Shown here: positions 1 to 37,330 of the stretch, one piece after another
Position numbering within the stretch: the first letter of the stretch is position 1
Layout: every line of letters begins with the position of its first letter
Assembly (NCBI GenBank): GCA_027622715.1
Contig: JAQBYN010000029.1
Location: 1-37,330, forward strand
Length of the DNA: 37,330 nucleotides
Origin: Pseudomonadota bacterium
GTDB taxonomy: Bacteria; Pseudomonadota; Alphaproteobacteria; SHVP01
Reading direction: 5' to 3'
Position numbers and translations under genes: made by a program
Notes under the pieces: generated by a model
Told to the model about the DNA's origin: nothing
The model's database searches: none
Seen by the model: only the letters and a program-made list of their open reading frames with translations

Positions 1-3
1 CAT
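1..3 (-). CDS. Start codon of a gene leaving the window at the left edge
   Basis: Positions 3 to 1 read ATG on the minus strand. An AAGGAG ribosome binding site (16 to 11) sits seven bases upstream, which is ideal spacing. Only the start codon is inside the window, so the product cannot be named. The gene would be divergent from the dioxygenase starting at 347 and would share its upstream region. Confidence 0.5.
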
Positions 4-346
4 TTCCAAACTCCTTCGTGAGCCAAAATAACAAAGATTCTGGACCACTCAGAAGGGGGCAGATCAGCGAGAAATGCCCCGCCAACAATGAGTTTGTCGG
101 AGTCGATGTTTGGCATTCGGCCGCGTTCTCAAGTACCTAAAGTGGCCCGCCTTGCAGAAGTCAAACCTCAGCCTAGGGCTCAGAAATTCATACTGCGCTA
201 GGAGACGCCCCTATTATTCAATAACGTAGAAAAGCACCTATTGTGTCGATGGCATGTGCCCGCGAACACCGCCCAGACAGAGCGTCGCGCGACTTGCACA
301 GCAGGCGTTGCGCGGGGCACCGCCGAGTGGGAGGAACGACCTGGTT
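4..346. other. Divergent intergenic region, no gene seen
   Basis: About 340 bases separate the start codon at the left edge from the dioxygenase start at 347. The stretch is less GC-rich than the flanking genes, as expected of a shared promoter region. Short open frames occur in it (for example 89 to about 205 on the plus strand) but none has a ribosome binding site or recognisable protein content. I cannot place a specific promoter or operator with confidence. Confidence 0.4.
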
Positions 347-1234
347 ATGTTGAGCGATTGGGAACCGCCAAAATCGTTTTCGGCCTTCAAGCACATTCAG
401 GTCAAACGGATCGCCGGCGCGCTGGGAGCCGAGATTGCCGGCGTCGATCTCGCGGCCGACGTTTCGGACGCGGTGATCGCGGAGCTGACCGGCGCGTTGA
501 ACGAGCATCACGTCATCTTCTTTCGCGATCAGACTCTGACGCCCAAACGTCAGGCGGCATTCGCATCGCGGTTTGGGCCCCTCATCCCCTACCCGATGGT
601 CAAAGGGCTGGGCGGCACGGACGCGATTGTGCCCGTCATCAAAAAACCGGACGAGCGCGCCAACTTCGGCGGACTGTGGCACGCGGACACGACCTATCTC
701 GAAGAGCCCCCCATGGGCGCCCTGCTGTATGCCGTCGAGCTGCCGCCCTACGGCGGCGACACGTTATTCGCCAACATGCATCTCGCCTACGACACGCTGT
801 CGCCCAGCCTGCAGGCTTACCTGGAAACGCTAACCGTCATTCAGAACTCGGCCAAGGCCGAAGTGGCGAAAACCCGCGAAGACCGGATCAAGGACGACGG
901 CGGTAAGCCCGTTCAATTTGTCGCCGAGCATCCGGCCGTCATCACCCATCCGCGCACCGGGCGCAAAGCGCTGTACGTCAATTCCGCGCATACCGAGCGG
1001 TTCAAGGAACTGACGGCCGAAGAAAGCGAGCCGATCCTACGCTTCCTGTTCCAGCACCTCACGCGGCCGGAGTTCACCTGCCGCTTCGTCTGGACCCCCG
1101 GCGCGCTGGTGTTCTGGGACAACTATGCGTCCCAGCACAACCCGATCAACGACTACCACGGTTTCACGCGCGTGATGCACCGGGTCACCATCGGCGGCGG
1201 CCGGCCAATTCTTTCAACGCCAAACGATCAATAA
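347..1234 (+). CDS. TauD/TfdA-family Fe(II)/2-oxoglutarate dioxygenase
   Basis: A 295-residue cytoplasmic dioxygenase of the TauD/TfdA family, which couples 2-oxoglutarate decarboxylation to hydroxylation of a small, often acidic, substrate. The iron ligands are visible: H112 and D114 in WHADTTY and distal H264 in SQHNP. The 2-oxoglutarate-binding arginine is R279 in MHRVTI, 15 residues after the distal histidine as in E. coli TauD. The reading frame stays open upstream to 254, but I chose ATG 347 because GGAGGAA lies ten bases before it and the family homology begins here. Its stop overlaps the convergent plsY end by seven bases. The substrate is unknown, and overall similarity alone does not support calling it taurine dioxygenase. 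Confidence 0.9.
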   Translation: MLSDWEPPKSFSAFKHIQVKRIAGALGAEIAGVDLAADVSDAVIAELTGALNEHHVIFFRDQTLTPKRQAAFASRFGPLIPYPMVKGLGGTDAIVPVIKKPDERANFGGLWHADTTYLEEPPMGALLYAVELPPYGGDTLFANMHLAYDTLSPSLQAYLETLTVIQNSAKAEVAKTREDRIKDDGGKPVQFVAEHPAVITHPRTGRKALYVNSAHTERFKELTAEESEPILRFLFQHLTRPEFTCRFVWTPGALVFWDNYASQHNPINDYHGFTRVMHRVTIGGGRPILSTPNDQ

Positions 1235-1854
1235 CTGAGCCGGTTTTCTGTTCGCGAAAGCAGCCTCTGGATATTTTCCCTGTGCCTGAAAACAACCATC
1301 AGCGCCATGAGGACCGCAAAGATTTGAAAGTAAACGGTATGCCCAAACGCAGGCATGAATGAAATCGCCACGAAAAACACCGTGGCGCAGATGTTGCCCA
1401 AAGACACATAGCGGGTGAGCGCGACGATCACCGCGAAAACGCCGAGGCACATCAGGGCCATGAGCCAATCGACCATGAACAGCACAGTCACGGCGGTGAG
1501 CACGCCCTTGCCCCCTTTGAACCTGAAATAGATCGGCCAGTTATGCCCGATCACCGCGCCCGCACCGGCGGCCAAGAGGCCCAGGCTATCTGCAGTCTCT
1601 CCCGAATAAACATAGACCCCCAGGCCCAACCCAATCAGACAGGCCGCCACCCCTTTTAGGACATCGCCGACGAGAACAAACCCGGCGGCCCGTTTCCCGA
1701 GGACCCGCAGCGTATTGGTAAGCCCGCCACTCTTGCTTCCGTGGCCCGTGATGTCCCTGCCGTATATTTTCCCGACAATTACCGCTGTATTGAGGCTGCC
1801 CAATAGGTAGCCCGAAGCTAAGGCCGCAAGGATATTCAAGACATCGATCATCAT
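1228..1854 (-). CDS. plsY: Glycerol-3-phosphate acyltransferase PlsY
   Basis: Integral membrane acyltransferase that moves an acyl group from acyl-phosphate to glycerol-3-phosphate, the first step of phospholipid synthesis. The 208 residues match the usual PlsY length of about 200 and show several hydrophobic segments. Conserved PlsY blocks are seen in order: YLLGSLNTAVIVGK near residues 16-29, the glycine-rich TNTLRVLGK loop near 46-54, GHNWPIYFRFKGGKGV near 103-118, and a C-terminal RHRENIQRLLSRTENRL. The second block reads GSKSGGLTN rather than the more usual GSGNPGATN, so it may belong to a divergent PlsY subgroup. The start has only a weak AGAAG site. No acyl-phosphate-forming plsX is in the window. 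Confidence 0.9.
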   Translation of the reverse strand: MMIDVLNILAALASGYLLGSLNTAVIVGKIYGRDITGHGSKSGGLTNTLRVLGKRAAGFVLVGDVLKGVAACLIGLGLGVYVYSGETADSLGLLAAGAGAVIGHNWPIYFRFKGGKGVLTAVTVLFMVDWLMALMCLGVFAVIVALTRYVSLGNICATVFFVAISFMPAFGHTVYFQIFAVLMALMVVFRHRENIQRLLSRTENRLSY

Positions 1855-1962
1855 CTTCTGAGAACCCTGGCTTCACGGCGGGATGACGTCAGGCGGCGAA
1901 GTCGAACCTGAGACCTACCGCTAAGGAGAAGGGACGTTAGTGCTGGCTCAACCCGATGTCCG

Positions 1963-2457
1963 CTATGTCTCGTCAGACGAACGACGTTCGTGGTCGGGAT
2001 ACGGCGTCCCGTCGCGATGCGCGTAGCGAGCCGGTATGCCGCTGAGGTGCGCGACCATGTCGATATCGGGATAGGGCGACGTGTCATCTGCAACACGGGT
2101 GCCGATCTCAAGGACCACCGCGTCGCTGTTTGAGTGATTCTGGAGGCAGTGGCCGTTTTCATCGCCGGATTTGAAACCGGCAGCGTCCCCGGTGCGAAGA
2201 ACCTCTTCGCGATCGTCCGTCACAAGCATGACCTCGCCAGACACCACATAGACGAACTCATCGGAACCGGTATGCCAGTGCCGCTGACTGGACCACGCGC
2301 CCGGCGGTAGCCGCAACAGATTGACGCCAAACTGCGTGAGACTGGCGGCGGCGCCAAGTTTCTGCCTCTCGCGCGTCCGGCACGGTTGGTCAAAGGGCGG
2401 TGGATACAGCGTGCCGACCACAGACAAGACCGCTGAGACATCGATGCGCTTGCTCAT
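1963..2457 (-). CDS. Single-domain cupin protein
   Basis: A 164-residue cupin. The first cupin motif is clear around residues 52-77: PPGAWSSQRHWHTGSDEF followed by VYVVSGEVMLVTDD, with the HxH pair and downstream glutamate that usually bind a metal. The second motif lies around GFKSGDENGHCLQN. The fold suits a small isomerase, an oxygenase or a sugar-binding protein, and the sequence does not decide which. The start ATG at 2457 has an AGAGGA site six bases upstream. It lies between plsY and the tRNA-Arg gene on the same strand and has no obvious functional partner. Confidence 0.8.
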   Translation of the reverse strand: MSKRIDVSAVLSVVGTLYPPPFDQPCRTRERQKLGAAASLTQFGVNLLRLPPGAWSSQRHWHTGSDEFVYVVSGEVMLVTDDREEVLRTGDAAGFKSGDENGHCLQNHSNSDAVVLEIGTRVADDTSPYPDIDMVAHLSGIPARYAHRDGTPYPDHERRSSDET

Positions 2458-2486
2458 AACATCCTCTCGCTTTGGCTTCTTAGGAT

Positions 2487-2563
2487 TGGTGCGCCCTGCA
2501 GGATTCGAACCTGCGACCTACGGCTTAGAAGGCCGTTGCTCTATCCAGCTGAGCTAAGGGCGC
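2487..2563 (-). tRNA. tRNA-Arg (anticodon TCT)
   Basis: Read on the minus strand, the sequence folds into a full cloverleaf. The acceptor stem pairs GCGCCCT with AGGGCGC. The D arm is GCTC/GAGC. The anticodon stem ACGGC/GCCGT encloses the loop CTTCTAA with anticodon TCT. The T arm GCAGG/CCTGC encloses TTCGAAT. The discriminator base is A (2490) and the CCA tail is encoded (2489-2487). This tRNA reads the AGA/AGG arginine codons. Confidence 0.97.
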
Positions 2564-2617
2564 GTTGCCCTTCAAATAGCACGAACCGCCGCCCGCCACC
2601 AAAACACCAAGTCACCG

Positions 2618-2691
2618 CATCCTGAGCCGGGCGGCGCTAGCCGACCGTGACGCCTTTCGACACGGATGGTTTCGCCATCCGGCTCAGGATG
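2618..2691. repeat. Imperfect palindromic intergenic element with 13-base inverted arms
   Basis: CATCCTGAGCCGG (2618-2630) is exactly inverted as CCGGCTCAGGATG (2679-2691). The 48 bases between them contain a second small hairpin, GGATGG-TTTCG-CCATCC. It lies between tRNA-Arg and the methyltransferase terminator and lacks a T tract. It could be a dispersed palindromic repeat or an mRNA 3'-end structure. Only a search for further copies in the genome would tell. Confidence 0.55.
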
Positions 2692-2725
2692 ACGGCGTTT
2701 GTGGTTTTCGCGGCTGTGCCCGATA

Positions 2726-2754
2726 CAAAAACGGGCGGCCCCGGGGCCGCCCGT
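2726..2754 (-). terminator. Rho-independent terminator of the methyltransferase gene
   Basis: A perfect 12-base-pair GC-rich palindrome (2731-2754, ACGGGCGGCCCC and its complement) is followed on the minus strand by TTTTTG. It begins 24 bases beyond the stop of the minus-strand methyltransferase gene ending at 2778. No T tract exists on the plus side, so it acts in one direction. Confidence 0.85.
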
Positions 2755-2777
2755 CGGTCGCCTATGAAAGACCCGCG

Positions 2778-3911
2778 CTACTTCACCGCGCCGAACACGT
2801 TGTACTGGCCAAAGCCCTTGCCTTCGCCGCGGTCCGATCGCGCGACATAGGCGCTGGGCGCCGCGTCTTCGAAATAGCTTTTTGGATCGAACCCGGCTGT
2901 CGTCGAAATCGCCTTCCAATCCTCGTCCTGCATCGTGCCGAGGTAGGGTTCGGCGTTGTTGTGCGCGTTCCACTCAACAAAATACTTGCTGTAGATCTCG
3001 CCGCGACCGATGGCATCGGCGTGCAGCATGATCCCGCCTGGGGCAAGCAACCGGTAGCACTCCTTGACGATCGCGCGCGACGCCTTCACCGACGTCTCGT
3101 GGAACATCAGGTGGCTGGTGATCAGGTCGAAGTACCCGTCGGGGAAGTCGGTGTGTTCGGCGTTCTGCTGGCTGAAGTGCACGGCCTTGCCCAACGCCTC
3201 GGCCCGGTGGTGGCCGTAGCGGACGCACGGACCGGCGACGTCGATGGCATGGACCTCGGCACCGGGAAAGTGATCCACGTAGGGCACGCTGGCATGGCCG
3301 ACGGTGCACCCCATGTCGAGGATCCGCTTCGGCTTGAAATTCGGAAAGCGCTGTTTAAACCAAGTACCGGTTGAGACGCCCATGTCGTCGTTGTTGGGTC
3401 CGGCTTGGCCCATGAAATACAGATGAATGGTGCGGTCGTACTCGGCGCCCGCGACCATGTCGCCCTCGTCGGTCACGTTGGTGTGGTAGGCGCCGGGTTT
3501 GGAATGAATGTCGACCGCGGTGTGATAGCGCGGCATTGCCAAATCCGGGTTGAGGCGCAGCGAGCCGTTCTTGCCCGAGAACTTCTTCGCCTTCTGATTC
3601 AGGTCCGGCAACTGGCGCTCGATACTTGGGCGCACCGTGTCGTAGAGCATTTCTTGGCTGGTGCGCAGCATCGAGCCCCACAACTGGTTGTAGGGTTCTT
3701 TGCCAAGCTCTTCGCGAATTTCCTTGCGGGTCTCAATGCCGCGGCCGTGCGTTTTACGAAAGCGCGTCTGCACCGGCCCGTCGAACAGGGTCTTGTTGCC
3801 CGGCATCACGTCTTGCGCGATGTGAACTTTCAGACTGCGGATGAAATGCTGGCGCGATTGCTCGTCGTGCCATGCGTCCGGGAACATCGCGTGGGTGGCG
3901 TTAACCGGCAT
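2778..3911 (-). CDS. SAM-dependent methyltransferase with long conserved N-terminal extension (copy 1)
   Basis: A 377-residue protein whose C-terminal half is a class I methyltransferase. Motif I is DMGCTVGH (199-206), the acidic SAM-ribose residue is D224 in AIDVAG, and a SHLMFHETS block (266-274) leads into the post-motif region ECYRLLAPGG. The first ~195 residues are not a standard methyltransferase part. They contain PRYHTAVDIH (127-136) and a YHT block (142-144) that are almost identical in the second copy at 36069-37253. GGAGGGG four bases before ATG 3911 fixes the start, and a strong terminator follows the gene. It appears to be monocistronic. Nothing in the sequence or neighbourhood identifies the methyl acceptor. 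Confidence 0.85.
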   Translation of the reverse strand: MPVNATHAMFPDAWHDEQSRQHFIRSLKVHIAQDVMPGNKTLFDGPVQTRFRKTHGRGIETRKEIREELGKEPYNQLWGSMLRTSQEMLYDTVRPSIERQLPDLNQKAKKFSGKNGSLRLNPDLAMPRYHTAVDIHSKPGAYHTNVTDEGDMVAGAEYDRTIHLYFMGQAGPNNDDMGVSTGTWFKQRFPNFKPKRILDMGCTVGHASVPYVDHFPGAEVHAIDVAGPCVRYGHHRAEALGKAVHFSQQNAEHTDFPDGYFDLITSHLMFHETSVKASRAIVKECYRLLAPGGIMLHADAIGRGEIYSKYFVEWNAHNNAEPYLGTMQDEDWKAISTTAGFDPKSYFEDAAPSAYVARSDRGEGKGFGQYNVFGAVK

Positions 3912-3977
3912 GAGCCCCTCCTGTCGTCGTGAGGGCTGAAGGCTAGCCCCCCGGCCTTGGGTGACGCAAGGCCGCGC

Positions 3978-4271
3978 TTAGACCATCCGGTCGGCCTTGA
4001 AGTTGTCGGCATAACTTTTCGGACGAATGGTGCGCACCTTGGTGTCCTGCACCTGATAGGCAATACCGTGCTTCTTGGCGAAGGCAACCGCCTCAGCCTG
4101 GGTATCGAAGGTCAGCGACAGCTGCTGGGCCATATCGCCCGAACTGGTCCACCCCATCAGGGGCTCGATTTCCCGCGGGCTGTCTAGTTCGTATTCCAGG
4201 CGCCATCGCCGCGTGTTGGCGCGGCCCGACTGCATGGCGTTCTTTGGCGGCTGGAAGATGCGTGCTTTCAT
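3978..4271 (-). CDS. NADH dehydrogenase (complex I) NDUFS4-type accessory subunit
   Basis: A 97-residue protein of the ETC complex I conserved-region family (NDUFS4, 18 kDa subunit). Recognisable features are the start MKARIFQPPKNAMQSG, the WRLEYE strand, PLMGWTSSGDM, the LTFDTQAEAVAFAKKHGI helix region and the terminal KSYADNF. In alphaproteobacteria and mitochondria this subunit sits on the peripheral arm near the 75 kDa subunit and stabilises complex I. The frame is open upstream to 4355, but those 28 residues are absent from the family. ATG 4271, with a GGGTGA site, is therefore preferred. The gene stands alone, away from any nuo operon, which is normal for this family. Confidence 0.9.
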   Translation of the reverse strand: MKARIFQPPKNAMQSGRANTRRWRLEYELDSPREIEPLMGWTSSGDMAQQLSLTFDTQAEAVAFAKKHGIAYQVQDTKVRTIRPKSYADNFKADRMV

Positions 4272-4394
4272 GGTCTCACCCGAATTTTGTCCCGCAATTA
4301 AGCGGCAGAACGCCGCGAATTCAAGTCGCAAGACTGGCCACCGGCGCGGCGGCATTGTACCAATCCGGGAACGTACAACCGGACGTGATGCGCA

Positions 4395-4661
4395 GTGGTA
4401 GCACTTTCCCGCGAAGCCACCTACGGCATGGTCGCCTTTGGCGTCGTGATCGTGATCGGCACCCTGATTGGGTTCCGCTATGCCAGCATCGATCCCTGCG
4501 AAATGCTGCGCCAGGATCTGCTGCGCGGCGCCGAGGCCCAGGGCGAAAGCCTCAATGCCACTGAAATCCTGTTTCAGGACCGCAGGCCGCGCCTGAACGT
4601 GGCGACCTGTGTCGCGGCCTATTTGTCGATGTCACCGTCCACCTATATCCGCGACCTCTAA
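4395..4661 (+). CDS. Small single-span membrane protein, function unknown
   Basis: An 88-residue protein starting at GTG 4395; an internal ATG at 4428 is the alternative start. Residues 12-29 (MVAFGVVIVIGTLIGFRY) form one clear transmembrane segment near the N-terminus. The remaining ~55 residues are probably exported, and the two cysteines in them (DPCEML and VATCVAAY) could form a disulfide. No family is recognised. It is divergent from the NDUFS4-like gene and 106 bases upstream of the SDR gene. Neither start has a good ribosome binding site. The coding assignment rests on the clean transmembrane pattern and the lack of a competing frame. Confidence 0.6.
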   Translation: MVALSREATYGMVAFGVVIVIGTLIGFRYASIDPCEMLRQDLLRGAEAQGESLNATEILFQDRRPRLNVATCVAAYLSMSPSTYIRDL

Positions 4662-4767
4662 GGATCGCGGCGGTTGCCCGCACACCGGGCGCACAGACGG
4701 GCAGCCGCGCCGGTTCAGTGCGGCGCCGCTACAGTCGGCAAAACAATCCAAACCAGGGAGAAAAACC

Positions 4768-5550
4768 ATGTGCGCAGTGCGGACCTATGACTACGCGCGG
4801 CTCGGCCCGCCAGACGGCGCCAAGGTCGTCGTCGCCGGCGGTTGCGGCGGCATCGGCTCGGCGATCGTCGCGGGCTGCGTTGCCACCAACGTCGAAACCT
4901 ACGTGCTCGACATGCAGGCGACCTATGATGCCAACCCGTGTCCGGCCGGCGTCACCTTTGTGCCCATGGACGCACATGAAGAAGACTCCGTCAAAGGCGC
5001 CATCGCCACGATCGCGGCGAAAACGGGCGGTACATTAGATGCGATGATCAACTTGGTCGGCGCCGGCAACGGCCCCGCGCCGCTCACCGAACTAGAAGCT
5101 TGGAGCTGGGACGAAGTGATCAGCCGCAACCTGCGGTCGGCATTCTTGCTGTGCAAGCACGTCATGCCGCTGCTGCACGCCAGCGGCGACGGCGCCATCG
5201 TCAACACCGCCTCCGGCGTCGCCTATCGCGGGGTCAAAGGCGTCGGCTCCTACGCTGCCGCCAAGGGCGGCCTGATCAGCATGACCAAGACCCTGGCCGT
5301 GGAAAACGCACCGACCGTGCGGTGCAACGTCATTGCGCCGGGCGGCGTCACCAACAAGGTCAAGATCGTCGACGGCGAAGTGATCGGGCCGCACGGCCTA
5401 CGCACCGGCGTGACCACCGCAACAATCCCGTTGGGCCGCTTCGCCGACCCTGAGGACATCGTGCCTGCCGCATTATTTCTGGCCGGGCCGGCGTCGGCCT
5501 ATATGACCGCGCAAGTCCTGCAACTCTCGGGCGGGCTGGTTCAGCCCTAA
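4768..5550 (+). CDS. Short-chain dehydrogenase/reductase (classical SDR)
   Basis: A 260-residue NAD(P)-dependent oxidoreductase. The Rossmann motif GGCGGIG spans 24-30. D48 in VLDM after the second strand favours NAD over NADP. N95 in INLVGAG stands at the NNAG position. The catalytic tetrad is N121, S149, Y162 and K166 (SYAAAKGG). The C-terminal LFLAGPASAYMTAQ-LSGG region is typical. The frame is open upstream, but ATG 4768 has a GGGAG site seven bases before it and gives a standard SDR length. The stop overlaps the convergent VOC gene by the four bases CTAA. The substrate, a secondary alcohol or ketone, is unknown. Confidence 0.9.
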   Translation: MCAVRTYDYARLGPPDGAKVVVAGGCGGIGSAIVAGCVATNVETYVLDMQATYDANPCPAGVTFVPMDAHEEDSVKGAIATIAAKTGGTLDAMINLVGAGNGPAPLTELEAWSWDEVISRNLRSAFLLCKHVMPLLHASGDGAIVNTASGVAYRGVKGVGSYAAAKGGLISMTKTLAVENAPTVRCNVIAPGGVTNKVKIVDGEVIGPHGLRTGVTTATIPLGRFADPEDIVPAALFLAGPASAYMTAQVLQLSGGLVQP

Positions 5551-5969
5551 CCGCCGTGGCCCAGGGCCTCTTTGGTTTCGTCCCACCACATCGCCTCAAT
5601 CTTGTGCCCGTCCAGGTCGCGCACAAATGCGGCGTAATAGGCTTCGCCGTAGTGCGGGCGCGGGCCCGGTTTGCCGTCGTCTGTCGCGCCCAGTTCCATC
5701 GCGGCGGCATAGAACGCGTCGACCGCCGCCTTGTCGGGTGCAATGAAGGCGATATGCAGGCCATTGGCGGTTTCCGGTTTGCCGCCATCAAGGGGTTCTT
5801 GCACCCAAAACTCGGGAAACGCTTTGCCAAACGCGGCGGCGCCCGGAAACGCCATGACGCGCCTGCACCCCAGGGGGGCGAGGACCTTGTCGTAGAACGC
5901 CGCCGCACGCTCAACGTCGTTCGATCCAACCGAAACGTGGGATAAAATGCTTGGATTATCGCCTGCCAT
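5547..5969 (-). CDS. VOC (glyoxalase/dioxygenase fold) protein
   Basis: A 140-residue vicinal-oxygen-chelate protein built of two beta-alpha-beta-beta-beta units. Metal-ligand candidates are H11 (SHVSVGSND), H72 (GLHIAF) and the glutamate of HKIEAMWW near the C-terminus. FVRDLDGHKIEA is the usual end of lactoylglutathione-lyase-like proteins. The start ATG 5969 has GGAGG six bases upstream. The family includes glyoxalase I, fosfomycin resistance enzymes and extradiol dioxygenases. This member is of the short lactoylglutathione-lyase-related type, and its reaction is not predictable from the sequence. Confidence 0.85.
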   Translation of the reverse strand: MAGDNPSILSHVSVGSNDVERAAAFYDKVLAPLGCRRVMAFPGAAAFGKAFPEFWVQEPLDGGKPETANGLHIAFIAPDKAAVDAFYAAAMELGATDDGKPGPRPHYGEAYYAAFVRDLDGHKIEAMWWDETKEALGHGG

Positions 5970-6073
5970 TCTGGCCTCCGATCTGGGTCAATAGTTCCGC
6001 CGAGCCTAACGCGAAGTCAGCGGCAAACCACGCCAATTCCTGCCTACATTTTGATGGCGTCAGTTCGAGGCGA

Positions 6074-7846
6074 TCAGCGCCCGACGGCGTAGCCCTGCAT
6101 GCCGCGCGGGTTAGCCCCAGCGCGGATCATCCCGCCATCTTGCGAGACCGCTGATAGCCGCCCTTCAGACCACGGGTCACCCGCCTCCACCAGATGACCG
6201 CGTCGCGCCAACTCGTCCAGGGTCGCCTTGGAGAAACGATCCTCGATGACCACCCGTCCGGGCGATGCCGCGCGCGGATAGAACGAACTCGGAAAATGCT
6301 CGGTGTGGAACGACGGCGCGTCGATCATTTCTTGCAGGTTCATCCCATGATGCACGTGGCGCAGGAACGCAATCATTTGCCATTGATCCTGCTGGTCGCC
6401 GCCCGGGGTACCCAGCGCCATATAAGGTTTGCCGCCGCGTAACACCATCGTCGGCGTCAGCGTCGTGCGCGGGCGTTTTTTCGGCGCCAGCGTGCCCGGC
6501 AGGCCATCTTCGAGCCAAAACATCTGCGCGCGCGAGGTCAGCGGAAAGCCCAATGCCGGAATCACCGGCGAACTTTGCAACCAGCCGCCCGACGGGGTCG
6601 CGGTCACCATATTGCCCCACCGGTCGACGACATCGATATGGCAGGTATCGCCGCGCTTTTCGCCGAGCTTGGCAACCGTCGGCTCCCCCGCACCCGGCGC
6701 GCCGGATGCCGCCGCGGCGGCCGCTTGTCCCAAGCGCACGTTGCGGCCATCGACCGATCCCGGCCGCAATTCCATCGACGCCTCGCCGCCGACCAACTTG
6801 CGCCGGGCGTCGTTGTAGCCATCCGCCAACAGACCGGCCATCGGCACATCGCCGAAATCGGGATCGCCGTAATAAGCCTCGCGATCGGCAAACGCGAGCT
6901 TGGCGCATTCCACCACCGTATGGACGAAATCCGCCCCCAGCGGATCCATCGCCGCGACGTCGAATCCCTTCAGCAGCGCGAGCTGTTGCAAGAACACCGG
7001 CGCTTGCGCCCACGGCCCCGTCTTCAACACCGTGTGGCCGTGATAGTCATAGGCCAGCGGCTCTTCGTAGGTCGCACGCCACTGCGCCATGTCTTCCATC
7101 GTCAAAAGGCCGGCATGACGCTTACCTGAAGTGTCCATCGCCTCGGTATCGCGGCAATAAGCGGCGATTGCTTCGGCGACAAAGCCCTGCGACCAGACGG
7201 TGCGGGCGGCCTCGATCTGGGCCTCACGCCCGGCGCCAGCGGTATGGGCCTCGCGCAACAGCCGCGTCCAAGTTTCCGCAATGCCCTTGTTGGCGAACAG
7301 CGTGCCCGGTTGCGGCACTTCGCCACCCGGGATGAACGTATCCGCCGAACTGGTCCATTCGCTCCGAAACAACTCGGCCACCCCGTTGATCGCACCGGTC
7401 ACACCTTCATGCACCGGCACGCCGTGCTCGGCATAGCCATGCGCGATCTCGAATACCTCAGCCAATGTCATCGTGCCGTAGTCGTGCAGCAACAACATCC
7501 ACGCGTCGAACGCCCCTGGTACCACGGCGGACAGCAACCCGGTGCCCGGCACCATGTCGAGGCCGAGCGAGTCGAAATACGCCGGCGTCGCCGCCTGCGG
7601 GGCGACACCCTGGCCGCAAATCACGCGGGCCCGCTTTTCCGTCGCGCTATACAAGATGATCGGCACTTCGCCGCCCGGTCCGTTCAGGTGCGGTTCCACG
7701 ACCTGCAAGACCATCGCGCCGGCAACAACTGCATCAAAGGCATTGCCGCCGCGCTCCAACATCGCCATCGCCGCCGAAGACGCCAGCCAATGGGTCGACG
7801 AGACCGCACCAAAAGTGCCCTGAATCTCGGGACGGGTCGTAAACAT
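6074..7846 (-). CDS. Gamma-glutamyltransferase-family Ntn hydrolase
   Basis: A 590-residue member of the gamma-glutamyltranspeptidase family, which cleaves itself before a threonine that becomes the nucleophile. The predicted processing site is G399-D400/T401 in RGDTCHIDVVDRWGN. FGAVSSTHWLASSAAM near the N-terminus, NGPGGE (55-60), KKRPRTTLTPTM and GTPGGDQQDQWQ are conserved family blocks. The open frame reaches 7969, but ATG 7846 has GGAG nine bases upstream and matches family starts. No signal peptide is present, so unlike E. coli Ggt it should be cytoplasmic. It could hydrolyse gamma-glutamyl amides or, like many such paralogues, another amide. The next minus-strand genes are VOC (downstream) and tRNA-Pro (upstream), so no operon is evident. 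Confidence 0.88.
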   Translation of the reverse strand: MFTTRPEIQGTFGAVSSTHWLASSAAMAMLERGGNAFDAVVAGAMVLQVVEPHLNGPGGEVPIILYSATEKRARVICGQGVAPQAATPAYFDSLGLDMVPGTGLLSAVVPGAFDAWMLLLHDYGTMTLAEVFEIAHGYAEHGVPVHEGVTGAINGVAELFRSEWTSSADTFIPGGEVPQPGTLFANKGIAETWTRLLREAHTAGAGREAQIEAARTVWSQGFVAEAIAAYCRDTEAMDTSGKRHAGLLTMEDMAQWRATYEEPLAYDYHGHTVLKTGPWAQAPVFLQQLALLKGFDVAAMDPLGADFVHTVVECAKLAFADREAYYGDPDFGDVPMAGLLADGYNDARRKLVGGEASMELRPGSVDGRNVRLGQAAAAAASGAPGAGEPTVAKLGEKRGDTCHIDVVDRWGNMVTATPSGGWLQSSPVIPALGFPLTSRAQMFWLEDGLPGTLAPKKRPRTTLTPTMVLRGGKPYMALGTPGGDQQDQWQMIAFLRHVHHGMNLQEMIDAPSFHTEHFPSSFYPRAASPGRVVIEDRFSKATLDELARRGHLVEAGDPWSEGRLSAVSQDGGMIRAGANPRGMQGYAVGR

Positions 7847-7991
7847 GGCGGCGCTCCGCAGACAATGATGGGAACAGTCGTCGTACCACGGCGCTGCAGC
7901 CCGCGCCAACAAAGCGCGCCATCGCGGACCGCAGTGCCAGCGAAACCTCGGGCCGCCTTGCGCCCCCACCCCAGATCGCTAGGATCGCCGC

Positions 7992-8114
7992 ATGCGCATG
8001 ATTCGATTGATGATGTTCTTAGTTCTGGGTGCCTTCGCCCTCACCGCCTGCCAGTCGCCTGACTGGACCGTCGGCAAACGCCAACTCGGCTACGGCTTCA
8101 AAATTCCACACTGA
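7992..8114 (+). CDS. 40-residue predicted lipoprotein
   Basis: A very short gene starting at ATG 7992 with AGGA (7981-7984) seven bases upstream. The product has a basic start (MRMIR), a hydrophobic run (LMMFLVLGAFA) and the lipobox LTAC with C20, so signal peptidase II should leave a 21-residue lipid-anchored peptide rich in aromatic and basic residues. It resembles the entericidin-sized lipoproteins in size and layout only. It lies between the divergent gamma-glutamyltransferase-family gene and tRNA-Pro. Its length makes chance occurrence possible, but the combination of ribosome site, signal and lipobox argues that it is real. Confidence 0.6.
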   Translation: MRMIRLMMFLVLGAFALTACQSPDWTVGKRQLGYGFKIPH

Positions 8115-8147
8115 TCAGGTCGTCTGCGAAGGCGATCCGCCGGAAAT

Positions 8148-8224
8148 TGGTCGGGGAGACAGGATTTGAACCTGCGACCCTCGCGTCCCAAACGCGATGC
8201 TCTACCAGTCTGAGCTACTCCCCG
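8148..8224 (-). tRNA. tRNA-Pro (anticodon TGG)
   Basis: The minus strand folds as a full cloverleaf. The acceptor pairs CGGGGAG with CTCCCCG, the D arm is GCTC/GAGC, and the anticodon stem TCGCG/CGCGA encloses TTTGGGA with anticodon TGG. The T arm is GCAGG-TTCAAAT-CCTGT. The discriminator base is A (8151) and the CCA tail is encoded (8150-8148). It reads CCA and other CCN proline codons by wobble. Confidence 0.97.
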
Positions 8225-8329
8225 TACGCAGGTTTTCTAGGGTTTTCGCATCACCGGCGCAATGGCAATCGCGCGTTGCGCGCATCATGTCAGCAGACTC
8301 AGGCGTCCGGCCGGCCATAGCTTCCGGCC

Positions 8330-8533
8330 ATGCCCAGTGAAGACGCCCCCCTCGCCTACCTCTCAAAGCACAAACTGCGGCTCATGGTGTATTGCCGGGA
8401 CTGCCAGCGCAGCGCCCAGGTCGATCACGCGCCGCTTATCAAGAAGTACGGGCCGCACTACCCGATCCCGCGGTTAACCCATCACCTGAAGTGCACGGGT
8501 TGCGGAAAGCGGAACGCGACAGTGTTTTGGTGA
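8330..8533 (+). CDS. Four-cysteine zinc-ribbon-like mini-protein (copy 1)
   Basis: A 67-residue protein with two cysteine pairs, C22-x2-C25 and C55-x2-C58, separated by 29 residues. This is the layout of a zinc ribbon. Between them lies APLIKKYGPHYPIP, and H51/H52 precede the second pair. The same pattern (KLRL.V.C..C, PL..K.G..YPIP, H.KC..CG.R..TV) recurs in the mini-protein at 10188-10463, so the two are paralogues. They flank the oppositely oriented amidohydrolase gene. Zinc binding is inferred from spacing. A nucleic-acid or protein-binding role is possible but not shown. I know of no named function for it. Confidence 0.75.
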   Translation: MPSEDAPLAYLSKHKLRLMVYCRDCQRSAQVDHAPLIKKYGPHYPIPRLTHHLKCTGCGKRNATVFW

Positions 8534-8551
8534 GTGACGCGTGCTCCAGCC

Positions 8552-10033
8552 CTACACCGTCTCCCCTGCGCCAATCGGCGGCACACCGCCGAATCGGCCT
8601 TGCGCGCCGAGGGCTGCCCAAACCTTGCGGACGACCGCGCCGCCGCGGCGAACGACCTCGTCCTGGTCGGCCACCACCAGCCGTCCGTCAAACACTTGGA
8701 AGCGCCCCGCCGTCGCGACATGGCGAACCGACAGACCGTTTGCATAGAGCAGGTTGTGCAGCGGTTCCGGCGGCAGCGCGCCGGCGCCCACGAGAAAGCC
8801 GGAAATGTCGATGGTCGAGAAATCAGCCCATGCGCCCGGCGCGATCCGTCCGATGTCGTCGCGCCCTAGTCCTTTTGCCGCAACGGTCGTCGCGCCCGCG
8901 ACGGCGTCCTCGATTGTCGGCATGGCGAGAGGCCCGGGATGACTGGCCGCGAGCAGACTGCTGCGGGCCCGTCCGGCGATCACCGCAAGCTTGAGGTTCT
9001 CGACATAGTCGTTGGAGTGCGTATCAAGGCCGATGTTCACGTTCATACCGGCGCCGAGCGCCTCCGGGTAGGGTTGCGTCGCCCCGCCGGCGCCGCCCGC
9101 CGACGGACAATGAACGTAGACGCCACCCATTTTGTTGAAGATCGCCGGATCGCTGGCCCAGTCGAGCGCCGACATATGCGCGCCAAACAATGGACCCTCG
9201 GCCATCCCCAGCGACTCGAGCCACGCAACCGGCGTCATGCCCCATAGTCGCCGCACCCGCTCGGTCTCAATCGTCGATTGCGCAATGTGAAAATGGAGCC
9301 CGGTGCCGAGTTCGAGCGCCGCCGCCTTCATCGCCCGCATCGTTTCGGGCGTGTGGGTGTCGGTGGCATGGGGCGCCAGCATCGGCTTGATGAGTCCGTC
9401 ACCGGCATTCATATGCCGCAATCCAAATTGCCTGTTCGCTTCAATCTCGCGCAGCGTCGCCGGCACCGAATCGTAAAGCACCGCATCGTCCTGCCGCGCC
9501 CAAATCGTGTCGACACGCGGCGTCGCCGGAATCATGCCGCCGGGATAGCCGCGCACCCCCCACTTCACAGCAACGCGAAGGTAGGACTCGGCCTGCCGCA
9601 GGCTTTGACTCATTTCCAACTGTGTGGTGCAGCCCGCGCGCAGAATCTCGGCGAGATTGTAGGCGGTCAGATCGTCCAGCTCGTCGTCGCTCAGCGCCTC
9701 GACCAAATGAGCGGACGGTCGGCTCGTCCCGTCGCCTTCGATGACGCCCCGGGTCGGTGTGCCGCTCGCCACGTGGGTATGACCGCTGATAAACCCGGGA
9801 AGCAGAATATCGCCGGGCACCGCGATCCGCGGCAAATCACCGTCGAACGCCCCCGCACGGACATCCGCAATTCGGCCTTGCGAGACGACGACATGGGCGT
9901 CGCGCAAAAGCGCGGGCCGCCCACGATCCCATGACAGAACCCATCCCGCTTCAACCACGTAGGCCGCACCGACGGTGGGAAGCGAACGCGTCATGGCGCC
10001 GCGCGCATCACAGGATTGGGTTGAGTGTGGCAC
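8552..10033 (-). CDS. Amidohydrolase of the cytosine deaminase/ATZ-TRZ type
   Basis: A 493-residue metal-dependent hydrolase with the TIM-barrel amidohydrolase ligands. H85 and H87 lie in GHTHVAS, H249 in LHFHIAQ, H286 in GAHMS and D337 in GLDTHSND. A PGDILLPGF block precedes the barrel and ADFSTIDISG marks the returning beta-sandwich domain. The family deaminates or dechlorinates purine, pyrimidine and triazine rings or hydrolyses amides. The residue normally following as glutamate (HxAE) is Q252 here, which may alter the reaction. The start is GTG 10033, supported by GGAGG nine bases upstream. An in-frame ATG at 9994 has no ribosome site. It is flanked by the two four-cysteine mini-protein genes on the opposite strand. 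Confidence 0.87.
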   Translation of the reverse strand: MPHSTQSCDARGAMTRSLPTVGAAYVVEAGWVLSWDRGRPALLRDAHVVVSQGRIADVRAGAFDGDLPRIAVPGDILLPGFISGHTHVASGTPTRGVIEGDGTSRPSAHLVEALSDDELDDLTAYNLAEILRAGCTTQLEMSQSLRQAESYLRVAVKWGVRGYPGGMIPATPRVDTIWARQDDAVLYDSVPATLREIEANRQFGLRHMNAGDGLIKPMLAPHATDTHTPETMRAMKAAALELGTGLHFHIAQSTIETERVRRLWGMTPVAWLESLGMAEGPLFGAHMSALDWASDPAIFNKMGGVYVHCPSAGGAGGATQPYPEALGAGMNVNIGLDTHSNDYVENLKLAVIAGRARSSLLAASHPGPLAMPTIEDAVAGATTVAAKGLGRDDIGRIAPGAWADFSTIDISGFLVGAGALPPEPLHNLLYANGLSVRHVATAGRFQVFDGRLVVADQDEVVRRGGAVVRKVWAALGAQGRFGGVPPIGAGETV

Positions 10034-10187
10034 ATAGCCGTCCCTCCGTTTCTTGGGCGCCGTCAGTGTGCCTCAAACAGACCGGGCCGGGCCAGCAGTC
10101 GCTGTTCCTCAACCCAACCAAGTACTGCAACTGCCATCACCATGTAGACAGACGCGGCGCGCCTCAGCCACGTAGGGTCCGGCGTCC

Positions 10188-10463
10188 ATGCGTCGCCCCG
10201 TCACCGACCCCGCCCGCCTTTCCTATTTGGTCGATCAGAAATTGCGCCTGACCGTTTGGTGCATCCGCTGCGACCACCGCGCCGATATCGCGGTGGCGCC
10301 GTTGGTCGACAAACTGGGCGCGAACTACCCGATCCCCCATGTCGCGCGCCACATGAAATGCTCGCGCTGCGGCAACCGTGAGATCACGGTCAACCCGACC
10401 TGGAATGACGAAGACGTTCCGGGGCGCCCCAAATCCATGACTTATCCACCGCTTCGAACGTAG
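10188..10463 (+). CDS. Four-cysteine zinc-ribbon-like mini-protein (copy 2)
   Basis: A 91-residue paralogue of the protein at 8330-8533. The cysteine pairs are C25-x2-C28 and C58-x2-C61, again separated by 29 residues, with VDKLGANYPIP between them and H55 three residues before the second pair. It carries about 20 extra C-terminal residues (NPTWNDEDVPGRPKS and onward). No nucleic-acid-binding or catalytic motif beyond the cysteines is visible. It is followed 67 bases later by the bicupin pair on the same strand. Confidence 0.78.
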   Translation: MRRPVTDPARLSYLVDQKLRLTVWCIRCDHRADIAVAPLVDKLGANYPIPHVARHMKCSRCGNREITVNPTWNDEDVPGRPKSMTYPPLRT

Positions 10464-10530
10464 CGGGGAGAACCAGGTCGCGCGGACGGCGAACGCTGCT
10501 AAGATCGCTGGATATGAAAAGGATCGCCCG

Positions 10531-11361
10531 ATGAGCCGACCGCATACCGAGTTCCTCCAGGCGCAGTGGCTGCCGTGGCAGAGCGACACGCTGCTGCCGC
10601 ACTTGTCCGGCGTGGCGCACCGCGTGCTCAGCCACGACGACAAAACCGGCGCGATGAGTGCGTTGCTTCGCTTTCCGCCGGGCTGGGTCGCTAACGAGTT
10701 GCCGCCGTGCACGCTGCACGAAGAAATCTACACGCTCGACGGCGCGCTGGGCGTCAACGAGGTGTTCTTCGCGGCCGACTTTTACGGCTTCCTGCCGGCC
10801 GGTTTCCCGCGCCACCGCGCGACCGCGCCGCAGGGTGCCGTCGCACTGGCGTTCTATACCCCCGCCGCAAAACCCTCTGATGGCTACGACCATGCGCGCT
10901 GGGTCCCGCGCACTGACGTTTTCTCAGCCATCTGGCCCGCTGCCGAACCGCACCACGGTCTCGACCTCGCCGCCCATCAGGCCCGCGCCCGGGTGTTATG
11001 GAGCGATCCCAATAGCGGCGCGCAGACGATCATCGTCGGCTACCCGCCGGTGTGGCAGGCCGCCACGATTGAGACTCAGACAGTGGATGCTGAATACTAC
11101 GTGTTGGCGGGCGAGTGCACCGTCAGCGGCCGCGGCACGATGACGCCCGGCGCTTACATCTGGCGCCCGAAAGGCGCACCGCGCGTGCCAATGGCGGCGC
11201 GCACCGGCACGGTGTTCTTGATCCGCAGCCACGGCGGCCCCCTCGCCTTCACGGCAACCGGCGAGGGCACCGTGAAACCAGCCGACGACCCGGCCTGCAT
11301 CATCCCGCCCGATACTGCGGCGCGGTTGTCCGGCGGCCCCTACGCCAAGGAGGCCGCATGA
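10531..11361 (+). CDS. Bicupin protein A (DUF4437-like)
   Basis: A 276-residue protein with two cupin-like halves. The first is roughly residues 30-110 (PPGWVANELPP...LHEEIYTLDGALGVNE) and the second roughly 150-235 (EYYVLAGECTVSGRGTMTPGAYIWRPKG). The usual HxH metal pair of cupin motif 1 is not complete in either half, so metal binding is uncertain. AAGGA upstream of ATG 10531 supports the start. The stop overlaps the start of bicupin B as ATGA, so the two are translationally coupled and probably form a heterocomplex or act on related ligands. The DUF4437 assignment is by general resemblance, not an alignment. Confidence 0.75.
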   Translation: MSRPHTEFLQAQWLPWQSDTLLPHLSGVAHRVLSHDDKTGAMSALLRFPPGWVANELPPCTLHEEIYTLDGALGVNEVFFAADFYGFLPAGFPRHRATAPQGAVALAFYTPAAKPSDGYDHARWVPRTDVFSAIWPAAEPHHGLDLAAHQARARVLWSDPNSGAQTIIVGYPPVWQAATIETQTVDAEYYVLAGECTVSGRGTMTPGAYIWRPKGAPRVPMAARTGTVFLIRSHGGPLAFTATGEGTVKPADDPACIIPPDTAARLSGGPYAKEAA

Positions 11362-12197
11362 GCCGCCCACTCGTCGAATTCATTCACGCCCCCGATATGC
11401 CGTGGGACAATACGCCACTGTCGCCAGCGCGCGCCGACGTTGCGCACAAACTGCTCAGCCTGGACGGCGATACCGGCGCGTCGAGTTTGCTCGTCAAATA
11501 TCCCGCCGGTTGGCAACGCACCGCGCCCGAAAGTCTGGCGGCCGAAGAAGAGATCTTCGTCCTTGACGGCACCCTCACCCTTGACGGCGAGGATTTCGGC
11601 CCGGGCGACTACACCTGCCTGCCCAAGGGCTATCCACGGCAATCCGCGGTGTCAGCGGACGGCGCAGTCGCCCTGACGTTCTTTTCAGCGAAACCTGTGG
11701 CGCTGAAAAATGCGTCGAGCAACGACGACCACGCACATGTGCCGCGCCAATCGCTCTACGGCGACGGGTGGGACGCGGATTACGCGGGCGTCAACAGCCC
11801 CGAAATTGCGGGCTCGGGCTCGCGCAAAAAGCTTCTGCGCACCGATCCCGTCACCGGCGATCAAACTTGGCTAATGGGCGTCATCCCGTCCTACCGCGAA
11901 AAGCGCGTCGAGAGCCATCCGGTCGTGCAGGAGTGCTACATGGTGTGGGGCGAAATGTCGGGCAACACCGGCTTGCTCGTCACCGGCTCGTACTTCTGGC
12001 GGCCCCCTGAAATTCTTCACGGGCCCTACGGGTCCAAGACCGGCGCGATCATCCTCAGCCGCACCGAAGGCGGCAGCCTAACCGTGGATTACTACGACCT
12101 CGACGAACCCTTCCGCCACGATCCGCCCCACCGGGTCATGGTCGGCGAAGAAGTCGCCGTTTACGCCCAGCCGAAGAGACCGACGCCGCGCTATTAA
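11358..12197 (+). CDS. Bicupin protein B (DUF4437-like)
   Basis: A 279-residue paralogue of the preceding bicupin. Shared features are the opening MSRP..EF, the W plus D/S residues before the HK/HR-LLS block, YPAGWQRTAPES-EEEIFVLDGTLTLDGEDFGPGDYTCLPKGYPR in half one, and GVIPSYRE-HPVVQECYMVWGEMS-GSYFWRPPEILHGPYGS in half two. ATG 11358 lies in an ATGA overlap with gene A, and AAGGAGG (11347-11353) inside gene A serves as its ribosome site. Half one has EEE where HxH is expected. Half two has single histidines (HPVV, LHGPYG), so if either half binds a metal it is more likely the second. Confidence 0.77.
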   Translation: MSRPLVEFIHAPDMPWDNTPLSPARADVAHKLLSLDGDTGASSLLVKYPAGWQRTAPESLAAEEEIFVLDGTLTLDGEDFGPGDYTCLPKGYPRQSAVSADGAVALTFFSAKPVALKNASSNDDHAHVPRQSLYGDGWDADYAGVNSPEIAGSGSRKKLLRTDPVTGDQTWLMGVIPSYREKRVESHPVVQECYMVWGEMSGNTGLLVTGSYFWRPPEILHGPYGSKTGAIILSRTEGGSLTVDYYDLDEPFRHDPPHRVMVGEEVAVYAQPKRPTPRY

Positions 12198-12357
12198 AGA
12201 ACTGCCGACGGCCCGCGATCACTTCAGCTGTCCCGCAGGTCACGATTTCTAGTCCCCGACTTGAACGAGGCTTTGGCGCCTCCAATTCATTGGCGTTCGT
12301 CCGCCCTCCACCGGCGCGGCCAAATACCGCCCAGAGCGACAGGAACCGAGGAAAACT

Positions 12358-12380
12358 GCGGGTGTTGGCTTTGTTTCGGC
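12358..12380. repeat. 23-base direct repeat, copy 1
   Basis: The 23 bases from 12358 to 12380 recur exactly at 12449-12471, 91 bases further on. The core reads GGTGTTGGCTTTGTTTCGGC. Similarity extends to the left: AGGAACCGAGGAAAAC here matches AGAAACCAGGAAATC before copy 2. The duplicated unit is therefore at least 40 bases and imperfect outside the core. It looks like part of a dispersed intergenic repeat. Confidence 0.8.
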
Positions 12381-12448
12381 AAATTGAGGGCGCGCACCCT
12401 GAAAGATGCAGATGGAAATTGCAGCAATGCTAAGAAACCAGGAAATCC

Positions 12449-12471
12449 GCGGGTGTTGGCTTTGTTTCGGC
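12449..12471. repeat. 23-base direct repeat, copy 2
   Basis: Exact second copy of 12358-12380 in the same orientation. After the core the two copies diverge (AAATTGAGG versus GAAATACCG). Confidence 0.8.
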
Positions 12472-12562
12472 GAAATACCGGTTCGCGAAGGCCTGGGTGG
12501 ACAAGACCGCAGCCGCGCGGCACCTTCGCCCGAGTTCCTCCCAGTAGCAGATTGAGCCCGCC

Positions 12563-13744
12563 ATGACCGACGCCCGCCACAACGCCCCGATCCTGCCGCC
12601 GCGCATCCTGATGGGGCCCGGCCCGTCTGATGTGAGCCCGCGCGTCCTCGCGGCTGGCGCACGACCGACCATCGGGCACCTCGACCCCGAGTTTCAAATC
12701 TTGATGGATGGCATCAAGGGCCAACTCAAGCGCGTCTTTCGCACGCAAAACGCCGTCACCTTTCCGGTCTCCGGTCCGGGCTCGGTCGGCATGGAAGCCT
12801 GCTTCGTCAACCTGGTGGAACCCGGCGATACCGTCATCGTTTGCCAGAACGGTGTCTTCGGCGGCCGCATGAAAGAAAATGTCGAACGCTGCGGCGGCAC
12901 GGTGGTCGCCGTCGACGACGACATGGGCAAGCCGGTCGATCCCGACAAACTGCGGGCTGCGCTGAAGGCGCACCCCGAAACCAAAGTCGTGGCGTTCGTC
13001 CATGCCGAAACCTCGACCGGCGTCGTCTCGGGTGCGGCAACGCTATGTGCGATCGCCCGCGAGGCCGGGTGCCTCACCATCATGGACGCCGTGACGTCGC
13101 TAGCGGGCATCCCGGTCGAGGTCGATGCGTGGGGCGCCGATGCGGTTTACTCCGGCACCCAAAAATGTCTCTCCTGCCCGCCCGGCCTTTCCCCTATCAC
13201 CTTCAGCGACCGCGCCATCGCGGCGGTCAAGGCGCGCAAGACCAAAGTGCAAAGCTGGTTTCTCGATCTCAACCTTGTCCTCGCCTATTGGGACGGCGAA
13301 GGCGGCCGCTCCTATCATCACACCGCACCAGTGAATGCGCTGTTCGGGCTAAGCGAAGCGTTGGCGATGGTCGAAGAAGAAGGCCTGGAGAACGCCTGGG
13401 CGCGTCACGCGCGAACCCACAACGCCTTGCGCGCTGGCATGGAGGCGATGGGCATCGCGTTCCTCGTCGATCCGGCCTACCGGCTACCGCAGCTCAACAC
13501 GGTGTTCATCCCCGCAGGCCTCGACGATGCCGCAACGCGCGGCGCGCTGTTGCGCGGCTATGGCATCGAAATCGGCGCCGGCCTTGGCCCCTTTGCCGGA
13601 AAAATCTGGCGCATCGGCCTGATGGGCGAATCAAGCCGCATCAACCACGTGCTCATCCTGCTCGCCGCCCTCGAAAAACAGATGCGTGAGGCTGGCGTGT
13701 CGGTGCCCGGTAGTGGGGTCGAGGCCGCGGCGGCGGCTGCCTAA
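12563..13744 (+). CDS. Class V aminotransferase, alanine/serine-glyoxylate type
   Basis: A 393-residue PLP enzyme of the AGXT/serine-glyoxylate aminotransferase group, which makes glycine from glyoxylate with alanine or serine as donor. LMGPGPSDVSPRV starts the family fold, SGPGSVGMEA (70-79) binds the PLP phosphate, D175 in IMDAVTS contacts the pyridine nitrogen, and K201 in SGTQKCLSCPPGLSP is the Schiff-base lysine. The arginine in WRIGLMG near the end binds the substrate carboxylate. A short alanine-rich tail ends the protein. No strong ribosome site precedes ATG 12563. Its stop shares CTAA with the convergent GST gene. It could alternatively act on purine-derived ureidoglycine, since UGXT belongs to the same family. 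Confidence 0.88.
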   Translation: MTDARHNAPILPPRILMGPGPSDVSPRVLAAGARPTIGHLDPEFQILMDGIKGQLKRVFRTQNAVTFPVSGPGSVGMEACFVNLVEPGDTVIVCQNGVFGGRMKENVERCGGTVVAVDDDMGKPVDPDKLRAALKAHPETKVVAFVHAETSTGVVSGAATLCAIAREAGCLTIMDAVTSLAGIPVEVDAWGADAVYSGTQKCLSCPPGLSPITFSDRAIAAVKARKTKVQSWFLDLNLVLAYWDGEGGRSYHHTAPVNALFGLSEALAMVEEEGLENAWARHARTHNALRAGMEAMGIAFLVDPAYRLPQLNTVFIPAGLDDAATRGALLRGYGIEIGAGLGPFAGKIWRIGLMGESSRINHVLILLAALEKQMREAGVSVPGSGVEAAAAAA

Positions 13745-14403
13745 TCCGGAAAACCCGTTCGGGAGGACTTGTCGCCGTCGTTCCAGGCTTTGCGAAAATC
13801 ATCGTCGTGAAACCGGAATGACCGCCGATCGGTGAAGACCTTGAACCAACCGGCCAGATGCGAACGGTCACCGCGCCAGTCAAAATCCAAGACGCCGAGC
13901 GCCAGTTGGCGGTCGAGATAGATCAGTGCGCAGGCGATAGAGATTAGGCCGACGGTGAAGCCAGCGAAAGTCGCCGCTTCGTTCTCCAAAGTATCGAGAC
14001 AGCGGATCATTGTCGCGGTGTGGTTTGCAAGCGAATCTATGGAGACAAGTTCCTTCGGCCGACCGCGCTCGACCACACGCAAGACCGCCGTGTCGAACAG
14101 TCCATCGCCGAGCGCAAGATGCCGCAGCGCCGTCCAACGCGCCTCGCCGCTGGGTGGAAACATCTTAGGACCGCTATGAAGCGAATCGAGATACTCGTAA
14201 ACAGCCGGACCGCCGAAGAGCGGCGAGCCGTCATCGCGCACCAGCGTCGGTACCTTGCTCAGCGGGTTCGCCGCGATGTGGGCCGGATCGCGGTCAAAAG
14301 GATTGGTCGGAATACGTTCGATCTGCTCGTAGACCCCGGCCTCGATCGCAACAACCTGAACCTTGTGAATCAGACTTGGAATGGGCGTGTAAAACAGCTT
14401 CAT
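13741..14403 (-). CDS. Glutathione S-transferase-family protein (GST 1)
   Basis: A 220-residue GST. The thioredoxin-like domain (1-80) begins MKLFYTPIPSLIHKV and contains the cis-proline block NPLSKVPTLVRDDG and the glutathione gamma-glutamyl site in FGGPAVYEYLDS. The all-helical C-terminal domain follows. S10 in TPIPS stands at the position of the catalytic serine or cysteine of bacterial beta/theta-like GSTs. The frame opens at 14427, but GGAGG four bases before ATG 14403 fixes the start. The N-terminus then aligns exactly with the second GST at 18229-18840. It is divergent from the ThDP enzyme gene across 145 bases. Its role could be detoxification or a glutathione-dependent isomerisation or cleavage step. 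Confidence 0.87.
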   Translation of the reverse strand: MKLFYTPIPSLIHKVQVVAIEAGVYEQIERIPTNPFDRDPAHIAANPLSKVPTLVRDDGSPLFGGPAVYEYLDSLHSGPKMFPPSGEARWTALRHLALGDGLFDTAVLRVVERGRPKELVSIDSLANHTATMIRCLDTLENEAATFAGFTVGLISIACALIYLDRQLALGVLDFDWRGDRSHLAGWFKVFTDRRSFRFHDDDFRKAWNDGDKSSRTGFPD

Positions 14404-14488
14404 GCGTCCTCCATAAGGCCGCATCATCGCCTACCTAACACGCGTGACGCTAGCCCCTGTTGTATTCATTGATGAAGTTCGGCGCGGC

Positions 14489-14505
14489 GGTGGCACAATG
14501 CCACC
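14489..14505. promoter_or_regulatory. Candidate operator: 7-base inverted repeat upstream of the ThDP enzyme gene
   Basis: GGTGGCA-CAA-TGCCACC is a perfect inverted repeat in the divergent region between GST 1 and the ThDP enzyme, ending 43 bases before the ATG at 14549. Size, symmetry and place fit a dimeric regulator site. The regulator is not in the window. A part of it (GGCACAAT) recurs at 18206-18213 upstream of the second GST, but without the symmetry. Confidence 0.4.
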
Positions 14506-14548
14506 TCCCGTCCACTGAGTGCCGCAAGAGCGATACTGGAGAACTAGA

Positions 14549-16225
14549 ATGCGAAATGGCGGCCGGATACTGATCGACTCGCTCGTTGCCCAAGGCGTCG
14601 CCACGATCTTTCAGGTGCCCGGCGAGAGTTTCCTTCCTGTGCTTGATGCGCTTCACGACACGCCGTCGATCAGGACAATCACCTGTCGTCATGAATCGGG
14701 CGCGGCCAACATGGCCGAGGCGTGGGGCAAACTGACAGGCCGGCCCGGTGTTGTCTTCGTCACCCGCGGCCCGGGCGCCTGCCACGCCGCAGTTGGCGTT
14801 CATACGGCCAAACAAGACTCGACCCCCCTGATCCTCTTCATCGGCCAGGTCGACCGACCAAACTTGGGGCGCGAAGCGTTCCAAGAGATCGACGTCGACG
14901 CAATGTTCGGCTGGACGACAAAATGGACGACGACAGCGCGCAGCGCCGAGGAACTACCCGCGATCGTCGCCCGTGCATTTACCGAATCCATGTCCGGGCG
15001 CCCCGGGCCGGTCGCCATTGCGCTACCCGAAGACATTCTCTCGGAAATGGCGGACCCCAAGGAAACCCCGCGTACCGAACGAGCGCCGTTGATGCCCGCA
15101 GCCGCCGATGTGGAGGCGGCAGTCGTGCTCCTCCGTGGGGCGAGCCGCCCCCTGGTGATCGCCGGCGGGACCGGGTGGCAACAAGCGGAGAGCGATGCCC
15201 TGGTCCGCTGGGCGCGTCGCTGGCAGATACCCGTTTGCGTCACCTTCAGGCGTCAAGATCGATTCGATAACACCAGCCCTGACTATATCGGCGACCTTGC
15301 GTTCGCCGTGGATCCGGCCCTCGAAGAAACCGTTCGCGAGGCCGATCTGATCCTCGCTTTGGGGACACGGCTCGGCGACCTAGCGACCAAGGGCTACACC
15401 TTGCTGGAGCCGCCGCACCCATCCCAAAAACTGATCCACGTATTCCCAGACGGCGCCGAGTTTGGCCACGTCTACGTGCCCGATCTAGCAGTGTTGAGCG
15501 ATGCGGGACAATTTGCGACAGCCCTCGAGTCGTGCGATCCACCGGCAGCCCCGGTTTGGAAGGCTTGGAGCGACGCCAAGCGCGCCGCCTACGCGACGTC
15601 GATCGTTCCAGGTCCGCATCCCGGCGGGGTCGACATGAACACGATTGTCGCCGTCCTGCAGGACGCACTCGGGCCAGACGACATTGTGGCGACAGACGCT
15701 GGTAATTTCGCGCAGTGGATTCAACGCTACTACGCGTTTCGTCGCCTGGGCACTCAGGTCGCGCCGACCGGCGGCGCAATGGGCTACGGCGTTCCCGCCG
15801 GGATCGCGGCGAGCCTTTTCGCCCCAAACCGGCGTGTTGTCGCCATCGCCGGCGACGGCGGATTTATGATGACGGCGAGCGAATTGGCGACGGCCCGACG
15901 CTACGACGTCGAGGTAACCTTTATCGTCGTCAACAACGGCATGTTTGGAACAATACGCGGCCATCAGGAGCGCTATTTTCCCGGGCGCGTCAGCGGCACG
16001 GACTTAACGAACCCCGATTTTATCGCCCTGGGCGAGTCCTTCGGCATCCCGTCGTACAAAGTAGAACGGACCGCGCAATTCGGCCCAGCGCTCGAAGCGG
16101 CCGGCACCCTCAAGGGGCCCGCACTTATCGAAATCGTCCTCGACGCAGAAGCACTCTCGACCCGCGCAACACTTTCACAGGCTCGGGAAGCTGCTCAAGC
16201 GCGTTTGGCGGGCAATCCTGTTTAG
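14549..16225 (+). CDS. Thiamine-diphosphate-dependent enzyme (acetolactate synthase/2-oxoacid decarboxylase-like)
   Basis: A 558-residue ThDP enzyme with the three expected domains: Pyr (about 1-165), a central Rossmann-like domain (about 185-330) and PP (about 365-540). E26 in FQVPGESF is the glutamate that activates the cofactor. The ThDP-Mg motif runs from GDG (435-437) to NN (462-463). PTGGAMGYGVPAGIAAS is the usual PP-domain stretch. ATG 14549 is chosen because GGAGA lies six bases upstream; the upstream extension to 14519 has no support. The family includes acetolactate synthase, benzoylformate decarboxylase, oxalyl-CoA decarboxylase and sulfoacetaldehyde acetyltransferase. With no small regulatory subunit nearby and pca genes next door, a catabolic 2-oxoacid decarboxylase or lyase is more likely than branched-chain amino acid synthesis. 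Confidence 0.87.
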   Translation: MRNGGRILIDSLVAQGVATIFQVPGESFLPVLDALHDTPSIRTITCRHESGAANMAEAWGKLTGRPGVVFVTRGPGACHAAVGVHTAKQDSTPLILFIGQVDRPNLGREAFQEIDVDAMFGWTTKWTTTARSAEELPAIVARAFTESMSGRPGPVAIALPEDILSEMADPKETPRTERAPLMPAAADVEAAVVLLRGASRPLVIAGGTGWQQAESDALVRWARRWQIPVCVTFRRQDRFDNTSPDYIGDLAFAVDPALEETVREADLILALGTRLGDLATKGYTLLEPPHPSQKLIHVFPDGAEFGHVYVPDLAVLSDAGQFATALESCDPPAAPVWKAWSDAKRAAYATSIVPGPHPGGVDMNTIVAVLQDALGPDDIVATDAGNFAQWIQRYYAFRRLGTQVAPTGGAMGYGVPAGIAASLFAPNRRVVAIAGDGGFMMTASELATARRYDVEVTFIVVNNGMFGTIRGHQERYFPGRVSGTDLTNPDFIALGESFGIPSYKVERTAQFGPALEAAGTLKGPALIEIVLDAEALSTRATLSQAREAAQARLAGNPV

Positions 16226-16244
16226 ACAGGCGTAAGTCGAAGAA

Positions 16245-16661
16245 TTACGGCGCAAAGGACAACTCTTGCTGCGCCGCCGAATCCACATCCAGGCCCAATG
16301 CGGCAAAAACTTCTTCGGCCCACTTGATCGCAGAATTGGCCGCCGGCACACCGCAATAGGCCGCCGCCTGCAAGATGACTTCTCGAATGTCCGCGGCGGT
16401 GAGCCCGCCGTGGATCGCGGCGCGCACATGCAGTTTAAATTCCTCGGGACGGTTCAACGCGATCATCATGATCAGCGTGAGTAAACGTCGTATCCCGGGG
16501 GCGATGGTCGGCCGCCCCCAAACATCCTCCCAAACGCTGCGGGTGATGTATCGCTGAAATGGTTCGTTGAAGGACGTCGTGGCCGCCTGTGACCGCGCCA
16601 CATGCTCGTCGCCCAGTATCGAACGGCGAATTTCGATTCCTTTTGCAAGTTCGTCAGCCAT
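16245..16661 (-). CDS. pcaC: 4-carboxymuconolactone decarboxylase (PcaC family)
   Basis: A 138-residue protein, close to the usual 134 of PcaC. It decarboxylates gamma-carboxymuconolactone to beta-ketoadipate enol-lactone in protocatechuate breakdown. The family pattern is clear: GIEIRRSILGDEHVARS, FQRYITRSVWEDVWGRP, LHVRAAIHGGLT (H78, R80) and EVILQAAAYCGVPAANSA with C103. MADELAKG at 16661 is the family start. The 15 residues upstream are open frame without a matching site, and AAGGA precedes the chosen ATG. It is the last gene of a pcaI-pcaJ-pcaC operon, 48 bases after pcaJ. Since the rest of the pathway is absent here, a related lactone or hydroperoxide substrate remains possible. Confidence 0.85.
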   Translation of the reverse strand: MADELAKGIEIRRSILGDEHVARSQAATTSFNEPFQRYITRSVWEDVWGRPTIAPGIRRLLTLIMMIALNRPEEFKLHVRAAIHGGLTAADIREVILQAAAYCGVPAANSAIKWAEEVFAALGLDVDSAAQQELSFAP

Positions 16662-16709
16662 GGTCACGTCCTTGGTACGTTGCAATAAAACAGAGATGCC
16701 CAGCACCTG

Positions 16710-17396
16710 CTAGAGATTGGGCGGGGCAAGACTGACGATACCCGGCGCCGGCCTAAGCGGCCCACCGGTGAGGGAAGCGAGGTCCTCGATCGAAAGTCCT
16801 TCAAGAATCTCTACCGCGACGAAGCCGCCATCCGTCACATCAATAACCGCAAGATCCGAATAGATGCGCGAAACAACGCTCTGACCCGTCAATGGATAGG
16901 TGCAGGTCTCTACGAGTTTTCGCTCGCCAGTCTTCGTGACGTGTTTCGTTAGGACGACGACCCGTTTCACCCCGGCGACAAGATCCATCGCCCCACCAAT
17001 CGCTGGAATCGCGTCGCTCCCGCCGGTCGACCAATTGGCCAAGTCACCATTCGTGCCGACCTGGAAAGCACCGAGAACGCAAACATCGATGTGACCGCCA
17101 CGTATCATCGCAAACGAGTCTGCATGGTGAAACAGCGCGGCGCCGGGCACCAGGGTGACCATCTTCTTCCCGGCGTTGATGAGTTCCTCGTCTTCCTCAT
17201 CGGGACCTGCGATCGGTCCGGCGCCGAGAACGCCGTTTTCGGAATGAAAGACGATTTCTCTGCCCGTCGGCACGTGGTCCGCGACAAGTTCGGGCATCCC
17301 GATACCGAGGTTGACGTACGATCCGTCAGGGATGTCCTGGGCGGCCCGCCACGCCATTTGCGGAACGCTCAGTCCCTTTGGCCCGAAGGTGGTCAT
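16710..17396 (-). CDS. pcaJ: 3-oxoacid CoA-transferase subunit B
   Basis: A 228-residue beta subunit of a family I CoA-transferase (3-oxoadipate or acetoacetate:succinyl-CoA). The catalytic glutamate is E53 in the hallmark SENG (52-55). NLGIGMPELVADHVP precedes it, and GGHIDVCVLGAFQV, GAMDLVAGVKRVVV and LTGQSVVSRIYSDLAVIDV follow as in PcaJ/ScoB. Its ATG overlaps the stop of the A subunit gene as ATGA, so the two subunits are coupled. Together they activate a 3-oxo acid with CoA before thiolysis. Linkage to pcaC favours 3-oxoadipate, but sequence alone does not separate PcaIJ from ScoAB. Confidence 0.9.
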   Translation of the reverse strand: MTTFGPKGLSVPQMAWRAAQDIPDGSYVNLGIGMPELVADHVPTGREIVFHSENGVLGAGPIAGPDEEDEELINAGKKMVTLVPGAALFHHADSFAMIRGGHIDVCVLGAFQVGTNGDLANWSTGGSDAIPAIGGAMDLVAGVKRVVVLTKHVTKTGERKLVETCTYPLTGQSVVSRIYSDLAVIDVTDGGFVAVEILEGLSIEDLASLTGGPLRPAPGIVSLAPPNL

Positions 17397-18103
17397 GGAT
17401 AGGCTCGTTCCTGGATAACGGCGGTGCGCTCACTCATTGGTTCCGCGACCTGCACAACGGTGTCGACAAAGATACCTGGCGTGACAACTGATTCGGGGTC
17501 GATAGCACCGAGCGGGACGATTCGCCGAACTTGAACGATCGTGTGTGCTGCCGCCATGCACATTATTGGCCCGAAGTTTCGCGCGGTCAGCCGAAATGTC
17601 AGGTTTCCCCAGCGATCGGCGGTCTGCGCTTTGACCAGCGCGACGTCGGCTTTGAGGGGTGCCTCAAACACAAACTCCTCTCCGTCGATGATCCGGATCT
17701 CTTTACCATTTGCCACCGGGGTCCCGGCCGAGGTCTTGGTATAGAAACCGCCGATACCAGCGCCGGCGGCTCTGATCCGTTCTGCCAATGTGCCCTGCGG
17801 TACGGTTTCTAGTTCAACCCGGCCGGCGCGATACAATTCCTCGAAAACGACAGAATGGCTTGACCGTGGGTAGGAGCAAATGATCTTGCGGACCGCGCCG
17901 CCATTCAATAACGCGGCCAGCCCAACCAAGCCATTTCCGGCGTTATTCGAAATGACAGTGAGGTCGCTCACACCGCGATCGACGACCGCGTGGATCAACT
18001 CGGTTGGCGATCCGGCATCTCCGAACCCGCCGATCATAACAACCGACCCATCCTGAACAGCCGAAACGGCCGAGGCCAAGTCAGGTGAAACCTTGTTGAT
18101 CAT
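17393..18103 (-). CDS. pcaI: 3-oxoacid CoA-transferase subunit A
   Basis: A 236-residue alpha subunit pairing with the following gene. The glycine-rich CoA-binding block GGFGDAGSP (25-33) and the sequence LTVISNNAGNGLVGLAALLNGGAVRKIICSY are typical, as are PQGTLAERIRAAGAGIGGFYT and FEAPLKADVALVKAQTADRWGNL. It is first in the pcaI-pcaJ-pcaC operon and is divergent from the second GST gene across 125 bases. No thiolase or upstream ring-cleavage enzyme is in the window, so the operon receives its substrate from elsewhere or from an unrecognised pathway. Confidence 0.9.
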   Translation of the reverse strand: MINKVSPDLASAVSAVQDGSVVMIGGFGDAGSPTELIHAVVDRGVSDLTVISNNAGNGLVGLAALLNGGAVRKIICSYPRSSHSVVFEELYRAGRVELETVPQGTLAERIRAAGAGIGGFYTKTSAGTPVANGKEIRIIDGEEFVFEAPLKADVALVKAQTADRWGNLTFRLTARNFGPIMCMAAAHTIVQVRRIVPLGAIDPESVVTPGIFVDTVVQVAEPMSERTAVIQERAYP

Positions 18104-18228
18104 CCGTCCACTATAACGCCATGATGAAGGTCAGTTCTCCACGGATTCCAGCGGTCTATATTGGGGAGCAACGAAAACGCAATGGTCAAATCGCCGCCAT
18201 CTGCGGCACAATTAATTCGAGGATTGCA

Positions 18229-18840
18229 TTGAAGCTCTACTACACCCCCCTAGCGGGCTACGTGCATCGCGTTGAAATCGTCGCCCGCGAGGCAGGCCTT
18301 TGGGACCAACTGACACTGGTGCCGACGAACCCGTTCGATAGCCCCGACGACTTGGTGGCCGCCAATCCGCTGAGCAAGGTTCCAACGCTTGTCCGGGACG
18401 ACGGCGTACCAATGTTCGGTGGACCGGTGATCTATGAGTATCTTGATTCGCTCCATAGCGGGCCCAAGATGTATCCCCAAAACGCCGCCGATCGATGGGA
18501 AGCACTGCGTCTCTTTGGTCTAGCCGAAGGCATGTTCGATGCGGCGGACCTTCGCGTCGTGGAGTTGCGGCGCCCGAAAGGAGAAAAATCAGCGTTCTGG
18601 ATCGATCGGTATCAGCATGCCGTCGACCGATGTTTGGATCGCCTCGAAAGCGAGGCGCAGTCATTTACCGGATTCCATATTGGCCATATCTCAATTGCTG
18701 GCGCCTTGCTTTGGTTTGACTGGCAAAGGCACAATCGTGGCAACCATGCCGATTGGCGTCCGGGGCGCAAGATGTTGGACTCCTGGCTCGGCGCTCTCGT
18801 CGAACGACCGTCCTACCAGGCTGCGGCCAAGGCCGCTTAG
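18229..18840 (+). CDS. Glutathione S-transferase-family protein (GST 2), TTG start
   Basis: A 203-residue paralogue of the GST at 13741-14403. Shared blocks are MKLYYTPLAGYVHRVEIVAREAG, PTNPFD, NPLSKVPTLVRDDG, FGGPVIYEYLDSLHSGPKM and the helical domain with GHISIAGALLWFDWQ. The start is TTG 18229. GAGGA (18219-18223) lies five bases upstream and the N-terminus then aligns residue for residue with GST 1. The frame continues upstream to 18121 but that part has no counterpart. The candidate catalytic serine of GST 1 (S10) is G10 here. It is divergent from pcaI, and its stop codon overlaps that of the convergent methyltransferase by four bases. Confidence 0.85.
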   Translation: MKLYYTPLAGYVHRVEIVAREAGLWDQLTLVPTNPFDSPDDLVAANPLSKVPTLVRDDGVPMFGGPVIYEYLDSLHSGPKMYPQNAADRWEALRLFGLAEGMFDAADLRVVELRRPKGEKSAFWIDRYQHAVDRCLDRLESEAQSFTGFHIGHISIAGALLWFDWQRHNRGNHADWRPGRKMLDSWLGALVERPSYQAAAKAA

Positions 18841-19601
18841 CGGCTAACCCCCCAGGTCACGATTGCACGTAGAGGTGTGAGGCGCGACTGCTCGATCTTG
18901 AAAGTTTCACCGGCGAAAACTTCCTTAAACGCGAGGGCCTCACCCTTCGCGTCACGCCAATTGAACTCATCGAGAAGGATGACACTGCCTGGTAGAAGGT
19001 TCGGCTTAATCGCTTCAAGTGCGGCTTTCGTCGGTTCGTAAAGGCCTACGTCTAAATAAGCCAGGGCAACGGATTGATCAGGATGTTCCTGAAAATAGGC
19101 TGGCACAGACTGAGTGATGTCACCTCGGACAAGTTCGTGCTCGCCATGAATATGGCCTAGCACGCTGCAACTCTCATGCACCTTGAGGAGCTCTGCTAGG
19201 TAATCCTGATACTCCGACAAGGTGCTGTAGTTCCCCTGTCTAAAAATCTCGCCGTCGCCATCTTTGTCCGAGAAACCAGTGTAGCCCGTGAATGTGTCAA
19301 AACCGATAATGCGGCGAGACTTATTAAACGGCTCATAGATCGCACGAAGGTTCTCAAAGAGAACGAGGTTCTGACCATACCAAGTGCCACACTCAATAAT
19401 TGCACCGGGAACGTCGATGATCCGTCGATAAAGGTCATCAATAACAAGAAATTTTACAAGCGCCGAACTGCGGATATAGAGGCCTAGGTTTGTCATCATG
19501 TCTGCAGGATCTATCGGCGATTCGGCGTACATTTTCTGAAGTCGTTCTCTAGAGTCCAGTTGATCGGCAGCGGCGTGAGTTTCTCTAGTTTGGTCGGCCA
19601 T
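18837..19601 (-). CDS. TylF/MycF-family methyltransferase
   Basis: A 254-residue class I methyltransferase of the TylF (macrocin O-methyltransferase) family, whose members methylate sugar hydroxyls with Mg2+. The SAM site is PGAIIECGTWYGQN (66-78), D102 in GFDTFTGY follows, and D184 in AYLDVGLYEPT and D211/E212 in LLDEFNW stand where the family places its metal ligands. MTNLGLYIRSSALVKFLVIDDLYRRI is typical of a widespread bacterial subgroup. The frame is open to 19970 into the ABC transporter gene. I start at ATG 19601 because the upstream part is only the shadow of that gene. The region is visibly less GC-rich than its neighbours, a possible sign of transfer. The target sugar or lipid is unknown. 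Confidence 0.8.
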   Translation of the reverse strand: MADQTRETHAAADQLDSRERLQKMYAESPIDPADMMTNLGLYIRSSALVKFLVIDDLYRRIIDVPGAIIECGTWYGQNLVLFENLRAIYEPFNKSRRIIGFDTFTGYTGFSDKDGDGEIFRQGNYSTLSEYQDYLAELLKVHESCSVLGHIHGEHELVRGDITQSVPAYFQEHPDQSVALAYLDVGLYEPTKAALEAIKPNLLPGSVILLDEFNWRDAKGEALAFKEVFAGETFKIEQSRLTPLRAIVTWGVSR

Positions 19602-19776
19602 TGGATGAACCCCATTCTTTTGACGTTGCCGGGCTTCGAATCTGTTGTGTGCCATAGGAACGTGCAGGAAAAGCGTCGCCGCTATTCGAGGCCCAACACG
19701 CCTGGATTGAATGACCGCCTGGATCTGTGTGGGCCTTAATCGCTCGAAGGACGCACCGAACCTGCGTCGCCAGTCT

Positions 19777-20823
19777 TCACGGCGTTCTGCCGCTCGCGGT
19801 GTTTGACTGCGCAGAAACTTGTTTTGGTCCGCCCAAAATCGGTGCGTCGCCAATCGAGTTTGCGCCCTCAGAGATGCGCAGACAGGCGGCCTGGTGATCG
19901 CCGTCCAGCGTGACCATCGTCGGGCGCTGATGGGAACAGGCCTCGACGGCAACCGGGCAGCGGCCAGCAAAAAAGCAGCCCTCGGGTAGTGTCACCGAGC
20001 TAGGTATTTCGCCTTCGAGAATATGACGACCTTGGTCGATTGCCGGGTCGGGTGGCAAATGCGCCGATAGCAACGCCTGGGTGTAAGGATGCGCAGGCGC
20101 CTTAAAGACTTGCTCCGTCGGTCCTTGCTCGACGATCCGGCCCAAATAGATGACGACGATGCGGTCGCTGATCAACCGTACGGTTCCGAGGTCATGCGAG
20201 ATGAACAACATCGCAATCGACGTTTCGGTGCGCAGCTCAAGTAAGAGACGGAGAATGCCTGCGCGCACGGACAGATCGAGCGAACTGGTGGGTTCGTCCA
20301 AAACGATAAGTTCCGGATTTGTTGCGAGCGCGCGGGCAATGCACACCCGTTGCAACTGGCCGCCCGACAACTCGTTTGGATAGCGGGTTAGAAGCCCGGC
20401 GTTGAGACGCACAAGCTGCGCGAGTTCTTCAACCCGGCGGCGGCGGTCCGTCGCGTTCATCTGGGTATGGAGCCGCAGTGGCTCCTCGACAATCGTTCTG
20501 ACTTTAAGTCGCGGATTCAGGGCACCCCATGGATCCTGAAAGACTATTTGAAGGTCTTTGCGCAAGCCTCGGAATTTCTTTTCCGGCAGTCCCGTGATGT
20601 CCTGGCCGCGAAAAATAATCTGGCCTGAAGTCGCGTGCGCGAGGCCGACGATCGCGCGACCGATTGTCGATTTGCCCGAACCGCTCTCACCCACCATGCC
20701 CAGAATCTCTCCCGGCCTTATCGCGAAACTCACATCGTTAACCGCATGAATGGTCGTGCCCCGACCCCCAGGAAAAAACTTCGACAGGTTTTGGACATCA
20801 AGGATGGAATCGCCGGGGCTCAA
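19777..20823 (-). CDS. Oligopeptide-type ABC transporter ATP-binding protein (OppF/DppF family)
   Basis: A 348-residue ATPase of the peptide/opine/nickel uptake family. Walker A is GESGSGKST (45-53). The Q loop lies in IVFQDPWGALNP, the signature in YPNELSGGQLQRV, Walker B in LIVLDEPTSSLD, and the switch histidine in FISHDL. The family-specific C-terminal part begins HPYTQALLSA and has the cysteine-containing GCFFAGRCPVA block. I start at TTG 20823, which overlaps the preceding stop as TTGA and has GAGGG five bases upstream. A GTG at 20859 is the alternative. It is the last gene of the transporter set and probably pairs with the next ATPase as a heterodimer. Confidence 0.9.
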   Translation of the reverse strand: MSPGDSILDVQNLSKFFPGGRGTTIHAVNDVSFAIRPGEILGMVGESGSGKSTIGRAIVGLAHATSGQIIFRGQDITGLPEKKFRGLRKDLQIVFQDPWGALNPRLKVRTIVEEPLRLHTQMNATDRRRRVEELAQLVRLNAGLLTRYPNELSGGQLQRVCIARALATNPELIVLDEPTSSLDLSVRAGILRLLLELRTETSIAMLFISHDLGTVRLISDRIVVIYLGRIVEQGPTEQVFKAPAHPYTQALLSAHLPPDPAIDQGRHILEGEIPSSVTLPEGCFFAGRCPVAVEACSHQRPTMVTLDGDHQAACLRISEGANSIGDAPILGGPKQVSAQSNTASGRTP

Positions 20824-21812
20824 GACGCCCTCGCCTGGTCGCCGGCCGCGAAGTGGCACAGCGCGTGATGTGTCGCAGAGAGCGCCAGGTTCGGCGGCAT
20901 CGAATTACACTGCGCGGCCGCCTTCGGGCATCGATCGATATAATGGCAACCCGGCGGCAGCGCGTAGAGGTTGGGCGGGCCTCCACCGACCTCAGCGTCG
21001 AGGGTGAAATCCAATTTTTCCGGCGTCGAACCGATCAGTGCTTTTGTGTACGGGTGCCGAGGGTCGCCAAACACCGACCTCGTTCCACCCTCTTCGACGA
21101 TCCGACCCGCATACATGACAGCCGTCCGATTGCAATATTGCGCAACGACGCCAAGATCGTGGGTAATGATCATCGCACCCATGTTGAGTTCCTGTACCAA
21201 GGCGCGAAGAAGATCGAGAATTTGTGCCTGCACCGTCACGTCGAGCCCCGTGGTCGGCTCGTCCGCGATTAGGAGGCGCGGACCGTTGATCAGTGCCATC
21301 GCAATGAGGACGCGTTGTGCCATACCGCCGGAGAGCTCATGCGGCCAGGCCTGGGCGCGCCTTAGCGGGTCGGCGATCCCGACGCGCTCCATCGATTCGA
21401 CAGCCATACTAGTGGCCTTGTCGTTCGACAATTGCGGATCGTGCGCACGTGCCACCCGCGCAATTTGCTCGCCAATACGGGTTAACGGATCGAGCGCGCC
21501 TCTCGGGTTCTGCCCCACCATGGCAATGGCGGCACCACGGATTCTATTGAGTTCGTCGCGTTGCATGGCGACGATATCTTCGCCTTCAAAACGAATTGAG
21601 CCGTCAACGATTTCCGCGGGAGGGCGCAGTAGCCCCATGATCGACAACGCAGTCAAAGACTTCCCGGCGCCAGTTTCACCGACAAGACCCAAAATCTCTC
21701 CAGCATCAACCTTGAACGACACCGAGTTCAGCGCCTTGGCAACCTGCACTTGATTGCCGATGTCGCGCGTAATGAAGTGGGTATGAAGGTTTTGAACTTC
21801 GAGAAGCGTCAC
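20820..21812 (-). CDS. Oligopeptide-type ABC transporter ATP-binding protein (OppD/DppD family)
   Basis: A 330-residue ATPase. Walker A is GETGAGKS (45-52), the Q loop lies in MVGQNPRGALDPL, the signature in WPHELSGGMAQRVLIAMAL, Walker B in LLIADEPTTGLD and the switch histidine in IITHDLGVV. The C-terminal oligopeptide domain contains HPYTKALIGSTP and the PPGCHYIDRCPKAAAQC cysteine block that in some family members carries an Fe-S cluster. ATG 21812 overlaps the permease stop by four bases. Confidence 0.92.
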   Translation of the reverse strand: MTLLEVQNLHTHFITRDIGNQVQVAKALNSVSFKVDAGEILGLVGETGAGKSLTALSIMGLLRPPAEIVDGSIRFEGEDIVAMQRDELNRIRGAAIAMVGQNPRGALDPLTRIGEQIARVARAHDPQLSNDKATSMAVESMERVGIADPLRRAQAWPHELSGGMAQRVLIAMALINGPRLLIADEPTTGLDVTVQAQILDLLRALVQELNMGAMIITHDLGVVAQYCNRTAVMYAGRIVEEGGTRSVFGDPRHPYTKALIGSTPEKLDFTLDAEVGGGPPNLYALPPGCHYIDRCPKAAAQCNSMPPNLALSATHHALCHFAAGDQARAS

Positions 21813-22705
21813 CTCTTTTCGGCCCTCCGCCGAGGGTCGAAAAGGTCCTGAAGCCCGTCACCCATCATGTTGAAGCCGAGAACGAGCAAGATCAAAGCGA
21901 CCCCGGGGAAGACACCTACCCACCACTGGCCAGTCGCCATGTACTCGGCGCCCTGCCGGATCATCGAACCCCATTCCGGCGTCGGCGCTTCGATACCGAC
22001 TCCGAAAAACGCCAATGTCGCCATAATCCGCACGGCCCATGCTGCCCGAACCGCGACCTGCGCCATCGCGCCCTTAGTCGAGTTAAGCAAAAGATGGACG
22101 AAAAGAATGCGCCGCACCGGGTTACCCGTTGCAACCGCTGCCTCGACGAAGGTCGACGACCGCAATTGAAGGACCTCCGCGCGAACAAGCCGCACGAAAA
22201 CGGGCGAATCAAGGATTCCAATAATAAGAATGACGTTCAACAGCGATTGGCCTGTTGCCGCAACGACCGCCAGCGCCAGAACGATCAGCGGAAAGACTCG
22301 CAGCGAGTCCATGAAACGGACCGTCACTTCGTCGAACATCCCGCCGCGATAGCCGGTCAACAGTCCGAGCGGAACGCCGATGAGAACGGAGATCGTAACC
22401 GCCGGCACAGCCACGCCGAACGCGTAGCGCGCGGCATAAAGGACACGCGAGAAAACGTCCATACCGTTGCCATCAGTGCCGAACCAGTGAGTTGCGCTGG
22501 GTGGCTGGAGCAAGCGATCGGTGAATATCGCAACCGGATCATATGGAATGATGAGCGGCGCAATCAGCGCTACGACACCAAAAACCACGACAACAGCGAG
22601 ACCGATCGTCGCCGTGCCGCTACGCCGGGCGAGACCGATCATCCGGCGCCCGACGGAATACTCAGGCGGCTCCGCCTCGACACGGAAATTTTCGAACGTG
22701 GTCAT
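21809..22705 (-). CDS. ABC transporter permease (OppC/DppC family)
   Basis: A 298-residue inner-membrane permease. The cytoplasmic N-terminal stretch (1-32) is followed by a first membrane segment, GTATIGLAVVVVFGVVALIAPLII, then the periplasmic loop with HWFGTDGNGMDVFSRVLYAAR, a family hallmark. Five more segments follow. The EAA loop that docks on the ATPase is FVEAAVATGNPVRRILFVHLL. WGSMIRQGAEYM and the terminal GDGLQDLFDPRRR are also typical. Start and stop overlap both neighbours by four bases. Confidence 0.92.
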   Translation of the reverse strand: MTTFENFRVEAEPPEYSVGRRMIGLARRSGTATIGLAVVVVFGVVALIAPLIIPYDPVAIFTDRLLQPPSATHWFGTDGNGMDVFSRVLYAARYAFGVAVPAVTISVLIGVPLGLLTGYRGGMFDEVTVRFMDSLRVFPLIVLALAVVAATGQSLLNVILIIGILDSPVFVRLVRAEVLQLRSSTFVEAAVATGNPVRRILFVHLLLNSTKGAMAQVAVRAAWAVRIMATLAFFGVGIEAPTPEWGSMIRQGAEYMATGQWWVGVFPGVALILLVLGFNMMGDGLQDLFDPRRRAEKR

Positions 22706-23718
22706 GCGCTCATATTTGCTCGCGGTTCAATCAGAACAACGACGAGATCGATCACGACAAAAACAATGACTGAGAACAATGCGAGCGCAAGCACATAACC
22801 CTGCACTGCCGAGAAATCGCCTTGAATGATAGCTTGCAGACCATACTGCCCCATCCCGCCCCACGCGAAAATGAACTCAAGCACCGACGCGGTACCGATT
22901 AGGGCCGTCAGCTCCGTGCCAATGAAGGTGATGATCGGCGTCATGCTGTTGCGCGCCACAATACTTTGAATCACGCGCCGCGACAGGCCAGACGCTTCAC
23001 TCGTGCGTACGTACTCGCTGGACAGCACGTCCATCGCGATCGCACGAGTTTGTTTGATAATCGGTGCAGCCGCGATGATCGCCATCGCAATCACGGGGAG
23101 GATCAACTGGGAAAATGCCGATTGAACTACTTCCCAACGAGCGGCAATGAGCCCGTCTATAAGATAGCTATTGGTCACTGCAGGTGGCGGCGTGATCATC
23201 AACGAAATTCGACCCATCGCCGGAGGCGACCAGCCAAGAAAATAGAAGAAGACGAGAATCATGACGAGCCCAAGAAAATAGGTTGGGATCGAGAATCCAA
23301 GCAGCGAGAAAAAGCGAACGACTTGGTCAAAGCGCTGGTTGTGGTCTCGCGCCGCCCGTAGGCCCACCGGAATACCGATCAATGCGCCGAGGCCCACGCC
23401 CCAGAACAAAAGCTCCAGCGTAATCGGGAGACGTTCGATCAGGTCGGTCAGGACGGGCCGCTTATTCACCCAGGAAACCCCAAGGTCGCCCTGTACAGCG
23501 CCGGAGATGTATATCCAAAACTGCGCGAGCAGCGATTTGTCGAGCCCGAGTTCGGCTCTAATCATATCTAGTTCGGCGGCCGTAGAGTTTGGCCCCGAAA
23601 TAAGGGCGGCGGCATCCCCGCCGCCCAATCTCGTAAGCATGAAAGTGAAGAAGGTGATGAATACCAACAGCGGCACGACAAGAAGCAGTCGCCGAACGAG
23701 GAAGCGTGAAACATTCAT
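22702..23718 (-). CDS. ABC transporter permease (OppB/DppB family)
   Basis: A 338-residue inner-membrane permease with six predicted segments. The first is LLLVVPLLVFITFFTFMLTRL near residues 11-31. AELDMIRAELGLDKSLLAQFWIYISGAVQGDLGVSW is the usual periplasmic region. The EAA loop is YVRTSEASGLSRRVIQSIVARN. The insertion WSPPAMGRISLMITPPPAVTNS, between membrane segments, suggests a periplasmic selectivity region. ATG 23718 has only a weak ribosome site, 42 bases after the solute-binding protein gene. Confidence 0.92.
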   Translation of the reverse strand: MNVSRFLVRRLLLVVPLLVFITFFTFMLTRLGGGDAAALISGPNSTAAELDMIRAELGLDKSLLAQFWIYISGAVQGDLGVSWVNKRPVLTDLIERLPITLELLFWGVGLGALIGIPVGLRAARDHNQRFDQVVRFFSLLGFSIPTYFLGLVMILVFFYFLGWSPPAMGRISLMITPPPAVTNSYLIDGLIAARWEVVQSAFSQLILPVIAMAIIAAAPIIKQTRAIAMDVLSSEYVRTSEASGLSRRVIQSIVARNSMTPIITFIGTELTALIGTASVLEFIFAWGGMGQYGLQAIIQGDFSAVQGYVLALALFSVIVFVVIDLVVVLIEPRANMSA

Positions 23719-23760
23719 CGCCGGTCTCGTCTGTCTTGCCGAGCCGCGTTGGTTCTAAGG

Positions 23761-25359
23761 CTACTCTTCGAGCCGCAAATCGCTCCACCGCTCGTGATTA
23801 TCCGGGTAAGACACGAAACCCTTCAGCTTGGGTGAGTATGCCTCGCCGACCGGCGTGAAGGTGGTCAGAATCCAGGGCGCTTCTTCAACCCAGATCTTTT
23901 GCAACTCGTCCATCATCGCGCGAGCCTTATCGGGGTCCAACTCAACGCGCGCCAAATCAATCAACTCGTTGATCCGAGGAACGCTGAGGTTGGTGCGATT
24001 TGAGACGCCACCCGTACCGTGCGCAATCAAATAGGCCGCATAGACCGAATCGAGAACGATCGGACCGTCTTCATAGGTGAAGAACGGAATGTCTTGAACC
24101 TTGATGTGCGACCGCGCCCGCATGTCCGAACCGGTAATCCGCTTCGGCGTGACGTTGATGCCAGATTCCTTCAAAATGCTCTGCATCTGAATGGCCATCG
24201 GCTCCTCCCACGCGTTGATGTCCGAGTAGTTCAGCTCGACATCAAGTCCGTTGGGATAACCAGCTTCAGCCAGAAGTGCTTTCGCCTTCGCCGGATTATA
24301 CGGATACGGTTCGGAACCCATAAGGCCGCCGTCGATGAAATCCGCGACGAATGAGCGCGCCGGCTCACCCTCGCCTAAGAACACCGTATCAATGATCGTC
24401 TGCTTGTTGGTCGCGAAGTTGAAGGCCTGACGAACACGAACATCGTCAAACGGTTTGATCTTGCTGTTCATACGAACCGCCGCAACGCTCCGACCCGGAA
24501 ATACACGGACGGTTACGTTCTTGTCTTTCTTGAGCTCGTTGAGCTGCTGAGCGGTCATGTTCTCAGCAATATGAATCTGACCTGCGCGCAGCAACGTCAG
24601 ACGGCTGGCACCGGACGGCACCATCCGAAAAACGACGCGGTCAAAAAACGGCTTCTTGTCAAAATAGTTTGGGTTTTCCGTGAAGACGGCCTGCTCGCCG
24701 GGCTTCAACTCTGACATGTGATAGGGGCCAAATCCGGCTGTGTTTTTTAGGATCCACTTCGTTGCGAACTTGTCATCCGCCGTGGCCTGATCTTTGGTTA
24801 CCTTGCTGTCGTAAATCGACGGTGTGTACAGCGTGAGTGCCTTGAGGAGAATTGAGCTCGGCCCGTTGAGATGGAAATTGACCGTATAGTCGTCAACTTT
24901 CTCCACGCCGCCCGCCGTCACATTCGATACGTTGGCAATAAAATTACCAGTACGCTTTTGGTCGAAGGACTTGTTCCAGCTCCAGACCCAATCGTCGGCG
25001 TTCATTTCGTTGCCGCTGGGCCCTTTGACGCCCCTGCGCAATTTGAACGTAACGAGTTTGCCGTCCGCCGAAGTCGTCCAGCTCTCTGCCAGATGCGGCT
25101 CGATGACAGCGGAGTCGAGAATCTCCTCGCCTTGAGCGTTCTTCTTTCGCCCGTAGCGTGTAATGCCTTCGTAGGTCTGAACGACCGTGTTCTGAGTCCC
25201 CGGCAAATTAATGTCGCCGTCGAGGCTCTCTGGCGTAAACACCGCTCCAATAATCAAAGTCTTGCCTTGCGCTGCGACCGGCGTCGCACCGCCCGCGGCA
25301 ACGAGAATGCCGACCATGGCAGTCGTCGCAAACAGACTGGTGAGCTTCAAAAATTTCAT
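23761..25359 (-). CDS. Extracytoplasmic solute-binding protein, family 5
   Basis: A 532-residue periplasmic binding protein of the peptide/opine/nickel family. MKFLKLTSLFATTAMVGILVAAG and a likely cut after ATPVAA near residue 30 form a Sec signal peptide, with no lipobox. Family blocks are TLIIGAVFTPESLDGD, EPHLAESWTTSADGKLVTFKLRRGVK, NTAGFGPYHMSELKPGEQAVFTENPNYFDKKPFFDRVVFR and FDDVRVRQAFNFATNKQ. GGGAGGAA seven bases before ATG 25359 is one of the strongest ribosome sites in the window and fits a protein needed in excess over its permeases. An in-frame start at 25395 is less likely. The ligand is unknown. Family members bind di/oligopeptides, opines, glutathione, sugars or amino-acid derivatives. 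Confidence 0.92.
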   Translation of the reverse strand: MKFLKLTSLFATTAMVGILVAAGGATPVAAQGKTLIIGAVFTPESLDGDINLPGTQNTVVQTYEGITRYGRKKNAQGEEILDSAVIEPHLAESWTTSADGKLVTFKLRRGVKGPSGNEMNADDWVWSWNKSFDQKRTGNFIANVSNVTAGGVEKVDDYTVNFHLNGPSSILLKALTLYTPSIYDSKVTKDQATADDKFATKWILKNTAGFGPYHMSELKPGEQAVFTENPNYFDKKPFFDRVVFRMVPSGASRLTLLRAGQIHIAENMTAQQLNELKKDKNVTVRVFPGRSVAAVRMNSKIKPFDDVRVRQAFNFATNKQTIIDTVFLGEGEPARSFVADFIDGGLMGSEPYPYNPAKAKALLAEAGYPNGLDVELNYSDINAWEEPMAIQMQSILKESGINVTPKRITGSDMRARSHIKVQDIPFFTYEDGPIVLDSVYAAYLIAHGTGGVSNRTNLSVPRINELIDLARVELDPDKARAMMDELQKIWVEEAPWILTTFTPVGEAYSPKLKGFVSYPDNHERWSDLRLEE

Positions 25360-25384
25360 TACTCTTCCTCCCTGTGATTTGGAC

Positions 25385-25401
25385 CAACGGTTCAACCGTT
25401 G
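25385..25401. promoter_or_regulatory. 17-base perfect palindrome before the solute-binding protein gene
   Basis: CAACGGTT-C-AACCGTTG has two 8-base arms around one base. It lies in the only sizeable gap of the ten-gene operon (25360-25483), just upstream of the strong ribosome site. It could be an operator for an internal promoter. With a one-base centre it makes a poor RNA hairpin unless the loop opens, so DNA binding is the better guess. No T tract follows in either direction, which argues against a terminator. Confidence 0.45.
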
Positions 25402-25483
25402 TGTTGTTCAGATGATAACGAATTCCATCCGGCCCGAACAGGCCAACGGCTGCGCTCGCAGCAACGTGCTCCCTCAAGCCGCC

Positions 25484-26143
25484 TCAGCGCCAAGGCATGT
25501 CGGGCGCGGCGATACATTCGCCCGTCAAACTCGCTCCGGTCAAGGTTGCACCGCTGGATTCTTCACCCTTGACTGATCCACAAAGACTTGCCTCCGGACG
25601 ACTATCGCTAAAGGCGAGGCCGAGCGACGTGCCGAAAACGCTTGTGGTCGCCGGTAGGCGCCAGGCATCCCCTGCCGGCACGGGGCCTAGGGCCCAATGT
25701 TTGTGTAGAGCCGCCTCGACGATCCACCGCTCGCCGCACACAGTTTCTTGTTCAAACGCGAGGCTCGCGTAGCGGCTAAAGGTCCTGGCAACCGCGCCCT
25801 GCCGGGTGGCCAAAAGACCATATCCGTTGGCCGTTGCCCGCGGTGCGCTCCCGCCATAACCCCATTTCGCAACCCATCCCTCGCGGAAACGATCGAGGTT
25901 CTTGTCAAACCAGACCTGCTCTACCGCCCTCGGACCGTCGAGGCCAAGTAGGTCAAAATGGGTAAACGGCAGCCCGCCGCTGCCATCGAGGACCTTCCAG
26001 TTCGAATAGTGCGCGATACCAGGGATGGTGTTGAAAAACGGATTGTCGATATCGCGCAGCCACTGGTCATAACCAAGGCGCTCGACGTCGGCACCAGGCG
26101 TGTAGGTCAGGAGCACCATCGTGCTGTAGTCGATCTCGGCCAT
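25484..26143 (-). CDS. Conserved-looking protein of unknown function in the transporter operon
   Basis: A 219-residue soluble protein I do not recognise. The N-terminal ~95 residues (STMVLLTYTPGAD, GIAHYSNWKVLDG, FTHFDLLGLDG, VWFDKNLDRFREGWVAKWGYGG) have the strand-helix-strand rhythm and aromatic content of dimeric alpha/beta-barrel (EthD/antibiotic-monooxygenase-like) proteins. The C-terminal half is different, with GERWIVEAALHKHWALGPVP and a serine/threonine/glycine-rich tail. No signal peptide is seen. AAGGGAAG before ATG 26143 supports the start. It sits between the DUF2848 gene (34 bases upstream) and the solute-binding protein gene, so a role in the same pathway is likely. Confidence 0.72.
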   Translation of the reverse strand: MAEIDYSTMVLLTYTPGADVERLGYDQWLRDIDNPFFNTIPGIAHYSNWKVLDGSGGLPFTHFDLLGLDGPRAVEQVWFDKNLDRFREGWVAKWGYGGSAPRATANGYGLLATRQGAVARTFSRYASLAFEQETVCGERWIVEAALHKHWALGPVPAGDAWRLPATTSVFGTSLGLAFSDSRPEASLCGSVKGEESSGATLTGASLTGECIAAPDMPWR

Positions 26144-26177
26144 TTGGACTTCCCTTCAAAACCGTTAGAGCCTGTCT

Positions 26178-26894
26178 CTACCGCGCCAAAGGCACACGGT
26201 GTGCCTCGACGATCTCCTCCAGAATATTCGTCAGCGTGTATGTGTGAGCGATACTTCTCGCCAACTTCGGGTCGGATAGTCGAAAACGCCATTGGCGCCC
26301 AAATCCCAGAGCTTTGTCGACGCTGACGTAGGTACCGGAAAACAGAATGAATCGCGCAGGCAAGGCCGCAACGCGCGCGTTCATCGCCGACAACAAGTCG
26401 TCAGGGTGCAAAAATATGTCGACACCGACATGCTGATATGGCCGCCCATCCACCCAGCTTTCGAGGACGAGGTCGTCCCAGTGATCGTGGATATCGGCCA
26501 TCGGCCAGAATCGCCGCGCCAACACGTTGGGATAGGCTTGTTTGCTCCAAACAATACTGTGCCGCTCCAACTGACGATCGGTGTGATCGCTGCCAACACC
26601 GATCAGAAGTTCCGCGCCGTCACGTAGGAGTGCGATCTCGACCTCTCCTGAGGTTTCGCCGTTGTGGACAAACACCTCATTATCGGAGACCAGATTGTGG
26701 GGCGAAATCGGATAGACCCGCGGCGCGGGAATATCGAATGCAATCCCTACGCCGGCGTCGGCCACCTCTTCCTGGTGGGCTTTCGCATCATGAGGATTGC
26801 GGGTCGCTGACCCAAAGTTATACATCCGCTCAATATCAATCCGCCGCTCCTCAACGCGGCCATCGGCGTGCTCGACCTCCACCAAGATCGTCAC
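26178..26894 (-). CDS. DUF2848 protein (fumarylacetoacetase-like fold expected)
   Basis: A 238-residue protein of the DUF2848 family. Hallmarks seen are a GEVEIALLRDGAELLIGVGSDHTDR block (residues ~83-107), WSKQAYPNVLARRFWPMADIHDHWDDLVLESW, and the ILFSGTYVSVDKALGFGRQWRFRLSDPKLARSI end. The histidine- and aspartate-rich GVGSDHTDR suggests a metal site. DUF2848 proteins resemble fumarylacetoacetate hydrolases, so a C-C bond hydrolase or decarboxylase role is plausible but unproven. Its ATG overlaps the stop of the upstream dioxygenase as ATGA, so production is coupled to that enzyme and its substrate may be a product of the same route. Confidence 0.82.
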   Translation of the reverse strand: MTILVEVEHADGRVEERRIDIERMYNFGSATRNPHDAKAHQEEVADAGVGIAFDIPAPRVYPISPHNLVSDNEVFVHNGETSGEVEIALLRDGAELLIGVGSDHTDRQLERHSIVWSKQAYPNVLARRFWPMADIHDHWDDLVLESWVDGRPYQHVGVDIFLHPDDLLSAMNARVAALPARFILFSGTYVSVDKALGFGRQWRFRLSDPKLARSIAHTYTLTNILEEIVEAHRVPLAR

Positions 26895-27931
26895 AGGCCG
26901 AATTCCATTCGATCCAGCGCCAAAGGATCAGTACCCGGACCCCGGTGGCGCTGCCACAACCACAGCCGCTTCAAATTGCGCGGACTGTCGGGATCATCCT
27001 CGTATGCAAGACGCCCATGCAGCGTCGAACAGTTGTTATTGAGCAACGCGTCACCTGGGCGCATCCGACTGGTTGTTAGCAGTTTTGGGTCGACCAACAG
27101 CTGATCCAAGAGATCCAGCGCGGCGATTTGATCGGGCGACAATCGTATTCCAGCCAGCGCCATTCCAGGTTCGACCATCACACGCGCATAATGAACGTGA
27201 AGGGCCTGCCCGACCTTTTCAAAAATTGGCTTAACGATCGTTGCGGGCCCGTCCGGCCAGGTGTGCAACTTCGGTGGCAGAAAATGAAACGGGCGATAGA
27301 GGAGCGGCAGCAGATCGGGCCGACATTGGGCGAACGCCTCATGGAGTGCATACGACGAAATGATCGTGTTCTCACCACCGTTGTGGGCCTGTCGGTAACA
27401 CGACAACAGAACGTAATCTGGCGGACGCGGCTCAAGACAACCGTTGTCGGTGTGGGGATTCGATAGCGCCGTCGTGGCGCCGATACGAGTCGGGTCCTGG
27501 TAGGCACCTCGATGGTTTGTCACGGTGAAAAGGCGGCGGTCCTTTCGCAATCCTTGGCGCACGGGCCGTCCGAAATAGTTACCCACGCCCCACGTGATAA
27601 TCTCGCACGCTGATTCGTCGAACGAATCGAAACAAAGGCCCCGAACGATGACAAAGCCTGGACCGTCGTCGAGACGCGAGAGAATCTTGGGAACATCGTC
27701 CACCAAGGCCGGAAGACGAATATCTTCCTGCTCAACGTCGTCAAGACCGAGTCCGTTGCGTTGAATGCGTTCGATCGCCTCCTCCGCCTGATCGCGGACC
27801 AAGGGAGAAACCTCGAACACGTAATCGGATTCTAAAACTGGCGCCGTCAACCAAGCGGTTGCCGCCGGTCCGGAAAAGACATCGGCCGCCGGCCATGCCT
27901 CAGTGTCGGCGTTGCGCGTAAGAAGTGTCAT
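26891..27931 (-). CDS. TauD/TfdA-family dioxygenase in the uptake/oxidation operon
   Basis: A 346-residue Fe(II)/2-oxoglutarate dioxygenase. Iron ligands are H160 and D162 in SNPHTDNG and distal H305 in CSTLHGR. An arginine around R318-R322 (RNLKRLWLW) should bind 2-oxoglutarate. PGFVIVRGL, RGAYQDPTRIG and SCYRQAHNGGENTIISSYALHEAF are typical of the gamma-butyrobetaine/clavaminate-type members, which hydroxylate amino-acid or betaine derivatives. It is longer than TauD and only distantly like the dioxygenase at 347-1234. Start and stop overlap the neighbouring genes as ATGA on both sides, so it is embedded in the coupled operon. Confidence 0.88.
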   Translation of the reverse strand: MTLLTRNADTEAWPAADVFSGPAATAWLTAPVLESDYVFEVSPLVRDQAEEAIERIQRNGLGLDDVEQEDIRLPALVDDVPKILSRLDDGPGFVIVRGLCFDSFDESACEIITWGVGNYFGRPVRQGLRKDRRLFTVTNHRGAYQDPTRIGATTALSNPHTDNGCLEPRPPDYVLLSCYRQAHNGGENTIISSYALHEAFAQCRPDLLPLLYRPFHFLPPKLHTWPDGPATIVKPIFEKVGQALHVHYARVMVEPGMALAGIRLSPDQIAALDLLDQLLVDPKLLTTSRMRPGDALLNNNCSTLHGRLAYEDDPDSPRNLKRLWLWQRHRGPGTDPLALDRMEFGL

Positions 27932-29556
27932 GGGTTTGGCTCACGGGTTAGGTCGTCATGGTTCTTGGGTGCGGCTCGACCGAGAATCATATCGGCAGCT
28001 TTCTCAGCGATCATAATTGTGGGTGCGTTGGTATTGCCGCTTGTGATTGACGGCATGATCGAAGCGTCCGCGACCCTTAAGTTTTCAAAGCCGTGCACGC
28101 GCAAATCCGGCCCGACCACGCTGTCCGAGGTCCGACCCATTTTGCAGGTTCCGACCGGGTGAAAAGAGGTTGTCGCGTTCGAGGCGATCCAGTCGTCGAC
28201 GTCACTATCCTTGGACACGGCGATGCCGGGGGCAATTTCCCCGGATCGGTAACGGTCGAAGGGCGTTTGCGCTGCAATCTCTCGAATGCGGCCAAGCGCA
28301 GCACGCAGGACTAGCCGGTCGTTCTCCGCGGACAGGTACATTGGATCAATCGTCGGCTTGGACTCTGGGTCAGGCGAGGTCAGCCACAATCGACCACGAC
28401 TCTCGGGGCGAAGACGGTAGGCGTGAATTGAGAAGCCTTCTTTGTCGGCGCGTCGCCACGGTTTCTCGACCACCAAACTCGGGATCATCGTCATCTTTAG
28501 GTCGGGAACATCCAGTGCGGCATCCGACCGGGTGACGGTGCAACACCGAAGCGGAATCGCTGATCCAATGCCGGTGCCAAATAGATAAGCGCGCGCAACA
28601 GCTACGGCAGCCCTGTCCGGCCTGAGCGCCCGCCTGAGACTAACCGGCTGCGAGCACTCATAGGCCGCGTAGATACCGACATGATCCTGCAGATTGCGGC
28701 CCACGCCCGGAAGATCCTGGATTGTGGCAATGCCGAGCGCGGCAAGGTCTTTGCCGGCCCCGACCCCCGAATGGAGAAGCAGCGTCGGGCTGTTGACGGC
28801 GCCTCCGCATAGGATGACCTCTGAGGCAGCATGCGCCGCCATGACGCGCTCGCCCCAGCAGTACTCGACGCCGATCGCCTTACGACCCTCGAACAGAACC
28901 TTGGTCGCCCGCGCCCCAGTTACCACCGTCAGATTTGCCCGATTCATAATGGGGCGGAGGAACGCGGCCGACGTGCTGTGTCGGCGGCCATTGCGCAAGG
29001 TGAAGTCATGCACGCCGACACCCTCAAACTGCGCGCCGTTGAAATCCTGGCTCGGCTTTATCCCGGCGGCTTGGCACGCTTCGATATAGGCGTCCTCAAG
29101 TACGCTACCGGACGTCGCCCGTTCGATCGCCAGTGGTCCGCCGACGCCATGATACGGTTCACCGAGCGCGACGTGATTCTCTGATCGTTTGAAATAGGGC
29201 AGGACGTCCGCATAGGACCAGCCATCGCACCCGTCCTGCCGCCAACCGTCGTAATCGGACGCCTGCCCGCGGATGTAGACCATGCCGTTGATTGTTGACG
29301 ACCCGCCCAGCACCTTGCCGCGCGGCCAGTGAATGCGCCGCCCATTTAGATGGGCCTGCGGCTCCGTATCGTAGCCCCAGTTAAGCGACGGCATCGTGTA
29401 GAGAATACGGGTCAGCAACGGTATGCCGATCATCGGGTTGCGATCAGCGCCCCCTGCTTCCAGCAAAAGAACGCGATGACGCGGGTTCTCGCTGAGGCGG
29501 TTGGCCAAGACGCAACCGGCCGACCCCGCGCCAACGATGACGAAATCGAACGTCAT
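27928..29556 (-). CDS. GMC-family FAD oxidoreductase (choline dehydrogenase-like), copy 1
   Basis: A 542-residue flavoprotein that oxidises an alcohol. The FAD Rossmann motif is GAGSAG (9-14) with E33 about 20 residues on. The GMC signature 1 region is HWPRGKVLGGSSTINGMVYIRG (76-97). Signature 2 is GGAVNSPTLLLHSGVG. The catalytic pair is H466 in SFHPVGTC and N510 in GNTNAP. I start at ATG 29556, which overlaps the preceding stop as ATGA; the upstream GTG at 29565 is less likely. The substrate may be choline-like or a hydroxylated intermediate made by the neighbouring dioxygenase. It is closely similar to the second GMC protein at 34322-35944, with the catalytic residues at identical positions. 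Confidence 0.92.
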   Translation of the reverse strand: MTFDFVIVGAGSAGCVLANRLSENPRHRVLLLEAGGADRNPMIGIPLLTRILYTMPSLNWGYDTEPQAHLNGRRIHWPRGKVLGGSSTINGMVYIRGQASDYDGWRQDGCDGWSYADVLPYFKRSENHVALGEPYHGVGGPLAIERATSGSVLEDAYIEACQAAGIKPSQDFNGAQFEGVGVHDFTLRNGRRHSTSAAFLRPIMNRANLTVVTGARATKVLFEGRKAIGVEYCWGERVMAAHAASEVILCGGAVNSPTLLLHSGVGAGKDLAALGIATIQDLPGVGRNLQDHVGIYAAYECSQPVSLRRALRPDRAAVAVARAYLFGTGIGSAIPLRCCTVTRSDAALDVPDLKMTMIPSLVVEKPWRRADKEGFSIHAYRLRPESRGRLWLTSPDPESKPTIDPMYLSAENDRLVLRAALGRIREIAAQTPFDRYRSGEIAPGIAVSKDSDVDDWIASNATTSFHPVGTCKMGRTSDSVVGPDLRVHGFENLRVADASIMPSITSGNTNAPTIMIAEKAADMILGRAAPKNHDDLTREPNP

Positions 29557-31517
29557 ATTGAACACGCCGTCTGGTGGCCCTCGAAGATCGCCTCAAGCGC
29601 AGTGCGCGGCGACATCGCATCGCCGATTACGCGCAACCGTCCGGCATCTTGTCCGAGGTGCTTTAACAGCTCGTCGTTGGGTTGCCCGGTGGTCGGCGCG
29701 ATAACGGAATCGGCTTCTCCAATCTCGCGCAAGTAACCGGTGCTGAGGTCGCGGGCAACAAACCGACCATCGACAAACGACTCCGGCGCGTGCTGTGCGA
29801 TCACCCGCACCTTCTTTTCCCGTAGCCTCTTCGTTAGCGCGAACACGCTATACATGTTGATGCTCCAGGCGGGTGCACCCGTGGGCACCAGGAGAATCAC
29901 CTGCTTCCCAAGGTCGGCGAGATACTCGGCGACCGAAGCGGTGGTCCATGTGCCGAGCGAATCGACCAATACGACCCGGTCCCCAATGGCGCTCGGGTCG
30001 GCGACGGCCTGATCAAGCGACAGACCGGCGCCGCCGCCCGCGAAAGTCATGCCTGGTTGGTCGGCACCGGTCGCCAAGATAACGACGTCCGCCGCGAACG
30101 CTCGAACGCCTGCCTCGTCGGCCGTCTTGTTCAAGACGATCTGAACGTTGCCCGCATGACAGCGCCGCTCAAGATGCGTGAGCAAGTTGGTGAACTCCAT
30201 CCGCATTGGCATAGCGCGTGTCGCATTCAGGCGGCCGCCGAGTTGCGGCGATCGCTCCCACAGCGTGACCGAGTGGCCTCTCCCAGCAACGATTTCGGCC
30301 GCCTTCATCCCACCGGGGCCGCCACCGATCACCAGCACCCGGCGCGATGAGCGAGACGGCGACACAAAAGCGCGGCCCTCGCGGCCCGCCTCTGGGTTTG
30401 TCAGACATGTAATGGGTAGGCTCAGCGCCAACATACCGGCGCAGCCCTGGTTGCAGGCAACGCACGGCGTCGTCTCGCTCTCGAGTCCGCGTTCGGCCTT
30501 GCTTACAATCTCCGGATCGGCGATGTGCGCCCGCGCCATCCCCACCATGTCGGTCAGATCTTCGGCCAGGACCGATTCGGCTTCGGCGACCTCTCGGTAC
30601 TGGCAGACGGTCATCACAACGGGCGGTTTTTTCAGTGTCTGAAGCGCGGTTCGCAGGCGGCGCGTTATCGAACGGAACGATCCTACCGGAAAGCTCATAT
30701 CAGCCATCTGGGTCGAGACGGTATAGCTGCCGTGATAGGCCGAATGGCTAATGTTGACGAAATCGACTTTGGCAGCGCCCACGATTTCCGGGACGATGCG
30801 GCACATGTCGTCGATCGTGAGCCCACCGGGAAGGAATTCATCGCCACTAACGCGCACGCCGACAACCACATCTGGTCCAACAGCTTCCCTGATCGCGACG
30901 AGCGCTTCTTTCGCGAAGCGAAGGCGATTGGTTTCGCTACCGCCGTAGCCATCGGTGCGCCGGTTGCTGGCTGGCGACATGAACTGCTGCAGCAGATGAC
31001 CATGCGCCATCTGCACTTCGACGCCTGCCAGACCGGCTTTGACCAAATTTACGGCGACCGACGCATGCGCGTCGATCACCTCTTCTATCTCGGCAACCGT
31101 CATCGGATGGGGCGGCGGCGCCGTCGCGGTCCATGGGATTGCGGACGCGCCCCACGCCGGCATGCGGGCAAAGTTGCCGTCGACCTGGCGTCCTAGATGG
31201 ATGACTTGGCCGAGCAAATGCGCGCCTTCGTCCCGAACCGCATCGGCCACCGCAGCAAATTTCGGGATGCAGCACGGGTCGTAGCCGTTGACGCCTTGGC
31301 TCCGCCCTAGCGAGCTCCGATGCACCCGAATGCCTTCAAAAATAATCATTGCCGCCCCACCACGCGCCCGCGCGCGGTGGTAGGCGACGTGCTGCTCGCT
31401 CGGCAGGTTATCGACCCCGAAGTTGGTTGTGTGGGCGGGCACGAAAATCCGATTGCGCAGCGTCACGTTGCCGACCCGAAGGGGGCTGAACACATTCGGG
31501 TATACGAGGTGGGGCAA
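29553..31517 (-). CDS. OYE-type FMN/4Fe-4S/FAD oxidoreductase (dienoyl-CoA reductase/TMADH family)
   Basis: A 654-residue multidomain enzyme. Residues 1-345 form the FMN-binding old-yellow-enzyme barrel, with H172/H174 in MAHGHLLQQFMSP and the YGGS block at 191-194. C352, C355, C359 and C371 have the C-x2-C-x3-C-x11-C spacing of the 4Fe-4S cluster in 2,4-dienoyl-CoA reductase and trimethylamine dehydrogenase. The rest is a FAD/NAD(P) domain with GGGPGG (398-403). Family members reduce C=C bonds or oxidatively demethylate N-methyl compounds such as trimethylamine, dimethylamine, stachydrine or N-methylproline. The start is TTG 31517, supported by GGAG five bases upstream. It heads the ten-gene operon and is divergent from the acetoacetate-decarboxylase-like gene. 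Confidence 0.9.
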   Translation of the reverse strand: MPHLVYPNVFSPLRVGNVTLRNRIFVPAHTTNFGVDNLPSEQHVAYHRARARGGAAMIIFEGIRVHRSSLGRSQGVNGYDPCCIPKFAAVADAVRDEGAHLLGQVIHLGRQVDGNFARMPAWGASAIPWTATAPPPHPMTVAEIEEVIDAHASVAVNLVKAGLAGVEVQMAHGHLLQQFMSPASNRRTDGYGGSETNRLRFAKEALVAIREAVGPDVVVGVRVSGDEFLPGGLTIDDMCRIVPEIVGAAKVDFVNISHSAYHGSYTVSTQMADMSFPVGSFRSITRRLRTALQTLKKPPVVMTVCQYREVAEAESVLAEDLTDMVGMARAHIADPEIVSKAERGLESETTPCVACNQGCAGMLALSLPITCLTNPEAGREGRAFVSPSRSSRRVLVIGGGPGGMKAAEIVAGRGHSVTLWERSPQLGGRLNATRAMPMRMEFTNLLTHLERRCHAGNVQIVLNKTADEAGVRAFAADVVILATGADQPGMTFAGGGAGLSLDQAVADPSAIGDRVVLVDSLGTWTTASVAEYLADLGKQVILLVPTGAPAWSINMYSVFALTKRLREKKVRVIAQHAPESFVDGRFVARDLSTGYLREIGEADSVIAPTTGQPNDELLKHLGQDAGRLRVIGDAMSPRTALEAIFEGHQTACSI

Positions 31518-31633
31518 AAGCGCTCCGATCAGTCAGACGGCGGCATGGTTGCCAATTCGCGCGAAGAGTTCAATGCTTCTGCAAAGAAGACTTTCGCCGC
31601 ACACTCCACCTTGGAACCACGAGGACCGCGCGC

Positions 31634-32467
31634 ATGACAGCCCAAAACCCGATTACGATCCCCAATGTCGCCGACGGTCGGTACGCCCTTTACGGCCCAC
31701 CACCTTGGTACTTTGAAGGATACAGTGCGGCAGTTTTGATGACCTTCGATCCAGAAATGGTGTCGGCGTTGATCCCGCCCCCACTGAAGCTGACTGGCAG
31801 TCCGGTCTGCAGGCTCACCGTCCACGACATGGTCTGCGATTACGGGTTCGGCGAGCGGTTCATGCAAGAGCAACCGGATCAGGCCCATTTCGGCGAGGCT
31901 GTCATTGGTTTTATGGTCGAGTGCGAGGGCGTTACCGGGCACTGGGCGCCGTTTCTATGGTGCACTACCGATGCGGAGCTTGCCGTCGGCCGCGAGTTTT
32001 ATGGCTGGCAACAGCGCCTTGGCGAGATGTGTTTGACCAGACCCCCCTTGCGGCGATCGTGGCGGCCCGGCGACACCGTCACGGGGCTGGTTACGCGCGG
32101 GCGGCGACCGGTGTTCGATATCGCGGTAACACTGGAGAATGAGGGGGACCTTCCAGCCCAGATCGAGGGCCTCAACATCTCGATGGACCCAGCGACGACG
32201 AACCACCACTACACGGAGACAGTCCTGGTCCATCCGACGTCACGCGTCATCACCAAGAGAATGTCATGCAGTTCGATGGACGACGTTATGGTGACAAACC
32301 TCTGGTCTGGTTCGGCCTCGTTCAACGTTCATGCGCCGGAACTGGCGTTCCTGAAAAATGCCAAGGTGCTGGGCGGACGCTGGCACGAACTGTCATGGCG
32401 CAAGCCATGGCCGAACCGCCTCATTCGCGAGGAGCATAGCGACCCGAGCGCCAACGAACGCTCCTGA
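31634..32467 (+). CDS. Acetoacetate decarboxylase-fold protein lacking the Schiff-base lysine
   Basis: A 277-residue member of the acetoacetate decarboxylase superfamily. AELAVGREFYGWQQRLG (114-130) lines up with the AIAVGREL-YPKKLG block of clostridial acetoacetate decarboxylase. There K115 forms the Schiff base and K116 lowers its pKa; here the two positions are Q127 and R128. GPPPWYFEGY near the start and LVHPTSRVI, LWSGSASFNVHAPE near the end are family-like. The lysine loss means classical decarboxylation through a Schiff base is unlikely. GAGGA eight bases before ATG 31634 supports the start. It is divergent from the OYE-headed operon across 116 bases, so the two may be co-regulated. 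Confidence 0.82.
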   Translation: MTAQNPITIPNVADGRYALYGPPPWYFEGYSAAVLMTFDPEMVSALIPPPLKLTGSPVCRLTVHDMVCDYGFGERFMQEQPDQAHFGEAVIGFMVECEGVTGHWAPFLWCTTDAELAVGREFYGWQQRLGEMCLTRPPLRRSWRPGDTVTGLVTRGRRPVFDIAVTLENEGDLPAQIEGLNISMDPATTNHHYTETVLVHPTSRVITKRMSCSSMDDVMVTNLWSGSASFNVHAPELAFLKNAKVLGGRWHELSWRKPWPNRLIREEHSDPSANERS

Positions 32468-32670
32468 GCGAGGGCATTGCGCGAACAATCAGGGATTACG
32501 TCGCCACCGAGGATGATGCCCGTCAACGGAACCCGGTTCCTTTGGCAGGCCGAGGCCGAGTTCGTAACGCCAAAGGGGTGGCGCCGGACTCGCGTGTCGA
32601 ACGGCGCCAGGTAGCGACACGGGGGCGGCGCGTAGAGGACACCGCGCCCCGGTTATTACGTCAGCAGTAG

Positions 32671-34065
32671 CTAGCGCCGCAGATAGTTTTCGCCAGCAGC
32701 ACTCACGCCGACTTTCCCCAAGACTCTTGCTAGACCGGCATCGTCGGAATCGGCATTGCCATTGTGGTCGCGCCGATTGCCATTGGTCGCGGCGAACTTT
32801 GCCTGGTTTTTGCGACTCTGGGCGGGGCGACGACGGTTGGGTTTTGTCGGCGTCCGTCCTTTAGGTTTGGAGTCCGGCCGTGCTGACGGCGCTTCTCCGC
32901 CGAAGGGGTTCGGAATGGTCGCGAGCGAATACCCGACCAAACGCTCAATGTCGCGCAACAGGCTACGTTCTTCGCGGTCGCACAAGGAAATCGCGACGCC
33001 GTTCTTGCCGGCTCTGGCCGTGCGGCCAATACGGTGAACGTAGACTTCAGGCACGTGCGGCAACTCAAAGTTAATGACGTGCGAAATGTCGTCCACGTCG
33101 ATGCCGCGCGCGGCGATGTCAGTTGCGACCAATACTTTCACGTGCCCTGCGCGGAAGGCCGCCAGTGACCGTTCGCGTTCGCGCTGACTTTTGTTGCCAT
33201 GGATCGCCGACGCCGAAATACCAGCTTTTTCGAGGTGATCATTCACCTTATCGGCACCCCGCTTGGTCCGCGTGAAGACGATGGCGCGGTCGACCTGAGG
33301 CCCCTTCAATATGTCGACCAGCGCGCGCCGCTTGGACACGGCATCGACTTGCATGACCTTTTGGTCAATTTTCTCAATCGGTCGTGACTCCGGTGCAACG
33401 GCAACTTCAGTTGGATTGCGCAAGAAGTCTTTGGCCAGGCCTCGAATCTGTTTAGGCATGGTCGCTGATAACAGGATCGTTTGGCGGCGCTCAGGAATTT
33501 TTGCCAGGATTCGGCGTATAGCCGGCAAGAAACCGAGATCCATCATTTGATCGGCCTCGTCGAGAACGACCGTCGTCGTGCCGTTGAGCTGGATGGCACC
33601 CGCCGACATGTGATCGAGCAAGCGGCCAGGCGTCGCGACAATGAAATCAATCCCGGGCGCAATGGCTTTGATCTGAGGGCCTGGCCGGACGCCACCGACC
33701 ACCACCGCGACAGAGGGCCGAGCGATGCGGCCATAGGTGCGAATGCTGTCGGCAATCTGCGAAGCGAGTTCGCGGGTCGGCGCCAGAATCAATACGCGGC
33801 AACCCTTTGGATTCGAGGAGGACGGCTGTTTGATGATTTGCTGAAGGATCGGGAGCACAAACGCGGCGGTCTTGCCGGTCCCGGTCTGCGCTGTCCCCAA
33901 AACATCCTGGCCATCCAGAATAGCCGGGATGACGCGTGTCTGAATGGGTGTGGGGGTGGTGTAACCCTCGCCCGAAAGGGCTCGGAGAAGTACCTCGGCC
34001 AAGCCAAGGTCGCTAAATTGTGTCAATTGGTAACTTTCAATTTTCCGCCGCGCACGAAGCGTCAC
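32671..34065 (-). CDS. DEAD-box RNA helicase (RhlE/DeaD-like)
   Basis: A 464-residue ATP-dependent RNA helicase. Motifs appear in order: the Q motif (F17 to Q42), AQTGTGKT (59-66), PTREL (96-100), TPGR (145-148), DEAD (169-172), SAT (200-202), then VFTRTK, VLVATDIAARGIDV and HRIGRTARAG in the second RecA-like domain. The last ~75 residues are low-complexity and rich in K, R, P and N, as in RhlE-type proteins, and should bind RNA unspecifically. The annotated start is GTG 34065 without a clear ribosome site. A TTG at 34026 just before TQFSDLGLAE is a real alternative and fits family starts. A 256-base leader without genes lies upstream. Role in ribosome assembly or RNA turnover is general for the family. 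Confidence 0.92.
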   Translation of the reverse strand: MTLRARRKIESYQLTQFSDLGLAEVLLRALSGEGYTTPTPIQTRVIPAILDGQDVLGTAQTGTGKTAAFVLPILQQIIKQPSSSNPKGCRVLILAPTRELASQIADSIRTYGRIARPSVAVVVGGVRPGPQIKAIAPGIDFIVATPGRLLDHMSAGAIQLNGTTTVVLDEADQMMDLGFLPAIRRILAKIPERRQTILLSATMPKQIRGLAKDFLRNPTEVAVAPESRPIEKIDQKVMQVDAVSKRRALVDILKGPQVDRAIVFTRTKRGADKVNDHLEKAGISASAIHGNKSQRERERSLAAFRAGHVKVLVATDIAARGIDVDDISHVINFELPHVPEVYVHRIGRTARAGKNGVAISLCDREERSLLRDIERLVGYSLATIPNPFGGEAPSARPDSKPKGRTPTKPNRRRPAQSRKNQAKFAATNGNRRDHNGNADSDDAGLARVLGKVGVSAAGENYLRR

Positions 34066-34321
34066 GCGAGGTGCGATACAGCGTTATGTTCTTGTTGGGG
34101 AAGCTCGCGTAGACCAGCTGCCGGGGTCATGTGCCTTAGCGGCACTCTTGTTTGGCGGCTCGTGTTAGGTGGCTACCGCAAGAAACACGTGCCGCCAACG
34201 ACGATTTCGCCATCTACGCGCGGCACGAGATGACGCTATCAACCACATTCCGTCGCCGATAGCAATGGAATTTGCGTCGGTCCGAGGAAGACCGCCCGCA
34301 CTACCTATTGTGCAACGAGCT

Positions 34322-35944
34322 CTAGCCCCCGCCAACCTCGAGTATTTGGCGGGGCAGCGGCGCCCGGCCCAGGATGAGGTCGGCGGCCTTTTCGCCGATC
34401 ATAATAGTCGGCGCATTGGTATTGCCGCTCGTGATCGCGGGCATAACCGAGGCGTCCGCAACCCGTAATCCTTCCACCCCTCGGACCCCCAACTGAGGGT
34501 CAACAACCGAGTGTTCGTCGTCGCCCATTCGGCACGTGCCTACCGGGTGATAGGCCGTGGTGGCGTTTGCCCGGATCCAAGCATCAAGATCGTCATCGCG
34601 CTCGATCTCCTGCCCCGGGGCTATTTCTTGCCCGCGGTAGGGGTCGAAGCTGGACTGAGCGGCAATTTTCCGAGCCAGCCGTACCCCCCGGCGTAGCGTG
34701 ACCAGATCTTCTGGATCGGCAAGGTAGTTGGCCGAAATCCTCGGTTTGTCGGTCGGGTTCGGGGAAACCAACGAAATTTCTCCCCTACTCCCAGGGCGCA
34801 GTTGATACACGTGAATCAGGAATCCGTGGCTGGGTTTCCACGCAACAATCCGGTTGAGCAGCCCCGGCACCAGCGTTATCTGGACATCCGGTGCTTCAAG
34901 GTCAGGCCGAGTCTTGAGAAAGGCGCATCCTTGGATAGGAATTTCTGCGCCCGGTCCGCGGCGCAACAAGACGGCTTTGAGAAATGCCTTCACCGCATTG
35001 TCCGGCCGCATGAGGTAATTGAGCGAGACCGGCTGCAGGCAGTGGAACGATGTGTAGGCGCCGAGGTGGTCCTGAAGATTGGCGCCAACCTCCGGCGCGT
35101 CTTTGATGACGCTGATCCCGAGCTTGATCAAGGGACCGGCCGGGCCGATCCCAGAATGCATGAGGAGGGCCGGCGAGTTCACGGCGCCAGCGCAAACGAT
35201 CACCTCTCGCCGCGCACTCACGGCCCGGGTGTAACCACCCTGCACAAACTCGACCCCCGTGGCGCGGTGCCCGTCAAAGACGATGCGGCGGACATCGGCA
35301 TTGGTTTCAACTAGCAAATTGGTCCGCCCCCGCGCCGGCTTAAGGTAGGCCGTTGCCGCGCTCTGCCGTCGGGCGTGTGCAATGGTGAAGTCGTGAATCC
35401 CAAACCCTTCCTGTGAGGCGCCATTGAAGTCCTCGGTTTTGGGAAATCCCGCGTGCTCGCCGGCGGCGAGGAAGGCCTCGTTCAACGCGCCATCTCGCCG
35501 CGCTTGCGTCACCTGCAGCGGCCCCTGGCTCCCTCTGAAGGGCGAGCGCTTAGTCGCGTGCGCCTCCATCTTCTTGAAGTAAGGCAGAACCTCACCGTAG
35601 GACCATCCTTCGGCACCCATTTGCCGCCACCGATCGAAGTCGCTCGGGTGGCCGCGGACGAACGTCATCCCATTGATGGAAGACGAGCCCCCAAGCAGTT
35701 TTCCGCGCGGCCAGTGCACTTGACGCCCGCCCAGTCCCTCTTCAGGGGCCGTCTCATACCCCCAATTCAACGACTTCATCGTGAACAGCAGTCGGGTCAT
35801 GAATGGGATTGGAACGAATGGGTGCGTGTCCCGGCGGCCAGCCTCAAGAAGCAGAACCCGGTGTTTGCCGTCCTCGGAAAGCCTGTGGGCCACCGCACAT
35901 CCGGCCGACCCGGCGCCGACCACGACATAATCGAAGGTTTCCAA
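34322..35944 (-). CDS. GMC-family FAD oxidoreductase, copy 2, TTG start
   Basis: A 540-residue paralogue of the GMC protein at 27928-29556. FAD motif GAGSAG, signature 1 HWPRGKLLGGSSSINGMTFVRG, signature 2 GAVNSPALLMHSGIG and the catalytic pair H466 (YHPVGTC) and N510 (GNTNAP) all coincide with copy 1. The frame is open to 36022 and an ATG lies at 35995, but neither has a ribosome site. TTG 35944 has GGGGAG nine bases upstream and places the start immediately before TFDYVVVGAG, as in copy 1. It is divergent from the second extended methyltransferase gene (124 bases). The GMC and methyltransferase pair may serve the same pathway as the ten-gene operon. Confidence 0.9.
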   Translation of the reverse strand: METFDYVVVGAGSAGCAVAHRLSEDGKHRVLLLEAGRRDTHPFVPIPFMTRLLFTMKSLNWGYETAPEEGLGGRQVHWPRGKLLGGSSSINGMTFVRGHPSDFDRWRQMGAEGWSYGEVLPYFKKMEAHATKRSPFRGSQGPLQVTQARRDGALNEAFLAAGEHAGFPKTEDFNGASQEGFGIHDFTIAHARRQSAATAYLKPARGRTNLLVETNADVRRIVFDGHRATGVEFVQGGYTRAVSARREVIVCAGAVNSPALLMHSGIGPAGPLIKLGISVIKDAPEVGANLQDHLGAYTSFHCLQPVSLNYLMRPDNAVKAFLKAVLLRRGPGAEIPIQGCAFLKTRPDLEAPDVQITLVPGLLNRIVAWKPSHGFLIHVYQLRPGSRGEISLVSPNPTDKPRISANYLADPEDLVTLRRGVRLARKIAAQSSFDPYRGQEIAPGQEIERDDDLDAWIRANATTAYHPVGTCRMGDDEHSVVDPQLGVRGVEGLRVADASVMPAITSGNTNAPTIMIGEKAADLILGRAPLPRQILEVGGG

Positions 35945-36068
35945 GTGGATCGTCTCCCCAGTACGCTGCCTCGAATCGCTGCCGAACTGAAGCATCGTTA
36001 CCGGCCGACAAAGTAGATACAATTACCCGCAGACTGCCAACCCTGCGGGAATCCTTGGAGCGCGGAAA

Positions 36069-37253
36069 ATGAGAGAACCCTACGCCCATACCATGATGCC
36101 TCAAGCGTCGTGCGATGAACGTGCGCGGCAGAACTTCATTGCCGGCCTAAAAATGCACATGGAGGACCGGGTCTATCCAGCGGACCGCACGGTCTCGACC
36201 AAGCGGGTTCTGCCGCGCTTCACAGCCCAGCATGGGCGCGCACCGCAATCTCGCGCCGAGTTCCGCCACGCCATGGAGGCTGATCCGTTTGTGCAGGCGT
36301 GGTCCGCCATCGCGCGAAACATGCAAGAAATGCATTGGGACACCGTGAGCGAAATCGTCTGGCACGATCTCGACGGATTGATCGAAAAAAGCCGTGTACC
36401 GCAGGCCAAAGGAAGCCTGCATCTCGACCCCAATCTGCCTGTGCCGCGTTACCACACGGCCGTCGATATTCACTGTATGCCCGGTGGTTATCACACCGAA
36501 ATCACCAACGGCGATGTTTTCGCCGGCGCGATGTTCGACCGCGGCGCGTACTACTACGGGCTGCCCATTCGTGGATCGAGCGCGTTAAAACATACCGACA
36601 CCCGCAAGCGTATGCAGCGTGCGGCGCCGGGATACACGTTGATCGATTTTATCGACCAAACCTACCCAGATCTCAAACCGCGGCGCATTCTTGATCTTGG
36701 ATGCGCCATCGGTGGCGCAACGGTTCCCTACGCCGAACGGTTTCCCGCGGCGAAAATCTTCGGCATCGATGTCGCCGCGCCCCAACTACGATATGCCCAC
36801 GCCCGGGCCGAGGGTCTCGGTGCGTCCGTGCACTACCGTCAGGAAAATGCCGAAGCGCTGTCCTTTGACGACGGCTCGTTCGACCTTGTCGTTTCGCATG
36901 GCCTGTTTCACGAAACATCGGCCAAAGCGACGCCGCGCATTCTGGCTGAATGCTACCGCGTTCTAAGGAAGGGTGGCGTCACGATGCATGTCGACACCCA
37001 GTTCGCGCGTGGCCTTGACGACTACGACGCCTACTATTGGGATTGGGACACGCACTATAATGCAGAGCCGTTCTGGGGAACCTTGCATCATACCGATGCG
37101 CGAGACCTTCTCCGGCACGCGGGGTTCCCCGCTAAGACGATTTGCGAAGCCTGGCCAATAGGGCAGGCTGACGGCACCACCCGCTTTGATCCGGTAACCG
37201 ACAACGGCGGAAAGATTGTCGGCTCAACCATCTTTGGCGCACGCAAAACGTAG
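36069..37253 (+). CDS. SAM-dependent methyltransferase with long conserved N-terminal extension (copy 2)
   Basis: A 394-residue paralogue of the protein at 2778-3911. The class I domain has motif I DLGCAIGG (209-216), D234 in GIDVAAPQLRY, SHGLFHETS (276-284) and ECYRVLRKGG. The N-terminal half shares HLDPNLPVPRYHTAVDIH (the last ten residues at 126-135) and a PGGYHTEIT block with copy 1, as well as the opening Q-x-F-I-x-x-L-K-x-H around residues 21-30. The extension is therefore a genuine conserved domain, not a misread start. GGAG eight bases before ATG 36069 supports the start. It is divergent from GMC copy 2. The acceptor is unknown. Confidence 0.87.
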   Translation: MREPYAHTMMPQASCDERARQNFIAGLKMHMEDRVYPADRTVSTKRVLPRFTAQHGRAPQSRAEFRHAMEADPFVQAWSAIARNMQEMHWDTVSEIVWHDLDGLIEKSRVPQAKGSLHLDPNLPVPRYHTAVDIHCMPGGYHTEITNGDVFAGAMFDRGAYYYGLPIRGSSALKHTDTRKRMQRAAPGYTLIDFIDQTYPDLKPRRILDLGCAIGGATVPYAERFPAAKIFGIDVAAPQLRYAHARAEGLGASVHYRQENAEALSFDDGSFDLVVSHGLFHETSAKATPRILAECYRVLRKGGVTMHVDTQFARGLDDYDAYYWDWDTHYNAEPFWGTLHHTDARDLLRHAGFPAKTICEAWPIGQADGTTRFDPVTDNGGKIVGSTIFGARKT

Positions 37254-37330
37254 GCAAGAGCGGCGTCCAAGAGTCTCGCGCGACATTGGCCCGACTGAAG
37301 GGTCGCGGCTCGGCGTCAACGAGCCGCCAG

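Follow-up and report, generated by a model that had tools for sequence, protein, structure and literature searches.

The window analysed here, a 37,330-nucleotide stretch of alphaproteobacterial DNA, encodes two methyltransferases with a conserved region ahead of the catalytic core. This raises the question of what kind of enzyme they are, what the extension does and why there is more than one copy. A preliminary description had taken the extension for a single domain of about 195 residues, marking a separate enzyme type perhaps with its own catalytic step. The two genes and their most prominent shared motif are:

2778..3911, minus strand: MT1 methyltransferase (P0002), 377 amino acids, member of an expanded family
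36069..37253, plus strand: MT2 methyltransferase (P0001), 394 amino acids, second family member in the window
3504..3533, minus strand: PRYHTAVDIH in MT1, residues 127-136, with P127 and H136 invariant in the family
36444..36473, plus strand: PRYHTAVDIH in MT2, residues 126-135

The motifs reported earlier are indeed shared: besides PRYHTAVDIH, a YHT block lies at residue 142 of MT1 and 141 of MT2, and the opening Q-x-F-I-x-x-L-K-x-H occupies residues 21-30 in both. The MT1 protein is encoded by the minus strand, and translating the plus strand at this place does not yield it; no strand had been given in the preliminary description. MT1 and MT2 are 42.7% identical over their full length, far beyond chance, and this identity throughout, together with the motifs in place, identifies the likeness as homology. 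PRYHTAVDIH itself varies in its letters: in an alignment of 76 family members from the window's genome and other organisms, P127, H136, P139 and G140 never change, and at least 90% of the sequences keep Y129 and D134.

By profile, motif and predicted fold, MT1 and MT2 are class I SAM-dependent methyltransferases. Pfam and NCBIfam match only their C-terminal halves (Methyltransf_25/11), with Methyltransf_25 above its cutoff at E 4.9e-18 and 4.5e-23, respectively. The SAM motif LDxGCxxG is present with D224, and L198, G201, G205 and D224 are invariant in the 76 members. An AlphaFold model of MT1 (mean pLDDT 94.5, pTM 0.93) displays strands and helices alternating from residue 196, and comparison of the full model with the PDB using VIA returns class I methyltransferases throughout the list at Z scores of about 16-17, led by SgMT (17.3), UbiG (16.9) and Coq5 (16.7), with many others within one Z unit. 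The core maps as follows:

2781..3329, minus strand: class I SAM methyltransferase core, MT1 residues 195-377

Within this class, the clan relationship brings PF01209 (UbiE/COQ5) above its cutoff, at 30.0 and 43.4 against 20.1. The curated NCBIfam cutoffs are far from reached, be it for the UbiE equivalog (PRK00216.1-1; 29.2 and 25.0 against 378) or for the CpaM corrinoid protein-associated methyltransferase (NF043040; 55.4 and 48.1 bits against 180). The clan members UbiG, Coq5, SgMT and TylM1 share with MT1 the Rossmann-like core, the SAM motifs and helices before the first strand, and superpose on its model at Z of about 16-17 over roughly 180-230 residues. However, the superposition leaves a 112-residue N-terminal hairpin of MT1 unmatched, and neither the PRYxxAVDIHxxPGGYH block nor the partner gene described below is known from that clan. 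For the N-terminal region, Pfam and NCBIfam contain no model and the PDB gave no credible sequence or fold match. The earlier proposal of a separate methyltransferase subfamily is supported: the family is a subfamily of its own within a well-known enzyme class, unnamed in those libraries. A search of the openly available literature turned up no description of it, which is no proof that there is none.

The claim of a single N-terminal domain fared less well, as the MT1 model divides the region into a hairpin (residues 1-112) and a pre-core segment (residues 113-194):

3576..3869, minus strand: N-terminal helical hairpin, MT1 residues 15-112, no known family or fold found
3330..3575, minus strand: pre-core lid segment, MT1 residues 113-194, from predicted structure and superposition
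36111..36401, plus strand: N-terminal hairpin region, MT2 residues 15-111, assigned by alignment to MT1

In the model, residues 15-111 form helices at 15-35, 37-55, 62-69 and 73-111, followed by a mostly irregular stretch with PRYHTAVDIH and by helices at 153-165 and 176-188. Residues 125-377 superpose on UbiG and others, and since the ranges superposing on class I methyltransferases often begin at 125-141, the conserved block 127-142 most likely belongs to a lid before the core and is not a separate domain. Structure prediction thus splits the extension in two: residues 113-194 resemble an ordinary class I lid, whereas residues 1-112 are without a known family match. Folded alone, the first 145 residues are predicted at pLDDT 88.5.

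Nor did the searches reveal a catalytic step of the extension's own. The N-terminal part, alone and as a profile, had no credible match and hit no known catalytic fold in Pfam, NCBIfam or PDB sequences, and searching it against Pfam in 75 members gave no match. With the hairpin model alone, which likewise matched no catalytic fold, Foldseek found nothing below E 1 among solved structures, and the best VIA match reached Z 6.1 (UvsY), a level that the tool itself calls uninformative for helical proteins; we do not claim from these searches that a known fold is absent. UvsY, ING and Snf7 came up as candidate relatives of the hairpin and were set aside as long-helix look-alikes with common helical arrangements. 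We likewise dropped the N-terminal part as a second enzyme, there being no catalytic fold or family match. In the window's genome, a profile of this part matches only 42 methyltransferases and the split 5' piece of one; the extension exists there only fused to a methyltransferase core. The element, new and probably non-catalytic, has more the appearance of a helical lid or of a piece for dimerisation than of a second enzyme.

A number of residues never vary across the 39 ortholog sets: P127, H136, P139 and G140 ahead of the core, L198, G201, G205, P216 and D224 in its first part, and D262, H271, E272, R287, L289, G293, N319, E321 and G340 further on. H136, H271, E272 and E321 are also fixed throughout the 76-member alignment, which extends to sequences of just 23% identity to MT1. 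The putative catalytic pair lies at:

3096..3101, minus strand: H271-E272 in MT1, invariant; proposed general base and acidic neighbour (with E321), by analogy with PMC6730481
36909..36914, plus strand: H281-E282 in MT2, equivalent of MT1 H271-E272

In the family profile, H271 falls opposite a His that plant phosphoethanolamine methyltransferases (AtPMT2) conserve, and in the Plasmodium phosphoethanolamine methyltransferases a Tyr-His dyad is the putative catalytic center (PMC4357015). These N-methyltransferases are among the best PDB sequence relatives of the family, although the alignment covers little beyond the SAM core and leaves the hairpin unmatched. In plant O-methyltransferases, a His serves as general base next to an Asp, and a Glu about 60 residues downstream raises its basicity (His256/Asp257/Glu315); related N-methyltransferases are extended at the N-terminus by three helices that serve in dimerisation and gating (PMC6730481). 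The order of H271, E272 and E321 repeats this His/acid/Glu order. Based on that order and on the extension of those N-methyltransferases, we propose an O-methyltransferase-like mechanism with an H136-bearing lid and a dimerising hairpin. The analogy to the Methyltransf_2 enzymes (COMT type, DnrK, BIA OMTs) extends to an N-terminal part before the core and to large paralog families with different substrates; it is functional and not one of membership, since PF00891 (Methyltransf_2) scores 16.9 and 12.2 bits against a cutoff of 22.3. Unlike in Methyltransf_2, the N-terminal part of MT1 is a helical hairpin with no Pfam match; the Methyltransf_2 dimerisation domain does not appear in the VIA list for the hairpin, which excludes nothing.

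Positions that vary among paralogs and are fixed among orthologs gather at 162-180, 267-268, 298-312, 328 and 370. Nine of the top 30 fall within 160-182 (post hoc hypergeometric p about 1.4e-5, the region having been chosen after seeing the positions). Regions like these are where class I enzymes usually hold their substrate. Fixed catalytic residues with a changing pocket fit small-molecule methyltransferases with one chemistry and many substrates.

We posit that the most likely substrates of MT1 and MT2 are small organic molecules, methylated at an oxygen or a similar nucleophile. The core would bind SAM via the LDxGCxxG motif and D224, and H271 would serve as the general base towards the substrate, assisted by its neighbor E272 and by E321. 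Residues 113-194, among them the invariant P127, H136, P139 and G140, would close over the active site as a lid, and the hairpin (1-112) would be a dimerisation or lid-bracing element and not an enzyme. We assign a probability of about 0.62 to this reading as a whole: small-molecule methyltransferases with base H271, a lid at 113-194 and a non-enzymatic hairpin, which radiated over many substrates and were mostly released from their partner. Of its elements, the family, the split into hairpin and lid (by prediction), the number of copies, their orthology and purifying selection, the invariant residues and the adjacency of the partner are shown.

The preliminary description had also suggested a possible metal or substrate site in RYHTAVDIH. 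The invariant lid residue H136 may contribute to the active site, so that the block could have a metal or substrate role. Taken further, D134 and H136 of the lid could join H271, E272 and E321 in binding a substrate-activating metal, making these enzymes metallo-methyltransferases whose extension takes part in catalysis, as the preliminary description had guessed. The invariance of H136, H271, E272 and E321 in all 76 members is what such a site would display, and SgvM, an alpha-keto acid C-methyltransferase of this broad fold, was solved with Zn2+ (8rpr). However, the same residues suit an ordinary general-base site, and we regard the metal site as unlikely. Less probable still are methyltransferase-fold enzymes that retain SAM as a structural cofactor and carry out hydroxylation, decarboxylation or cyclisation, like RdmB or TamK. 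RdmB, TamK and DnrK chimeras do occur among the structural neighbors (VIA), and many neighboring genes encode oxidoreductases, yet the SAM motif is intact, an invariant H-E pair sits at the usual position of the base and nothing else suggests a lost methyl transfer.

The genomic surroundings of MT1 offer another candidate role:

3978..4355, minus strand: gene for an NDUFS4-type accessory subunit of complex I, immediately upstream of MT1, with the likely start inside the ORF, near 4271

Five genomes from three genera keep this pair, both genes on one strand (G000, the window's own, G001, G005, G006 and G008; loci including L091-L094); in G005 and G008 no other window gene adjoins it, and in G006 hardly any does. 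MT1 could therefore be locked to NDUFS4 and serve respiratory complex I through assembly or subunit methylation. However, NDUFS4 occurs without MT1 in G004 and G007, other copies are without an NDUFS4 neighbor in the loci read, and shared transcription may be a relic of gene order; we give this role a very small chance. The pairing may reflect shared expression, or a respiration-related role for MT1 alone. In G007 (L140), NDUFS4 is followed by ORFs resembling a different methyltransferase and a radical SAM protein. MT2 is divergent from a gene for an apparent GMC-type oxidoreductase, so named from its sequence. The genes near other copies of the family include ones for zinc dehydrogenases, family 5 solute-binding proteins, flavin oxidoreductases, short-chain dehydrogenases, GSTs and TRAP transporters, and a search for a constant neighbor of the 42 paralogs found none, the neighbors being mixed.

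The count of two copies holds for the window and understates the genome, in which a search recovered 42 copies, 40 of them strong relatives and two distant (3.15 Mb in 86 contigs, rated 100% complete). Across ten genomes of the same order, the copies number 42, 42, 27, 58, 64, 18, 16, 13, 9 and 8, the lower numbers including incomplete genomes. Outside the order the family is sparse: among 299 genomes drawn evenly from the phylum, only three besides the window's own carry it at E 1e-60 or better, with 1-2 copies each, and 50 other families of the class give 0-5 matches per genome in a single-protein search, mostly weak enough for generic methyltransferases. Its outside members are found in Binatia, gammaproteobacteria, sphingomonads, Azospirillaceae, Alteromonas, Actinomycetota and a cyanobacterium.

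The expansion is an ancient radiation and not a recent amplification. Median pairwise identity among the paralogs is 42.6%, and the sister species G001, assembled in 10 contigs, also has 42 copies, with 39 of the 42 being reciprocal best matches at 69-92% identity. In the 36 ortholog pairs with estimable dS, dN/dS is 0.02-0.21 (Nei-Gojobori; approximate, as dS of 0.7-2.2 is near saturation). The orthologs are under strong purifying selection, and the copies are distinct, maintained and in use. An origin as recent, redundant or decaying duplicates, or as an artefact of the assembly, as one frameshift-split copy (L116, on C33) might suggest, is contradicted by the low paralog identity, the 39 orthologous copies with dN/dS of at most 0.21 and the equal count in G001, and can be practically dismissed. 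In that copy (G000:C33:47905-49000), a frameshift near the start splits the gene in this assembly, and its ortholog in G001 (L166) is intact. On the tree, copies from the MAG contigs CANJEJ, VGES and JAPYRS pair one to one with those of the window's genome, and from this nesting we infer that these contigs belong to the same order. At a further locus (L128, G000:C41:8285-12600), two old and divergent members with an identity to MT1 of about 23% lie near each other, along with a divergent partner gene; a close relative is found in L011.

Through the analysis of outside loci we uncovered an unannotated gene of about 110 residues that adjoins the methyltransferase in 67 of 80 cases by automatic count, and in three more where the methyltransferase was absent only from the gene calls. 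The median gap is 16 bases, and the consensus of the product reads AKGKRPxFFxDP...LRDRLDTxERL. Examples are:

L019:7620-7970, plus strand: partner gene
L148:16161-16520, plus strand: partner gene
L125:8136-8456, plus strand: partner gene

Nearly every outside genome shows the pairing, those of Binatia, Actinomycetota and a cyanobacterium among them. On sphingomonad plasmids, separate searches with the methyltransferase and the partner each find 25 places, in equal numbers in most records. On plasmid pJE1 the two genes overlap by one base, amid transporter, flavin oxidoreductase, dehydrogenase and hydantoinase genes. The operon-like set there (L148, NZ_KM017071.1) comprises a TonB receptor, MFS, flavin oxidoreductases, hydantoinase A/B, MmgE/PrpD and a REDY-like HapK, and recurs on a Sphingobium plasmid from Japan (L150); the literature on pJE1 and DUF1838 clusters yielded nothing useful. 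The partner corresponds to no family in Pfam or NCBIfam. Kinship with PspB was considered and rejected, as weak matches in 4 of 63 members (best E 6e-4) were taken for coiled-coil similarity; other matches are scattered and weak.

Within the order, by contrast, there are only 3-8 partners for 8-64 methyltransferases; most copies in the window's genome are without one, as are both MT1 and MT2. On the tree, the outside copies that have a partner group together, with 6 changes where shuffling gives 42.7. Since the form with a partner has the wider distribution, it is simpler to assume that the partner was lost before the radiation or in its course. Several loci (L012-L015, L017, L018 and L020) form a clade among partnerless copies, with the partner on the opposite, divergent strand, as if regained.

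There is thus an extraordinary paralog radiation in one uncultured order, of a family with a conserved unannotated partner. Under the general-base reading favored above, the enzyme elsewhere would work with its coiled-coil-like partner encoded next door, presumably through physical binding, and most radiated copies would have been released from this partner. In this order of uncultured Alphaproteobacteria the gene would have radiated to 8-64 copies with its catalytic residues kept and its substrate pocket changed, each copy likely handling another compound, probably in scattered catabolic or transport islands. The order seems to have used the family to build a large set of small-molecule-modifying enzymes; 42 diverged, selected versions in a genome as small as 3.1 Mb point to a lifestyle built on that chemistry. 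In SAR202 bacteria, one enzyme family reaches tens to over a hundred copies per genome, which was read as expansion of substrate range (PMC6946804). Those radiations differ in being of monooxygenases, enolases and dioxygenases, and the word 'methyltransferase' is absent from the main text of that paper (PMC6946804). With the family described here, methylation would join the reactions, to date chiefly oxidations, for which bacteria are known to multiply an enzyme family and so widen their diet or defenses. The family would supply dozens of ready-made enzymes with diversified pockets, and the conserved partner gene would provide a direct handle on enzyme control. A more far-reaching possibility, which we put forward as speculative, is a two-component system new to biochemistry: a catalytic subunit with hairpin and lid His joined by a small helical partner in a regulatory or scaffold role. 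One order would have freed the catalytic subunit from this partner and radiated it into its main metabolic tool, 40-60 enzymes that apply one, possibly metal-assisted, chemistry to dozens of compounds.

Elsewhere in the window (25484-26894), a 219-amino-acid protein with no Pfam match lies beside a DUF2848 protein, next to an apparent dipeptide-type ABC transporter and an apparent GMC oxidoreductase.
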